From NCBI GenBank assembly GCA_027604005.1, contig JADGJT010000016.1, forward strand, positions 330 through 64,329: a DNA stretch of 64,000 bases, written 5' to 3'. The stretch is from Dinochytrium kinnereticum. Lineage: Eukaryota; Chytridiomycota; Chytridiomycetes; Chytridiales; Chytridiaceae. Below the pieces are notes generated by a model. That model was not told the DNA's origin. It searched no databases and was given only the letters and a program-made list of their open reading frames with translations. This document shows, piece by piece, positions 1-64,000 of the stretch. The position numbers and the translations under genes are program-made. Each line of letters opens with the position of its first letter. Position 1 is the stretch's first letter.

Positions 1-757
1 GCGTCCGGAGATATGCAGTTCTTGGAGAGTGATTCCGTCTTTCCTGGGGCTCTGATCGCGTCCAGACGGTCCTTTCGCGGCCAGCAAGAAAACAAAACAA
101 GAAACACAGCAGCCTAGAGAAGATCACACAAGCAAGAAAAAAGAGAGGAAAAGGGCAACGATGGGGGTGACCGCCAACACACTCTTAAACGCACTTATAA
201 CATAGAGAGAAAGAAGAAAAGAAAGAAAAACAGATAAGAACAAAAAAAAGAGACACACATATTATTGTTATTTAAAGCAACAACAAGATGTTGTACCAAA
301 CGTGCTTATAAACAGACATGGCAGTAGCAATGAAACAAATGAATATAGTCCGTGAAGCCTCTCGTCACGCAAGAGAAAGAAACCAATAACAACAAATAAT
401 GATAAGAAAGACAGAAGAAAGAAAGAAAGAAGAGGGAGGGCAAAAAAGAAAAGAAAGAAAAGAAAAAAGAAGGTATGGTGAGGGATGCCGCCAGAAATCT
501 TACAATGACCTACAAAACATGGACGGGGTGAGACCATCTGCTCCCTCAAGCAAAAGCGACAAACGAGTCGCAAATGATAAAAAATAACATAAAATCTGCA
601 ACGCGAGAAGAAAGAAAAGGGTAATCGCCCGCGCTTCCCGCTCCTGGGCCAACCCTCCAAATACCAGAAAAAGAAAAAGAAAAACAAAAAAAACAAAAAA
701 AAAACAAAACAAACAACCTCATTTACCCTCCCTCCCACAACCCCACACAACATCACA
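1..757. other. Intergenic stretch, A/purine-rich
   Basis: No gene is supported here. The + strand is rich in A and AG runs (for example 400-480 and 660-720). The only long open frame, on the minus strand, would encode Phe/Leu runs and is a by-product of this composition. It lies downstream of the DUF3712-type gene (minus strand, stop at 758) and probably holds its 3' UTR. Confidence 0.6.
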
Positions 758-2424
758 TCACATCACCGAAATCCTAAGCAACGACAAAATCCAATTAACC
801 AAAACCGTGCTAACAACCCCTCTCAACCGACTCAAAGGTATCATAAAATCCACATCCCCCAACACCCTATCCAACCAACCAACCCTCTCCCCATTCTCAT
901 TCAACGCCGACAATGCCGTGACACCAATGTTCCTCGCCCCCATAAAAAGGCTGGCCTGAGCAAGGATGGCGTTGAGGCTTCCCATCGTGTTGATGGTGAT
1001 GGACATTGGGATCGTGATGGACAAGTCGCCTGGTGTGATTTTCAGGAGAGGCACCGAGCAGCGGGCGAGACTGTTCGCGTCAAGCGCGAGGTCAAAGGTG
1101 ATGTTGGTCAGGTGGATGCCAATAGGTAAACCCTAGATATCATCCGGTAAGGGGGGGGGGGGGGGTTGCAAGAGAGGAGTTAGGTTTTGAAGAGGAGAAG
1201 GTAGGGTGGGGAGGGAGAAAATGGTTTGACTGTAAGTGGTGAGCTTTCTGGAGGTAACTTACGGCAGCGAGATCGAATTTAAGACCCGATGAAATGGCGC
1301 CAGTAGAAAGCACCTTGAGGGGCAAGGGTGTTAGGGTTGTGGCGGGGGCGTTTGATTGAGGTTGGTTGGGGGCGTCTGATAGGAAACCTGCAGATAATTG
1401 TCAGCATTAGCGTGGTTCAGCTCCAATCATCACTACGATAAAGAGGAACAACAACAAAAAAAAAAAAGAAGGCCCGTAACAGGCATAACAGCAACCCGAC
1501 CATAAACATAGAAAAAGAAGAAAGAAGTAAATGATTAAAGCATGTACCTGAAGCCAAGAGAAGTTGTCCAACATCAATGACTCTTGACAAAGGGATAGGC
1601 TTAATGTCCACCAAACCAAACTTGAAACCCGCCACAATCTCCAACAGCATCTTTGGAACCACCTCAGCGTCATTCGCCGCAAACACCTGCGAGAGCCCCG
1701 CAACAAACGCCGCCAACGCCGATCCATTCCTCGGAATATCCAAGGTGATGTATCTCGCGCCAAGATTCGCCTTCCCATCTCGAATTTTCAGCTCCGCGGG
1801 AACCTTCTTCGACGACATCATGGTCTTCCAAGACTTATCAGCCCCCTGGTCAATGACCGGATCGTTGTAAAGGCTTGCAATGTTCCAGTCGGATGGGGGC
1901 TTCATGTCGAAAGGGATGTTGAAAGGGATGCTGACGCCCTTGATGTTTGCGGCAAAAGAGAAGAGAACAGATTCTTGGGAGATGTTGTGGACAGAGATCT
2001 CGGTGAAAACCAGGGCGTCTGTGGACATTTGGGAGTTCGCAAAGTTGTCCTGGATGAGCTTTGGTAGAAGCACGTGAATGAAGATAGGGATGAAGATGAT
2101 GGAGAACACGACCATAAATATGGCGATGATGATGCAAACTCGGATGCAGATCACTCGTCGTCGGCTGGGGGGCGTCTTTGCTGGAGTCGAAGGAGGGAGG
2201 GTGTCATGAAGTGTGACCTCTGAAGCCTCTGCATCCTTATCATCATTCGCAGAAGCCTTCTTCCATGATGTCAGGTTCAATCGAGTGAGTATGGGAAACC
2301 GTGCAAGAGCATCGTTCCTCCTCTTCCCCGTTGATTCTTCCCCGGATGCGCTCATGAACCCATTGGTGCTGCTGCTATCCCCGACTTCTCCTGCCGGAGG
2401 GCTACTAGTTTCTTCTCTGACCAT
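758..2424 (-). CDS. DUF3712-type single-pass membrane protein
   Basis: Three exons are read on the minus strand, with introns near 1546-1392 and 1261-1136. The N-terminal third is polar and Ser/Thr/Glu-rich. It is followed by a basic stretch (PSRRR), then one strong transmembrane helix (IIIAIFMVVFSIIFIPIFI), then an extracytoplasmic beta-rich region with the DUF3712 look (for example FTEISVHNISQESVLFSFAANI and a closing NITFDLALDANSLARC). Fungal proteins of this kind are mostly uncharacterised; the yeast relative Tag1 is a vacuolar membrane protein linked to ending autophagy. The frame stays open upstream of the chosen ATG at 2424 for about 35 codons without another ATG. The true start could therefore be in an unseen upstream exon or at a non-AUG codon. 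The family call is by resemblance; the membrane topology is directly visible. Confidence 0.7.
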
Positions 2425-3291
2425 GACTCCTGTTGCATTCGCTGCTTCTGATCCTCGTCCACTCTTATTCTTGGTAGAATTGTTTGCCGTTGTAGCTGCT
2501 GGTGGATGAGAAGCGCTTATCCAAAACAAATATAAAAAAAAAAAAAAAATGGCGGTGGCTGTCGATCCCTGTATTAAAAAGAACGACTTTTCGGATTTTG
2601 AGCCGAGGGGAACCGAGCAGACTGACGAGATCCTTCCTCCCTGTTCACTCCTACCGAACGCCGGGGATATTCAAGACTGGACTGGGCCTGCAGAGCTGGC
2701 TGTCAGCGCAGTTTCCTCGTTCGTGGGTTGTGTGATGCGGGAAAGATGTGTCCAGTTTTTCATAGGGGACAGTTGGTTCTTTTATCAGACCGTTGACTTT
2801 TGACGTGAAGCTCCGCCTGTCTGGGAAGCTGCGGGGGGGGTGAGGCAAAAGCGACAAGGGTTGGAAAAGGCCGTGCAACCACCACCTTGTATTTTTGGTG
2901 ATTGACGCCAAAACACAAGAAGGACCAGCTTGTTCATTGCAGTATTTTTTTGTTTGTTTTTTGTGTTTTTTTGTGGTTCTTTGAGTTGTGGAGGGATTCT
3001 TTAACTGTAAGCTGATGCGAATGCGAATCCATGTCGATCAAGGATAATAGTTGATATCTTTACGCGCAAATGATCTGACACGACACTTGCAGAGGAAAGC
3101 GCGTGTTCTAATCAGCACCATAGCTCACAACCTGCAACAGCGCTGCACTTCTGCCTCAGAATACTCCCGATTGCATCGGCGACTCCCCATCCACACACAG
3201 GTCGCGGCTGGGAAGTACGATAGCAGAAAAGCTGGTTCGAATGGACTGTCCGCACGCTCGGACTGAAACTGAATCAAATTTGACATTTGCC
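2425..3291. other. Divergent promoter region between DUF3712 protein and MAU2
   Basis: About 870 bases separate the minus-strand start at 2424 from the plus-strand start at 3292. It contains an A run near 2530-2549 and a T-rich stretch at 2945-2975. Short open frames here (for example + strand from 2549) match no family I recognise. It should hold the control regions of both genes. Confidence 0.5.
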
Positions 3292-5921
3292 ATGATGGTA
3301 ATGGAGGGCCAGCTTACTCCTTTACCCGCGACAGCCATCCTCTGGGCAACGTAAGCTGCCGGCACCACCACTCACGACATTGCTGACTGTAGCATTCATT
3401 CAGATGCGAGCGACTCATGAGGAAGGCCGCTCGAACCATGGCTGCTTCTCTCTCAGCATCTTCATCGGCACAAACGGAGTACAGCAGCAGCTGCAGGGCC
3501 ACGCAGGTCGAGCAATGCGTCACTGCTGCGATACGGTGTTTGGAAGCCATACTTCTTATCCCGCATACATCATATTCGCATGATCGTACTCCTGGCGGGT
3601 TGATGATGAAAGGAGAAAGCTTGTCGCCGAGGGATGAGATCAAGACCAGGTGCAAGCTTGCAGAGATATTGCATCATTTTTCGGAAAACCAGATTGAGGC
3701 TGAGATCCATGTGCAGAAAGCGGTGAGTCCCTTTTCATTTTCTTTGCTTGAGGGTATTTCTAAATGAATTCTTTTGCAGCTGCTGCTGACGGCAAAGGTT
3801 CGTTCGTTGTGTTTTTCCTGATCGAGTTGAGGGTTTTAACGATGCAAAAGATTGGGGACGGTGACCCGCTAAAGTATACCGTCCTAAGTATACACTTGAC
3901 CATTCTGAGGCGCTCTGGCAACCTTTCTGCCGCGAAATACACGCTCCGTCAGGCCATCTCTGATACTGCATTGTAAGTCGTGTTGTTGTTGTTTTGATTG
4001 CTTAGACAAACAACGCTTTTCTGCAGGCGCGGCATCCCGCAGTTTTACTACTACTTCATCAGCCAAAAGATCGAAATCTCCCTTGAAGAGGGTGACTTCC
4101 CTTCAGCCTTCTCCATCATGGCCTCTGCAGCTCAAGAGGCGCAGAACCGTAACGATATAACGATGATGGTGATACTTTGCCGTTTCGTTCGTTCCCTGAC
4201 TTGTGTGTTTATGCAACAAAAAAACAGCTATCTTTTCATCTTCGAAGGGCATCCCTCGCACTGAAGCTGTCCGATTTCCAACAAGCAGCTGATAGCTTAA
4301 ACGCTGTCCAGCATTGCTTCCCTTCAAACTCACAAGAACCCAAGAACGTTGATGACGCTGTTCAATCATTTAGCTTTGTCTATTACCTTGTAAAGACATT
4401 ATATGGAGTGAACGTTGGGAACGTGACGGACGCCAGATTATCTCTGATAAAGTTGCAAGAGATTGTGAATCCTGGGAATGGATCGTTAGGGCTTGGCACT
4501 CAATTTGATTCACATGGACTTGTTTGTACCCTCTTTTCCTTTTCTGTGTCTTTCCATTTCTTGACTCGCGGTTCTCATTGTTATTATTGTGTTTCGTTTT
4601 CCGTAGATTCGGAGGCTGGAAATACCGCGGATGCTTGTGCTTGCTTTCCTTATGTCGGCTTTGGTGTGGAAACCGATTGACGTTGAGAAAAGCTTTTTGT
4701 ATTTAAAGGAGGGGTTGAAGAACTTTTATTGTGAGCTCTTTCACTGTTTTTAATGTTTGCTTTTATCTTATTTGGTTCATGGATCTAAATTAATGTTTTG
4801 CGATTCTCTTTTTGTCAGCATCTCTACCAAAACCAGAAGGTATCTTAAATGAGGTAGCTGGGGTTTATTAATGTGATGGTATACCAGATAACAGTACCCT
4901 GTCTGAAGTTCTGGAGAGAAGACATTCTTACGTTGAAACGGAACTTATCTTTTCCATTCTACTTGGTGAGATCAAGATAATGAAGGGGGAATTTGACCTT
5001 GCTATAAATGTGAGAATTGCCTTTTCATTGTCCCTCTGTGCTTAATCTATTTTCCCCTATCTGTCTTTACGGCAGGCGTTCATGTCGGCCACGCAGTGCT
5101 TGGAGAGAGCAAGGGATATTGAGAAAAATTACAGAAAGGTCATTCTTCTGGACCTAGGGATGACCTTCCAGGCTATAGGTGACTTTTCGAATTCTTACCG
5201 GCACCTACACGCCGCGGAGGAGATGTCAAACGCGAATGAGGCTTTGAGGGACTTTAGCTCTGCTGTCAATTCTCTCATGCTCCAAGCTGGTGGGGCGGAT
5301 GGGTTACCTTCACATGTAGGCCGGGGTTCAATTTTTTAATATATAATTTTGGCTAACTATTTCATCTTTGTAGGTTGTTGATAACTTCCTCTCAAACCAC
5401 CAGCTGCTATCATACAATCCCATTCTACGTGAATCTCTCCTCGGCGTCCGAGCCATTCGAAGCTCGGAGACCCAGAACACAAAGTAACTACCGCGGCAGA
5501 TTTATTGATCATGTTTTAACAAACCATAACCCAGGATCCATTTCCACGAGGTCATGAAGCAGGCTGATAAACGATCGTCTCAGTACAAAACCGTGGCGCT
5601 GATTATCCTTGGAAGCCTCTTTATGGACACCTTCCCCCAGCAGGCGAAGAAGATGTTCTCTGTGGCGAATGAAAGCGCGTCAAGACAGAGTTTCCCGCTT
5701 CTTGCAGCGTTTTCGTGCTGCGCGCTTAGAGATCTTGCGGTTAGGGAGAAAATGCCTGATGTTGCTGAGAGATATGGTGGGTGTCTGCTTTACGTTGAGC
5801 GCTGTCTAAAACATTTGCGCTTTCAGGTCTTTCGATGTGTTCGTTTTTAAAGAGTTATGATGCTAACGCATCAAATGCGATAGAGGCGGCTTCGGGGTGT
5901 CTGCTGAAAAGGGAGGCATGA
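3292..5921 (+). CDS. MAU2: Cohesin-loading factor MAU2/Scc4
   Basis: This is a TPR-like helical-repeat protein read across about ten short exons. The middle part aligns well with MAU2: CLEAILLIP..., then KTRCKLAEILHHFSENQIEAEIHVQKA, as in the animal protein's THLQLGSVLYHHTKNSEQARSHLEKA. The C-terminal block VALIILGSLFMDTFPQQAKK and CALRDLAVREKMPDVAERYG matches the family's end. The protein pairs with Scc2/NIPBL to load cohesin onto chromatin in the nucleus. The first exon (3292-3350, MMVMEGQLTP) is the least certain part; it is joined through a good GTAAGC donor, a TGCTGAC branch site and a CAG acceptor at 3403. Exon 3 (3780-3797) is only 18 nt. The last exon ends LLKREA-stop at 5921. The middle (4600-5080) has several tiny introns whose borders I did not fully fix. 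Confidence 0.85.
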
Positions 5922-6109
5922 AAGAACCCTGGACCCTTTCTGACTCGGCTCTCGATCAGCTTTTATTTATAGCATTGTTCTCGCGCATCATGGTTAAAGG
6001 CAATACTTTTTATTGTGCAATCAACATGAGGGCAATGACTTTTCACGCTCAAATAATACCACGATATGATAGCAGATTGTACCTAAAAAGCACAGGAAGA
6101 ATCAGCTGC

Positions 6110-7059
6110 TTAGAAGGTGGTGTTCTTCTCAGCGAAGGACCAGTTGACGAGCGACCACCAGGCTAGGGAAAAACGAGAAACAAGACGCGTTAGCTCCCAG
6201 CCCCAACGACAGTAGTGATAAGAAGAAGGACTCACTCTTGATGTACTCGGGACGAGCATTGCGGAAGTCAATGTAGTAAGCGTGCTCCCACACGTCGCAG
6301 GTGAGGATGGGGGTGACGGTGGGGTCTGTGGTCAACAGATTAGTAAAAATTTAAGATAATCATGGGGTCAGGTCTCACCAGAGAGGGCCGACACAGCGTC
6401 ATGGGTGTCAATGACCTTCAAGAGGCCAGTGGACTTCTCCTGGACGAGCCACGCCCACCCAGAACCAAAGTGACCGGCAGCGGCATCGGTGAACTTGGTC
6501 TTGAACGCGTCGTAGGAGCCAAAGCTCTTCGTGATGAGAGCAGCCATCCTCTCAGACGGAGTGTGGACATTCTCCTTGAGGGGAGCGAGGGACTCCCACT
6601 GATTGATCGGTTGATGATGGGTGAGGAGGAGACGTTAGATTTTTAAAAAAGAGGCAGACGGATGCAATGCATGCATGCATGAACGCATAGGCCAAGCACC
6701 AGCCATGAATGAAAGTGGGGAAGTTGGCCAAGGTGGGGGATTGGACGGTCGCTTAAAACCAACAGGTGAAAGGACTCCCTGAGGGCCTCTAATCAAAGCA
6801 CATGGAAGCCACTTACGTAGAAGGAGTGGTTCCATGCCTGTGCGGCCGAGTTGTAGACACCGGCGGGGAGGGTTGAGCGGTCCTTCTTGACGATCTCCTC
6901 GATGGATGAGTCCTTGAGCGGGGAGCTTGCAACAAGGGTGTTGAGCTTGGTGACGTAGCTTGCGTGGTGCTTGTTGTAGTGGAAGTCAAGGGTCTCTGCG
7001 GAGATGGCGGGGGCGAGGGCGTCGAGCGCGTAGGGGAGGGCGGTGAGGGTGTAGGCCAT
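6110..7059 (-). CDS. Iron-type superoxide dismutase (paralogue 1)
   Basis: Four exons on the minus strand give about 200 residues, the usual length for a bacterial-type FeSOD. It converts superoxide to oxygen and hydrogen peroxide. The start [20 protein letters not shown] closely resembles E. coli SodB, with no room for a mitochondrial presequence, so a cytosolic enzyme is inferred. Metal ligands are visible: His in HYNKHH, His in AWNHSFY, and Asp and His in [13 protein letters not shown]. The Gln in NSAAQAWNH and the short loop before DVWEH are the iron-type signature; MnSODs carry a Gly at the first place and a longer loop. The gene is divergent from the pirin gene at 7393. A second FeSOD lies 2.3 kb away. 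Confidence 0.92.
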
Positions 7060-7392
7060 TTGAGCTGATTCGATTTCTTTCTTTCTTTTTTGCAGCTGCG
7101 AAATCGCTCCTTTTGACCCGTGCTGCTGCTGGCGGTAGAAAGTGGAAAAGGTGTGTGTGTGCCGGCTGACAAGTCCGGGACCGGGTGATTTTGAAATGGC
7201 ACTCTGGTCTTTATAAGGGAGGATGGCTGCCCTCACCCACCCCTCTCGACACTCTTCACTTCGCTGCACTCGGCATCGCTCCCCACCATTCCGTCTTCTG
7301 CTGCAGCTCTTGCTGCCACCATCTCAGCCGCCTCCTCCACCCGCAAGATCCTCGGCATCAAGCAGTGCACACTGCATCGCTGCATCGTCTCA
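7060..7392. promoter_or_regulatory. Shared FeSOD/pirin divergent promoter
   Basis: A 333-bp interval lies between the minus-strand FeSOD start (7059) and the plus-strand pirin start (7393). A TATAAGG element on the + strand at 7212-7218 is about 175 nt upstream of the pirin ATG. The following 150 nt are C/T-rich, like a fungal 5' leader. That the two genes are co-regulated is inference from the arrangement. Confidence 0.4.
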
Positions 7393-8983
7393 ATGGCCGC
7401 TAAAGTCGATCCCATCGTGTCCTCTTCGCCTCTGGACAAAAGGAGTCCGTTCGAAACTATGGACCCCTTCCTCTTCACCGTCTATCACAAGGACGAGTAT
7501 CCCGCTGGGAACAGCAAGATGGAGGCTCCAAGGAGAGGCAACGGCAACGACTTCAACCCTTCAGCTCCCTACAGGTTTACCTCCTTCTTTTTTATTTATT
7601 GCATTTACTGCCTTTTATCACCGCTATCTGTTGCTGTACATCAAGCATATTGCATCGTTTTGTTGAACCTCTCTGCTTTGTTTCCACTTTCGACTCTGTC
7701 CCTTGCCGTCTATCACCACAGCTTATATCATATGGGATTCTCTAAATTACTACCTTTTTGCTGACATGTTCTTTTTCATCCCCTCGGCATTTCATCCATT
7801 AGAATGTATCACGGCGACAAGGTGCCAGGGTGAGGGATTGTTCTCTATTTTGATCCTTCATGATCTTACACAGATTGAGAGTGTGCCTTTCATTAAACTT
7901 CAATTACCTTCCAGGTTCCCACAGCATCCACACCGAGGGTCAGTACTTATTTAACGGCTTTATTTGAATTATTTTGTTTATTTTTTCATTGCTATCGGCC
8001 TGAAAGCCTAACCTTTTACCTCTGTGTTAGTTTCGAGACCATTACCGCCACCATTACCGGCATCATCGATCACACCGATAGTCTTGGTTGCGCTGGTCGG
8101 TATGGCATGGGCGATCTGCAATGGATGACAGCAGGGAAGGGAATCGTGAGTGTTGTTTATTGAAAATGAAGCGTGATGCTGAACTTTTCTTTGTAAAAAA
8201 AAGGTTCACGGAGAGAACTTCCCGCTCCTCAACGACAAGGGGCCCAACCCTCTTCGCTTCTTCCAGATCTGGATCAACCTTCCTGCAAAGTCCAAGTTTG
8301 CCAATCCCACACAAGGTAAGAAGGGAACCTCTCTTTTTCACGCCAAAATTCTAATACCGCGGTGTCTCCTCAGTCATGCACTGGGCCGAAAAGATCTCAA
8401 AGTACACCTCACCTGATGGGAAAGCTAGCGTGACAGTATGGTCAGGGGACTTCCATGGCGTTAAAGGTCAACAATCACCACCCGATTCATGGGCTGCTGA
8501 CCCAGCGAACGACGTTGGTGTTTGGCACTGCACGCTTCAGCCTCAGGCTCAGCTCATCCTCCCTAAATCAAATGTTGGCACCAACCGCGTCGCGTTTCTG
8601 GTGGAGGGCAGTAAAATTAAGGTTGGGGAGAGGACTTTCTCTCAACCCACTAGGTTTGTCTTTAAGGATAACGCGGAAGCCGTTTTGGAGAATGTTGGGA
8701 ATGAGGTAGCCGAGCTTCTTGTACTGCAGGGGAAGCCCATTAAGGAGCCTGTCAAGCAATATGGTAATAATTTTCGCGGATTTTCAGATAGCATGTGCTT
8801 AACATTATTCGCCTCTCCATCGCAGGTCCTTTTGTCATGAACTCGGATGATGAGATTAAAAAAGCATTCTATGATTATCAGACGACTAGGTTCGGTGGAT
8901 GGCCTTGGGACGAAGATGCCGTTGTCTTCCCTCGCACAAAGGGGCGATTCCTCCTTGTCGATGGAAAGGAATCGACGCCATAA
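7393..8983 (+). CDS. Pirin-family cupin protein
   Basis: Several short introns interrupt a bicupin of about 330 residues. The hallmark pirin block is complete: [14 protein letters not shown], then HTDSLGCAG, then [18 protein letters not shown]. This contains the three His and one Glu that bind the metal in pirins (HPHRG and HGE). Pirins are non-haem iron proteins; some degrade quercetin, others act as redox-sensing nuclear cofactors, and the sequence alone does not decide. The start [17 protein letters not shown] is the first ATG of the frame. Upstream, the same frame is open without an ATG and reads Ala/Ser-rich, so a longer isoform from an upstream exon is possible. The gene sits between two FeSOD genes, divergent from one and convergent with the other. 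Confidence 0.92.
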
Positions 8984-9342
8984 ATCTCCAACATTTATTT
9001 CATCTTTTGAAATGGCATTTTTTGTTTTTTTGTTAAACACGTACCCACAATACATGCAATACCTTCATATCCTAGAGTAAGCGGTTAGACTCGCTCGTTT
9101 GAGGAGTCAGTTCTAATTTTGAACCGCTTTAAAATTCTGTTTCTTTTTCTGGACTCTGATGAAGAGGCTATGGACGCTTACAAGGATCATCTCGACGCAA
9201 ATATCATTTATATCAAGCCTCTTGTCATATGAAAAAGGCATTTACTCTTATATTAAGCACCAAAAGCAACACTAGCAATTATCTCAATGGGCTACAGATA
9301 GCAGCGCGCCTCAGTTTTCCCTTCAGCCTTCGTCGACTCGCG
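8984..9342. other. Convergent 3' spacer with a nested hairpin
   Basis: This is the spacer between the converging ends of the pirin gene and the second FeSOD. It holds the stem-loop described separately (9079-9129) and T-rich stretches typical of 3' untranslated regions. No coding frame is supported. Confidence 0.6.
9079..9129. repeat. Nested inverted repeat (hairpin)
   Basis: AAGCGGTT (9079-9086) and AACCGCTT (9122-9129) form a perfect 8-bp outer stem. Inside, GACTC (9088-9092) pairs with GAGTC (9104-9108) and CTC (9094-9096) with GAG (9101-9103), leaving one bulged G and a GTTT loop. It lies between two convergent genes and could act in 3' end formation. It lacks the anticodon and T arms needed for a tRNA. 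Confidence 0.6.
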
Positions 9343-10108
9343 TTAGAGCTTGACCTTTTCGAACCGAATGTTGTCCTCTGCAAACTTCCAGTTGACGAGT
9401 TTCCACCAAGCTGAATTGCGAATTTAGTTTACGAAATCATGGCATGTGACATACTTTCAACATATTTAGCACGGTTGTTGCGAAAGTCAATGTAATAGGC
9501 ATGCTCCCAGACGTCGCAGGTAAGAACGGGTGTAACCGATGTGTCTGCATGATCGATCGACACAGTGAATGAAGGAGAGGAAAAACAGGAATTAAGAGCA
9601 TGCTCAGCCCCGTCATCACCAATCGCAACAAGAAAAAAGACTCACCCGAATAAGCAGAGACGGCATCATGCGTTTCCGTGATCTTTAGCAATCCAGTGCT
9701 GTTATCTTGAACAAGCCAAGCCCATCCGCTCCCAAAGTGTCCCGCAGCAACGTCCGAGAATTTCTTCCGGAAGTTTTGCTCAGACCCAAAGCTCCTCTCC
9801 AACAGACCCTTAAGCCTTGGCGAAGGCCCCTTGGCAGATTCATTGGGGGTCGTCATGGACTTCCAGTAAAAAGTATGGTTCCATGCTTGAGCAGCACAGT
9901 TGTAAACTCCTGCCGGCAGCAAGCTACGATCCTTGCGGAGAATCTCGTCAATGGTGGAGCTCTTCAACGCAGTTTCTTGGACAAGGGAGTTGAGCTTTGT
10001 TATGTACCCCGCGTGATGCTTGTTGTAGTGGTAATCAAGGGTCTCGGCGGAGATGAAGGGCGCTAACGCATCCAGCGCGTAGGGCAGTGGCGAGAGGGCA
10101 AACGGCAT
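9343..10108 (-). CDS. Iron-type superoxide dismutase (paralogue 2)
   Basis: Three exons on the minus strand give about 205 residues. The start is [20 protein letters not shown]. Metal ligands lie in [14 protein letters not shown] and [13 protein letters not shown], with the iron-type Gln in NCAAQAWNH. It differs from paralogue 1 at many positions (for example [21 protein letters not shown] against [21 protein letters not shown]), so the duplication is not recent. The intron before the closing [13 protein letters not shown] block falls at the same codon as in paralogue 1. The C-terminus EKVKL resembles a peroxisomal PTS1 only loosely; location is probably cytosolic. The start codon is 52 bp from that of the divergent dysferlin-domain gene, so the two share a very short promoter. 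Confidence 0.92.
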
Positions 10109-10160
10109 TTTGATCGAATTTTCTCAGTTTCTAAATACCAAACCTGCAAGTGGAAGAATA

Positions 10161-11102
10161 ATGCAACCACCACCCAAACCGACCAGGTTTGGCCGACGAG
10201 CCGACTCGCTGAGCCATCCCGCCTCCGCAAAGGTCCAAAGCAGTGGCATCGGTCGATCACACACCGTCCCTCATCGCCTCTCTGACCAGGACTCCAACCA
10301 GAATGAAATCGTGGTTGATACCCTTTTTGAGAATCAACGTGGATGCTACATTTACGGTGGAGAACCGAGCTTTAAGGCTGAAAACTTGATGCCGACAGGT
10401 TTTTGGCCACCTTCTAATCGACGTTTTTTGCTCATATCCTTTTTTTTTGGGAAAAGATAGCCCGGCCTGGTGTGATGGGAATGGGCATGCGCAGGTTGAG
10501 AGGATGATGTACCCCACACCGCATAACTGGGAGGTTGGAGTGTCTTACACTATTGGCCAGGTAGTAATCCTTTATTTTAGTGGGTCACAGATTGGACTTT
10601 AGAGGTGACTGGCGATGTTGATGCCGATGGGTGGACGTACAGGTATTTTCAAGGGTTATGTGGCAAAGCTGATACAAGAAAAACAAAAAACAAATACAGC
10701 CATCACTTCAACAGCAAAGCATGGTCAGGCGTCTGCAGTTTAACGCACTACGTAAGACGGAGAGCATGGAGCCGAACCAGGCGGCGAACCGGATTCGACG
10801 CCAATGAGACCCACTCTGACGCCCAAACAAAGATACTCCAACTACCCTCCCTCCTCCGACAATGCTCGTTAGACCGTCAGAAGCTTGAGTTTCTTCGGGA
10901 AGCTCTGTCAGAGACAGGCCCCTCCCTGAAATCCTACTCGGCGTTGGCCGTGTTGAATGAGTTCCAGTTTGACAAGTATAGGCTGCAGGCGGCGTTACTG
11001 CTTCTGGGAAAACTGCCGGAAGATGATGCTGCATTTATGATGAAACCTTTCCGCTTCCACGCTGACAGGGCGTTGATAGAGACGGCTCGGATGAAAAAAT
11101 AA
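10161..11102 (+). CDS. Dysferlin-domain (DysF-N/DysF-C) protein, Pex24/SPO73-like
   Basis: Four exons, with introns near 10402-10456, 10561-10579 and 10642-10698. After a basic, Pro/Ser-rich N-terminus come both halves of a dysferlin domain. The N-half has VVDTLFENQRG, then DSPAWCDGNG, then NWEVGVSYTIGQWVTDW. The C-half has EVTGDVDADGWTYS followed by HYVRRRAWSRTRRR, the typical Trp/Arg repeats. In fungi such domains occur in peroxisomal membrane peroxins (Pex23/24/30 group) and in the sporulation protein SPO73; in animals in TECPR1. No transmembrane helix is visible, which argues against a peroxin and for a SPO73/TECPR1-like soluble protein. The last 90 residues are helical (LLRQCSLDRQKLEFLREAL) and unrecognised. 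Confidence 0.8.
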
Positions 11103-11147
11103 AGTGATCAAAACATCTGACAAAAAGCTACTTAGAACTCCTTGCGA

Positions 11148-11468
11148 ATGAAACAGAAGGACATCCTCGCCGACCTCCGCTCTCTTCAGCAGCATACCTC
11201 AGAGAGGTCAAACACCAAAGGCAACGAGGATGCGACGGATCTGAAGCGATTGAAAGAATTCGTCGATTCTCACAAGGACGCACCTTCCAACGAAAGTTTG
11301 GACTACAAATCCATCATCACAACGGAGGCAACCTTGGCGCAGGCGGCAGAAATCCTTCAAGCATCCGAAAGATTGATGGACCACTTAAAGGAAGATCTTG
11401 GGCGGGCACAAGAAATGAATGCAAGACTTGAAGCTGAACAGCTGGAGGAGGATGGTGCTATGCAATAG
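11148..11468 (+). CDS. Small coiled-coil protein, function unknown
   Basis: A single open frame of 106 codons begins with the first ATG (MKQKDILADLRSLQQHTSER) 45 nt after the stop of the dysferlin-domain gene. It is charged and helical throughout, with a coiled-coil-like C-terminus (LAQAAEILQASERLMDHLKE, then Glu-rich). The composition is like that of small kinetochore or tethering-complex subunits, but I recognise no specific family. It could also be the last exon of something else, although no acceptor-linked upstream exon was found. Moderate confidence that it is coding. Confidence 0.55.
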   Translation: MKQKDILADLRSLQQHTSERSNTKGNEDATDLKRLKEFVDSHKDAPSNESLDYKSIITTEATLAQAAEILQASERLMDHLKEDLGRAQEMNARLEAEQLEEDGAMQ

Positions 11469-11721
11469 GGCATTTGTCCGTCAGAAGTTAGTCTGTTTTT
11501 AATGTATATAATGCGCTTGCAGAACAAACAGTAGATAGTTCGTTTAAAAAAGACCTTTCATGTTTAAAAAGTGATTCTGGCTCATCTCTTAAAGGATTCA
11601 TAGAGCAAAAAAAGCAACCAAGAATGTACAAAACGCCAACATTCCCCTCTGCATTAACCGAACAAAATAAGCAACGCATGAATGGAAAGAAGACGAATGG
11701 ATAAATGAATTAAAATTGCTC

Positions 11722-13352
11722 TCAGCGCTTGACGCGAGCAGGCATAGGAGTCCCCGCGCGCTTGCTCACCCTTGCCGCTGGCCCTGGCGTAGAAATCTTA
11801 CGGACAGCCGGGGACTTTATAATAGGCGCAGGCTCAGGCGGAGGTATTGGCTCCTCCAAAAACTCGACTCTTTGAACCGTAACAAGAACCTTTCTGGGAA
11901 TAGGGTCCATCGACAGCGGCAAGAAGGCTGACTTTTTTAAGCAAGTCTTCCCAACCTCTGCAAGACGTGGCTTGGCCTCCGTCTTTCCCGCTGGTGAGGT
12001 TTTCTTGGAAGGAGGTCGGATAAGAGAGGTAGGATCGTACTGAAACTTCTCGGTAAGCTCCAGCCTCCACTGTATTTTTGTATGCCTATCCAAATCAATC
12101 GCCTCGTCCTCAATGCTTTTGTCCTTATCCTTGTCCTTCATTTGCTGCTTAAGCTTCTCTGAAGGACTTGGCGGGGCGGGTTCAAGCTTCTTAATGACCT
12201 GAATTTTGATTGTGCAGAAAGCAAAGCCGTTATTTCTCCTTGTGTTGTCTTCTGTGATGCATTGAAGCTGCTTTGCCGTGAGTTTCCCTAGAATGACACT
12301 AGGTAGAGGTATTGCTGAGGACGCGGTGGTGACGGTGGTCGATTTTGTGGGTTTGGTCGGGGGAGAGAGTTCAATGCTCTTTGGGACTTGGGCTTCAGGT
12401 GAGACAGATTCAGCGGGAGTTGGGATACTGAGAGGAGCTGGAGAGAGAATATCGGGTGAAACTATTGTTTCGGAGTTCTTTGTGAGCTGCTTTTGCAATT
12501 CAAGCCGCTTTTGTCGGATCTTCTCAAGTGCTCGCTTCTTTTCTTCAAGGCTAATGTTTACAATCTAAAGATAGCGTTTAGACTTAGTTAACTGCCGGAA
12601 TGTAATTACCTTTACGGTCGTCCTTTTTGATCTGCGAGCTGGAACCGTTTGCTTCTTTTTCCTAAACCATCTATCAGTTTGACCGCAAAACAGATGGCGG
12701 AAAGACAAAAAAAAACCAAAAAACAACTACAAAACAAAAGCCCACCTCTTCCACCATTTCTGAATTGTAACGGCACTTTTCTTAAGTGAATTGTAGCGTC
12801 GCTTTAGAACTAGACTCCTAAAGCGCGCTTGAAGACGCACAATCCCCGAAAGCGCCGCAGTGTATTTCCGTCTCTGTTGTACCATCCTCAAGAAAGCCTG
12901 AATCCTCACTGCTGCAACTTCTCTTTGTTTTTCCGTAGACAGTGAACTTGACTTCCGCCACCATCCCTGGATCCGAGAGCATGCTGAGGACAGTTAAAAA
13001 CTTGAAAACATTGTTGCAAGCCCTCACCTTCTTCCTGTGAAAGGTTCCGCTTCTCAAAATCAATAACCGCTACATCAACATCCATTGAATCCAATTCAGA
13101 TTTTTCTCTCTCACGGTATCTTCTCCATGTTCGTTGGATCAGCATCGACGCTGCTTCCTCGTCTACTGGTGAAAACTGATGACTCTCCCTTGGTACTTCT
13201 GAGATGCAAATATCCGCCAGCCCACCCCTCCCATGCCTCTTTTCAATGGGTAATAGGATAGTCTCTCTCCGTGAGAACGTCTGTGATGATTCGTCGGGAT
13301 CAGGGAGGGACCCCCATGACACCTCATCGTCGTCGTCGTCCTCGAAAAACAT
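11722..13352 (-). CDS. IQ-motif protein with basic C-terminal tail
   Basis: Four exons on the minus strand, with clean junctions near 13041-12988, 12745-12663 and 12608-12568. An acidic start (MFFEDDDDDEVSWGSLPDPD) is followed by about five IQ-type calmodulin-binding helices. These are SMLIQRTWRRYRERE, CSRIQGWWRKS, VRIQAFLRMVQQRRKY, IVRLQARFRSLVLKRRY and AVTIQKWWKRK. Next come a basic linker (PARRSKRTTVK), a coiled coil (LEEKKRALEKIRQKRLELQ), a Pro/Ser/Thr-rich region and a strongly basic tail (RVSKRAGTPMPARVKR). IQ arrays bind calmodulin or myosin light chains; the tail suggests microtubule or nucleic-acid contact. No motor or CH domain is present, so this is neither a myosin nor a full ASPM. 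No ortholog name is justified. Confidence 0.78.
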
Positions 13353-13439
13353 AGTGTCACGTGACGCTGTCCGAGAGAGCTTTTTTGATAGATAGTTGGC
13401 TGGCCATAAACACTTAATAAATTGGTTTGTTTATTTCCT

Positions 13440-14937
13440 TTATCTCTTGCCGAACGAAAATCCAGACGCACCAAACCCAGCCGCCGGTGCCGTAGAGGCT
13501 CCGAAGCCACCCGCCGAAACTCCAAAACCAGTCCCTGGAGCGTTGGCTTGTGGCGCTACAGACGGAACAAGATCCGTCGCGATCGCTGACAACGGGGTAT
13601 CTTTGATCGCTATGTCTGTAAAATCAAAGTGAGCGAGAGTTGAATGATTTGCTTCTGCAAAGCATACCTGAAGAATCTTTGAAAGGATCGCGAGCATCGC
13701 CAAAATACTTCTTTCTGTAATTTAGGAATTTGTCACGTTCGCTGCTTATGCTATCATGAACTTTGGAGATTTTTCCTGCAATGGAGATAAAGCTGTCGTG
13801 TTGGCTTCGAAGAATATCGGCGATGGCTTGAAATTGGTGTTAAAAAGATGTTGAAAGTTGAAGTAGTACCTTGCGGGGTATAATGGGGCTTTTGGGTTAT
13901 GGATTGGAAATGCCTTTCAAGTTCCTGCAAAAGAATTAGAAAAGAGTTGATTAACATGTATACGTCAATTGTCTGTCGATAAAGTTGCAAGCGGCTCTCG
14001 AGCTGATCGGTAACATTTGCGAAGTATCTAAAAACAATTAGAGAACCGCATAAGTCGCTAGTTGCAAACGTTTGAGAAACATCCTGAGTATGTGACTGGT
14101 TTGACAAGTGTGGGTTACTGTATCGATCAATAAAGCGTGCTGCTGAATCCGTATTCTTCATCTCCGAAGCCATCGTCGACCTCAAATTTTGAATCAAGGC
14201 GGTATCTCTATCCAACAAGTTTTTCAAGCCTTGATATTTCTAATCCAAGTATTAAAAAAACACACATACGTAAAAGATATAACAAAAATCCTACCAAATT
14301 GATTCTTTCGCACATAAAATGTACGTCATGTATCTCCTGAAGTGTTGTAGTAGATCTAATCTCCTCTACTGTATCTTTCTGGCTTTGAATGAATTGCCTA
14401 CAGCGCGTTAAAGAACCAAGAATGATCAAATGTACTGACTCAATCTGGTCCAACTGGTTTCGAATATTGTCAGGGCATTCTCCGTACCGAGTTGATTTTG
14501 TAAACGCATCCGGTCTACAAAAAAAAGTTACTCGATCAAAGCAACAAAAAAAAGGCTCTTACGAAGGTCCCGCAACCGGAGCAGGTGCACTTCCCGTTGC
14601 AGTTGGTTGTCTAACATGCAATCAGCCTTCATGCGAAAGTTTTATGGAGACGAAACTGTTGCTGAGCTCCAAATAATGACGATCCTTGAGCCTGTCCAAA
14701 AGGAGTTGCTGGCGGCTGAGCGGGATTTTGGGGATTCGTTTGTTGAGGTCCGAAACCTCCAAATCCCTTACCCCCAATCCCCGTATTAAGACCTGTGGAT
14801 GTTGCGGCAGCTCCGGCAGCAGGAGCTTGAGCTCCAAACGAGAATCCAGTCGTCCCCGTGGCAGGCGTCGCAGCGGGTTGCGCTCCAAAGGCCGGCGCGG
14901 AAGCCTGCTGTTGGGTTCCGAATTTGTTCCCGAACAT
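13440..14937 (-). CDS. FG nucleoporin, Nup58/Nup45 (yeast Nup49) type
   Basis: Multi-exon gene on the minus strand. The N-terminus is a FG-repeat domain (MFGNKFGTQQQ..., GFSFGAQ, GGFGPQQ, PFGQAQGSSLFGAQQQ). The centre is the alpha-helical region that assembles with Nup62 and Nup54 in the pore channel: IRNQLDQIESVHLIILGSL, RYFANVTDQLESRLQLYRQTIDELERHFQSI, and ISSERDKFLNYRKKYFGDARDPF. The order and sequence fit Nup58, where the corresponding part reads FEVQLQQYRQQIEELENHL...YLGYRKMFLGDAVDVF. A second short FG segment closes the protein (GFGVSAGGFGAS...FSFGKR). It forms part of the selective barrier of the nuclear pore. Its ATG is 33 bp from the ATG of the divergent CSN6 gene. Confidence 0.88.
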
Positions 14938-14970
14938 CAGTGAATTGAATTCTGAACAATTTTTTGAAGT

Positions 14971-16250
14971 ATGGACGTTGATGAGCCTTCGGTTGTCATG
15001 GAGGGGGGGTCCTCTGGACTTTCAATCACACTGTGAGGATTGGCATATTATTTGAATGAGCATGCTGATTTCTATGTTAGACATCCATTGGTTATTTTGA
15101 ATATTTCGGATCATTTTACGAGGATTAAAATGCAGGAAGGACAGGTATCGCCTACAAGTAAGGCAGCCACGCGCATGGTTGTTTCAGCTCATCGATATTT
15201 AGTTTTCGGTGTTGTCATTGGCACGCAGGATGGAAGAGATATTGAAGTTTTTAATTCGTATGAAGTTCCATTTAAGACGGGTGAAAGTGGGGTGACGATT
15301 GATACGGCCTATTTCTTGAGCAAGCAGGAGCAATGCATATATTTTTTGATGATGCCTCGCTAATGTCGGTAGTCCGTCAGGTTTTTCCAACATACGATAT
15401 GCTAGGATGGTACACAGTGGGCACGAAACCATCAAAAGTGGACGTCCACGTTCACCAGCAGGTATTCATGCTATTTTTGTACAATCATGCTCAATAATAA
15501 TACAGTTTTTGGACTTTAACGAAAGCCCCCTGTTTCTTCAGTTGAATCCTTTGATGACTGCCGTGACGAGAGATGTCCCTATCTCGTTGTACGAATCCGT
15601 CATTGACATTGTCGATGGTCAACCTCAGTTGAAGTTTGTGGCCAGCTCTTTCACGATTGAAACGGGTGAAGCGGAACGGATAGCAGTAGCCCACGTGGCA
15701 CATCAATCTAATGCAGACGCATCGAATGAATCGACATGTATGGCATGATGCCTTCACATACCGCGAACTAACTATACATAGTAATCTCACATCTCAGTAC
15801 CAAAAGAAACGCAATTAAAATGCTCCAAAGTCGTCTTCAAATCCTTGCTGCATACATAGAAGACGTTGAGAATGGTAACGGCGATCGACTAGGACGGAAT
15901 GCTAACTGCATTTATTAAGGAGAGTTGCCGAGGGATCATGCGATTCTTCGGGAGATATCGTCTCTTCGCGATCGATTGCCCACAATGACGGGAAGCGATT
16001 TCAAGAGGGAAGCGCATATTGTATGTTTGAATAGAATTGTTAAATCTGACGATGTTCTAGGAGTATGCCGATGTGCTTCTCATGACATACCTAACAACAA
16101 TGACCAAGGGGACGAGCCAATTGAATGACGTTGGTGTCCTTGATGCATTCTGAGATATTAATACTACTTTTTTTTCAGCTGATTGATAAGGTCAACTTTA
16201 TCACCAGCGATAGGATCCGTCGTGGAGGCGGTAGGGGTGGTGGTTATTAG
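14971..16250 (+). CDS. CSN6: COP9 signalosome subunit 6 (CSN6)
   Basis: About eight exons. After MDVDEPSVVMEGGSS comes the MPN domain: LHPLVILNISDHFTRIKMQ, then GVVIGTQDGRDIEVFNSYE, MLGWYTVGTKPSKVDVHVHQQ, and SPLFLQLNPLM. The JAMM zinc residues of CSN5 (HxH, Ser, Asp) are not present in order, as expected for the catalytically dead CSN6. The C-terminal helices follow (NAIKMLQSRLQILAAYIEDVENGELPRDH in the spliced frame, ending in IRRGGGRGGGY). An apparent insertion after EGQVSPT is removed by a 45-nt intron (GTAAGG...TTTAG), restoring QVSPTIFGVVIG. The complex deneddylates cullin-RING ligases in the nucleus. The tail is Arg/Gly-rich rather than the animal form. Confidence 0.9.
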
Positions 16251-16393
16251 AATAAAACCCCATCAAGTTTGTCTCTTTTCAATGATAGGGTTCATGGCCT
16301 GTCTGCCCCCCTCGCGCATATCTATACCTTGAGCAACCAAGGAGACTACATGTAAACAAAAAAGTCAAAAAAGTAAACAGTAGGACAACTATA

Positions 16394-16657
16394 ATGACAT
16401 TGCCCGATGCATGTGTACAAGGCAGTGAAGAGCTCAAGAAATGCATAGCCACTTACGGTCTAAGCGGGCGCATCTTTGGTAAATGCGAGGACCTAAAAAA
16501 GGTCTTCGAAGAGTGCATGGCACGAGAGGTACAACAATTTTCGCACCATATATATATATATTTTTTCCTAACTGCATGCGTTTAGTTTATTGTTAAACGA
16601 ACGAAAAATCTTGAGGAGTCTTTTGCGAGACGGGCAAAGTGGGAGTCGAATAATCAG
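16394..16657 (+). CDS. CMC2: CMC2-like twin Cx9C protein, cut by assembly gap
   Basis: Exon 1 encodes MTLPDACVQGSEELKKC...GKCEDLKKVFEECMARE. Two Cx9C pairs (CVQGSEELKKC and CEDLKKVFEEC) mark a Mia40-imported intermembrane-space protein. A second exon after the intron ending near 16586 reads FIVKRTKNLEESFARRAKW, like the CMC2 tail (NRTKSREHGIAMRKKL in the human protein). CMC2 acts in cytochrome c oxidase biogenesis. The frame is still open (ESNNQ) when it meets ten Ns, so the stop codon is hidden. The product is expected to be about 70 residues. Name by motif spacing and tail similarity. Confidence 0.75.
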
Positions 16658-16667
16658 NNNNNNNNNN
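16658..16667. other. Assembly gap (10 N)
   Basis: Ten N characters mark a gap of unknown true size. They interrupt the last codons of the CMC2-like gene just upstream of the URI1-like gene, so the distance and continuity between these two genes are not certain. Confidence 1.
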
Positions 16668-16734
16668 ATAAAGCATCAAATACATTCGTACTTTCCATGC
16701 ACACATAAAAACTTTTCGGCCATTGACAAAAGCC

Positions 16735-18568
16735 ATGAGTTCAGATTCCACCGTTTATCAAAATAAAGTGCAAGAGGTTGGGCTTGCGATCCTGGTTATT
16801 CCCTTAATTACCAGTGTTGCTTTACGGTTTTAACGTTTACGTTATCTTTTTTTTTCGAAATAGCTTCTGGCAGGAGCTGAGACCCAACTGAAGAGGTTTG
16901 TCGAGTACGATCGGGAGTATGAAAAGCTTGAATCTTTTCTTTCGACGGTTCATACTTCGACGAGAATAAAGCACAAAGTAAGGATGAAACTGCATTACCG
17001 TAGTGTTTACCCTTTTTTCTTGGGGAAACCAAGGTTCAATTGGGACAACTGGCCTTTATGGAAGGCGAGCTGATCCACACCAATGAAGTTATTGTCTCGC
17101 TTGGAGATAACTGGTTCGTAGAACGATCTTCTGTTGAGGCTGTTGAAATTGTGCGGCGACGACGAGAATGTATAATGGTCTTTATTGTTTTGAGTGTGCT
17201 AACAGAAAAAATTAGACACCAAAGAACAGATTCGGAAGGCTGAAGATAATTTAAAAGAGTTGAAACTTAAACTATCTCTTGCTGTTGGGTTGACTGATGA
17301 TGAAGGGCATGCGTTGAATGAGGAAGGGTTAAGGTTTGTCGAGATTCGAGAGACGGAGGAGAATGAATCTTTTGCGGATGACAGTAACGGTTCGCGGCTT
17401 TGGCTTTTTTCCAGTAATGCACTAATAATTTTAATGAACTTAGAATCAAAACAACGACAAGCACCATCGAAGAAAGACGCTCCAGCCCCTTTAGGAGAGT
17501 TTGAGCGAGAGTTTCTTGCCAAACTCGCCCGGTACGAAGAGGAGGAAGAGGAAGCTGGTGATGCGGAACCCGACCTTGATGAGGAGAAGGACAGTGATGC
17601 GAATAGTATCAACAGCGACATGACGGAAGAAACTTCGTCATCCTCCACTTCGGACGTATCTGATACCGAACCTATCCCTCGGAAAGCATTCAGGCCTTCA
17701 AAACCTAAACCGACACCTACAAAACCTGAGATCCGAAATCCAGCAGATATATATAATCAGATGAAAGCATTATCGATGAAAGAGGAGGAAGAGGAACTCA
17801 CTATTGGAGGTAAATATTTGTTATTTTCTTTTCTTTTCTTTTTTTCCCCTCTCCCTGCATTTGAATCTTTATTATCCTTTCTTTTTTTTAAAAATGCTGA
17901 CCATTTAACATCAAAGCCATGAAAAAAACCGTCGTTGAAAAAGAAATGGACGATTATACCGAAAGCGATCTCGAAGATTACTTTATCCAAAAAGACATTG
18001 CAGAAGATTATTTCAGGAAAAGGCGTATGTTTTTTGATAAAAATGAGGAGGATGAGGATGAGTACCAAGATTGGGTGAATATCATTCGTCTTGATGCACT
18101 TTTTTTTCTGTGACTAAACGAGTTGTCCTTCGTTTTGTTTAATAGGAGGACGAAGATGGCGCGCGAACTATTGTTAAACATGCTGAACTTCAAATGCAAC
18201 CCACTGGTATTGCTCTAGAGAATCAAGAGAGGCTCCTGAAGGATATGGTAATTTTCGTAAGAGCGTCCCACAATTCGAACAACCGCTTTTTTTTCTTCTA
18301 GCTAGACTACCATACCAACAGCAAAGTTTCGGGTTCAGAAGACCTGTCTCTCGCATCACCGCCATCTGAAATTGTACATTCATCTATCACGCCAAAACCG
18401 AACTCGCTCATAAAACCCGAATCGACCTCAAAGAACATTCCCCTGCCTAAAAGTCAACCAACTCGCGTAATGGAAAGGTCTGGAACGGAACCTATTTTGG
18501 CGGAACCCGAGCAGCCGAAGAAGAAAGTTTCTTTATTTAAAGCTTCTAGAGCTGCAAAGCAAGGATGA
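16735..18568 (+). CDS. URI1: Unconventional prefoldin URI1/Bud27
   Basis: Multi-exon. A prefoldin alpha-type coiled coil (LAGAETQLKRFVEYDREYEKLESFL, then VRRRREYTKEQIRKAEDNLKELK) flanks the beta hairpin VQLGQLAFMEGELIHTNEVIVSLGDNWFVERS. That hairpin is almost diagnostic for URI (animal form: GKRAFMPGKLVHTNEVTVLLGDNWF). A long acidic region follows (YEEEEEEAGDAEPDLDEEKD). The C-terminus KKKVSLFKASRAAKQG is the conserved URI/Bud27 tail. URI binds RPB5 and, with the R2TP/prefoldin-like complex, assists cytoplasmic assembly of RNA polymerases; the yeast protein also affects translation. The first intron uses a GTTGGG donor and is the least certain junction. An intron removes 17398-17446, rejoining ADD to KSKQRQ. 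Confidence 0.88.
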
Positions 18569-18750
18569 TGTTGTTTTGCTTTGCTTTTGGATGAAAATAT
18601 GGTTTACACTGCATGTTTTGCAACTTTAATCATTGGCTGTTGTTACTTTGGTCAAGTTACTTCCACCCATGGCCTTGATTTGGTCATCGTTTATCGTTGA
18701 GTACCGTCTCGAAGGAGGGGCGTTGTTGACGGCGTTAATAAAAGCCTAGA

Positions 18751-19291
18751 TTATTTCCAGGGCAAAACGGGTAGCTTTACTTTCAACTCATGCTATGTGT
18801 TGTGTGTTGTCTATTTAAAAAATGCTTACTGCTTGAAGCTCTTTTCGAATCGACTTGCTCTCCTCCGGAAGATTCTCGAGAGAATTGGAAAGCATCCTGC
18901 GAGACCTTTCGGCTTCCATCATGTCCACGGCTGATTTAAGGGAGCTGCGTCGCATAAAGGCAGTTTGAGAGTTGGCTTTAAGCTCTTCCTGAATTCGGCG
19001 GGTGCGTTCTTCTTCTGCAGCCTAGAAAACACTTGTAATAAGTTTTTTCTCATATTATTGCAAAGTCAAATAGCTTACCTTAATTGCCATTTCTGTTTGT
19101 TCTTGACGGAGCTTGTGGACCTATGGATTGGCAGTTTTGGGGGGTTAGTGGTTGGATGGAGAGGAAAGAGGGGAGTTTGGAATTACGTCCAGATCAGACT
19201 GGTAGAATTCGTCGAGTCGTCTAAGCTGCTCTTCGTCCATCAAGCGAATAGCCTCCTGCTGGCTCATTTTCCTCTCCTGTGATGCTGGCAT
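18751..19291 (-). CDS. Small coiled-coil protein, function unknown
   Basis: Four exons on the minus strand encode about 120 residues. The spliced product starts MPASQERKMSQQEAIRLMDE and continues QLRRLDEFYQSDLDVHKLRQ and AAEEERTRRIQEELKANSQT. It then reads RRSSLKSAVDMMEAERSRRM and SLENLPEESKSIRKELQ, and ends ALPVLPWK. Junctions are clean (19188/19121, 19077/19024, 18830/18775). The whole protein is charged and helical, likely a coiled coil. I do not recognise the family. If the last intron is retained, translation ends a few codons later within it (VSIF). The coding call is supported by the uninterrupted frame across three introns. Confidence 0.6.
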
Positions 19292-21767
19292 TATGTGTTG
19301 AGATTGTCACAATTCTCTGAAAGAAAATGATGGACAATCTTCTTTGACGTGCTTTATCACGAAAACTCACATGAATGTTACTGTGGTTGTGCTTCTTCGC
19401 AACGCAATCAGGCAACCTTCTTCCTACCTCGACGCCTCCTTCTCGGTTCACACATGAAGCGGAGCTGCACACTCTCTTGGATTCCTCGCGACATGGCTTT
19501 ACTCACCGAAGATCTTCTGTCCGAAGTGGGACCGCACGACACATTGTAGGCTCTCGCCGACCTCGCCAGTGGCCTCATCCTCGCCATAACGACCACCCCT
19601 CATACATGTCAGAGCACAAAGACCCCACCCTCTTGAATCCTCATCCTTACCGGTCCACCTCATAAACAACATCCCTTCCACCCTGTGAGTATTGGTTTTT
19701 CGAGAGTTTCTAACGGCGCAGAGGACAGATGCTCAACTTGGGCTCCCAGGCATGCGACTCTTTCTCTTTCTTAGCCTTTGTGCGTCTCACTTTTCAACTG
19801 TGTGGATGAAAAAATGGAAACATTGAACTGGTAGTCAGTGGATGCGGACTGGCGAATTGGATGTATGTTATTTGATGGTGAAAATACGTGGTGGATGTGG
19901 TGGATGTGAGAAAGCTGTATGAGATGGGTTGAGTTTGAGGTTGATGCAATGGTGTGGGAAGGATGGATTTGGTGAATAGGAGGTATGAAGTAAGAATGTG
20001 ATTAATGTGAAGGAATAAAGGAAGCATGTGATGGATGAGTGGTTGGATATCGTTAGAAACGAAAGGATGGGGAGGCAGACGTGAAGGGTATTGTCAAATG
20101 TGCGACTGTGGATGTTGTAGATGAGGTGAAGGCGGTGAGGATAAGGAACGAGGGGATTGATGCATGAGGGAGCGGATGAATGGGATGTTGAGGAGGGAGG
20201 TCTACCTTTATTTCGCTTCTTTCACTTCTTGATGATGCCCATTGTCAGTGGGGTCAAGGAAGAGGAGAATTATGGAGATGGAAAAGGGGGGAAAGGATGG
20301 CCCTTTTATAGCTGAAGTAGCATTTATCAAAACAAAACTATCCAGTAACTGCAAAATCCTCCGATTGCTTTTAGCTACAGCCTCACAATGTCAAAAACCT
20401 CCCATTGGTTCTTTTCTCTTTATTTTTTTCTTGTTCTTTTAATCTAATAGTTATCAAATGATAGGAAATAATTGACATGCCATAAGGGATGTGGTAATGA
20501 TTTTCTAAAAAATAAACATTGAGGCAAACATGCCACGTCAAACGGCCACACACCAAGCACTGTACCAGGACATGTGCCAAACTTTGCCCCTGATACCCCT
20601 CAGGACGGCCAATAAGTAAGAAGGGAGTTTATGTGTGAGCAAGGGGTAGAAGGGCTCATGAAATATAAGTGGTAAAGGGTAATGACAAAGCGATGTGTGA
20701 GCTGCTCTTCATCTAAAAGGACTAACAACGCGCCAGAAGCTATTTTGTGGATAAAACTTACACGATTTCATTGCTTCCAACGTTCATTCCGTTGCTAATC
20801 AGAAAGTCAGCATTAAATCTCCAATGAACAAGATTTTGCCAAAACAGGCTGCATCTTCCTTTAAGACCAACTATAGGCAGATTTCAAATAAAGGTATCCA
20901 ACAAGGGCAAGTTTGCCTTAGAGTGTCCAGCAATAGAATCAATGACTGCTACCCAGTACATCCCGGTGAACCAGTTCCGCCATGCCAGACTTCTCCCCAT
21001 AACATGTTCCAGCTTGGGGTTGGGAAAGGACTGTGTTGGAGAGCGAGTTCCGAATAGGTCACGAGAAGAAGGATGATAGAGTGTATTTGGGAAGAAGCTT
21101 TGTCAACACAATCGGATAAGGGAGTTAAAAGTTACTCCTCTCTACACCAATGAGTGCAGTAATAGTTTGTGGTTGAAGGGTGGTATGGTCCACCCTTCAA
21201 AACATAAAAGGCAATAAATATGAAGGAGAGGAATGTATCTACCAATAAAGGATTTAATTGATGAAGGATAATCGACTTCTTTAGGCGTGTTGCTACGGGC
21301 TCTGTGACAGTCACAGCAGCATCTTCACACGTATATTGTCATCATGTGTGACCTCCATGGCAAAAATATCTGGTGGGAGACATTTAACACTTTATTTTCA
21401 ACAAACTGAAAGGTTATGGCGAACGTAAATGTATGAATTTAGATTGCAGGGTACCAACTCCGTCGGATCCCTCATGCTTTTCCATGTTTCTCTGGTAAGA
21501 TATCGATGGTGTTGATTGATGCCATCGTCTCGAGTTGTATTTTGGATGGATCATAATTCATACTATTATGTTGAATCTCTGTCTACTTGTGCTAGTTGAG
21601 TTGAAGGTTTTCGGACTAACCCGGATGTATCCTGTGAAGTCCTGGTGTATTGCATATTGCTTCGGGCCATAGTCATACTTTTTCTTTTTTTTTTTTTTTT
21701 TGACATTAGCCCTTTGTACAACGTTCATTTTGATACCTTTTTTTGTCTGATCTTTTCCCAACAAAAC
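19292..21767. other. Long stretch without a recognised gene
   Basis: This 2.5-kb stretch is the largest in the window without a recognisable protein. From 19800 to 20160 it is rich in GATG/GTGG repeats on the + strand, giving His/Pro/Thr-rich spurious frames on the minus strand. A good TATA element facing left lies at 20304-20310. The part from 20700 to 21560 has no frame above about 80 codons. T runs near 21679-21701 precede TMA7. A short multi-exon gene, a non-coding RNA or a decayed element are all possible. Confidence 0.5.
20222..20310 (-). promoter_or_regulatory. Orphan TATA promoter with very short ORF
   Basis: On the minus strand CTATAAAAGGG (TATA box 20310-20304) is followed by a pyrimidine-rich leader. 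About 62 nt on is ATG at 20242 in a good context (CTGACAATGGGC), encoding only six residues (MGIIKK) before a TGA at 20222. The ATG may open a short upstream ORF or a first exon (an AAGAA/GTGAAAG donor is possible). No convincing next exon was found. Confidence 0.4.
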
Positions 21768-22359
21768 ATGTCTGGAAGACAGGTAAGCAATCCGTTAACA
21801 TGCATGCGAAAAGAACCACGATGTTGATACCTGTAAATTAGGGTAATTATAGATGTTGTCTTTCGACTTGGTGTTGAGTGGGAAGATAGTAGTGAGCTTA
21901 CCATTGGAACATGGAACATGCAGGTGGAAAGTTGAAGCCTTTGAAGGCCAAGAAGAAGGCTGTAAGCATTTGGTTGCATATTGGATAGCTCCTTTTCTAA
22001 TTTTTTTGTTGCTTAGGCCGGTGATATCGATGAGGTGCAGATCTTTTTACGCTGGATTAGGTTGTGGTGGCTCATTATTATCGGGGTTTTTTTTTATATA
22101 GGACGACATGGCCTTCAAGCAGAAGCAGAAGGAAGAGGCTGCCAAGCTGAAAGAGCTTCAGTCAAAGGTTAGGTCTTCATTCCTTTTGGTTTCCTTTCCT
22201 TTTCGTTTTTTACTTACTACGTAACAGGCATCTCAAAAAGGCCCGCTTACCGGGGGAGGGATTAAGGTTCGGACATTTACTTACAATTACTTCCACATCC
22301 TTGCGTCCTCCCTAACATCATCTGATCTGATTTTTCTTCTTAAGAAATCCGGAAAATAG
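21768..22359 (+). CDS. TMA7: Translation machinery-associated protein 7 (TMA7)
   Basis: Six exons join into 63 residues: MSGRQ, GGKLKPLKAKKKA, AGDIDE, DDMAFKQKQKEEAAKLKELQSK, ASQKGPLTGGGIK and KSGK. This covers the full family length and matches the human protein motif for motif (MSGREGGKKKPLK..., DEEDKAFKQKQKEE, KGPLATGGIKKSGKK). TMA7 is a small basic protein that co-purifies with ribosomes in yeast; its exact role is unclear. Exons 1 and 6 are 15 nt each and exon 3 (near 22018-22035) is 18 nt. The protein would not be seen as one open frame in any ordinary scan. Confidence 0.93.
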
Positions 22360-22420
22360 AACGTTCGAAGCGCAAACACTATTCGTACTGTCTGCTCTGT
22401 TTTTCAAATAATAATTCACT

Positions 22421-23803
22421 TCATTCGATCACGGATTTCAAGGCATTCTTTTGCTCATGGGTCAGATATGTTGGAAACTTGATGTTGAACTGAAGGATGA
22501 GATAACCTCGTTGATCGGGTGAACTTGAAAGGGGCATTCCTTCCTTTGATACTTTTTTACAGTATGTTGGGCTGCATAGGGATCATGGTTATCTTTGTTT
22601 CAATTAGACCTCGGGGCGACTTACTTCACAATGTCGTTAATGGGGATGGTGAGAACCCTGTCATCCAAGGTTTTTACTTCTACTGTCGAGCCAGATAACG
22701 CTTTTCCAAGGGTGATGTCTGTGACGTGGACGAGGTTGTCGCCTTCTCGTTTAAAACGATCATGACCTAGCTCTCTGATTGTGAAAACAATATCGGCTTT
22801 GATTTGCTTGTATGTCAGTAAAATCCCTTTGAATGGCGGTTTCCACCTGGTATCCGATTCGGTCCCTGATCGCCCTCACTGGGGAAAATGACCCGTGTCC
22901 CGTCCTTCCATCCTCGTTTAATATCGATAGTGAGTACTTTCTGAGCCTCCTGAGTTGTGACGCCGTCGTCACCAAAAACCTAATTCCTCACGAATAAGAA
23001 CAAATAAAATAATCTAGTAGAGGATGCCAAACACGCCAAACACACCTTTCTTAAAATCTTAACCTTCTTCACGGCACCATTGTAAAGTTCTTCCAGGGTT
23101 ACATTCAAATCCTTCTCAATAGGAGGATCTTGAACTGGAGGCGATATGGCCGGGTTGGGCCGATTCATGCCGTGCATCCCACCAAATTTATTACCGAATT
23201 GAGCTGGAAATGAAGAGGTGGTTTCGGTGTGAACTGCGAAAAAGTCTTGATGCGGGGAGTGACGTTGTGAGTGAGATTGTGGTGTTTCTTTCAAAAAAAG
23301 TTCTTACCGGCAAAGGGGTTTTTGCCTCCAAAGAATTGCACAAAGACTTCCTCTGGGTCTCCGTTGAAAGCATAGCCCCCAGAATAGCCATCAAAGTCTG
23401 AAAATAGAATATTTTCTAGTTGGGCGAAGGAGGGGGATTTGTCCTCATACCATCACGTTGGGGTACCCCATTCTTTAACCCGTCTGGGCCATACTGATCA
23501 TAAACAGCCCTTCTCTTTGCTGTATAGCAAGTGGATGTTAGTGATGGTAAGTAATGGAGATTGACCACGCACAATTGCTCAGCACGTCGTAGGCCTCTGC
23601 AATGCGCTTAAAGTTCTCGAACGAGTCGGGGGCGGGGTTCTTGTCGGGGTGGTGCTGGAGGAAGCGGAGGAAAGGGACAGAGCTGTTTGGGATGATGTGA
23701 TACCGATTAAGTGGTCTACCTTCAAGGACAGCCTGCGGTATGCCCTCCTCACGGCCTCGCTGTCGGCCGATCGCTCGACCTGAAGCACTTTGTAGTAGTC
23801 CAT
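22421..23803 (-). CDS. DNAJB13: DNAJB13-like HSP40 (radial spoke type)
   Basis: Multi-exon type II J-protein of about 320 residues. The J domain starts [20 protein letters not shown] and has the HPD motif in KHHPDKNP. The Gly/Phe part reads [23 protein letters not shown]. The C-terminal peptide-binding domains contain [54 protein letters not shown] and the pair [15 protein letters not shown] / [17 protein letters not shown] and LDDRxLxIPINDI are closer to DNAJB13 (axonemal radial spoke protein) than to cytosolic SIS1/DNAJB1. This implies a flagellum in the life cycle. There is no zinc-finger region, excluding YDJ1 types. It is divergent from RRP5 with 166 bp between start codons. Confidence 0.88.
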
Positions 23804-23969
23804 TACCACCGTACGTTTCTTCTGAAAGAATGTTGACAAACCAAAGTGACAAACTGTATTGTCCCACCCCCACCCTGTTTTTTCTTTTTTTTTTTTTTCT
23901 CTTTCCCTTTGCTTCTGCATCCGATCAACACCAACTGCTCACTGCTACCTACTCCAGTGGGAACATAGA

Positions 23970-26900
23970 ATGAAGATCAAGAAAAAGGAACGAAAGGGAC
24001 CCCCACCTGCTGCGGCTGCTGCTGTATTGCCTGCTGATGCTGCTGCGAATGGAGGAGGAGGCACGCTGAGGGCCAGCAATGACTCGAACGAGATGACCTC
24101 TTTCCCTAGGGGGCACGGCGGTGCTTCCGACGAGGGGCGTTTGACTGCATTGGAGGTTCGTGAGATTAATGACAGAGTCTCACGGGAGGTGGCGATGGAG
24201 AAGATGTTCTCAGAGGACAAGGATGAGGACATGACAGAGGATGGAGCCGCTAAGAAGAGAAAGCGCCAGGTTCCTTTCGACGTGCAAGCAAAGCGACTTG
24301 CGAGGCATGCAACCACAGAAACCAACGATCGGCCCAATAAGAAGCCAAAGCGTGGAAAACAGAGCGGTAGTGAGATTGGGACGGATGAGAAGGGGGATTC
24401 TGGAGCTCGCGAAGGAACATTAATTTCTAACATCACCTTCAAAGTTTGAGCTTGCTTTTTGGTGTTTTGTACTGATTGTTGAGTAGAGGCTTAGCGTTGG
24501 AATGAAGTTCCTTGGTGTCATTCGTGAGGTGAATGACTTGGATGCGGTAGTGGCACTGCCGAATCAGCTTGCTGGGTTCCTCTCTATCACGGAGATTTCA
24601 GCAAAGATCACGAGTATGGTTGAGCTCGCCGCTAGCGGCGAAGGTGATTCCACGGATGACGTTAGTTTGGACACGTTTTCTGAGGTTTAGATTATTGTTA
24701 CTGAATGATTCCATAGATTCCGTCACTGTCAAACCTCTTAGCCGTGGGCCAAATCATCCCATGTACAATTGTGGCGTTGGAGGATGCCGCTGCAAAGGGT
24801 GGTGAGGACGAATCGGTGAAGCGAAGGGTTGAGTTGTCTATCCGTCCGTCATTCACAAATGCCGGGGTAAAGAAGAGTGAGATTGTTGTTGGCATGGTAA
24901 ATTATCAAATATTGGTCATCAGAAGGAAATCTTACACTTCCTCTAGTCTCTTGTGGGATCCGTCGTATCCGTCGAAGACCACGGATACCTTCTTGACGTT
25001 GGAATTGAGGGTGTTCAAGGCTTTCTTCATAAGAAAAAGTCAGCCGCATACCGTGCCAGATTTTGCTCTGGTAAGGCGGTAGTCGTAAAATAACGAGAAT
25101 TAACTATGAGATTAGGGAACGACTTTGCCATTGGACAACCCGTCCCCTGCTGTATCCTTGAAATGAAGGAGAACGCACGTGTTTTGACACTTTCGGCTGA
25201 ACCTGATGCGTTTGCAAAGACTTCGGTAGGTTCTTGATTGTTTTCGTTATCTTAGCTCATTTTGTTCAGATTGCGAAAGATGTGGTACTGCCGTTTGGTG
25301 GGCTGATGCCTGGAAACCTTGTGCAAGGTCGCGTTAAGTCCATCAAAGACAACGGAATCACAGTGTCGTTTATGGAACTCTTTGACGGGTCAATCACTCT
25401 TCCTCATTTGAACGTGTTTGACTCTGAGGAGCTTAAGAAAAACTTTAAAGTTGGACAGACGGTATGCATTTGCTAAGAATCTCGCTCTTTTTGGCTTAAT
25501 TCGAATTTTGGTTTAGATCACCTCTAGAGTGCTTTATGTCGACCCTGAGCAGAAAACTGTCCACTTAACGCGTCGTAAAGCCCTTTTGGATTGGACGAGT
25601 GAGCCTATGTCTGTTAACTTTGGCCATACTTGGGACTCTGTCGAGATTGTTCGTGTAGAAGAGAAGTTGGGGTTGTTTGTTAAGTGCCCCAACGGTGCTT
25701 TTGGGCATATTCATGTAAGAGAACCATTACTGACATGAACAAGTCGAATAATTTTTTTTAAACATCATCAGATTTCGAGAATTTCCGACACTCGCCTCTC
25801 CTCTGTTGACGATGAGAAATACCTTGTCGGGTCCCATCATAAGGCTCGTGTTACAGGGTTTGACTGGAACGACGGTCTTTTGCTACTTTCAATGAAGCCT
25901 TCCGTGTTGAATTCACCGTTTTTGAGGAAGGAGGATATTGAGACTGGTACTGTTGTCAAGGTAGTAAAGCTGTTTTTTTTTTTTTTTTTGCGTTTACTTC
26001 CTACTGACACTTGCTTTTCCTTTTTCTTAGGGTACTATTTCGAAGGTTGAGAATTATGGCATACACGTTGCTTTGTCAGAGCATATCAATGCCCTCGTTC
26101 CCCAGTCTCATTTGTCTGAGATGAAGGTAATCAACCCAAGCAAGATCTTTAAGGTCGGGGCACCAGTAAAATGCAGGGTGAGTATTTCACATCCTCTTTC
26201 TTTTTGTTTTTATTCTCGTTAGTAAAAGGCTAACAGAACAATAGGTGCTTGCGAATAATTTAACTACAAAGAAGATCACTCTAACGTTGAAGAAGAATTT
26301 GATCAATTCTGAACTTCCTCCTATTGCTTCTTACGATTTGGCGAATATCGGTGTTATTACGAATGGGTACATTGTCTCAGTTAAAGACTTTGGATGCATT
26401 GTTGGCTTCTATAATGACGTTCGGGCCATCGCACCTCTCCCTGAACTTTCGTAAGTATTCCCAGATAGTGTATTTTTATTTCTCACCATCGTTTCCTTTT
26501 TTTCTTCTTTCAACACTTCTTTTAAGTGACCGCTTTGTTCGTCATGCCTCGGAGTTGTTCACTGTTGGCGAGGTGGTTAAATGCCGTGTTACTTTTGTCG
26601 ATCCTGATGCTCAGCGCATGACTGTCAGTATGAAGGTAACCTGTTATTTCTCCTAATGAGACGTAACTAAATTGTTTATCAGATATTCAATTCTGCCGAA
26701 AACAATGTAAAGGACCTCGAAATTGGCGAGGTAAGCAGAGCCAATCCTTACAGCACCATTTAAAATTTATATTAGACGGTTTCAGGAAAAGTCCTGTCCA
26801 TCTTACCAGATTCTGCTCTTTTGGAACTCTACCCATCCTTGGCAAGAGGCCACCTCCCCAAAGCCCATCTCAGCGATCACAATGAGCACTCGGATCTTAT

Positions 26901-29900
26901 GTTATCATCCCTTAAGGAAGGCACGGAAATTCAGGAACTTATTATCATTGACAAGGATTTGAAACGCGGTAGAGCTGTGGTGTCTGCTAAGCCTATGCTC
27001 GTCCAATCTGCAAAGGATATGAAGGAGGTTGGGTCTCTAGAGGTTGGGGATGTTGTTGCTGGGCACGTAAAATCCTTTACGGACTCGAAGCTTTTTGTTG
27101 GATTTGTAAATGGAAAAACCGGCGTCGCGAAGATTAATGTAATAACTTTTTTGTTTGAAAGGGTCGCTGTTGCTGACTCCCTTTTTTTTTTAGGGTATCT
27201 CGGACTCCTACGTATCAAAAGTTTCCGAGCTTTTTCTGCTCGGCCAAACCGTCCAATGTCGCATCCTCTCATGGAGTGACGTACAATCGCAATACGAAAT
27301 CAGCCTCAAACAAAGCCAACTTACTGACTCAAATACCACCCGACCCACCGACGTTCCCTTTCTCTCCTCACTCTTTAAAGAACGCGACCAAGCCGCCGAA
27401 TCCACTGCGGAGAATCTTAAGGAAACCCGCGCTTGGACCCAGAAATACGCTATTGGTTCGTCCGTAAATGGAACTGTTCGACAAAAGACTCCGTATGGGC
27501 TTATCATTGATTTGGAAAATGGCGATGCGACAGGTCTTGTTACATCTGAACTTGCGGGGAGCGTTAGCGCAAAGGAGAATGGGAAGGCCGTTGTTGGGAG
27601 GGTCTTGGATGCTGATATTGGGAAACGTATTTTGGATCTGAAGGTTATTGAAGGTGGGGAATCTGTTAAAGTTTCCCCGAAAGTTGTTAAGCAGGTGAGT
27701 GAAGTTTTTCTGGGGTATCTTTTAGCTTGATCTAAGCGATATTTTTATGAATAGCTTGAACCATTATTGAAGGCGGATGATAAGATTGACGCTATTGTCG
27801 AGGTTGTCAAGACTTCGTACCTTATCGTCAGTCTCCCCGCTTTCTCCTCAATCATCGCTTACGCCGCTACAAAGACCTACAACAATGCCGCAATAAGCTC
27901 TTCTTTAAAACTCTTCAGGGTTGGCCAAAAACTCAAAGTTTCGATTTCCCACGTGCCCGCTGTCGGTGAAAAGCATACGAAAAAGTCTGATAGATATGCT
28001 GCTCAACGTGTTTTCGTGACCATTGCACCTACTGCAACTCCAAGTGAGACTAGCGCTAAGAAAGACGCTGATGGGAAAAGGATTATTAAGGATTCAGTGG
28101 ATCCAACTGTTTCTTGTTTGGAGGATCTGACGATTGGGCGGTTGATCAAGGGACGGGTTAAGACTATTATGCCGAACCAAATTAATGTTATTATTGGGTC
28201 GAATTTGAGGGGGCGGGTCCACATCACTGAGATCGCGAACTCTATCAAGGAAATTGAAGATCGCGCTCATCCTTTTAAGAAGTATAAGGTTGGGGCGATG
28301 TTGAGCTTTAAGGTGGTCGGATTTCATGAGAACGGCAAGACTCATAAGTTCCTCCCGATCACTCACCGCAACCCCACCGCTAAAACCATTGTCGAGCTCT
28401 CACTTCGGCCTAAAGATCTCGCTGTCCCAAGTGGAGAGTTAGTAGAGGATCCTAAATCCCGCCACCTGACCTTAGACACCATTGAAACGGGGATAGAGTA
28501 CTTGGGATACGTTTCTAAGACTTCTGGAGACGCAGTTTGGGTTTGTTTAAGCCCGTTCTTGTTGGGCCGTGCACATATTCTGGAGTGCTCGGATGAGATG
28601 GAGACCCTTAAAGACCTTACAACAAATTTCCCACCTGGCCACGCGGTGACATGTAAAGTTCTAACGAAGAATCTCGACAAATCCGAGCTGAACCTTTCGC
28701 TTCGACCAACCCCCCAACACACTCTCCTTGAGGATGTGAAGGCCTCACAAAAACTAATTGGCAAGGTCACTAAAGTTGATCCTAAGCGTGGTATTACTGT
28801 TCAAATATCTGATAACCTTTACGGCCGCGTCTCTTTTGCGGATGTCCCGGAGTCGATTAAGGACCCCGTGAAGGATTTGGAGACGGGTATGCTTGTGAGC
28901 TGTTTTGCCGTTGGTAAACAGGCTGAGAGTGGGAATATCATGCTGGTCATTGGGGAGAAACCTCCGCCTGAGAAGAAGGAAGTTAAGGAAGGGGATATAG
29001 TTTCGGGGATTGTTAAAAATATTGCCGAAGGAGGTTTGTTTGTTGATTTGGGACGGGGCTTGACTGGGCGAGTGAGGATAAAGGATCTTTCCGACCAGTA
29101 TGTTAAGGAGTGGAAGGGATTGTACGAGATTGGGGCTAAAGTAAAAGGAAAGATATTGAGGTTTGTTTATTTTTTTCTCTACTTTGAAAACATTTTTTCC
29201 TTTATCTCTGGCTCTGACACTACTGCAGCGTTGCCTTGGAGAGTAGCCGGTTGGAACTTTCGCTTAAGGAGAGTGATGTGAATCCTGGGGCCGTCAGCAA
29301 GGCCAAGAGCACTATCTCCGTCGATTCTTTATCCGCTGGCATGAAGATCAAGGGAACTGTGAAGGCCATTGAGCCTTATGGTGTCTTTATCCGCCTTGAT
29401 GGATCCAATATCAGCGGATTGTGCCACAAATCTGAGGTTTGTGTTTTACATTTCACATACATATACTAAATTGTTCAATACATAGATCTCCGACATACCT
29501 TTCACGTCCATTGCTTCTCTTTACGAGATTGGTGATCCCGTTAAGGCTGTCATATTGAACGTAGACAAGAAAAAAAACAAAGTCTCTTTTGGGCTGAAGG
29601 CTTCGTACTTTGAGGAAGAGGATGCCTCAGGAGATGAGGATGTTGACATGCGTGACGCTAAGCTGAGCAATTCAACGGTGATGGATATTGATTCAGATGA
29701 CGAAGATTCCGGAAACATTGACGATGATAACGGGATAGATGAGGATGAGGATGAGGATGGGATCGCTGATATCGATGACGAGGAAGATGAAATTGCTACC
29801 AAGTCTACCCAAGATGCTCTGACTGGAGCGCCGATTGATTACATGAGGGACATGGAACCCCTTGACATCGACGCCGAGTCAGACGACGATGGTTCCGATG

Positions 29901-31064
29901 ATGACGACGCCATGGATGAAGACAATACCCCCGAAACTGAGGCCAAAGGAAAATCTCGTCGCCAGAAGAAACGCGAAAAAGAAACCGCCGAAGAGAAAGT
30001 TCGTCAACAAGAGGAAGCACTTCTAGAGGACTCTGCGCCAGATTCCGCGGACGCCTTTGAGAGGCTCCTTTTGGGATCACCCAATTCTTCATTTTTGTGG
30101 ATCAAATTTATGGCGTACTTTGTTCAGATTTCGGATATTCCTAAGGCGAGAGATGTTGCTGAACGAGCTCTGAAGGGTATTAGCTTTAGGGAGCAGACCG
30201 AGCTGCTTAATATTTGGGTTGCGTTGCTGAACCTCGAGAATAGCTATGGAGATCGGGATAGCCTTCAGAAGGTGTTTAATCGCGCTGTTGCTTACAATGA
30301 GGCTAAGGCAGTGTTTATGCACATGGCTAACATATATGAGAGGACTGGAAAGTTTGAGGTGAGTCGATTATGCTGTAAAGGCTTTTTTCTAATGGTTATC
30401 GACTATGTTTCTAACTTAAGTTTCCTTTTCTATTGTTTTTTTTTTCTCTTCAGGATTTGGATCAGCTGTTCCAGGCTATGATAAAGCGATTTAAGGAGAG
30501 CTGCAAAGTCTGGATTGCTTATGGATTGTCCCTGATGAAGCGAAAGAAGCTGAGCGATGCTAGAGCAGTGCTCTCAAAGTCTCTGAAGAGTCTGGCTAAG
30601 AGAAAACGTAAGTTTTTCATGTGCAATTCTTTCGCAATTACGTATTGCTGACGTTATTGGTTGTATAGATTTGAAGGCTATTTGCAAGTTTGCTCAAATG
30701 GAGTTTAAGATGGGCGAGCCTGAGAGAGGGAGAACTTTGTTTGAGGGTATTATTTCAAATCATCCGAAGAGATTGGATATGTGGTCCATTTACCTTGATA
30801 TGGAGATTAAGAACGGTGACGTTGCGATAACAAGGTATGTTCACTGATATGCTCTGCAAAGTGTCCCCCTTTGGCCTGTTTTAACCTTTTATTTAAAACA
30901 GACGGCTGTTTGACCGTGCGATCACGCTGAAGCTGTCATCCAAGAAGATGAAGTTCCTGTTCAAGAAGTACCTGGACTTCGAAAAGTCTTTCGGCACAGA
31001 GAGTGGGGTTGAGGGGGTAAAGAACAAGGCCATGCAATATGTCGAGAGCATATCGAGCGCCTAA
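23970..31064 (+). CDS. RRP5: rRNA biogenesis protein RRP5
   Basis: Around 20 short introns divide a protein of roughly 1,900-2,000 residues. A basic, Ala-rich N-terminus (MKIKKKERKGPPPAAAAAVL) leads into a long series of S1 RNA-binding repeats, probably 11 or more. Examples are LVQGRVKSIKDNGITVSFME, IVSGIVKNIAEGGLFVDLGR and GMKIKGTVKAIEPYGVFIRL. An acidic linker follows at about 29600-29960. The C-terminus has HAT/TPR-like repeats (NSSFLWIKFMAYFVQISDIP, RLFDRAI, KKYLDFEKSFG), ending QYVESISSA. This order is unique to Rrp5/PDCD11, which is needed in the nucleolus for early pre-rRNA cleavages of both the 18S and the 5.8S/25S pathways. The acidic linker is in frame on both sides of an intron-free block, so no break is suspected. 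Confidence 0.95.
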
Positions 31065-31854
31065 TTTCCTTTTTTACTTTTTGTTTCGCAGTTGCGTCTG
31101 TTATTTTTTCTTTGGCATTCACTTCAAAAAATAACAAAATTCATACAATATTTACATACATTTGTCTTGTTGTCTTGCTATATGAAAGAGTCGTATGTTT
31201 TTTTTTAAATACATACTTACCCCAAAAGCCCGAAGACAATACGCAACCGGCGGCAATGCTGGTGTTGACGGAATACGATAACGTGATAGAGCAGAAGTCT
31301 CCTGGCAGAGCGCGGCATTCCATAGCACAGTAGCAAGACGAAAGGGCTAAACTACTCTCCAGAAATCAGCAACGAGCGCTTTCAGCCTATAAATCTTTAA
31401 AAAAGTTAAGCCTCCACCGTTTTTGCTTCGCGCTTCCGCCAAAGATAAGGCATATACAGTAGCAATAACACCGGCATGTCTCAACGCTGTTCCTTCGCCT
31501 CCAATTTACTGCTTCTTTGTGGCAGCATGTTTCTAAATCCTGGAGGAGCCTCAACTGTGGCCTGAAGCTCGCATGCCGGTTCTTCAGAAATACAGGATCA
31601 TTCAGAAAAAAAAAGGAGAGGAGCCTGACAATCTGCCTCCCGGCTTGCAGTGGCCAGCATGCTGCATGCTGCTGCTGCTGATGCCTGCCTCCACAGTAGC
31701 AGACGTCAGCCCAGGCACATCCTCCCGTCGAGAGGCTCGGCGTTCAATCCAGCCCTGATCAAGTTCAGGCGAGCCTCCGAGGGGCCAACTGGCTGCGCAG
31801 GTCACCCTTGTCATGCCAAAGACCCCTTTGTACAACATTGCTGTATCTGCGAAA
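31065..31854. other. Intergenic stretch before the Spa2-like gene
   Basis: This stretch runs from the RRP5 stop to the Spa2-like start. The first part is T-rich 3' UTR-like sequence. From 31600 on it is GC-richer, with CTG repeats around 31665-31685 and overlapping GCATGC palindromes. Short frames on either strand match nothing recognised. It presumably contains the Spa2-like promoter. Confidence 0.5.
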
Positions 31855-34367
31855 ATGAACAGAGGAGGCGATCCGAGCGACGGCCATGTCGCTGTCCAGT
31901 ACGAGTCGCTGAGGTGCGTATGCGGGTGCGGATGGGCTGGATTTGCCTCTGTGTGTGATGCATTGTACCGTGGTGGCTTTGGGTCGTAGACTCATCTCTG
32001 ATCACTGAGTGTGCTGGGCTGGGCTGGCCGGGAGGGTTCAATGGGTGGGCGTGACATCATGGACGGATGGATGCATGCATGAGTGGATGGGTGTGAATTG
32101 CATGATCAAGAGAGTATGGGAATTCTAACTTTTCCGGCTCTCTTTCATTCCATCCAGGCAATACTTAGATTCGTATGTCAACAGCCCCAGGCAGCTGGCC
32201 AGTGCGAAGTCAACACAGAGGATTTCTGCCAGGGAACGGCTGTCTGGGCTTTCAAAACAGCAGCTGCTAGATCTTGTCACAGACGTCTATGATGAGATTG
32301 ATAGGAGGGTGCATCATTCTAATGAACGTGGGTCGGACTCTTGTGCACTTGAATGCAAGCCTGTCGTTTATTGAAACCCTTCCATTTTCTATTCAGTTCC
32401 TTTCCTTCCCATTCGGCCTGATCTGCATCAGAAGAGAAACCAGGCCAGGCAGAAGCTTGCTACTATGGGAACTGCACCGTTCAAGGATTTTGCTAGCGAT
32501 ATCATGGCACAGATTGAACGTAGATTTCCTCAGTTTGTCGAGGCCTATGATGTCAAGTTTGGGATCAATCAGGTATGATGCCACTGTTATTATGAGCTAT
32601 GTGATTTTGAGACTTTTTTTGTTCTAGGGACCTCCTCCTAACAACAACAACTTTGCTGAGAATGAGCATCAGGTTTGTGGTTTTTTGAATTTTTAGGGGT
32701 ATACTCTGACTTCAACAACATCAGAGCCCGCTGAACTCTCAGGGAGACATGTCAAAAGTCAGAGGAAGAGAACCCCAAGCGAACGAGTACCAAAATGGTC
32801 CTCCTAACGGGTTTTCTTCGGTTGCGCCTGACCGTATGAGGGATGAGTATGAGAGTAAGCTGGACGAGCTCCGATTGAGGGTGAAAGATCTGGAAAAAGA
32901 ATTGCAGGACAAGGCTGATCTGGAGTCTTCTTACCGCAAGCTGGAGCAGGATCATATTCGGTTGAAAGAGGACTATGATCTTCTCCAGGAAGACTTCAAC
33001 AATCAGCAATTGGTTTGGAGTTAGCGTGTAAAATTCGTGCTCACGTTTTTGTACTAGACTGCGCAAGATATTAAAGCTGAGGCTTCCAATCTTTTGGAAG
33101 AGATCAGAGAGCTCTCTGGAAGGAATCAACAGCTTACAGAAGAGCTGAACGCTTTGAGGAAGGGACGGAACGATGAGGTTTGGCATGCTAGTGTATTCAT
33201 AATACTTATTCTTTGCAAAAGATGGGTGGAGCAAAAGGAGGAGCAAAGCAACAAGACTATCCAAGTAAGAAAGTTGATTTTTATTTCACTCTAATCTGAC
33301 TTTAGACGAAGGTTCGCCTAGAAGTTACAATGAGCCCAAAGAGTCTCCCAGCAATGGAAACAACAACTTTGGAAACGGTGTTATCGACCGTGACCGAGTT
33401 AGCGCTTACCAGTCGGCTGTAGACGATCTACTCCGTGCCGCTCGGTTAGCTTTGTTTTTTCATATTCCCTTGTCTAACCATGATGTAGTGAGGCACCATC
33501 AAGCGTCTTGGTGGCTATGAAAGCGATCGTTATTGCCTGCAAGAACATCACAGAAGATACCGAAGCCTACGAAGTTAATAGCAACTCACTTTCGGAAGAT
33601 GACAAGGATAATCTCGAAGCCGTTAAGGGGCGTTTATCTGGAGCGCTCACTGGGCTTATGCACGCTGCAAAAAATCATGCGACTAACTTTGGATCCTCGC
33701 CTGTTTCAGCTTTGGAGGGCGCTGCGTCGAACCTTACAGCCACCATTGTTGAGTTGGTTAAGATCTTTAAGCTAAGAGGGGAAAACCAGAATGATTATAG
33801 CCAGAACGAAAGGCGATACACCGATGCCAGCATGGATTCCAGGAAACAGGCGCCACCACCTCTGGACATGTATGACCTTAAGGTGCGATCCACTGTTTTA
33901 CGCATAACCGTTTCTGATTCCCGAAATAGATATACCTAGAAAAGCAGACAGACCAGATCGTCCAGTCTATCCAAACACTTCTCCACTCCATGCGTCAATC
34001 AGCCAATGGGGAGGAGTTCCGTGACATTATCAGCGGCATCACGCGGACCGTCAATGAGGTCATTAATGAGTCGGATGGTTCAACGCTTGAAATGGCGTCA
34101 GGGGACCTTAGGGACCGCATCAAGCCTGTGCTGGATGATCTCGCTGCTGCAAATCAGAAGTTGAATGATCTAGGATATTCTATTTTGGAACAGCCCCAAA
34201 GCAAGACTCTTAAGCAGAGGATTGCTAGCTCTTCTTATGATATCGCAAAGTTTGTCAAGGAGTTGATTAGCATTATTGGTGAGCTCAAAAGATTGTCCTT
34301 GAATTGTTAGGGTTGGTCTGTTAACATCTTTCTTTCTTTTTCTCTCCTTTTTTTTTTTGCAGAATAA
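31855..34367 (+). CDS. SPA2: Spa2-like polarity scaffold (GIT/SHD repeats)
   Basis: About nine exons. Two Spa2-homology repeats are visible: SARERLSGLSKQQLLDLVTD VYDEIDRR and LPFLPIRPDLHQKRNQARQK LATMGTAPFKDFASDIMAQI ERRFP. A coiled coil follows (DEYESKLDELRLRVKDLEKE LQDK onwards). The C-terminal helical domain contains YLEKQTDQIVQSIQTLLHSM RQ, a Spa2-like segment. Fungal Spa2 is the polarisome scaffold at growing tips, linking Cdc42 effectors, formins and MAP-kinase kinases; in animals the repeat is found in GIT proteins. At about 550-600 residues it is much shorter than yeast Spa2 (over 1,400) and has no ArfGAP domain, so it is not a GIT. The end depends on a final intron: spliced it stops at 34367, unspliced at 34310. 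Confidence 0.85.
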
Positions 34368-34704
34368 GCGACCCCGCTAGAGTGCATTTCGTGTTTCTCC
34401 TTTTCATGTTATCAATTTCTGAAGCTACACCGTCCACTTCAGGTGTGCAACTCATATGCTGCGTTGGCCTTTCCCCCTCAAAAAAAACAAAAACAACCGA
34501 AAACCACCCACGGCTTCCAAAAAGAAAGTTGAACCTGATTGTTTGTTTATGCTGAGATTGCGTTTGCGACCAGTATCTTTTTTGTTGAGTTTATTAATCA
34601 ACGGCTTCCTATTTTATGAGAAAAATAAAGGAAGGGTTTTTTTAAAAAGCAAAAAAGGAAGGCTTATTTTATTGCAAAAAAATTTTCGCAAGGCCAATTG
34701 CAAT
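34368..34704. other. Convergent 3' spacer, Spa2-like / USO1
   Basis: Sequence between the converging ends of the Spa2-like and USO1 genes. It is A/T-rich with A runs (34475-34490, 34670-34685). The + strand frame from 34456 matches no known family. No gene is supported. Confidence 0.55.
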
Positions 34705-37700
34705 CTATACCCCATTAACAGCCCCTTCATTTCCATCGCCTTCATCATCCTCTTCCTCTTCGTCACCATCGCTCTCAACCTCCTCACCAAGCGCTCGGAG
34801 CCGTGATTTCATTTGTCGAATAGTAATATCGCTCTCTGCTAAGCAAACCAATAGATCATCTTGCTCTCTTGAAAGAGTAGTATATTTCTCCGTCGTTTCC
34901 GCCAGTCGTAGCTCAAGTGACTTAACGGTAGCGACTAGAGAATTAATCTGCGAGGTCAATGCTAAGGTCTTGGGGCCAATTAGTGAAAACTGCTCACAAT
35001 GGTTACAAGAAACACTCTTACCTCATCCATCCTCCTTGCTTCAGACTCGGTAGCCGCTCTACGACATTCCTCAAGCTCGCGGTTTTGAGTGGCCAAAAGG
35101 TTTTTGTAGGACTCGATTAGTGATTTTTGTTGGGTTTCTTATATTTTCCCTTAAAGTTAGATTGCTTTGAAAATTGCTTATTTCTCTGCTTTACCTTCTT
35201 TCTTCTGATTCGCATTTTTTGGTTTGGGGTTTACGACAGCTCTTACTAACGGGTCTAGGTATCTGGATTAGGCGCTATGCATCGTGCAAGAACGCTAAGG
35301 AGGAAAAAGAAAGATAGGAAAAACAAAATTAAATACCGTAAGTAGATTTCAGCAATTCCACAAATGAGGCATCAAAGTAGACCTCGGGCAATCCTTTAAC
35401 TTCCTTTTCGGAATCCGGCTGAAGTAGCAGAGTGAGAATCTCATCTCTAATAACAACTACGTACCGGAAGAAGGTAGTTTGAAACCTTTTGAAACTGCTT
35501 TGCCTCCCTAAGCCTTTCAATCCTACTCGCAAAGACATCGGCTCCGATACGACTCACAATCAGGGTTTGAAGGCTTGCTCTGAACCTCTTTTAGAATCGG
35601 CTTCGCTTTACCATATCTTACTGTGTAAAGGCGGGCTCCGAATCATCGTTGAACTCGTGGCAGAGGGCCATCAGATATGCGGCAAGACCTTGGACAAGAG
35701 GGTCGACACCAGAGGATTGATTGATTTGTTCAATAAGCTGAAAGGTGTTTGATTAACTCAAAGAGTTGCGCAGAATAGTAGCTTACGAATTGAAGGTTTG
35801 AGCCCTCTGACAAATATTCCCTGACAGCCCTATGAGATCCATAAAGCCATGTAGCTACAAGGCACATAATCCCAAGGCGGATCCGAATGTCAGCCGAATC
35901 TTTATTTGCCGACAGAAGAGCAAACATGACTTTATGGAGCAAAGAGATTGGCTCGTCACCTTGTTTTATAGTTAAACACAAATATTGAACACGAAAAAAA
36001 ATACCGTCATCGTCCATAAATCGAACTCCAAGGGCTAGTTCCTGGCACCGAAGGTTGTCTCTAAGAATGTGCGAAAACATCACTGTCGCAAACCAGACCC
36101 TGTATGGGTCGCGTTTTGAGTATTCCCATTCAAGGATGGAAGAAACAAGCAAAGAGCCTGGCGACTGCGGTTGCTCTATGGAATGCAGGAGGTTAAATCA
36201 TATAAAACTCGTGAGCATTCTTCACCTCCTGATTCCTCATTAGGGTTTTCCGGAGGAGGAGGCGTAAAGGTTGCGGCCAGGGCAAGTTGGTTTTCTGGGT
36301 TATCATGAATCAAAGACTGAAAAAAGGTTAGTATTTGCTTTCAAAAAAGCCTGCTTTACCTGGAAACAAAAAGTAGAAGCAGCTCGAACACCAAAATCCT
36401 CGGTAGGCTTCAAAGCGGACTTAAGGACGGATATTAGAGCAGAAGTTGGTATCTCGCCCGAAGACTTAGGACTCTTGGCGGCGGATGCTACGACATGTTT
36501 TGAAAAGAGCTCTTGGCTTTGGGCATTCCCTCGCATAGCCTCTCCGATGGCATAAAGCGCCTAATAATCTTATCAATTCTAATACCTTATTAGTACACAA
36601 ACCTGGGCTTTGACTTTCGCAGGGACTTTTTCAGACAAACCAATATCAATGATAGGGTTTATAACATGTGCTTGGAAGATAATATTCTACAATAATTAAG
36701 GGATTAATGGGATTAAGTCGAGCTACCTGATTCATGGACGTGTTGGGATTATTGGGTCCAACAAGAATTCTAACTAGCTCCAAAACTAAAACAGCATTTG
36801 CGATCTTCTGGTCCGACCAAATATTCGCAGGATGTGTCAGTGGGATCGTTGGGGACCCCTCACTGTCATCAGTCCTGGATAAAAGAAGAGATGGGATCCT
36901 CTGAATGCAGCTGCTCTCCCGGAAAAGATTCTTCACACAAATTAAGTAAAGTGGACAAAGTCAATGTTGCCTTACCTGATTTGAGACATTATAACGCAAC
37001 AGATTCAATGTTAAGGTAAGGCAATCCTGCACAATGATGCCACCATCTGCCGCACCCTCTCCATGAACGATACCCAGAAGCCTCTCGAACGCATTTTCGA
37101 ACGCAATAATCTTCTGAATTTCCGCATTCGACCGCGTCAATGAGATAAGAAGCAGAAGACCCTCTGATCAAAGTTAGGTTTTTCGAGAACGGAGGCAAGT
37201 TACCATTTCTGATAATTTCCCTCCTGTCGTCCAGAAGATCCATTAGTCTAGGGATGCCAAGGGGATTCGTTAGGATCGAGTCGTGGAGGCGGTCCCCAAG
37301 ATTTTGCAAGAGAGTCGAAAGCAGCTGAACAGCATGGAATCGGACGTAAAAGTCTTGCTCCTCCAGAATATCCAATAGCAAAGCAATATTTGTAGGCGAC
37401 TAAAAATGCTTAGAATGTTAGGAGTCGAGCTCATCTAACCTTGATATAGATCTCAGAAAACATCACTCCTAAATCCCTTGAATCCATGGGTGTTGGGCTT
37501 GTCGGGGAGGCAGCCTTGTTTATCTTTTTAGCCTCAAGTAGGCATAGGCATATCCTACCGGTTTAGAGGGTGAACCCTCCTCATTGGAGCACAAGACCTG
37601 AAGGGTCTCAAGCGTCGGCTTCACAATCTCAACATCATGCCGGTCCTTGGTCAGAACCGATATGAGAACAGGCATCCCCTTCGTTCCGACATCCTGGATG

Positions 37701-37938
37701 AAGAAAAGGATGGACCGTCAATATCGTGACGATCAAGGTTGGCTCTGTGCGGCCAAAGCAATCGCACCAGTCTCCAGTCCCGCGCAAGGCCCTTGAGACC
37801 AAGGACGGCAGCCCTTCGATCCTCCAGCTGAGTTGCATTTGCTACGCGATCGGTGAGCTTGTCTATCGTGTCGTGCGCATTCTGCGGCTGGCCCTTCTCG
37901 CCGCGCAGGGCAGAGTAACTTGAAAACAAAAAGTCCAT
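34705..37938 (-). CDS. USO1: Vesicle tethering factor USO1/p115
   Basis: Many exons on the minus strand. The start MDFLFSSYSALRGEKGQPQN AHDTIDKLTDRVANATQLED RRAAVLGLKGL aligns with human p115 (MNFLRGVM...TIQKLCDRVASSTLLDDRRNAV). The armadillo head has strongly conserved pieces: NPLGIPRLMDLLDDRREIIR N and EIQKIIAFENAFERLLGIV, then DGGIIVQDCLTLTLNLLRYN VSNQNLFRES. The Uso1 head region continues with SLLVSSILEWEYSKRDPYRV WFATVMFSHIL and ASRIERLREAKQF. The C-terminus has only a short coiled coil (SQINSLVATVKSLELRLAET) and a conserved acidic tail (EEVESDGDEEEEDDEGDGNE). It tethers ER-derived COPII vesicles to the Golgi. Yeast Uso1 has a coiled coil of about 1,000 residues; here it is around 150, nearer the animal form. 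Confidence 0.9.
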
Positions 37939-39095
37939 TTGGTTGCACACGATTGGTTGAGCGAGCCTCAAGGACATTGACAGCGACACCTGGGGCATAG
38001 GCGCTGGGACTAGTCGCTGCATCTCTCTGCGAGGGGATTGTCATGGCATCCATGGTTGAGGCATGCGATACCGCGACTCTTTGAGGCTGTGACTCTCTGT
38101 GTGTGTTCTGCTTCATCGAGGTGCTAGATGGCACTTGACACCCTTACCTCATTTTGGATTTTGACTGAGGCCGACGACATACCTCACTGTTCTAAGACCA
38201 ACATACCTCACTGTTCACCAGTTCCAAAAGTTTGCGGTTAGTTTTGAACAAGTCAGTCAGGCATTCGTGAAAAGCCCGCTTCAAGCTTGTTGGATGGGAC
38301 AGAGGAACTGTTTTTCCTTGTTTTTTCATGCCAATGTTCTTTATCTTGGATCAGCCATTCCAAGTCTTCAATTCAATCAGTTGTTGCTCGCATGGTCCTT
38401 CATATTTTAAAGACTGCATGTCTCGGAACTCTCTTTAAAGGACGTTCAAACATACGCTTTCAGTGCCAGCCAGCTATTGTCGGTTGAACTTCTGAACAAG
38501 CTTCGACCTTTGTAATTATATCGAAGCATCTTTGCCGTACCCTTCAGCGTCGATGTGACAAAATAGAAACCGAACGAACGGACCAATTCTATACCAGGAC
38601 CCAACTTAACTATTCGGCGGGCTTTGGCCCACTGATATCGGCAGATATTGAAAATTGTGTTAGGCCATGAGCCTCTCCACATCGCTAATCGGCCGCTTCC
38701 ATTCCAGGTTTCGGCGAGTTGTGTAAAAGGCCAATGTTGTTAGGTGCCATGAAACCACGATCAGTGCTGTCGGTGATAGCACCTCGCAGAGGACATGTTC
38801 AAAGAAACACCCAGCGTCACAGGGTCATGCAGCAGCCGCTCTGAAGATAGAGTAGTGGAGTTGGACGCAGCTATGAGCTGAGCCAACACAGCGTCGCTGG
38901 CCACGCATTCTCGTTGGCAGTGCAGTCCGTGTCTCGTTCGGTCGAATTGTCAGGAAGGTGCCCGTGTCTCTGAGGGAAAGTCGAAAGAGTTGCATCCTGA
39001 CAAGAGACACAAATCAACCTCTGTTGCTAAACCTTCCTCGTACGTCCAGCGCTTAAGAGTCTCACGCACACCCCGCGGCGCTTGCGGTGCTAAGA
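37939..39095. other. Divergent promoter region, USO1 / WSC-S41 gene
   Basis: About 1.16 kb lies between the USO1 start (minus) and the WSC-S41 start (plus). Short frames on both strands (for example minus strand 38446-38682) match nothing I know and lack consistent composition. A near-direct repeat of the words CATACCTCACTGTTC occurs at about 38180-38215. No gene is supported. Confidence 0.5.
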
Positions 39096-42000
39096 ATGAA
39101 GGCTCTCCTTTTCCTCTGCCTGTTGACCTGGGTGGGGGGCGGCCTTTGCAAGGGATCATCATCAAAAAGGCATCCGCCTTCCAATGCTGCCGCCTCGAAG
39201 CTGAACCAGGAGGAGCACCAGAAGGAGGAATCAGAGGCCCATTGGACTGAGCTCGGCTGTTTCATTGATAATGAGGACAGGGTATTAAAGAACAAGCTTG
39301 GAACTGATACGGAGACCGTGGACACCTGTTCAAAGCTGGCGAGAGAGGGAGGATATAGCATGATCGGACTTGAATGGGGCGGGGTGAGTCTATTAGGCCG
39401 CTCTTTTGATCGAGCTAAGCATCTCACTAGGAATGCTGGGCGGATAATGACTTTCAAAACACCACCTCAATCAATGCGGAGCCTTCAGAATGTTCAACCC
39501 CTTGTCAAGCAGATGAAAAGCAAATATGCGGCAATAACTATCGCTTAAGTGTTTATGTCCTGTCAGAGGGTGGAGTTGAATCAAAACCAAAGAAGAAGGA
39601 ATCTAGTTCCCCGAAGGGCGACGACCCTTGTGGGAAGCTCGTAGATAGCCCGTCAAAGGTGTTTGGAGTCGCCGACGCATTTGCTTGCTATAACAGCTTC
39701 TCCTTGTTCCCGGAAGTTCGTAAAGGACAGATTGACACTCTTAAGAACTTTCTGAACTTGTAAGTGGCTATATTCCAGATGGTACTCGTCTGTATCACTA
39801 ATATGACATGTATGAACGCAGTTATGCATTCCTGGACATTACCAAATCGTCGGCAACCCCATACTTCTCGTCAAATATCGACATATTCGAGCAATTGGAT
39901 TTCATCTTGAACGATAATAGCATTACAACAGAGTTCGCTTTCCACTCCAAGATTAGCGCTCTTTTCCGGTCATTAAACGATCCCCACACTACTTATGAAT
40001 CAAGCTGCTTTGCCAACGTCCGATTTTACCAGCCTTGGGCCCTTGCTGCTTCATATAAATCATCCAAGACGCCAGAAATCTACATTTTGGGCATATCGAC
40101 GAAGATAAGTCCTGCATTTGCGGGGGCTGGCGAACTGAAGAAGGAAGTTGAAAAATTCTGGAAGGATTCTGGGTTGGAGCTAGAAAAATACGAAGGCTAC
40201 AAGGTGGTCAAAGTAGACGGAAAGGATGTAATTGTAAGAAAGTTATTGATTTGAGTGAAGGTATTGTTGAGATCCTGACATCACACTATGTTTGTTATTA
40301 GAGCGCTATTCAGGAGAGGGCCGACAAAAATGGCGGCTCAAGAGTACCCGAGACAAGATTCAACCTCCAACTAGTGTCCCAGATATATGCTAAAGGAGGA
40401 TTTGGTGTTAATGACGGGGCTTTCTACATTGTGACTTCACCTGAGTCAAACATGCCGGATTCTATTCAGTACGATTTGGTCTCACCGGATGGGAAAGACT
40501 CTGTCAGCTTGAAGGCACCCTGGGCAGCCTTTGTTATGCCATCCGCTCGTGAAGTCTTTACCGACAGGGAAACTCTCTATCAGAAAGCATGCATAAATTC
40601 TTGGAGTGAGGTGCAGCAGGGCACTCCGCCTCCGCCCCCTGCTGCAGGCGATGTCAATTATGCTCCTCACCGAAAACCATCACAATTCGGTCTTAAGCAT
40701 GTTGTGGAAGGCGAAGTTAAGAAGAAGGACGTTATTGCAGACGAGGAAGCATATCTTTATGATTTAGGTTACGGAGCGACTTCACCGGAGAACCAACTTC
40801 TTTTATCCTCTCTGAAGCTTAGGAGCCGATTGGCAGCCGCAAAATTGAAGGCAAAGGAGAAGGGATCTAATCCTGCTACGAGGCCGAACCTTATCAACCC
40901 TCACGTTGACTGGAAGCACGCCTCGAAGCAGTCAATCAGGCTTCAGTACGCAGCTGCTAAACGGCTGAAGGGCATGATTAAGCCAAACGGTATGCTTCAG
41001 CCATTTGACATCAGAAAGCCAATTGTTTCTGACGACAATATGGCATTTTACATGATTGACGATAGAACCGGAGTTTGGGTAATTATACTTTCTTCCATAG
41101 TGATGTTATTTTCCAGAATATAACAAACTTGTCATTAGTCATTCCCGACTGTTAGCCCTGCCGCGACGGACGATGAAGCCCTTGCAAATTGGATGGCAAC
41201 ATTCGCGTCTGGAATGTCAGCCCTTGAGAAAGCTGGCGCCGAGTTTCTGTTAATTGACGTGTCCAACAACGGCGGCGGTATTGTCTGCGCTGGCGCAGCT
41301 TTTGCTCAGGTACCTTACTTGCTCGTACTGGTTATGATGTAATATTTATTCTTGTTTTTCCGTATTCTAGTATCTTCTTCCCAGCATAAGATTCCTTGCC
41401 TACGACATTCGACTAAGCAAGGCTGCCGAGTCTCTGCTTCTATATGCCTCCGGACACAAGGAGATTGTTTCGAATTCTTCCACCTTTGCCACCTTTGATG
41501 TTCTAAGCTCTCCGGACAGAACACCGTTTCAAGGGCAGGATCTTATTTCGAAGGGACCTTCCTACTCCCGCGGAAGGACTTTGACTCCTTACACTCAGAA
41601 GTTTGAGAATGATTGCACCGAGTACACAACTGGTACATTTAAAAACCTTCCCCAACTTACTAAGGGTTGGACTCCGGATAAGATGGCTATTGTGAGCAAC
41701 GGGTTTTGTGGATCCACATGCTCTAATTTTGTTCGGTAAGTTGTTTTACAAAGTTATCTCATAATTTAGCCTGACGTAACTGTTTTCCCTACGACAGAGT
41801 CCTCCGGGAACAATACAGCATTCGCTCCTTTGTTTACGGAGGTGGTAGTGGACAGGTCTTTCAGCCCACATCTTTCGAAGGCGGGCGCCTCCTCTCCTTC
41901 GACGATCTCCTACTTGACTCGAACGAAATCCTATGGAATGCCTCGATGGACAACGGGACCGTGATACGAGGGCTCCGGATGAATCCATCTGTTGCAAACA

Positions 42001-42707
42001 ACACCAACACCAACGAGGTTCCTCAACTGATCCATCTCTTTAAACGCAAGGACTCGAAGAAAACCAAAAAATCCGATCACACCGATAAGAAGAAGACGGA
42101 AGACCACAAGTCTAAAGAAAAGACAAAAAACTCAAAAAGCCAGAAGAAGACTTCAAAGAAGGACGTCAAAAAGCCCAACGGCGGCAAATCCCACATTGTC
42201 GATTATGCCTTTAACAACGCGAAGATCATCGAAAAGATGGTCCCCATTTTGGACGAGGTTACCAACCAGGCATCTGACGGTCAAGTGGCCCCTCGTAAGG
42301 CTTCCGAATTCTCCGCAAAAGTCCTAGATGCGTCCGTGGAGCTTCCCAGGGAATTCCCAAGACCAATCTCTGGATCCCTAGCATTCTGGGAATGCTATGC
42401 TGTGTTCGGGCCCGTCACCGGCATGCCTTTAGAGTGGGTCCCTGCACCAGCTGAGGAGCTTTTGACCATCTCTGATCCGAACAAGGTGGAGGACATTTGG
42501 AGGTCGGTGGCAACTAGGTTGTACGCTAACGCCTCTGCACCCGCGGGGACGGCGGTCCCTGTTCAACCAGTCGCATTGAAGGAGGTTACGGGTGGTGAGA
42601 CTGCTGATGCGTCGAAGAGAAATGGCGAATCCTCTCTGGCTTCCCCAGCTTGGACCATCACTATTACGGCTGCAGTTGCCTTAACTGCTTTGGGTGTCTT
42701 TTGTTGA
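39096..42707 (+). CDS. Secreted WSC-S41 peptidase-like protein with GPI signal
   Basis: Seven exons. A signal peptide (MKALLFLCLLTWVGGGLC) precedes a WSC-type cysteine domain: WTELGCFIDNEDR, DTCSKLAREGGYSMIGLEWG GECWAD across the first intron, CSTPCQADEKQICGNNYRLS VYVL. The rest is an S41-family (tail-specific protease) fold. Features are LDFILNDNSITTEFAFHSKI SALFRSLNDPHT, a PDZ-like part (YKVVKVDGKDV), LLIDVSNNGGGIVCAGAAFA, and IVSNGFCGSTCSNFVRVLRE carrying the presumed catalytic Ser. A lysine-rich insert of about 50 residues follows (42045-42185). The C-terminus is hydrophobic after a small-residue site (SPAWTITITAAVALTALGVF C), a GPI-anchor signal. It is probably cell-wall or membrane-surface bound. 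Catalytic activity is not established; many fungal members of this group are uncharacterised. Confidence 0.85.
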
Positions 42708-42957
42708 ACGCAAGCTATATACCATGCCTATCATGTCCCACTCTCCTTTTCTTTTATAATTGTTGTTAGCATTTCTTTCGGTTTTTTTTTATACTTATGT
42801 TCTTGTTTATAAAGGTTGGAGTTCGAAATGTGCTCAATAAAGTGGAATATTAGGAAATAGAATGATAACAGCCTTTGTTTATTCAAGCAACATTATAAAC
42901 ATCACACAGAGAGAAAAGGGGCAAACAAAAAATGAATACAGGTATTCTTAAGCAAAA

Positions 42958-52410
<9,453 letters not shown>

Positions 52411-52789
52411 CTCGTCGTTGTCCCTCGCTCCCTCTGTTCTTCCTCAAACGTTCTCGGCTCTCCCTCGTTTCGTGAGCCTGGGTTCCTCGTTGCAGTTTTT
52501 TAATCCCAGACAGAGCACAGACGAGAGCGATTCAGCAGTCTCTCAGTCGTCGTCGTCAGCAGCAAGCAGCGTCCCTGTGCGGGTGGTGTCGCCTATCGGT
52601 CCGATGCAGGAGGTAGAGAATGCCCAAGCTTCGCGCAGTTTGCCTGTGCAGAATGGGAAATGATTTTTTTTTTCTCTCACGGCAGCAAATTCAACAAATA
52701 ATTTTTCTGCTCTGTTTGAGTCGCGAAAAGTGATCGCCCGCCCATACACAACAACACGAATGATTGACGCGACTGCGGACTGCAGATGG

Positions 52790-53000
52790 ATAGATGGAAG
52801 GAAGGAAGGAAGGGAGAAAAGAAGGAAGCAATGAAGGAGGGATGGAGATAGATGGATGGATGGATGGGTGGATGGATGGATGATCGAAGGAAGGAAGGAA
52901 GGAAGGAAGGAAGGAAGGAAGAATGGATGGATGGATGTACGCATGCATGCATGGGTGAATGGGTGAATGCATGCATGGATGGATGTGGGAGCAGTGGCAG
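52790..53000. repeat. GGAT / GGAA tetranucleotide microsatellites
   Basis: Runs of GATG/GGAT around 52850-52882 and 52923-52938 flank a clean GGAA/GAAG run at about 52885-52922. ATGC-containing variants follow up to 52985. Purine bias is strong on the + strand. The block lies 0.4-0.6 kb upstream of PRP8. Confidence 0.9.
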
Positions 53001-53063
53001 CAGCAGCAGTGTGCAGGATGCAGGGGGTTGCATCCTGAGCAGAGGAGAGAAGAGAATGCTGTA

Positions 53064-53170
53064 AACAACATGATTGGCTGGATGGATGGGAATGCAGTAG
53101 ATACCATCATTGGATTGGATGGGAGTGCAGTAGATACCATAATATGTTGGGTTCAAGTGCAGTAGATACC
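53064..53170. repeat. Three ~32-bp tandem units with GCAGTAGATACC core
   Basis: The 12-base core GCAGTAGATACC occurs at 53094, 53127 and 53159, a spacing of 33 and 32 bp. Each copy is preceded by a similar TTGG-GGATGG-type spacer that becomes less alike in the third unit. An inverted core copy (GGTATCTACC) lies at 53257-53266. Confidence 0.85.
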
Positions 53171-53424
53171 GCAGGTTGCTGATAATGACAAATCATCTCC
53201 TGATGATGATTTTCCTTCCAAAAGAATCCTCCGCACAGGTTGGGCAAGGCGATCATGGTATCTACCCTCTGGCTGACTGGCTGGCTGGCTGGCTGTGGGT
53301 CCGCGCGTCAGGAGAGTTTCTTTTTCACTCCATTAATTATTGTTATTTGCTGCTGCTGCTGCTCACCCAACACACACACAGTCCATCCCTCACTCGCTCA
53401 CTGCCTTCAGCTGCTGCACTCACC

Positions 53425-53510
53425 CACTCACCTGCATCCATCCATCCATCCATCCTTCCGTCCTTCATTCCTCCCTCCCTTCACTCCTCCTGTCCTGCCT
53501 TCCTTCCACT
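53425..53510. repeat. CATC / CTTC pyrimidine microsatellite
   Basis: CATC repeats at about 53436-53456 run into CTTCC/CTCC repeats to about 53510, in the 5' leader region of the bZIP gene. The motif is the complement of the GGAT/GGAA repeats at 52790-53000, so the two blocks form a loose inverted pair. Confidence 0.85.
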
Positions 53511-53594
53511 CCGCTGATACCTTGTTTGGGCCTTCCCTTCATCGCAGCCACATCCACTGCAACAGCATCAAATCACCATCAACCCCACATCCCA

Positions 53595-56430
53595 ATGGAT
53601 GACATTGCCTTCCTCCAGGAGGACCTGCTCCTGGCCTCAAACCTGCCGTTCTCTGCACAGGAGGGTCAGCGGAAGAAGCCCTCCGCCGCCTTTGCATCGG
53701 CTGATGAATTTGACTTTTCAGAGTTCCTAAACACACCTTCATCCCCCGTCTCAATTGACTTGGATGCTGCCGATGCCTCCCTTTCCACACAGGCCTCGCC
53801 TGCAGGCTCCAAGGGCTCAAGCTTCAATGGTACGTTCACAAGTGTGTCTCGTTGATACCCCTTCCCCACCCTCAGCCTCTTTTACATGGGTGGTTAAGCA
53901 AGTGTTGTATGTTGGCCTGATGAAGGACAGCGTCTCTCAGAGCCATTGTCAGGCTGTCTCATCCTCTACGTCTTCAGCACCTCTTCATTGTTTGTCTGCC
54001 ACCCAACCCTTGAGAGGTCCCATCAACTGACCTGCTGCTTGCGATATAATTTTTTTTTCAGATGCCGACGACGCCAGCCTCTTCTTCGATACCTCCTCAT
54101 CCAACTTTGGAAGCGACATGTATGAGACCAGCATGCAGACTAGCGCCGCGTCGCAGCCATCGCAAGCATTGGACTCTGCCTACACGGAGCAAGACATTTT
54201 AGCCATCGATCCCGCAATGTGGCTTCAGGCCGCACGAACAGCTCTGGCCTCCAGGGCCTATGCTCAGCAGCAGCTCCAGGGCAGCGCCGGGCAGACCATC
54301 GACCCCTCCATGTTCCTCAGCGCAGAGAGCCTCTCGGAACTGCTCGCCCCGATCCAAATGGCTGTGGCCACTGCCGCTGCTGCCGCCGCCGCTTCGGGTC
54401 AGTTTGAGGACTTGGATTCGCAAATGGTTGAGGATGCCAAGGCTGGAGTTGCCCTTGCAGAGGTCAAGCCCGAACCTGGTGTCGCGGTGGACTCGATGGA
54501 AGCCGTTCACACCACACCTCCGATTGAAGTGCCTACATTCCCTGCGCCGGCCGCTCCGGGTCGTCCGAGGAAAGGGACTTTGACCAAGAAGGCTGCCGCG
54601 CTGGCTATGGCTTCTGCGGATGCGCAGGCAAAAGCGGCAAGTGCAACTGCACAACCGCCAAAGAAAAGATCGCGGACCAAGAAGGAGGAGGACGATGCAG
54701 ATGATCAAGATGAGTTTGAAGGTGACGATCAAGAGTTTTTGGTGCCCTTACCGCACAAGGCCTTGGACCCCGATCTTGCGCGCCAGTATGCTTTGTTGAA
54801 GGATCCATCACTTTCCTCGAAGGAGAGGAGACAACTACGCAACAAGCTGTCCGCAAGGTCCTTCCGAGAGAGGAGAAAGGACTACATTGAAGCCCTTGAG
54901 GGCGAGGTTCGCAAGCTACGAAAAGATCTTGGAGATTCAAACCAAAAACTGGACGCTGCTGAAGCGGAAAAGGCCAAGTTGAATGACATGGTGGCTTCCC
55001 TTTCCGAGCGTCTGAGGCGGCTGGAGGTGTCGGCCGCAAGGTCCAGCACTCTAGCGCCTGCCTCTGACAACAGCATTCCCTCCACTCCCACCGCAACTCC
55101 CACGCAAACTCACCATACCCATCGCCTTCCCCTCTCACCGGAACAGGAGGCACCGTTCTCTCACTTTGGAACGGAGATCGACTCCTCCCCGATTATGTCA
55201 AGGAACGCGTTCGGTTCTCTTGTCAGATCTTCCCGCTTCTCTCCAGCCTCTGCTGCTAACCAAGCCTCGATGCGTCCTTCGAGTTTCTCACCTCTCTCCG
55301 TTCACACCGTCATGCTTCCTGAACCTAACACGTTCCCACACACCGCGACTCAACAACACATGACCTCCGCCCCGACTCCCTCTGCTTTGGATGGCTTCAA
55401 TGCAGCCCCCCGCACTGAGGCTGCTGTTGCGGATCCAGAGATTTTATCAAAGATCTCCAAGCTTTTGGCGTATCTGGAGAAGAGCAGCTCGATCCCCCCG
55501 TCAAAATCCACGGCGTTTGGGTCTCCTAAGTTGGTGGGCGGTCGTGTCCGCACCAGCGACGAGGATGTGACTTCTGAGCAGGCTCCCTCTCCTTCTTCTC
55601 AGCCTGGTCAACCTGCCTCTGTTCTGTTGACAACATCGTCTGGATCACCGCTAGATGATGAAAAGTTTGGCTCGAAGTTTGGACGGTCTCATCAGGATGA
55701 TGCTGATGAGGAGGCCCATCCCCGTGCATCAGAGCGACGGGGGGGAAGGAAACCCCGACTCCCTGAGACGGATTCCTCCACTCGTGCCGCCGTCTCAAGA
55801 AAACCTAAACCATGCACCATTATTGACGCGCCGCTGGCTACCACCCCGCTCCCCGCATCCCAGTCAGTCAGACCCGCCTACCTACTCTCTCCGAAATCCT
55901 CTCCTGCTCAACCGAAAAGGTCGTCTACTAGCTCATCTTCTACCTCTGCCAACACGGCCTGGAAGCTTCTCGAAGTTGCACGCAAAGCGATGAAGAATGG
56001 CGACCTCGGGTGGTTGATCACCGCAGTTATTGATGAGCTATTCCCCGCACCTCCCAACACTTTTGCACCCGTCACTCTCTCCTCTCCCGTGAGTTCACCG
56101 GCCAGACCGCGAACAAGGACAACATCGTCTGATTTGTTCATGGCGTCGTTGTCGCCACGACCTGCTCCTGGGAAGGTTGTGAACGCGATGGATGTTGACT
56201 CTCTGGTCACGAAATGCTTGCTGGCGAGAGGGGTGCCGCTTGAGAAGGTTGATTTGGGGTTGGTGAAGATGGTGTTGATTTGCTTGTTGTCTTCTGCTGG
56301 GAGTTCGAATTCTGCGGGGGGGGCTTTGGCGTTGGCGGTTGCTGCTATGACTTCGAATGGAGCTTGTGGCGTTGAGGGTGGGGTTGCTTGTGCTGTGAGG
56401 ACGCGAGCGGGGCTTGGAGCTCATGCTTGA
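53595..56430 (+). CDS. bZIP transcription factor
   Basis: Two exons (intron about 53830-54060) encode about 865 residues. The N-terminus is acidic and Ser/Phe-rich (MDDIAFLQEDLLLASNLPFS, FDFSEFLN, SLFFDTSSSNFGSDM), like an activation domain. A poly-Ala run and a basic AT-hook-like segment (GRPRKG, KKRSRTKK) follow. At about residue 330 is the bZIP: KERRQLRNKLSARSFRERRK DYIEALEGEVRKLR, with the Asn...Arg pattern NKLSARSFR, then a leucine zipper (LGDSNQKLDAAEAEKAKLND). The remaining 480 residues are Ser/Pro-rich, with two helical parts near the end (AWKLLEVARKAMKNGDLGWL and VTKCLLARGVPLEKVDLGLV KMVLI). The basic region resembles the SARxFRxRRKxYI subgroup of fungal bZIPs. Target genes are unknown. 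Confidence 0.88.
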
Positions 56431-57611
56431 AGGCTGGGAAGTTGTTTTGGGTTTGGTTGAGGGAATTTGTGGAATGATGTTTGATTGATGAAATGGTTTT
56501 CTGTCTGGTTTTTTTATTCTTTTTCCATGCGATGAAATATCCGCCATTGTTGTTTTTTTTCTAATTTTGATTTCTTTTTTTTTTTTGTATCTCTCCTCCG
56601 TAGCTAGCTTGCAGTGCACTTTCTTTATAAGTTTTCTTTAGCTGTAATTTTCTTTGGTTGTTTTTTTCTTCACTTTTTTTTTTCATGATGTGATCTGTTT
56701 TTATTTTATCTTTCTATTTCATGAATCATTAATTAATTGGAATTTCTTCATTGAGGCCTCTGGTTTTTTTTTTTTGTTTTTTTTTATTTCCATTGTTGTT
56801 GGGGTGGTTTTTTTACTCTCCCCCGTAACGCCTGGTTAATGTCCTGTTGGTTTGCTATATCATCCGCCCTTTTAGACACTGTTTTTCAGAGTTTAAGAAT
56901 CCTCCTCTCTTGCCTTTTATTCTTTGCTGGTTTGATTTTTTTTATTGGGCTTTTCCTTTCTACCGCGCCGCTCTCGCAACCCTGGAACGACTTGATTCTT
57001 ATGGTTGTGGAATGACCAGACTTTGCTACTTGCTTTGCTTTGAAGATTTTATTGGCTCAAGATTGACTTTGCTTTTTGCTCTTGACGTGTTTGAACCTCC
57101 CTTTCCCTCTATTGTTAACTGTGAGGGATGCTGGAGGGTGTCGTTTTTCTCTTTTACTCTTTTTTTGGGTCTCATTTTGAGACTCTGGTCGTGTTGTTGT
57201 TTGTTTATTTCATTTTGCCTCTTTGAATTTGGATGTCAAGTTGTGATGCTTTGTTTAAAAAATATTATTCATTGTAAGCGCTTTAGTAGTGATGTTCTTG
57301 ACACCTTTGTTTCGCTGTTTTGTTTTATGGAATGAGGTTTCTTGACGGGGTGGTGACTTTTTGTAAGCCTCAAAGGTGAAGCTGGTAACTTTATGTTATG
57401 TGAGGATCATCATTTGTCTTTTTTACTGATGCGTTATTGAAGAGGGAGTTTGGGTTTAATACAGAACAAAACAAGACCAGTACAATCTACTAGGGGTGGA
57501 ATCCAGGTGTCTATGTTTCCTTCTTGAAAAAAAAGGATGGCTCAGAGTGCCGATGTTAGCTCAAACTTCCCATATTTATATATGATGCCAACGGCCCCAC
57601 CCAAACACGTT
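56431..57611. other. T-rich convergent spacer, bZIP / NLR gene
   Basis: A 1.2-kb A/T-rich stretch with many T runs (for example 56569-56586, 56764-56786) between the converging ends of the bZIP gene and the TIR-NACHT-WD40 gene. Frames on the + strand from 56654 and 56847 encode Phe/Leu/Cys-rich runs set by composition. No gene is supported. Confidence 0.65.
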
Positions 57612-60600
57612 CTACTTTCCTACCCGCCGCTGCGCAGGATGAGTCCTGGTATGATCCAAAGGCTCGTTCTCCCTGATCGGTACACGGATCACTGTAACCC
57701 TCCCATCTCTCCCGCCGACAGCCCAAACCCTTGCATCACGCCGGAGCCTCTGAACTCGGAATGAACGAAGCTGGAATGGGAGCCAGAAACGCCTCACGCC
57801 TCCAATGTAAACCCATCCTTCTGTGGATATGGTGGGGGGTGGGGGTTGGGTTGTTGGGGTTGTGGTTTTCGGGGGTTGATTGGGGATGGTGAGGGTTGGT
57901 TGGGTTGGTTGGGTTGGTTGGATGGGTTCGAAGGGTTGGGAGTGTGGTTGGGTGGCGCGTTTGGGTGATTTTGGTTGGAGACGACGTTTGTCTAAGCGCC
58001 CTGTTCAAGTGACGTGTTGTGTTAGACGTGTTTCAGGTTCGTTCAAGGCCTCGACCCGTATTTACCTGTCGAGAAGTTCCAGGTGTATACATGCTTCTCC
58101 TCCACCTCGACCATCACCAAACTGCCATAAAGGCACCGGATGATGCCAAATTGGTCAGGATCCACTCCTAAAGACTTACGGCGAATTTCCTTCCCGCTAT
58201 CCAGTGACCAAGCTCTGACATAGTCCTCAGCAATCGATACAACAGCCGTGCCTTCTGGATTGAAAACAACATGCCGGATCCACCGCGAATGCCCACGAAG
58301 ATGGAGTCGCGGTCTCTGCTTCTCACCATCTCTCACCTTTAGCAGATCCCAAATCATCACAGTCATATCATCAGACCCAGACGCAAGGAACCTCCCATCT
58401 TCTGAGCAAGCAATACACGTAATGGAGTCCGTGTGCGAGGTTGCCTTTCCTCCAGACTTGAACCCGGAAGAATGGAAATCGGCCTTGCCAGGAGGTAATT
58501 GGTGACCAAGCCTCGACACGTGAGCTCCAGATTCAACGTCCCATATCATGATGGTCCGGTCTGTTGATCCAGAGAATGCAAAAAGGCCGTCTGGGGAGAA
58601 CTCGATGCACGTCACTTGTCCGTCATGTTCGGCTCCTTCATGATCGTCGCCTCGTGAGAGGGCGTCCCAGAGTTTAATCGTCTTGTCGACCGAGCCAGAG
58701 ACGATTAATGCGCCGTCCGGGGAGAAGCAGATGGAGCTCACGGGACGTGAATGACCATTGAAACGCATGAGTGTGGTGCCTTGGAGTAGGTTCCATAAGC
58801 GAATAGAGGCGTCTTTAGAGCTAGATGCGAGTATCGTTTCATCTGTGGGATGGCATGCTACAGAAAGAATCTTATCATGATGGCCCCTTAGAATCATTAC
58901 GGGCTTAATGGGTTTATCATGCTCGGAATTCTCGTTCGAGGACTCGCTTTTTCTTAGTGTTTCTTCCTCACAACCAATTCCGTGGAAGAGATCCCAAATC
59001 CAAACCTGGTGGTCCGTTGTTCCGGTCGCCAAAACCCGATCCGCTACCCCAAAAGTGGCGCATAACACATCTGCAGGATACCCTTCCAGGACTTTAACTC
59101 GTTTTGCAAAAGGTGCGGTTATGCCATTCAACTGCCACACCGCGACAGTTAGATCGTGGCCGGAGGTGGCCATCCACTTTCCTGACCTCGAAATGGTAAT
59201 AGCGTTAATCCAATCTTCGTGACCAGTGGGGAGCTTTCCGAGAGAGGCACCTGTCTCAGTGCAGATGAAGTTTATATCAGGATGACCGCTGTTGGATGTC
59301 CAAAGCACAGCTTTTTGGGTCGGATGGAAGATGGCGGTTGAGACTGTCTTCTGGCATTCAACAGTCTTTTGTAATGAGCCTAAAGATAATGGAAGGATAT
59401 TTTAATGTTCTGGAGTCGAAAGTTCAAGATGAAAGATGCTACCAGAAGGCAATTCCCAAAGTTTGATGTCTCTTTCGGAGAAAGACATGAGAGATTTCCC
59501 ATCCGCAGCAATATCAATACCAGCTATGCTATCCTTATGTCCAATAAGCTTCCCAACTTCAGTTCCCGTGGCAGGGTCCCACGATTTGATCAGCTTATCC
59601 TTTGACGAGGAAAAAATCAGGTTTGTCGTCTTGCACCAAAGCACCGCGTTCACTTCATCCTCGTGCCCAGACAATGTGGACAAGCATGATTGCCATTCAT
59701 TCACTCCTCCAACAATCACTTTTGGAATAACTAACGACGACTGCGTTTCAATGAGAGGAAAATATTGCTTGTAAAGCGGGCATCCTAGAGGAGAGAATGG
59801 GAGGCCCGTTCCGTAGACTTCAAGAGCGCACGCTGATATTGCTGGATAAAATGACTGCATCATGCGGATTCCATCCTCGAGGATAGTGGAAAGCTCCTTG
59901 TCGGATCCAAGGTCTTGAACCCATGATGAGAATCTTTTCATGTGCCTTGTGCATATATGTAGCTTCTCCAAAATGCTCATGATTTCAATGTAATTGAGAA
60001 GCTTTGACCTGATAAATGTGTCTATCGCCTTTGAAAGTGAATCCATCGCTGCTCCTCCCCAGTCACTATAAATCCCGCCATCCTCGAGATGCCGGACAAA
60101 GTTGCAGCACGAATACGCTAGACCGGGTGAGACGCGGTTAAAAATTAGTTCAGAAAAGTTATCAATCTCGGTGTGAAGTACGCCTGGAGTCATGCTTGCG
60201 ATGTTTGGTCGGGACTTTTCTGCGATAAGTTCCAAACAGATTATGGCGAAATTTTGATGTAGCTGCCTCATATCAAAGAAAAGCTTCTCGTCTGTGCATC
60301 GCAATAGGTTTGTGATAAAATCGGAAAATGACTTGTGGAGAGTTTGAACGGAGTCGTCTGTTATGTTGAGGACTGGCCTAAGTATTCCAAGCACGCTACC
60401 CACGACGTCAATGTCCAACTTTAAAAGCTCCGAAATTGCTATGTGTGATATAGGTTCCTTTACGCACACTATGCATCCGAGTACCTGCTTCAAAATATCT
60501 AACTCACTTTCGTTACGTGAGCTAATTATTCGACGTAAGGTAGAAAGGTACATGGAGTCCATTTTCTGGTCTAAGCATATTCCCTCGCCTTGTTCTGATT

Positions 60601-62169
60601 CCACCAGCCGCTCTAACACCGCCAGCGGGGTTAAAGATCTTCTGATATCCTCACAGGCTAGAAACAGCCACATAAAAAGGCCATTTGCCGATGCAGCCAG
60701 CTTTTCTGCAAGCTCTTCAATTTCCTCACTTGATTTTTTCAATCGATGCTTCATTGCCTTCATTCTCGCATTTGCGAATATCTGAAGGTCTCGGCGTTGA
60801 CTAGAGTCACTGAGGTCCAGCCACCTTGGTTTGAACTCGCTTAGAGACTCTTCAATATCACTTTCTGGTCGGCTGGTCACGAGAAGCTTCACGAAATCTG
60901 GCATCTCTGACCATCGCGAAATAATGTGAAGCAATGATTTTCTTTGACTGGTTCGTGCTAACGCGCATTCATCGAGAGCTTCTACAATCACAACAACCGG
61001 AAGACGTTCAGAATCCGTTAGATGAGCTAATGGATCCACTAAAAGGCACTTGAACTTCACATAGAGTGAAGATTCCGCGATTATATTTGGCTGGTTTTTC
61101 TGAAGCTGCCTTAATCGCATCGCAACGGACGGGAACTTCTGTGCGAACTGAAAAGCAAGTGTCGCCAGCAGACGATCTGGGTTGCACCTCGACGCATTAC
61201 CATGCTTTCCAATGAAATATCCAAGTAACCTCCCCGTCTCCCGAAATTGCGACCATGCCATGGCTGCGACAACGGATTTCCCAACACCAGCCACGCCTTT
61301 CAGCCAGTATGCCCGGCTCTTTGGATCATGAAACCAGTTTGTTATCTCCTGCAATAGCCATTCTCGCGTTCCGTCCATCTTCTTTAATAATATCTCCTTG
61401 ACCTCATTCTCCATTTTGGGGCCCTCCGGCAGAAGCCATTGCTCCAGATCCTTCAAATATGCATGTGATTCATTTCGGGCTTCCTTCCGTTTCCTAATGT
61501 CAGGATTGTTATTCAGCTGACCTTCCAGAGAGTTTCTGGCCGCAGCCATCATGTTGCGAATGTCCTGGGCGAGTGTATCTATGGTTGTTTCCCAGTCGTC
61601 AAGGTTTGAGTTCCCGAGATCTACGAGGGGGCAGCGTGAGGTAAGCGCGTGAGACCAAGTGAAGGGACCGTTGTCCAGCTGAACAACGACCATTTGCTTT
61701 TCCTTTGCATGCGCAAAGTTAAGCTCCTTTTTGCAGTTGTAGGAGGCCTGATGAAGTATTAGCGCGTCTGTGCTTGTAATTGTCAAGGAGAAGGAGATGG
61801 TACCTCATATGCTGCTGATATGCATGGGATAATGACTGCTGAAGATGTCAACCCATCATACATAGAGTCATTAATGTTTCCACGAATGTTGGCCAAGTCC
61901 ATCCAAATCTTGAAAGAGCGAGACTCTAAGGATTGCTTCACTCTTAAAACTGTTTTCTGATGTGACCATCTGGAGGTTCGTCAGTTTGACCATAACTGGC
62001 TGTGGCCTCACTGGTAACTCAGCATGGCATCAAAGGCGTAATCGGTGACTGACTTCTTGCTGCTCTCGCCATCTCCCTCAACCCTGATCCTTGAATCCCG
62101 TGATGAGCCTTTGTCTTCCGGCTGCTCTGTCTCTAGGACAGCATTGACTCTGGATGCCCCGCATCCCAT
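57612..62169 (-). CDS. TIR-NACHT-WD40 NLR-like protein with N-acylation motif
   Basis: Five exons join in frame: 62169-62012, 61969-61804, 61747-59443, 59379-58066 and 58000-57612, 4,332 nt or 1,443 residues. MGCGASR gives an N-myristoylation Gly2 and palmitoylation Cys3. Residues about 44-170 are a TIR domain: YAFDAMLSYQWS, then FKIWMDLANIRGNINDSMYD GLTSSAVIIPCISAAYE, then YNCKKELNFA with Glu116 at the place of the TIR catalytic Glu. The NACHT domain has Walker A LKGVAGVGKS (about 257-266) and Walker B VVVIVEALDECAL. WD40 repeats follow (LSGHEDEVNAVLW, LRGHHDKILSVACHP, IKLWD, MIWDVESG). A Pro/Thr/Gln linker and a closing blade GWVYIGGVRRFWLP ... VGGRDGRVTVI end the protein. By analogy with fungal NLRs, ligand sensing by WD40 would drive NACHT oligomerisation and TIR signalling; NADase activity is possible but unproven. 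Confidence 0.88.
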
Positions 62170-62273
62170 CAGAAAAGAAGGTAGTGGGACGTATGGCAAA
62201 AAACGGGAAGGATCAACGTGATCGACAGGTTTAGTTCCATGTGATATTTATTATCATTTCGCATACGTACAGT

Positions 62274-63123
62274 TCATGCGTTCTTCGCGAGAATGAGAAG
62301 GAAATAGAACTCGGCTTCCTTCCCTTCCTCATGCTTAAGGGCCTTCTTCATTGACCATGCCCTCTCCACGGAGATATCGGAAAAGCCAACCTTTTCCAGC
62401 TGATCCTTTATTTCCGTGATGCTGATGCCGTGGCGATGCACACCATGCGATTTCACGATGCTGGGATCATGGAAGCGAACCGCGTTGGGCCCATCATCTT
62501 CAAAGCTGTAACAGAAAAAGAGGAAAGGTTAGAGCACCAAATGAGTAGTGTCAATGACCCACTCTGTAAATGCAACTCGACCGCCAGGGCTCAGAGTTTG
62601 CTTAATGACCGTCAAAAATGATACCAGGTCAGGAATATGGTGGAGGGTCAGGTGAGAGACAGCAAGGTCAAATCGCTGGCCTCCCAACGCCGGATGATCC
62701 GGATCCTCCAAAAGAATCTCCTTGGCCATCATGTTGGGAACCTTGCCTTCGCTTGCTGGTCCAACTTTGGATGTGAAAACATCCACCATCCCAGGCGCCG
62801 TGTCAACCCCAAGCAGTGAGTCAACATGCGGAGCCAGGAGGACTGAGAGGAGTCCAGTGCCACAGCCAACTTCCAAGACTTTCATGTCTTTGGAAAGCTG
62901 GATCTTGGAGGAGATGGCTTCAAAAGCCGACTTGGATGCGGAAACATGCTCTGCATGTAGGGTTGAGATTTGAAATCAAAACTGAATTCTTGATTACCTG
63001 GGTTCTTGTCCCAGTCCACAGCTCGGTTGGAAAAGGAGGTCTTTTGATCATGCTAGAACCGTCAGACTCTTGGTTCTGCCAAATACCTACCGCGTGATGG
63101 TGATCGTGGTGGTGGTCGTGCAT
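62274..63123 (-). CDS. Class I SAM-dependent methyltransferase
   Basis: Four exons, beginning with a His-rich start MHDHHHDHHHAHDQKTSFSN RAVDWDKNPEHV. The Rossmann-fold SAM-binding motif is DMKVLEVGCGTGLLSVLLAP, followed by LLGVDTAPGMVDVF (acidic residue binding the ribose), then FDLAVSHLTLHHIPDLVSFL and LSPGGRVAFTDFEDDG. The C-terminal part (HGISITEIKDQLEKVGFSDI SVERAW) fits the UbiE/type 11 superfamily found widely in fungi. The substrate cannot be told. A GTGGGT donor after GGRVAFT links to the last exon. The gene lies 104 bp upstream of the NLR-like gene in the same direction; whether they are functionally connected is unknown. Confidence 0.85.
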
Positions 63124-63198
63124 CTGGTGCTGTCCTGATCGTTTTGAAAAAGCACAATAAAAATATATGATTTGTAGTGGTTTGTAGCGCCTCTTATA

Positions 63199-64000
63199 TT
63201 AAACGCTCAATTCTTCCTGACGAACAGCGCCAGAGTCCAGCATCTTGCGGTAAGGAGCCAGGGCAGGGTTCACCTCCCTCTCCAAGAAAGCAACAACCTG
63301 CTGAGGAGCGCGACCGACAAAGGTCTTGGGGTCAAGAAGCTTGTCCAGTTGGGGAATAAGAGGTTGGAAGTATTCGCACTTTCGGATTCTCTCGACAAGG
63401 TCGTTCTCTCCACCATCCTCCTTAACAACACGCGCAGCCTGGTGAGATAGAACACGGATCTCCTCGTGACATCGCTGACGATCACCACCGTGCTCCTTGA
63501 CCATGCACATGATGACATTCTCAGTGGCCATGAAGGGAAGCTCCTGGTTGATACGGCGGCTAATGACACCAGGGTAGACAACCATCCCATCGAAAATGTT
63601 CTGAAGGAGTGAAATGACGATATCAGCGGTCAGGAAGGCCTCAGGGATAGTGATCCTGCGGTTGGCAGAGTCGTCCAAGGTACGCTCCAACCACTGATTA
63701 GAAGCGGTGGCGTGGGTGTTGGCGACCAAAGTCATGAGGTGACGGGAGAGTGAGCACACACGCTCGCATCGCATGGGGTTGCGCTTGTAGGCCATGGCAG
63801 AGGAACCAATCTGGTCCTTCTCAAAGGGTTCTTCAATTTCCTTGAAGTTTGCAAGGATACGGATGTCGGATGCGAGCTTGTGAGCCGTCGCCCCGAAGGA
63901 GGCGAGGGAGGCGCAAACATCGAGGTCTACCTTGCGAGAGTAGGTCTGGCCGGTAACTCCGTAGGCGCTGGGGAACCCGTTCATCTCTGTCACCAGACGG
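63199..64000 (-). CDS. ADE13: Adenylosuccinate lyase, C-terminal part
   Basis: The gene runs off the right edge; the last 267 residues are present in one open exon. The fumarase/aspartase superfamily signature [20 protein letters not shown] holds the mobile catalytic loop and the substrate-binding region. Downstream blocks such as [29 protein letters not shown] and [22 protein letters not shown] are typical for eukaryotic ADSL/Ade13. The enzyme catalyses two steps of purine synthesis: SAICAR to AICAR, and adenylosuccinate to AMP. Its 5' part lies outside the window. Confidence 0.96.

Follow-up and report, generated by a model that had tools for sequence, protein, structure and literature searches.

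A TIR-NACHT-WD40 gene with an acylation-type start in the chytrid Dinochytrium kinnereticum, predicted to encode an immune-receptor-like protein

The window (the whole stretch of 64,000 nucleotides that was analysed) carries two neighbouring genes on the minus strand, one for a methyltransferase (62274-63123; assigned by the precomputed Pfam annotation of the deposited protein) and, starting 104 bp beyond its end, one for a large receptor-like protein. No tRNA was found in the window. A sequence-only reading had described the second gene as a five-exon TIR-NACHT-WD40 gene in a fungus-like genome, running from 62169 to 57612, and we could reproduce that model to the base (4,332 nt, 1,443 residues); the host is indeed an early-diverging fungus (Chytridiomycota, Chytridiales). 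All introns have GT-AG borders and the only stop is the terminal one. The parts of the gene are the following:

62012..62169, minus strand: exon 1, with the MGCGAS start, a disordered-looking linker and the first TIR strand (FDAMLSYQ); ends in phase 2
61970..62011, minus strand: intron 1, 42 nt, GT-AG
61804..61969, minus strand: exon 2, central TIR, WMDL to AAYE
61748..61803, minus strand: intron 2, 56 nt, GT-AG, phase 0; the deposited model uses other sites
59443..61747, minus strand: exon 3, remaining TIR, NACHT, helical region and first WD40 repeats
59380..59442, minus strand: intron 3, 63 nt, GT-AG; identical junction in the deposited protein
58066..59379, minus strand: exon 4, WD40 repeats
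57821..58065, minus strand: intron 4, ending at 58001 (65 nt, as first read) or at 57821 (245 nt)
57612..57820, minus strand: last exon or its 3' part, with a conserved C-terminus (GW, FWLP, G..G.V.VI) and the stop; absent from the deposited model

That 4,332 nt is a multiple of three is by itself weak evidence for the model, and the 5' junctions were therefore scored. Within the region 62300-61451 we generated 15,564 combinations of zero to two candidate introns (GT-AG, 35-130 nt); those that left the frame of exon 3 intact, began with Met and gave at least 60 residues yielded 583 distinct proteins, 582 of which were scored with a TIR profile of four other chytrid proteins, the window's own gene being excluded. 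The intron pair listed above ranked first of 582 (147.3 bits), followed by a runner-up at 134.7 bits, while the best combination with the deposited intron 2 reached 105.0 and the unspliced frame 23.9 bits. As the top six rows vary only in intron 1, this scoring supports intron 2 more strongly than intron 1. The six-frame view breaks the gene into pieces, and the expectation that a scan of separate frames would miss the TIR is very nearly correct: PF01582 had no match in a six-frame scan of the genome, and TIR_2 picks up exon 2 alone with 29.7 bits.

Six-frame searches of the genome with TIR_2 gave at least five loci at E <= 0.001 (three above cut-off), and those with the NACHT-type family at least nine (eight above cut-off). 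Besides C16, the locus of the TIR-NACHT-WD40 receptor itself, these comprise:

C28 (L022, G000:C28:49500-58500, 691-6592): second TIR-NACHT-WD40 gene, start MGGKGSK; WD40 by eye
C434 (L024): degenerate TIR, NACHT and WD40 (WD40 by eye)
C74 (L023, G000:C74:68500-75986, 1908-3546 and 4471-4962): MGCGASK start, TIR and NACHT, then broken
C111 (L025, G000:C111:11500-19500, minus strand): TIR-Sel1 gene, not an NLR
C40 (L027, G000:C40:37000-43500): TIR_2 exon next to an ankyrin-repeat frame
C156 (L028, G000:C156:4500-12000): TIR_2 match and a second TIR-like stretch by eye
C59 (L026, G000:C59:46500-55500, minus strand): NPHP3_N, with an EF-hand-like segment by eye, NRNGDGFVHVKEF; no TIR match in its 1349-aa main frame

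Reading DNA and frames together, we found introns at the same two places and in the same phases (2 and 0) in the paralogs C74, C434 and C111, the acceptor of intron 2 in C74 being our own reading. These paralog introns and the profile scores support the junction of 61804 to 61747. As C111 combines a TIR with Sel1 and is not an NLR, the TIR exons may predate their fusion to the NACHT-WD40 part. The TIR of C28 is of another subtype, with DNMLLEW in place of NCKKEL, and by eye Nowakowskiella P0076 and Entophlyctis P0103 are alike in this; a SAM domain suspected by eye in C28 found no support, with no Pfam family matching in that exon. In C74 the Walker motifs of the NACHT look altered by eye, and a decayed, inverted piece of the NACHT region lies further on.

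At the 3' end, both ends of intron 4 are in frame. An end at 58001 gives an exon 5 of 58000-57612 and the 1,443 residues of the model as first read, an end at 57821 a protein of 1,383 residues. The stretch in between (58000-57821) is C-rich and of low complexity (92 C, 62 A, 15 T and 11 G) and would, if exonic, encode an insert rich in proline, threonine and asparagine. The longer intron would far exceed the other three (42, 56 and 63 nt). We favour the 245-nt version over the 65-nt one, as a preference rather than a decision. The C-terminal GW..FWLP motif is present with either, and similar ends were seen by eye in Nowakowskiella P0005 and in the paralogs C28 and C434.

The deposited protein HDU67_002199 (P0001, 1527 aa) fuses the methyltransferase and the receptor. 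It equals our model exactly over residues 8-88 and 109-1314, and the rest differs by gene model: because it joins the methyltransferase the first seven receptor residues are lost, because it has another intron 2 residues 89-108 are replaced, and because it runs into intron 4 the C-terminus is lost.

In the encoded protein we located the following elements:

62152..62169, minus strand: MGCGAS, a start of the N-myristoylation/palmitoylation type
61571..62025, minus strand: TIR domain, residues 49-167, spread across exons 1-3; Pfam TIR_2
61724..61726, minus strand: Glu116 of NCKKEL, putative catalytic glutamate
60869..61372, minus strand: NACHT-type NTPase, residues 234-401; NPHP3_N, E 1.7e-25
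61274..61297, minus strand: Walker A, GVAGVGKS, residues 259-266
60965..60994, minus strand: Walker B, VVIVEALDEC, residues 360-369; Glu in place of the usual Asp
58235..59692, minus strand: WD40 repeats, residues 794-1258; intron 3 falls within them

All three domain assignments of the sequence-only reading were borne out. A complete TIR lies in front of the NACHT, TIR_2 being the sole match at E <= 1 in the N-terminal 188 aa (59.8 bits, E 4.6e-16, cut-off 28). The NACHT ATPase is matched by NPHP3_N, a NACHT-type P-loop family. A Pfam scan of the 1,383-residue variant gave 52 families at E <= 1, the best 25 of which are mostly beta-propeller models, with NPHP3_N as P-loop family among these 25; Pfam WD40 matched in eight stretches of this variant, and a home-made WD profile found nine repeats (residues 794-1258, weakest i-E 0.0043). 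With an N-terminal effector, a NACHT with both Walker motifs and C-terminal repeats, the layout is that of STAND/NLR proteins. By sequence, the gene is intact and is predicted to encode an immune-receptor-like protein with a SARM1-like TIR at its front end.

The putative catalytic Glu116 is kept in all five aligned relatives (P0002, P0005, P0006, P0007 and P0009, from three other chytrid genera and 30-39% identical to the receptor), and in the alignment it falls on the C..E region of both Cat1 and SARM1. The 18 solved sequences matched by the TIR profile are Cat1, SARM1, RPS4 and tir-1, and none of them is a MyD88 or a TLR. The fold was modelled for P0002, whose TIR is 36% identical to that of the window, and the model has a TIR fold and a STAND-type fold; in structural alignments, for which Foldseek's top chains only were considered, it resembles the TIRs of Hydra TRR-2 and MyD88 as well as that of SARM1. 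No HET structure stood among the 50 rows listed, an observation without weight. Judged by the profile and by the modelled fold of this relative, the TIR of the D. kinnereticum receptor is genuine.

Relatives were collected by two protein searches (one giving 53 proteins, the other the best 120 of 500) and a third that returned only the own copy, 168 ids in total. A chytrid TIR profile, trained on four of the 168, on three paralogs and on the sequence of the window (eight in all), matches 20 of the 168 at E <= 0.001. Thirteen are fungal-named and all of these are chytrids (one Dinochytrium, the own copy; seven Nowakowskiella, one Rhizophlyctis, two Quaeritorhiza and two Blyttiomyces); the other seven are a limpet protein and six without a source name. 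NPHP3_N is listed for all 13, and WD40 for all except P0007 (partial) and P0061. Proteins such as Nowakowskiella HK096_008364 (P0005), Rhizophlyctis rosea HK097_009032 (P0006) and those of Quaeritorhiza and Blyttiomyces likewise have TIR_2 with NC..E, a NACHT and mostly WD40. Among the 168, no Dikarya-named protein was matched by this profile. It also misses the chytrid protein P0103 of Entophlyctis, which lists PF13676 and has a different-looking TIR. The relatives in other chytrids point to a family of chytrid proteins and not to an isolated case. The third search, of 5.8 billion proteins with the TIR region (residues 42-195; 119 candidates scored) returned the own deposited copy alone, a result of the word filter and the length bounds that does not prove rarity. 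For a bacterial origin, a scan of genome contigs with the TIR as single protein matched 12 pattern stretches, of which tblastn bore out none; this rules out little, as the reach of the scan is limited to close relatives.

The MGCGAS start, which we take to fit the N-myristoylation rule (MGxxxS-type), has a palmitoylatable Cys3. In C74, which is a broken gene, a caveat to this conservation, the start MGCGASK shows three silent and no replacement differences to the receptor in the first six codons; the linkers that follow are hardly alignable, and stops lie not far upstream in the C74 frame. The paralog C28 starts with MGGKGSK and Nowakowskiella P0005 with MGNTVS. Among the fetched sequences MGCGAS was found in Dinochytrium only, and in a pattern test P0005 alone of the 168 (155 of which begin with M) has a myristoylation-type start. 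Twelve of the 13 fungal-named TIR-bearing proteins have no such start, which speaks against it; of these 13, eight are labelled partial and one is the own copy in its faulty model. An N-myristoyltransferase gene is present in the genome (PF01233 on C351, E 2.3e-40), and the best piece of it spans two in-frame TGA codons, as expected of introns. From its sequence, the N-terminus of the receptor would be acylated.

The order effector-NACHT-WD40 is shared with the HNWD family of Podospora (HET-E/D/R), which has HET where the receptor has TIR_2, and the WD repeats of the receptor are divergent. Plant TIR-NLRs (RPP1, RPS4) likewise place an N-terminal TIR on a STAND ATPase, but with LRR instead of WD40, and with NB-ARC where the P-loop family among the best 25 of the receptor's 52 matched families is of the NACHT type. 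With SARM1, which is built with ARM and SAM domains and is not known to carry a NACHT, the receptor has the region of the catalytic glutamate and, judged by the model of P0002, probably the TIR fold in common, and with Apaf-1, which has a CARD in place of the TIR, the STAND ATPase and WD40 propellers. The predicted lipid-anchored TIR would in principle be shared with TRAM, a myristoylated TIR adaptor that is not known to have an NTPase or repeats.

STAND proteins use their repeats as the sensor, their NTPase as the switch and their N-terminus as the effector. Given the type of TIR, this effector would probably cleave NAD+, and given the start of the protein, it would probably do so at a membrane. 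We consider it reasonably probable that the product of the gene is an intact intracellular receptor of the STAND/NLR type, a membrane-held switch that cleaves NAD+. A myristoyl group on Gly2 and a palmitoyl group on Cys3 would anchor it at a membrane, and the WD40 propellers would hold it inactive and detect either a ligand or the disturbance of a host protein. Binding would lead to nucleotide exchange in the NACHT and to oligomerisation, as in Apaf-1 or plant TIR-NLRs, and the TIR domains, now packed together, would go on to cleave NAD+, resulting in cell death or arrest or in an ADP-ribose signal. A role in immunity or cell death, also proposed in the sequence-only reading, is a candidate function suggested by the architecture.

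Alternatively, the TIR could lack enzymatic activity and serve as an adaptor recruiting the cell's other TIR proteins, for which candidates exist in the genome (TIR-Sel1 C111, TIR-ankyrin C40 and the TIR gene C156) and with which the likeness of the P0002 model to Hydra TRR-2 and MyD88 in addition to SARM1 would be in line; we consider this unlikely in view of the catalytic-Glu motif, present in all five aligned relatives, and of the matched solved sequences, among which there is no MyD88 or TLR. Still less probable is a receptor for kin recognition or development instead of defence: incompatibility in Podospora is governed by HET-NACHT-WD40 proteins of the same NACHT-WD40 layout (passages of PMC12881547), but the N-terminal 188 aa have no HET match (Pfam, E <= 1), and near-identical WD repeats as in HNWD are missing, with no direct repeat families of at least 24 nt in 57612-59800. 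Decay without function, which the broken C74, the degenerate TIR of C434 and a Glu in Walker B where all five aligned relatives have Asp could suggest, is very improbable, as the reading frame stays open through the five exons (1,383-1,443 codons) and the residues that TIR and NACHT have in common with relatives are retained. Finally, that the deposited annotation is correct and that a methyltransferase-TIR-NACHT-WD40 fusion, its TIR shortened and its C-terminus premature, is made from these two genes, 104 bp apart on one strand, is hardly credible given the lower score of its intron 2, the presence of the replaced TIR residues 89-108 in four of the five aligned relatives (P0009 has its own gap there), the C74 paralog with its MGCGAS start, upstream in-frame stops and no Pfam match in the preceding frame, and the lack of the C-terminal motif of P0005 and two paralogs.

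Beyond the membrane-held switch we tentatively propose, as a possibility that is itself rather doubtful, a membrane-tethered TIR immune network in chytrids, in which dually acylated TIR-NACHT-WD40 receptors would form Apaf-1-like wheels at a membrane, burn NAD+ on the spot and have TIR-Sel1, TIR-ankyrin and further TIR proteins for partners. Fungi would then possess a true TIR-NLR system, concealed in databases by mis-spliced models and possibly a forerunner or sister of the HET-domain systems of higher fungi.

The claim that TIR is uncommon in fungi agrees with the passages on fungi in a 2026 atlas of eukaryotic TIRs, which give fungal TIRs for Rhizoclosmatium globosum only and none in InterPro's STIR clan (PMC13142454); by lineage lookup this species is a chytrid. 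In passages of the earlier surveys, chytrids were without NLRs (Dyrka 2014, PMC4986451) and PF01582 proteins were absent from the fungi studied (Soanes and Talbot 2010, PMC2939053), and those of PMC7075850, PMC11291939 and PMC6040629 add no chytrid TIR-NLR. Passages elsewhere state that TIR has been reported in NLRs of Chytridiomycota (PMC9815663) and that NLR counts in species of this phylum go down to one (PMC12258605); together with the atlas they indicate that the TIR-NLR kind was already known in chytrids. In print on TIR or NLR in fungi, chytrids and early-diverging fungi we found neither the acylation-type start, nor the shared TIR introns, nor the spread over chytrid genera; on N-myristoylation of such receptors one avian review was listed, and on the species one paper with a different topic. 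The 2020 chapter of Daskalov, Dyrka and Saupe, cited for TIR-NLRs in Chytridiomycota, may describe the architecture or the start. Five named chytrid genera have TIR-NACHT proteins, and in D. kinnereticum paralogs share the TIR introns; this shows that early-diverging fungi have TIR-NLRs, and a connection of the HET domain of fungi with TIR, as has been proposed, becomes testable. The acylation-type start predicts the site of action of the receptor. The case is also a warning that TIR domains of this sort can be truncated by automatic gene models.

The N-termini of the chytrid relatives differ from that of the receptor. In P0005 of Nowakowskiella sp. JEL0078 a PB1 domain (residues 8-72, E 1.2e-5) follows the MGNTVS start and precedes TIR-NACHT-WD40, and the other relatives have other N-termini.
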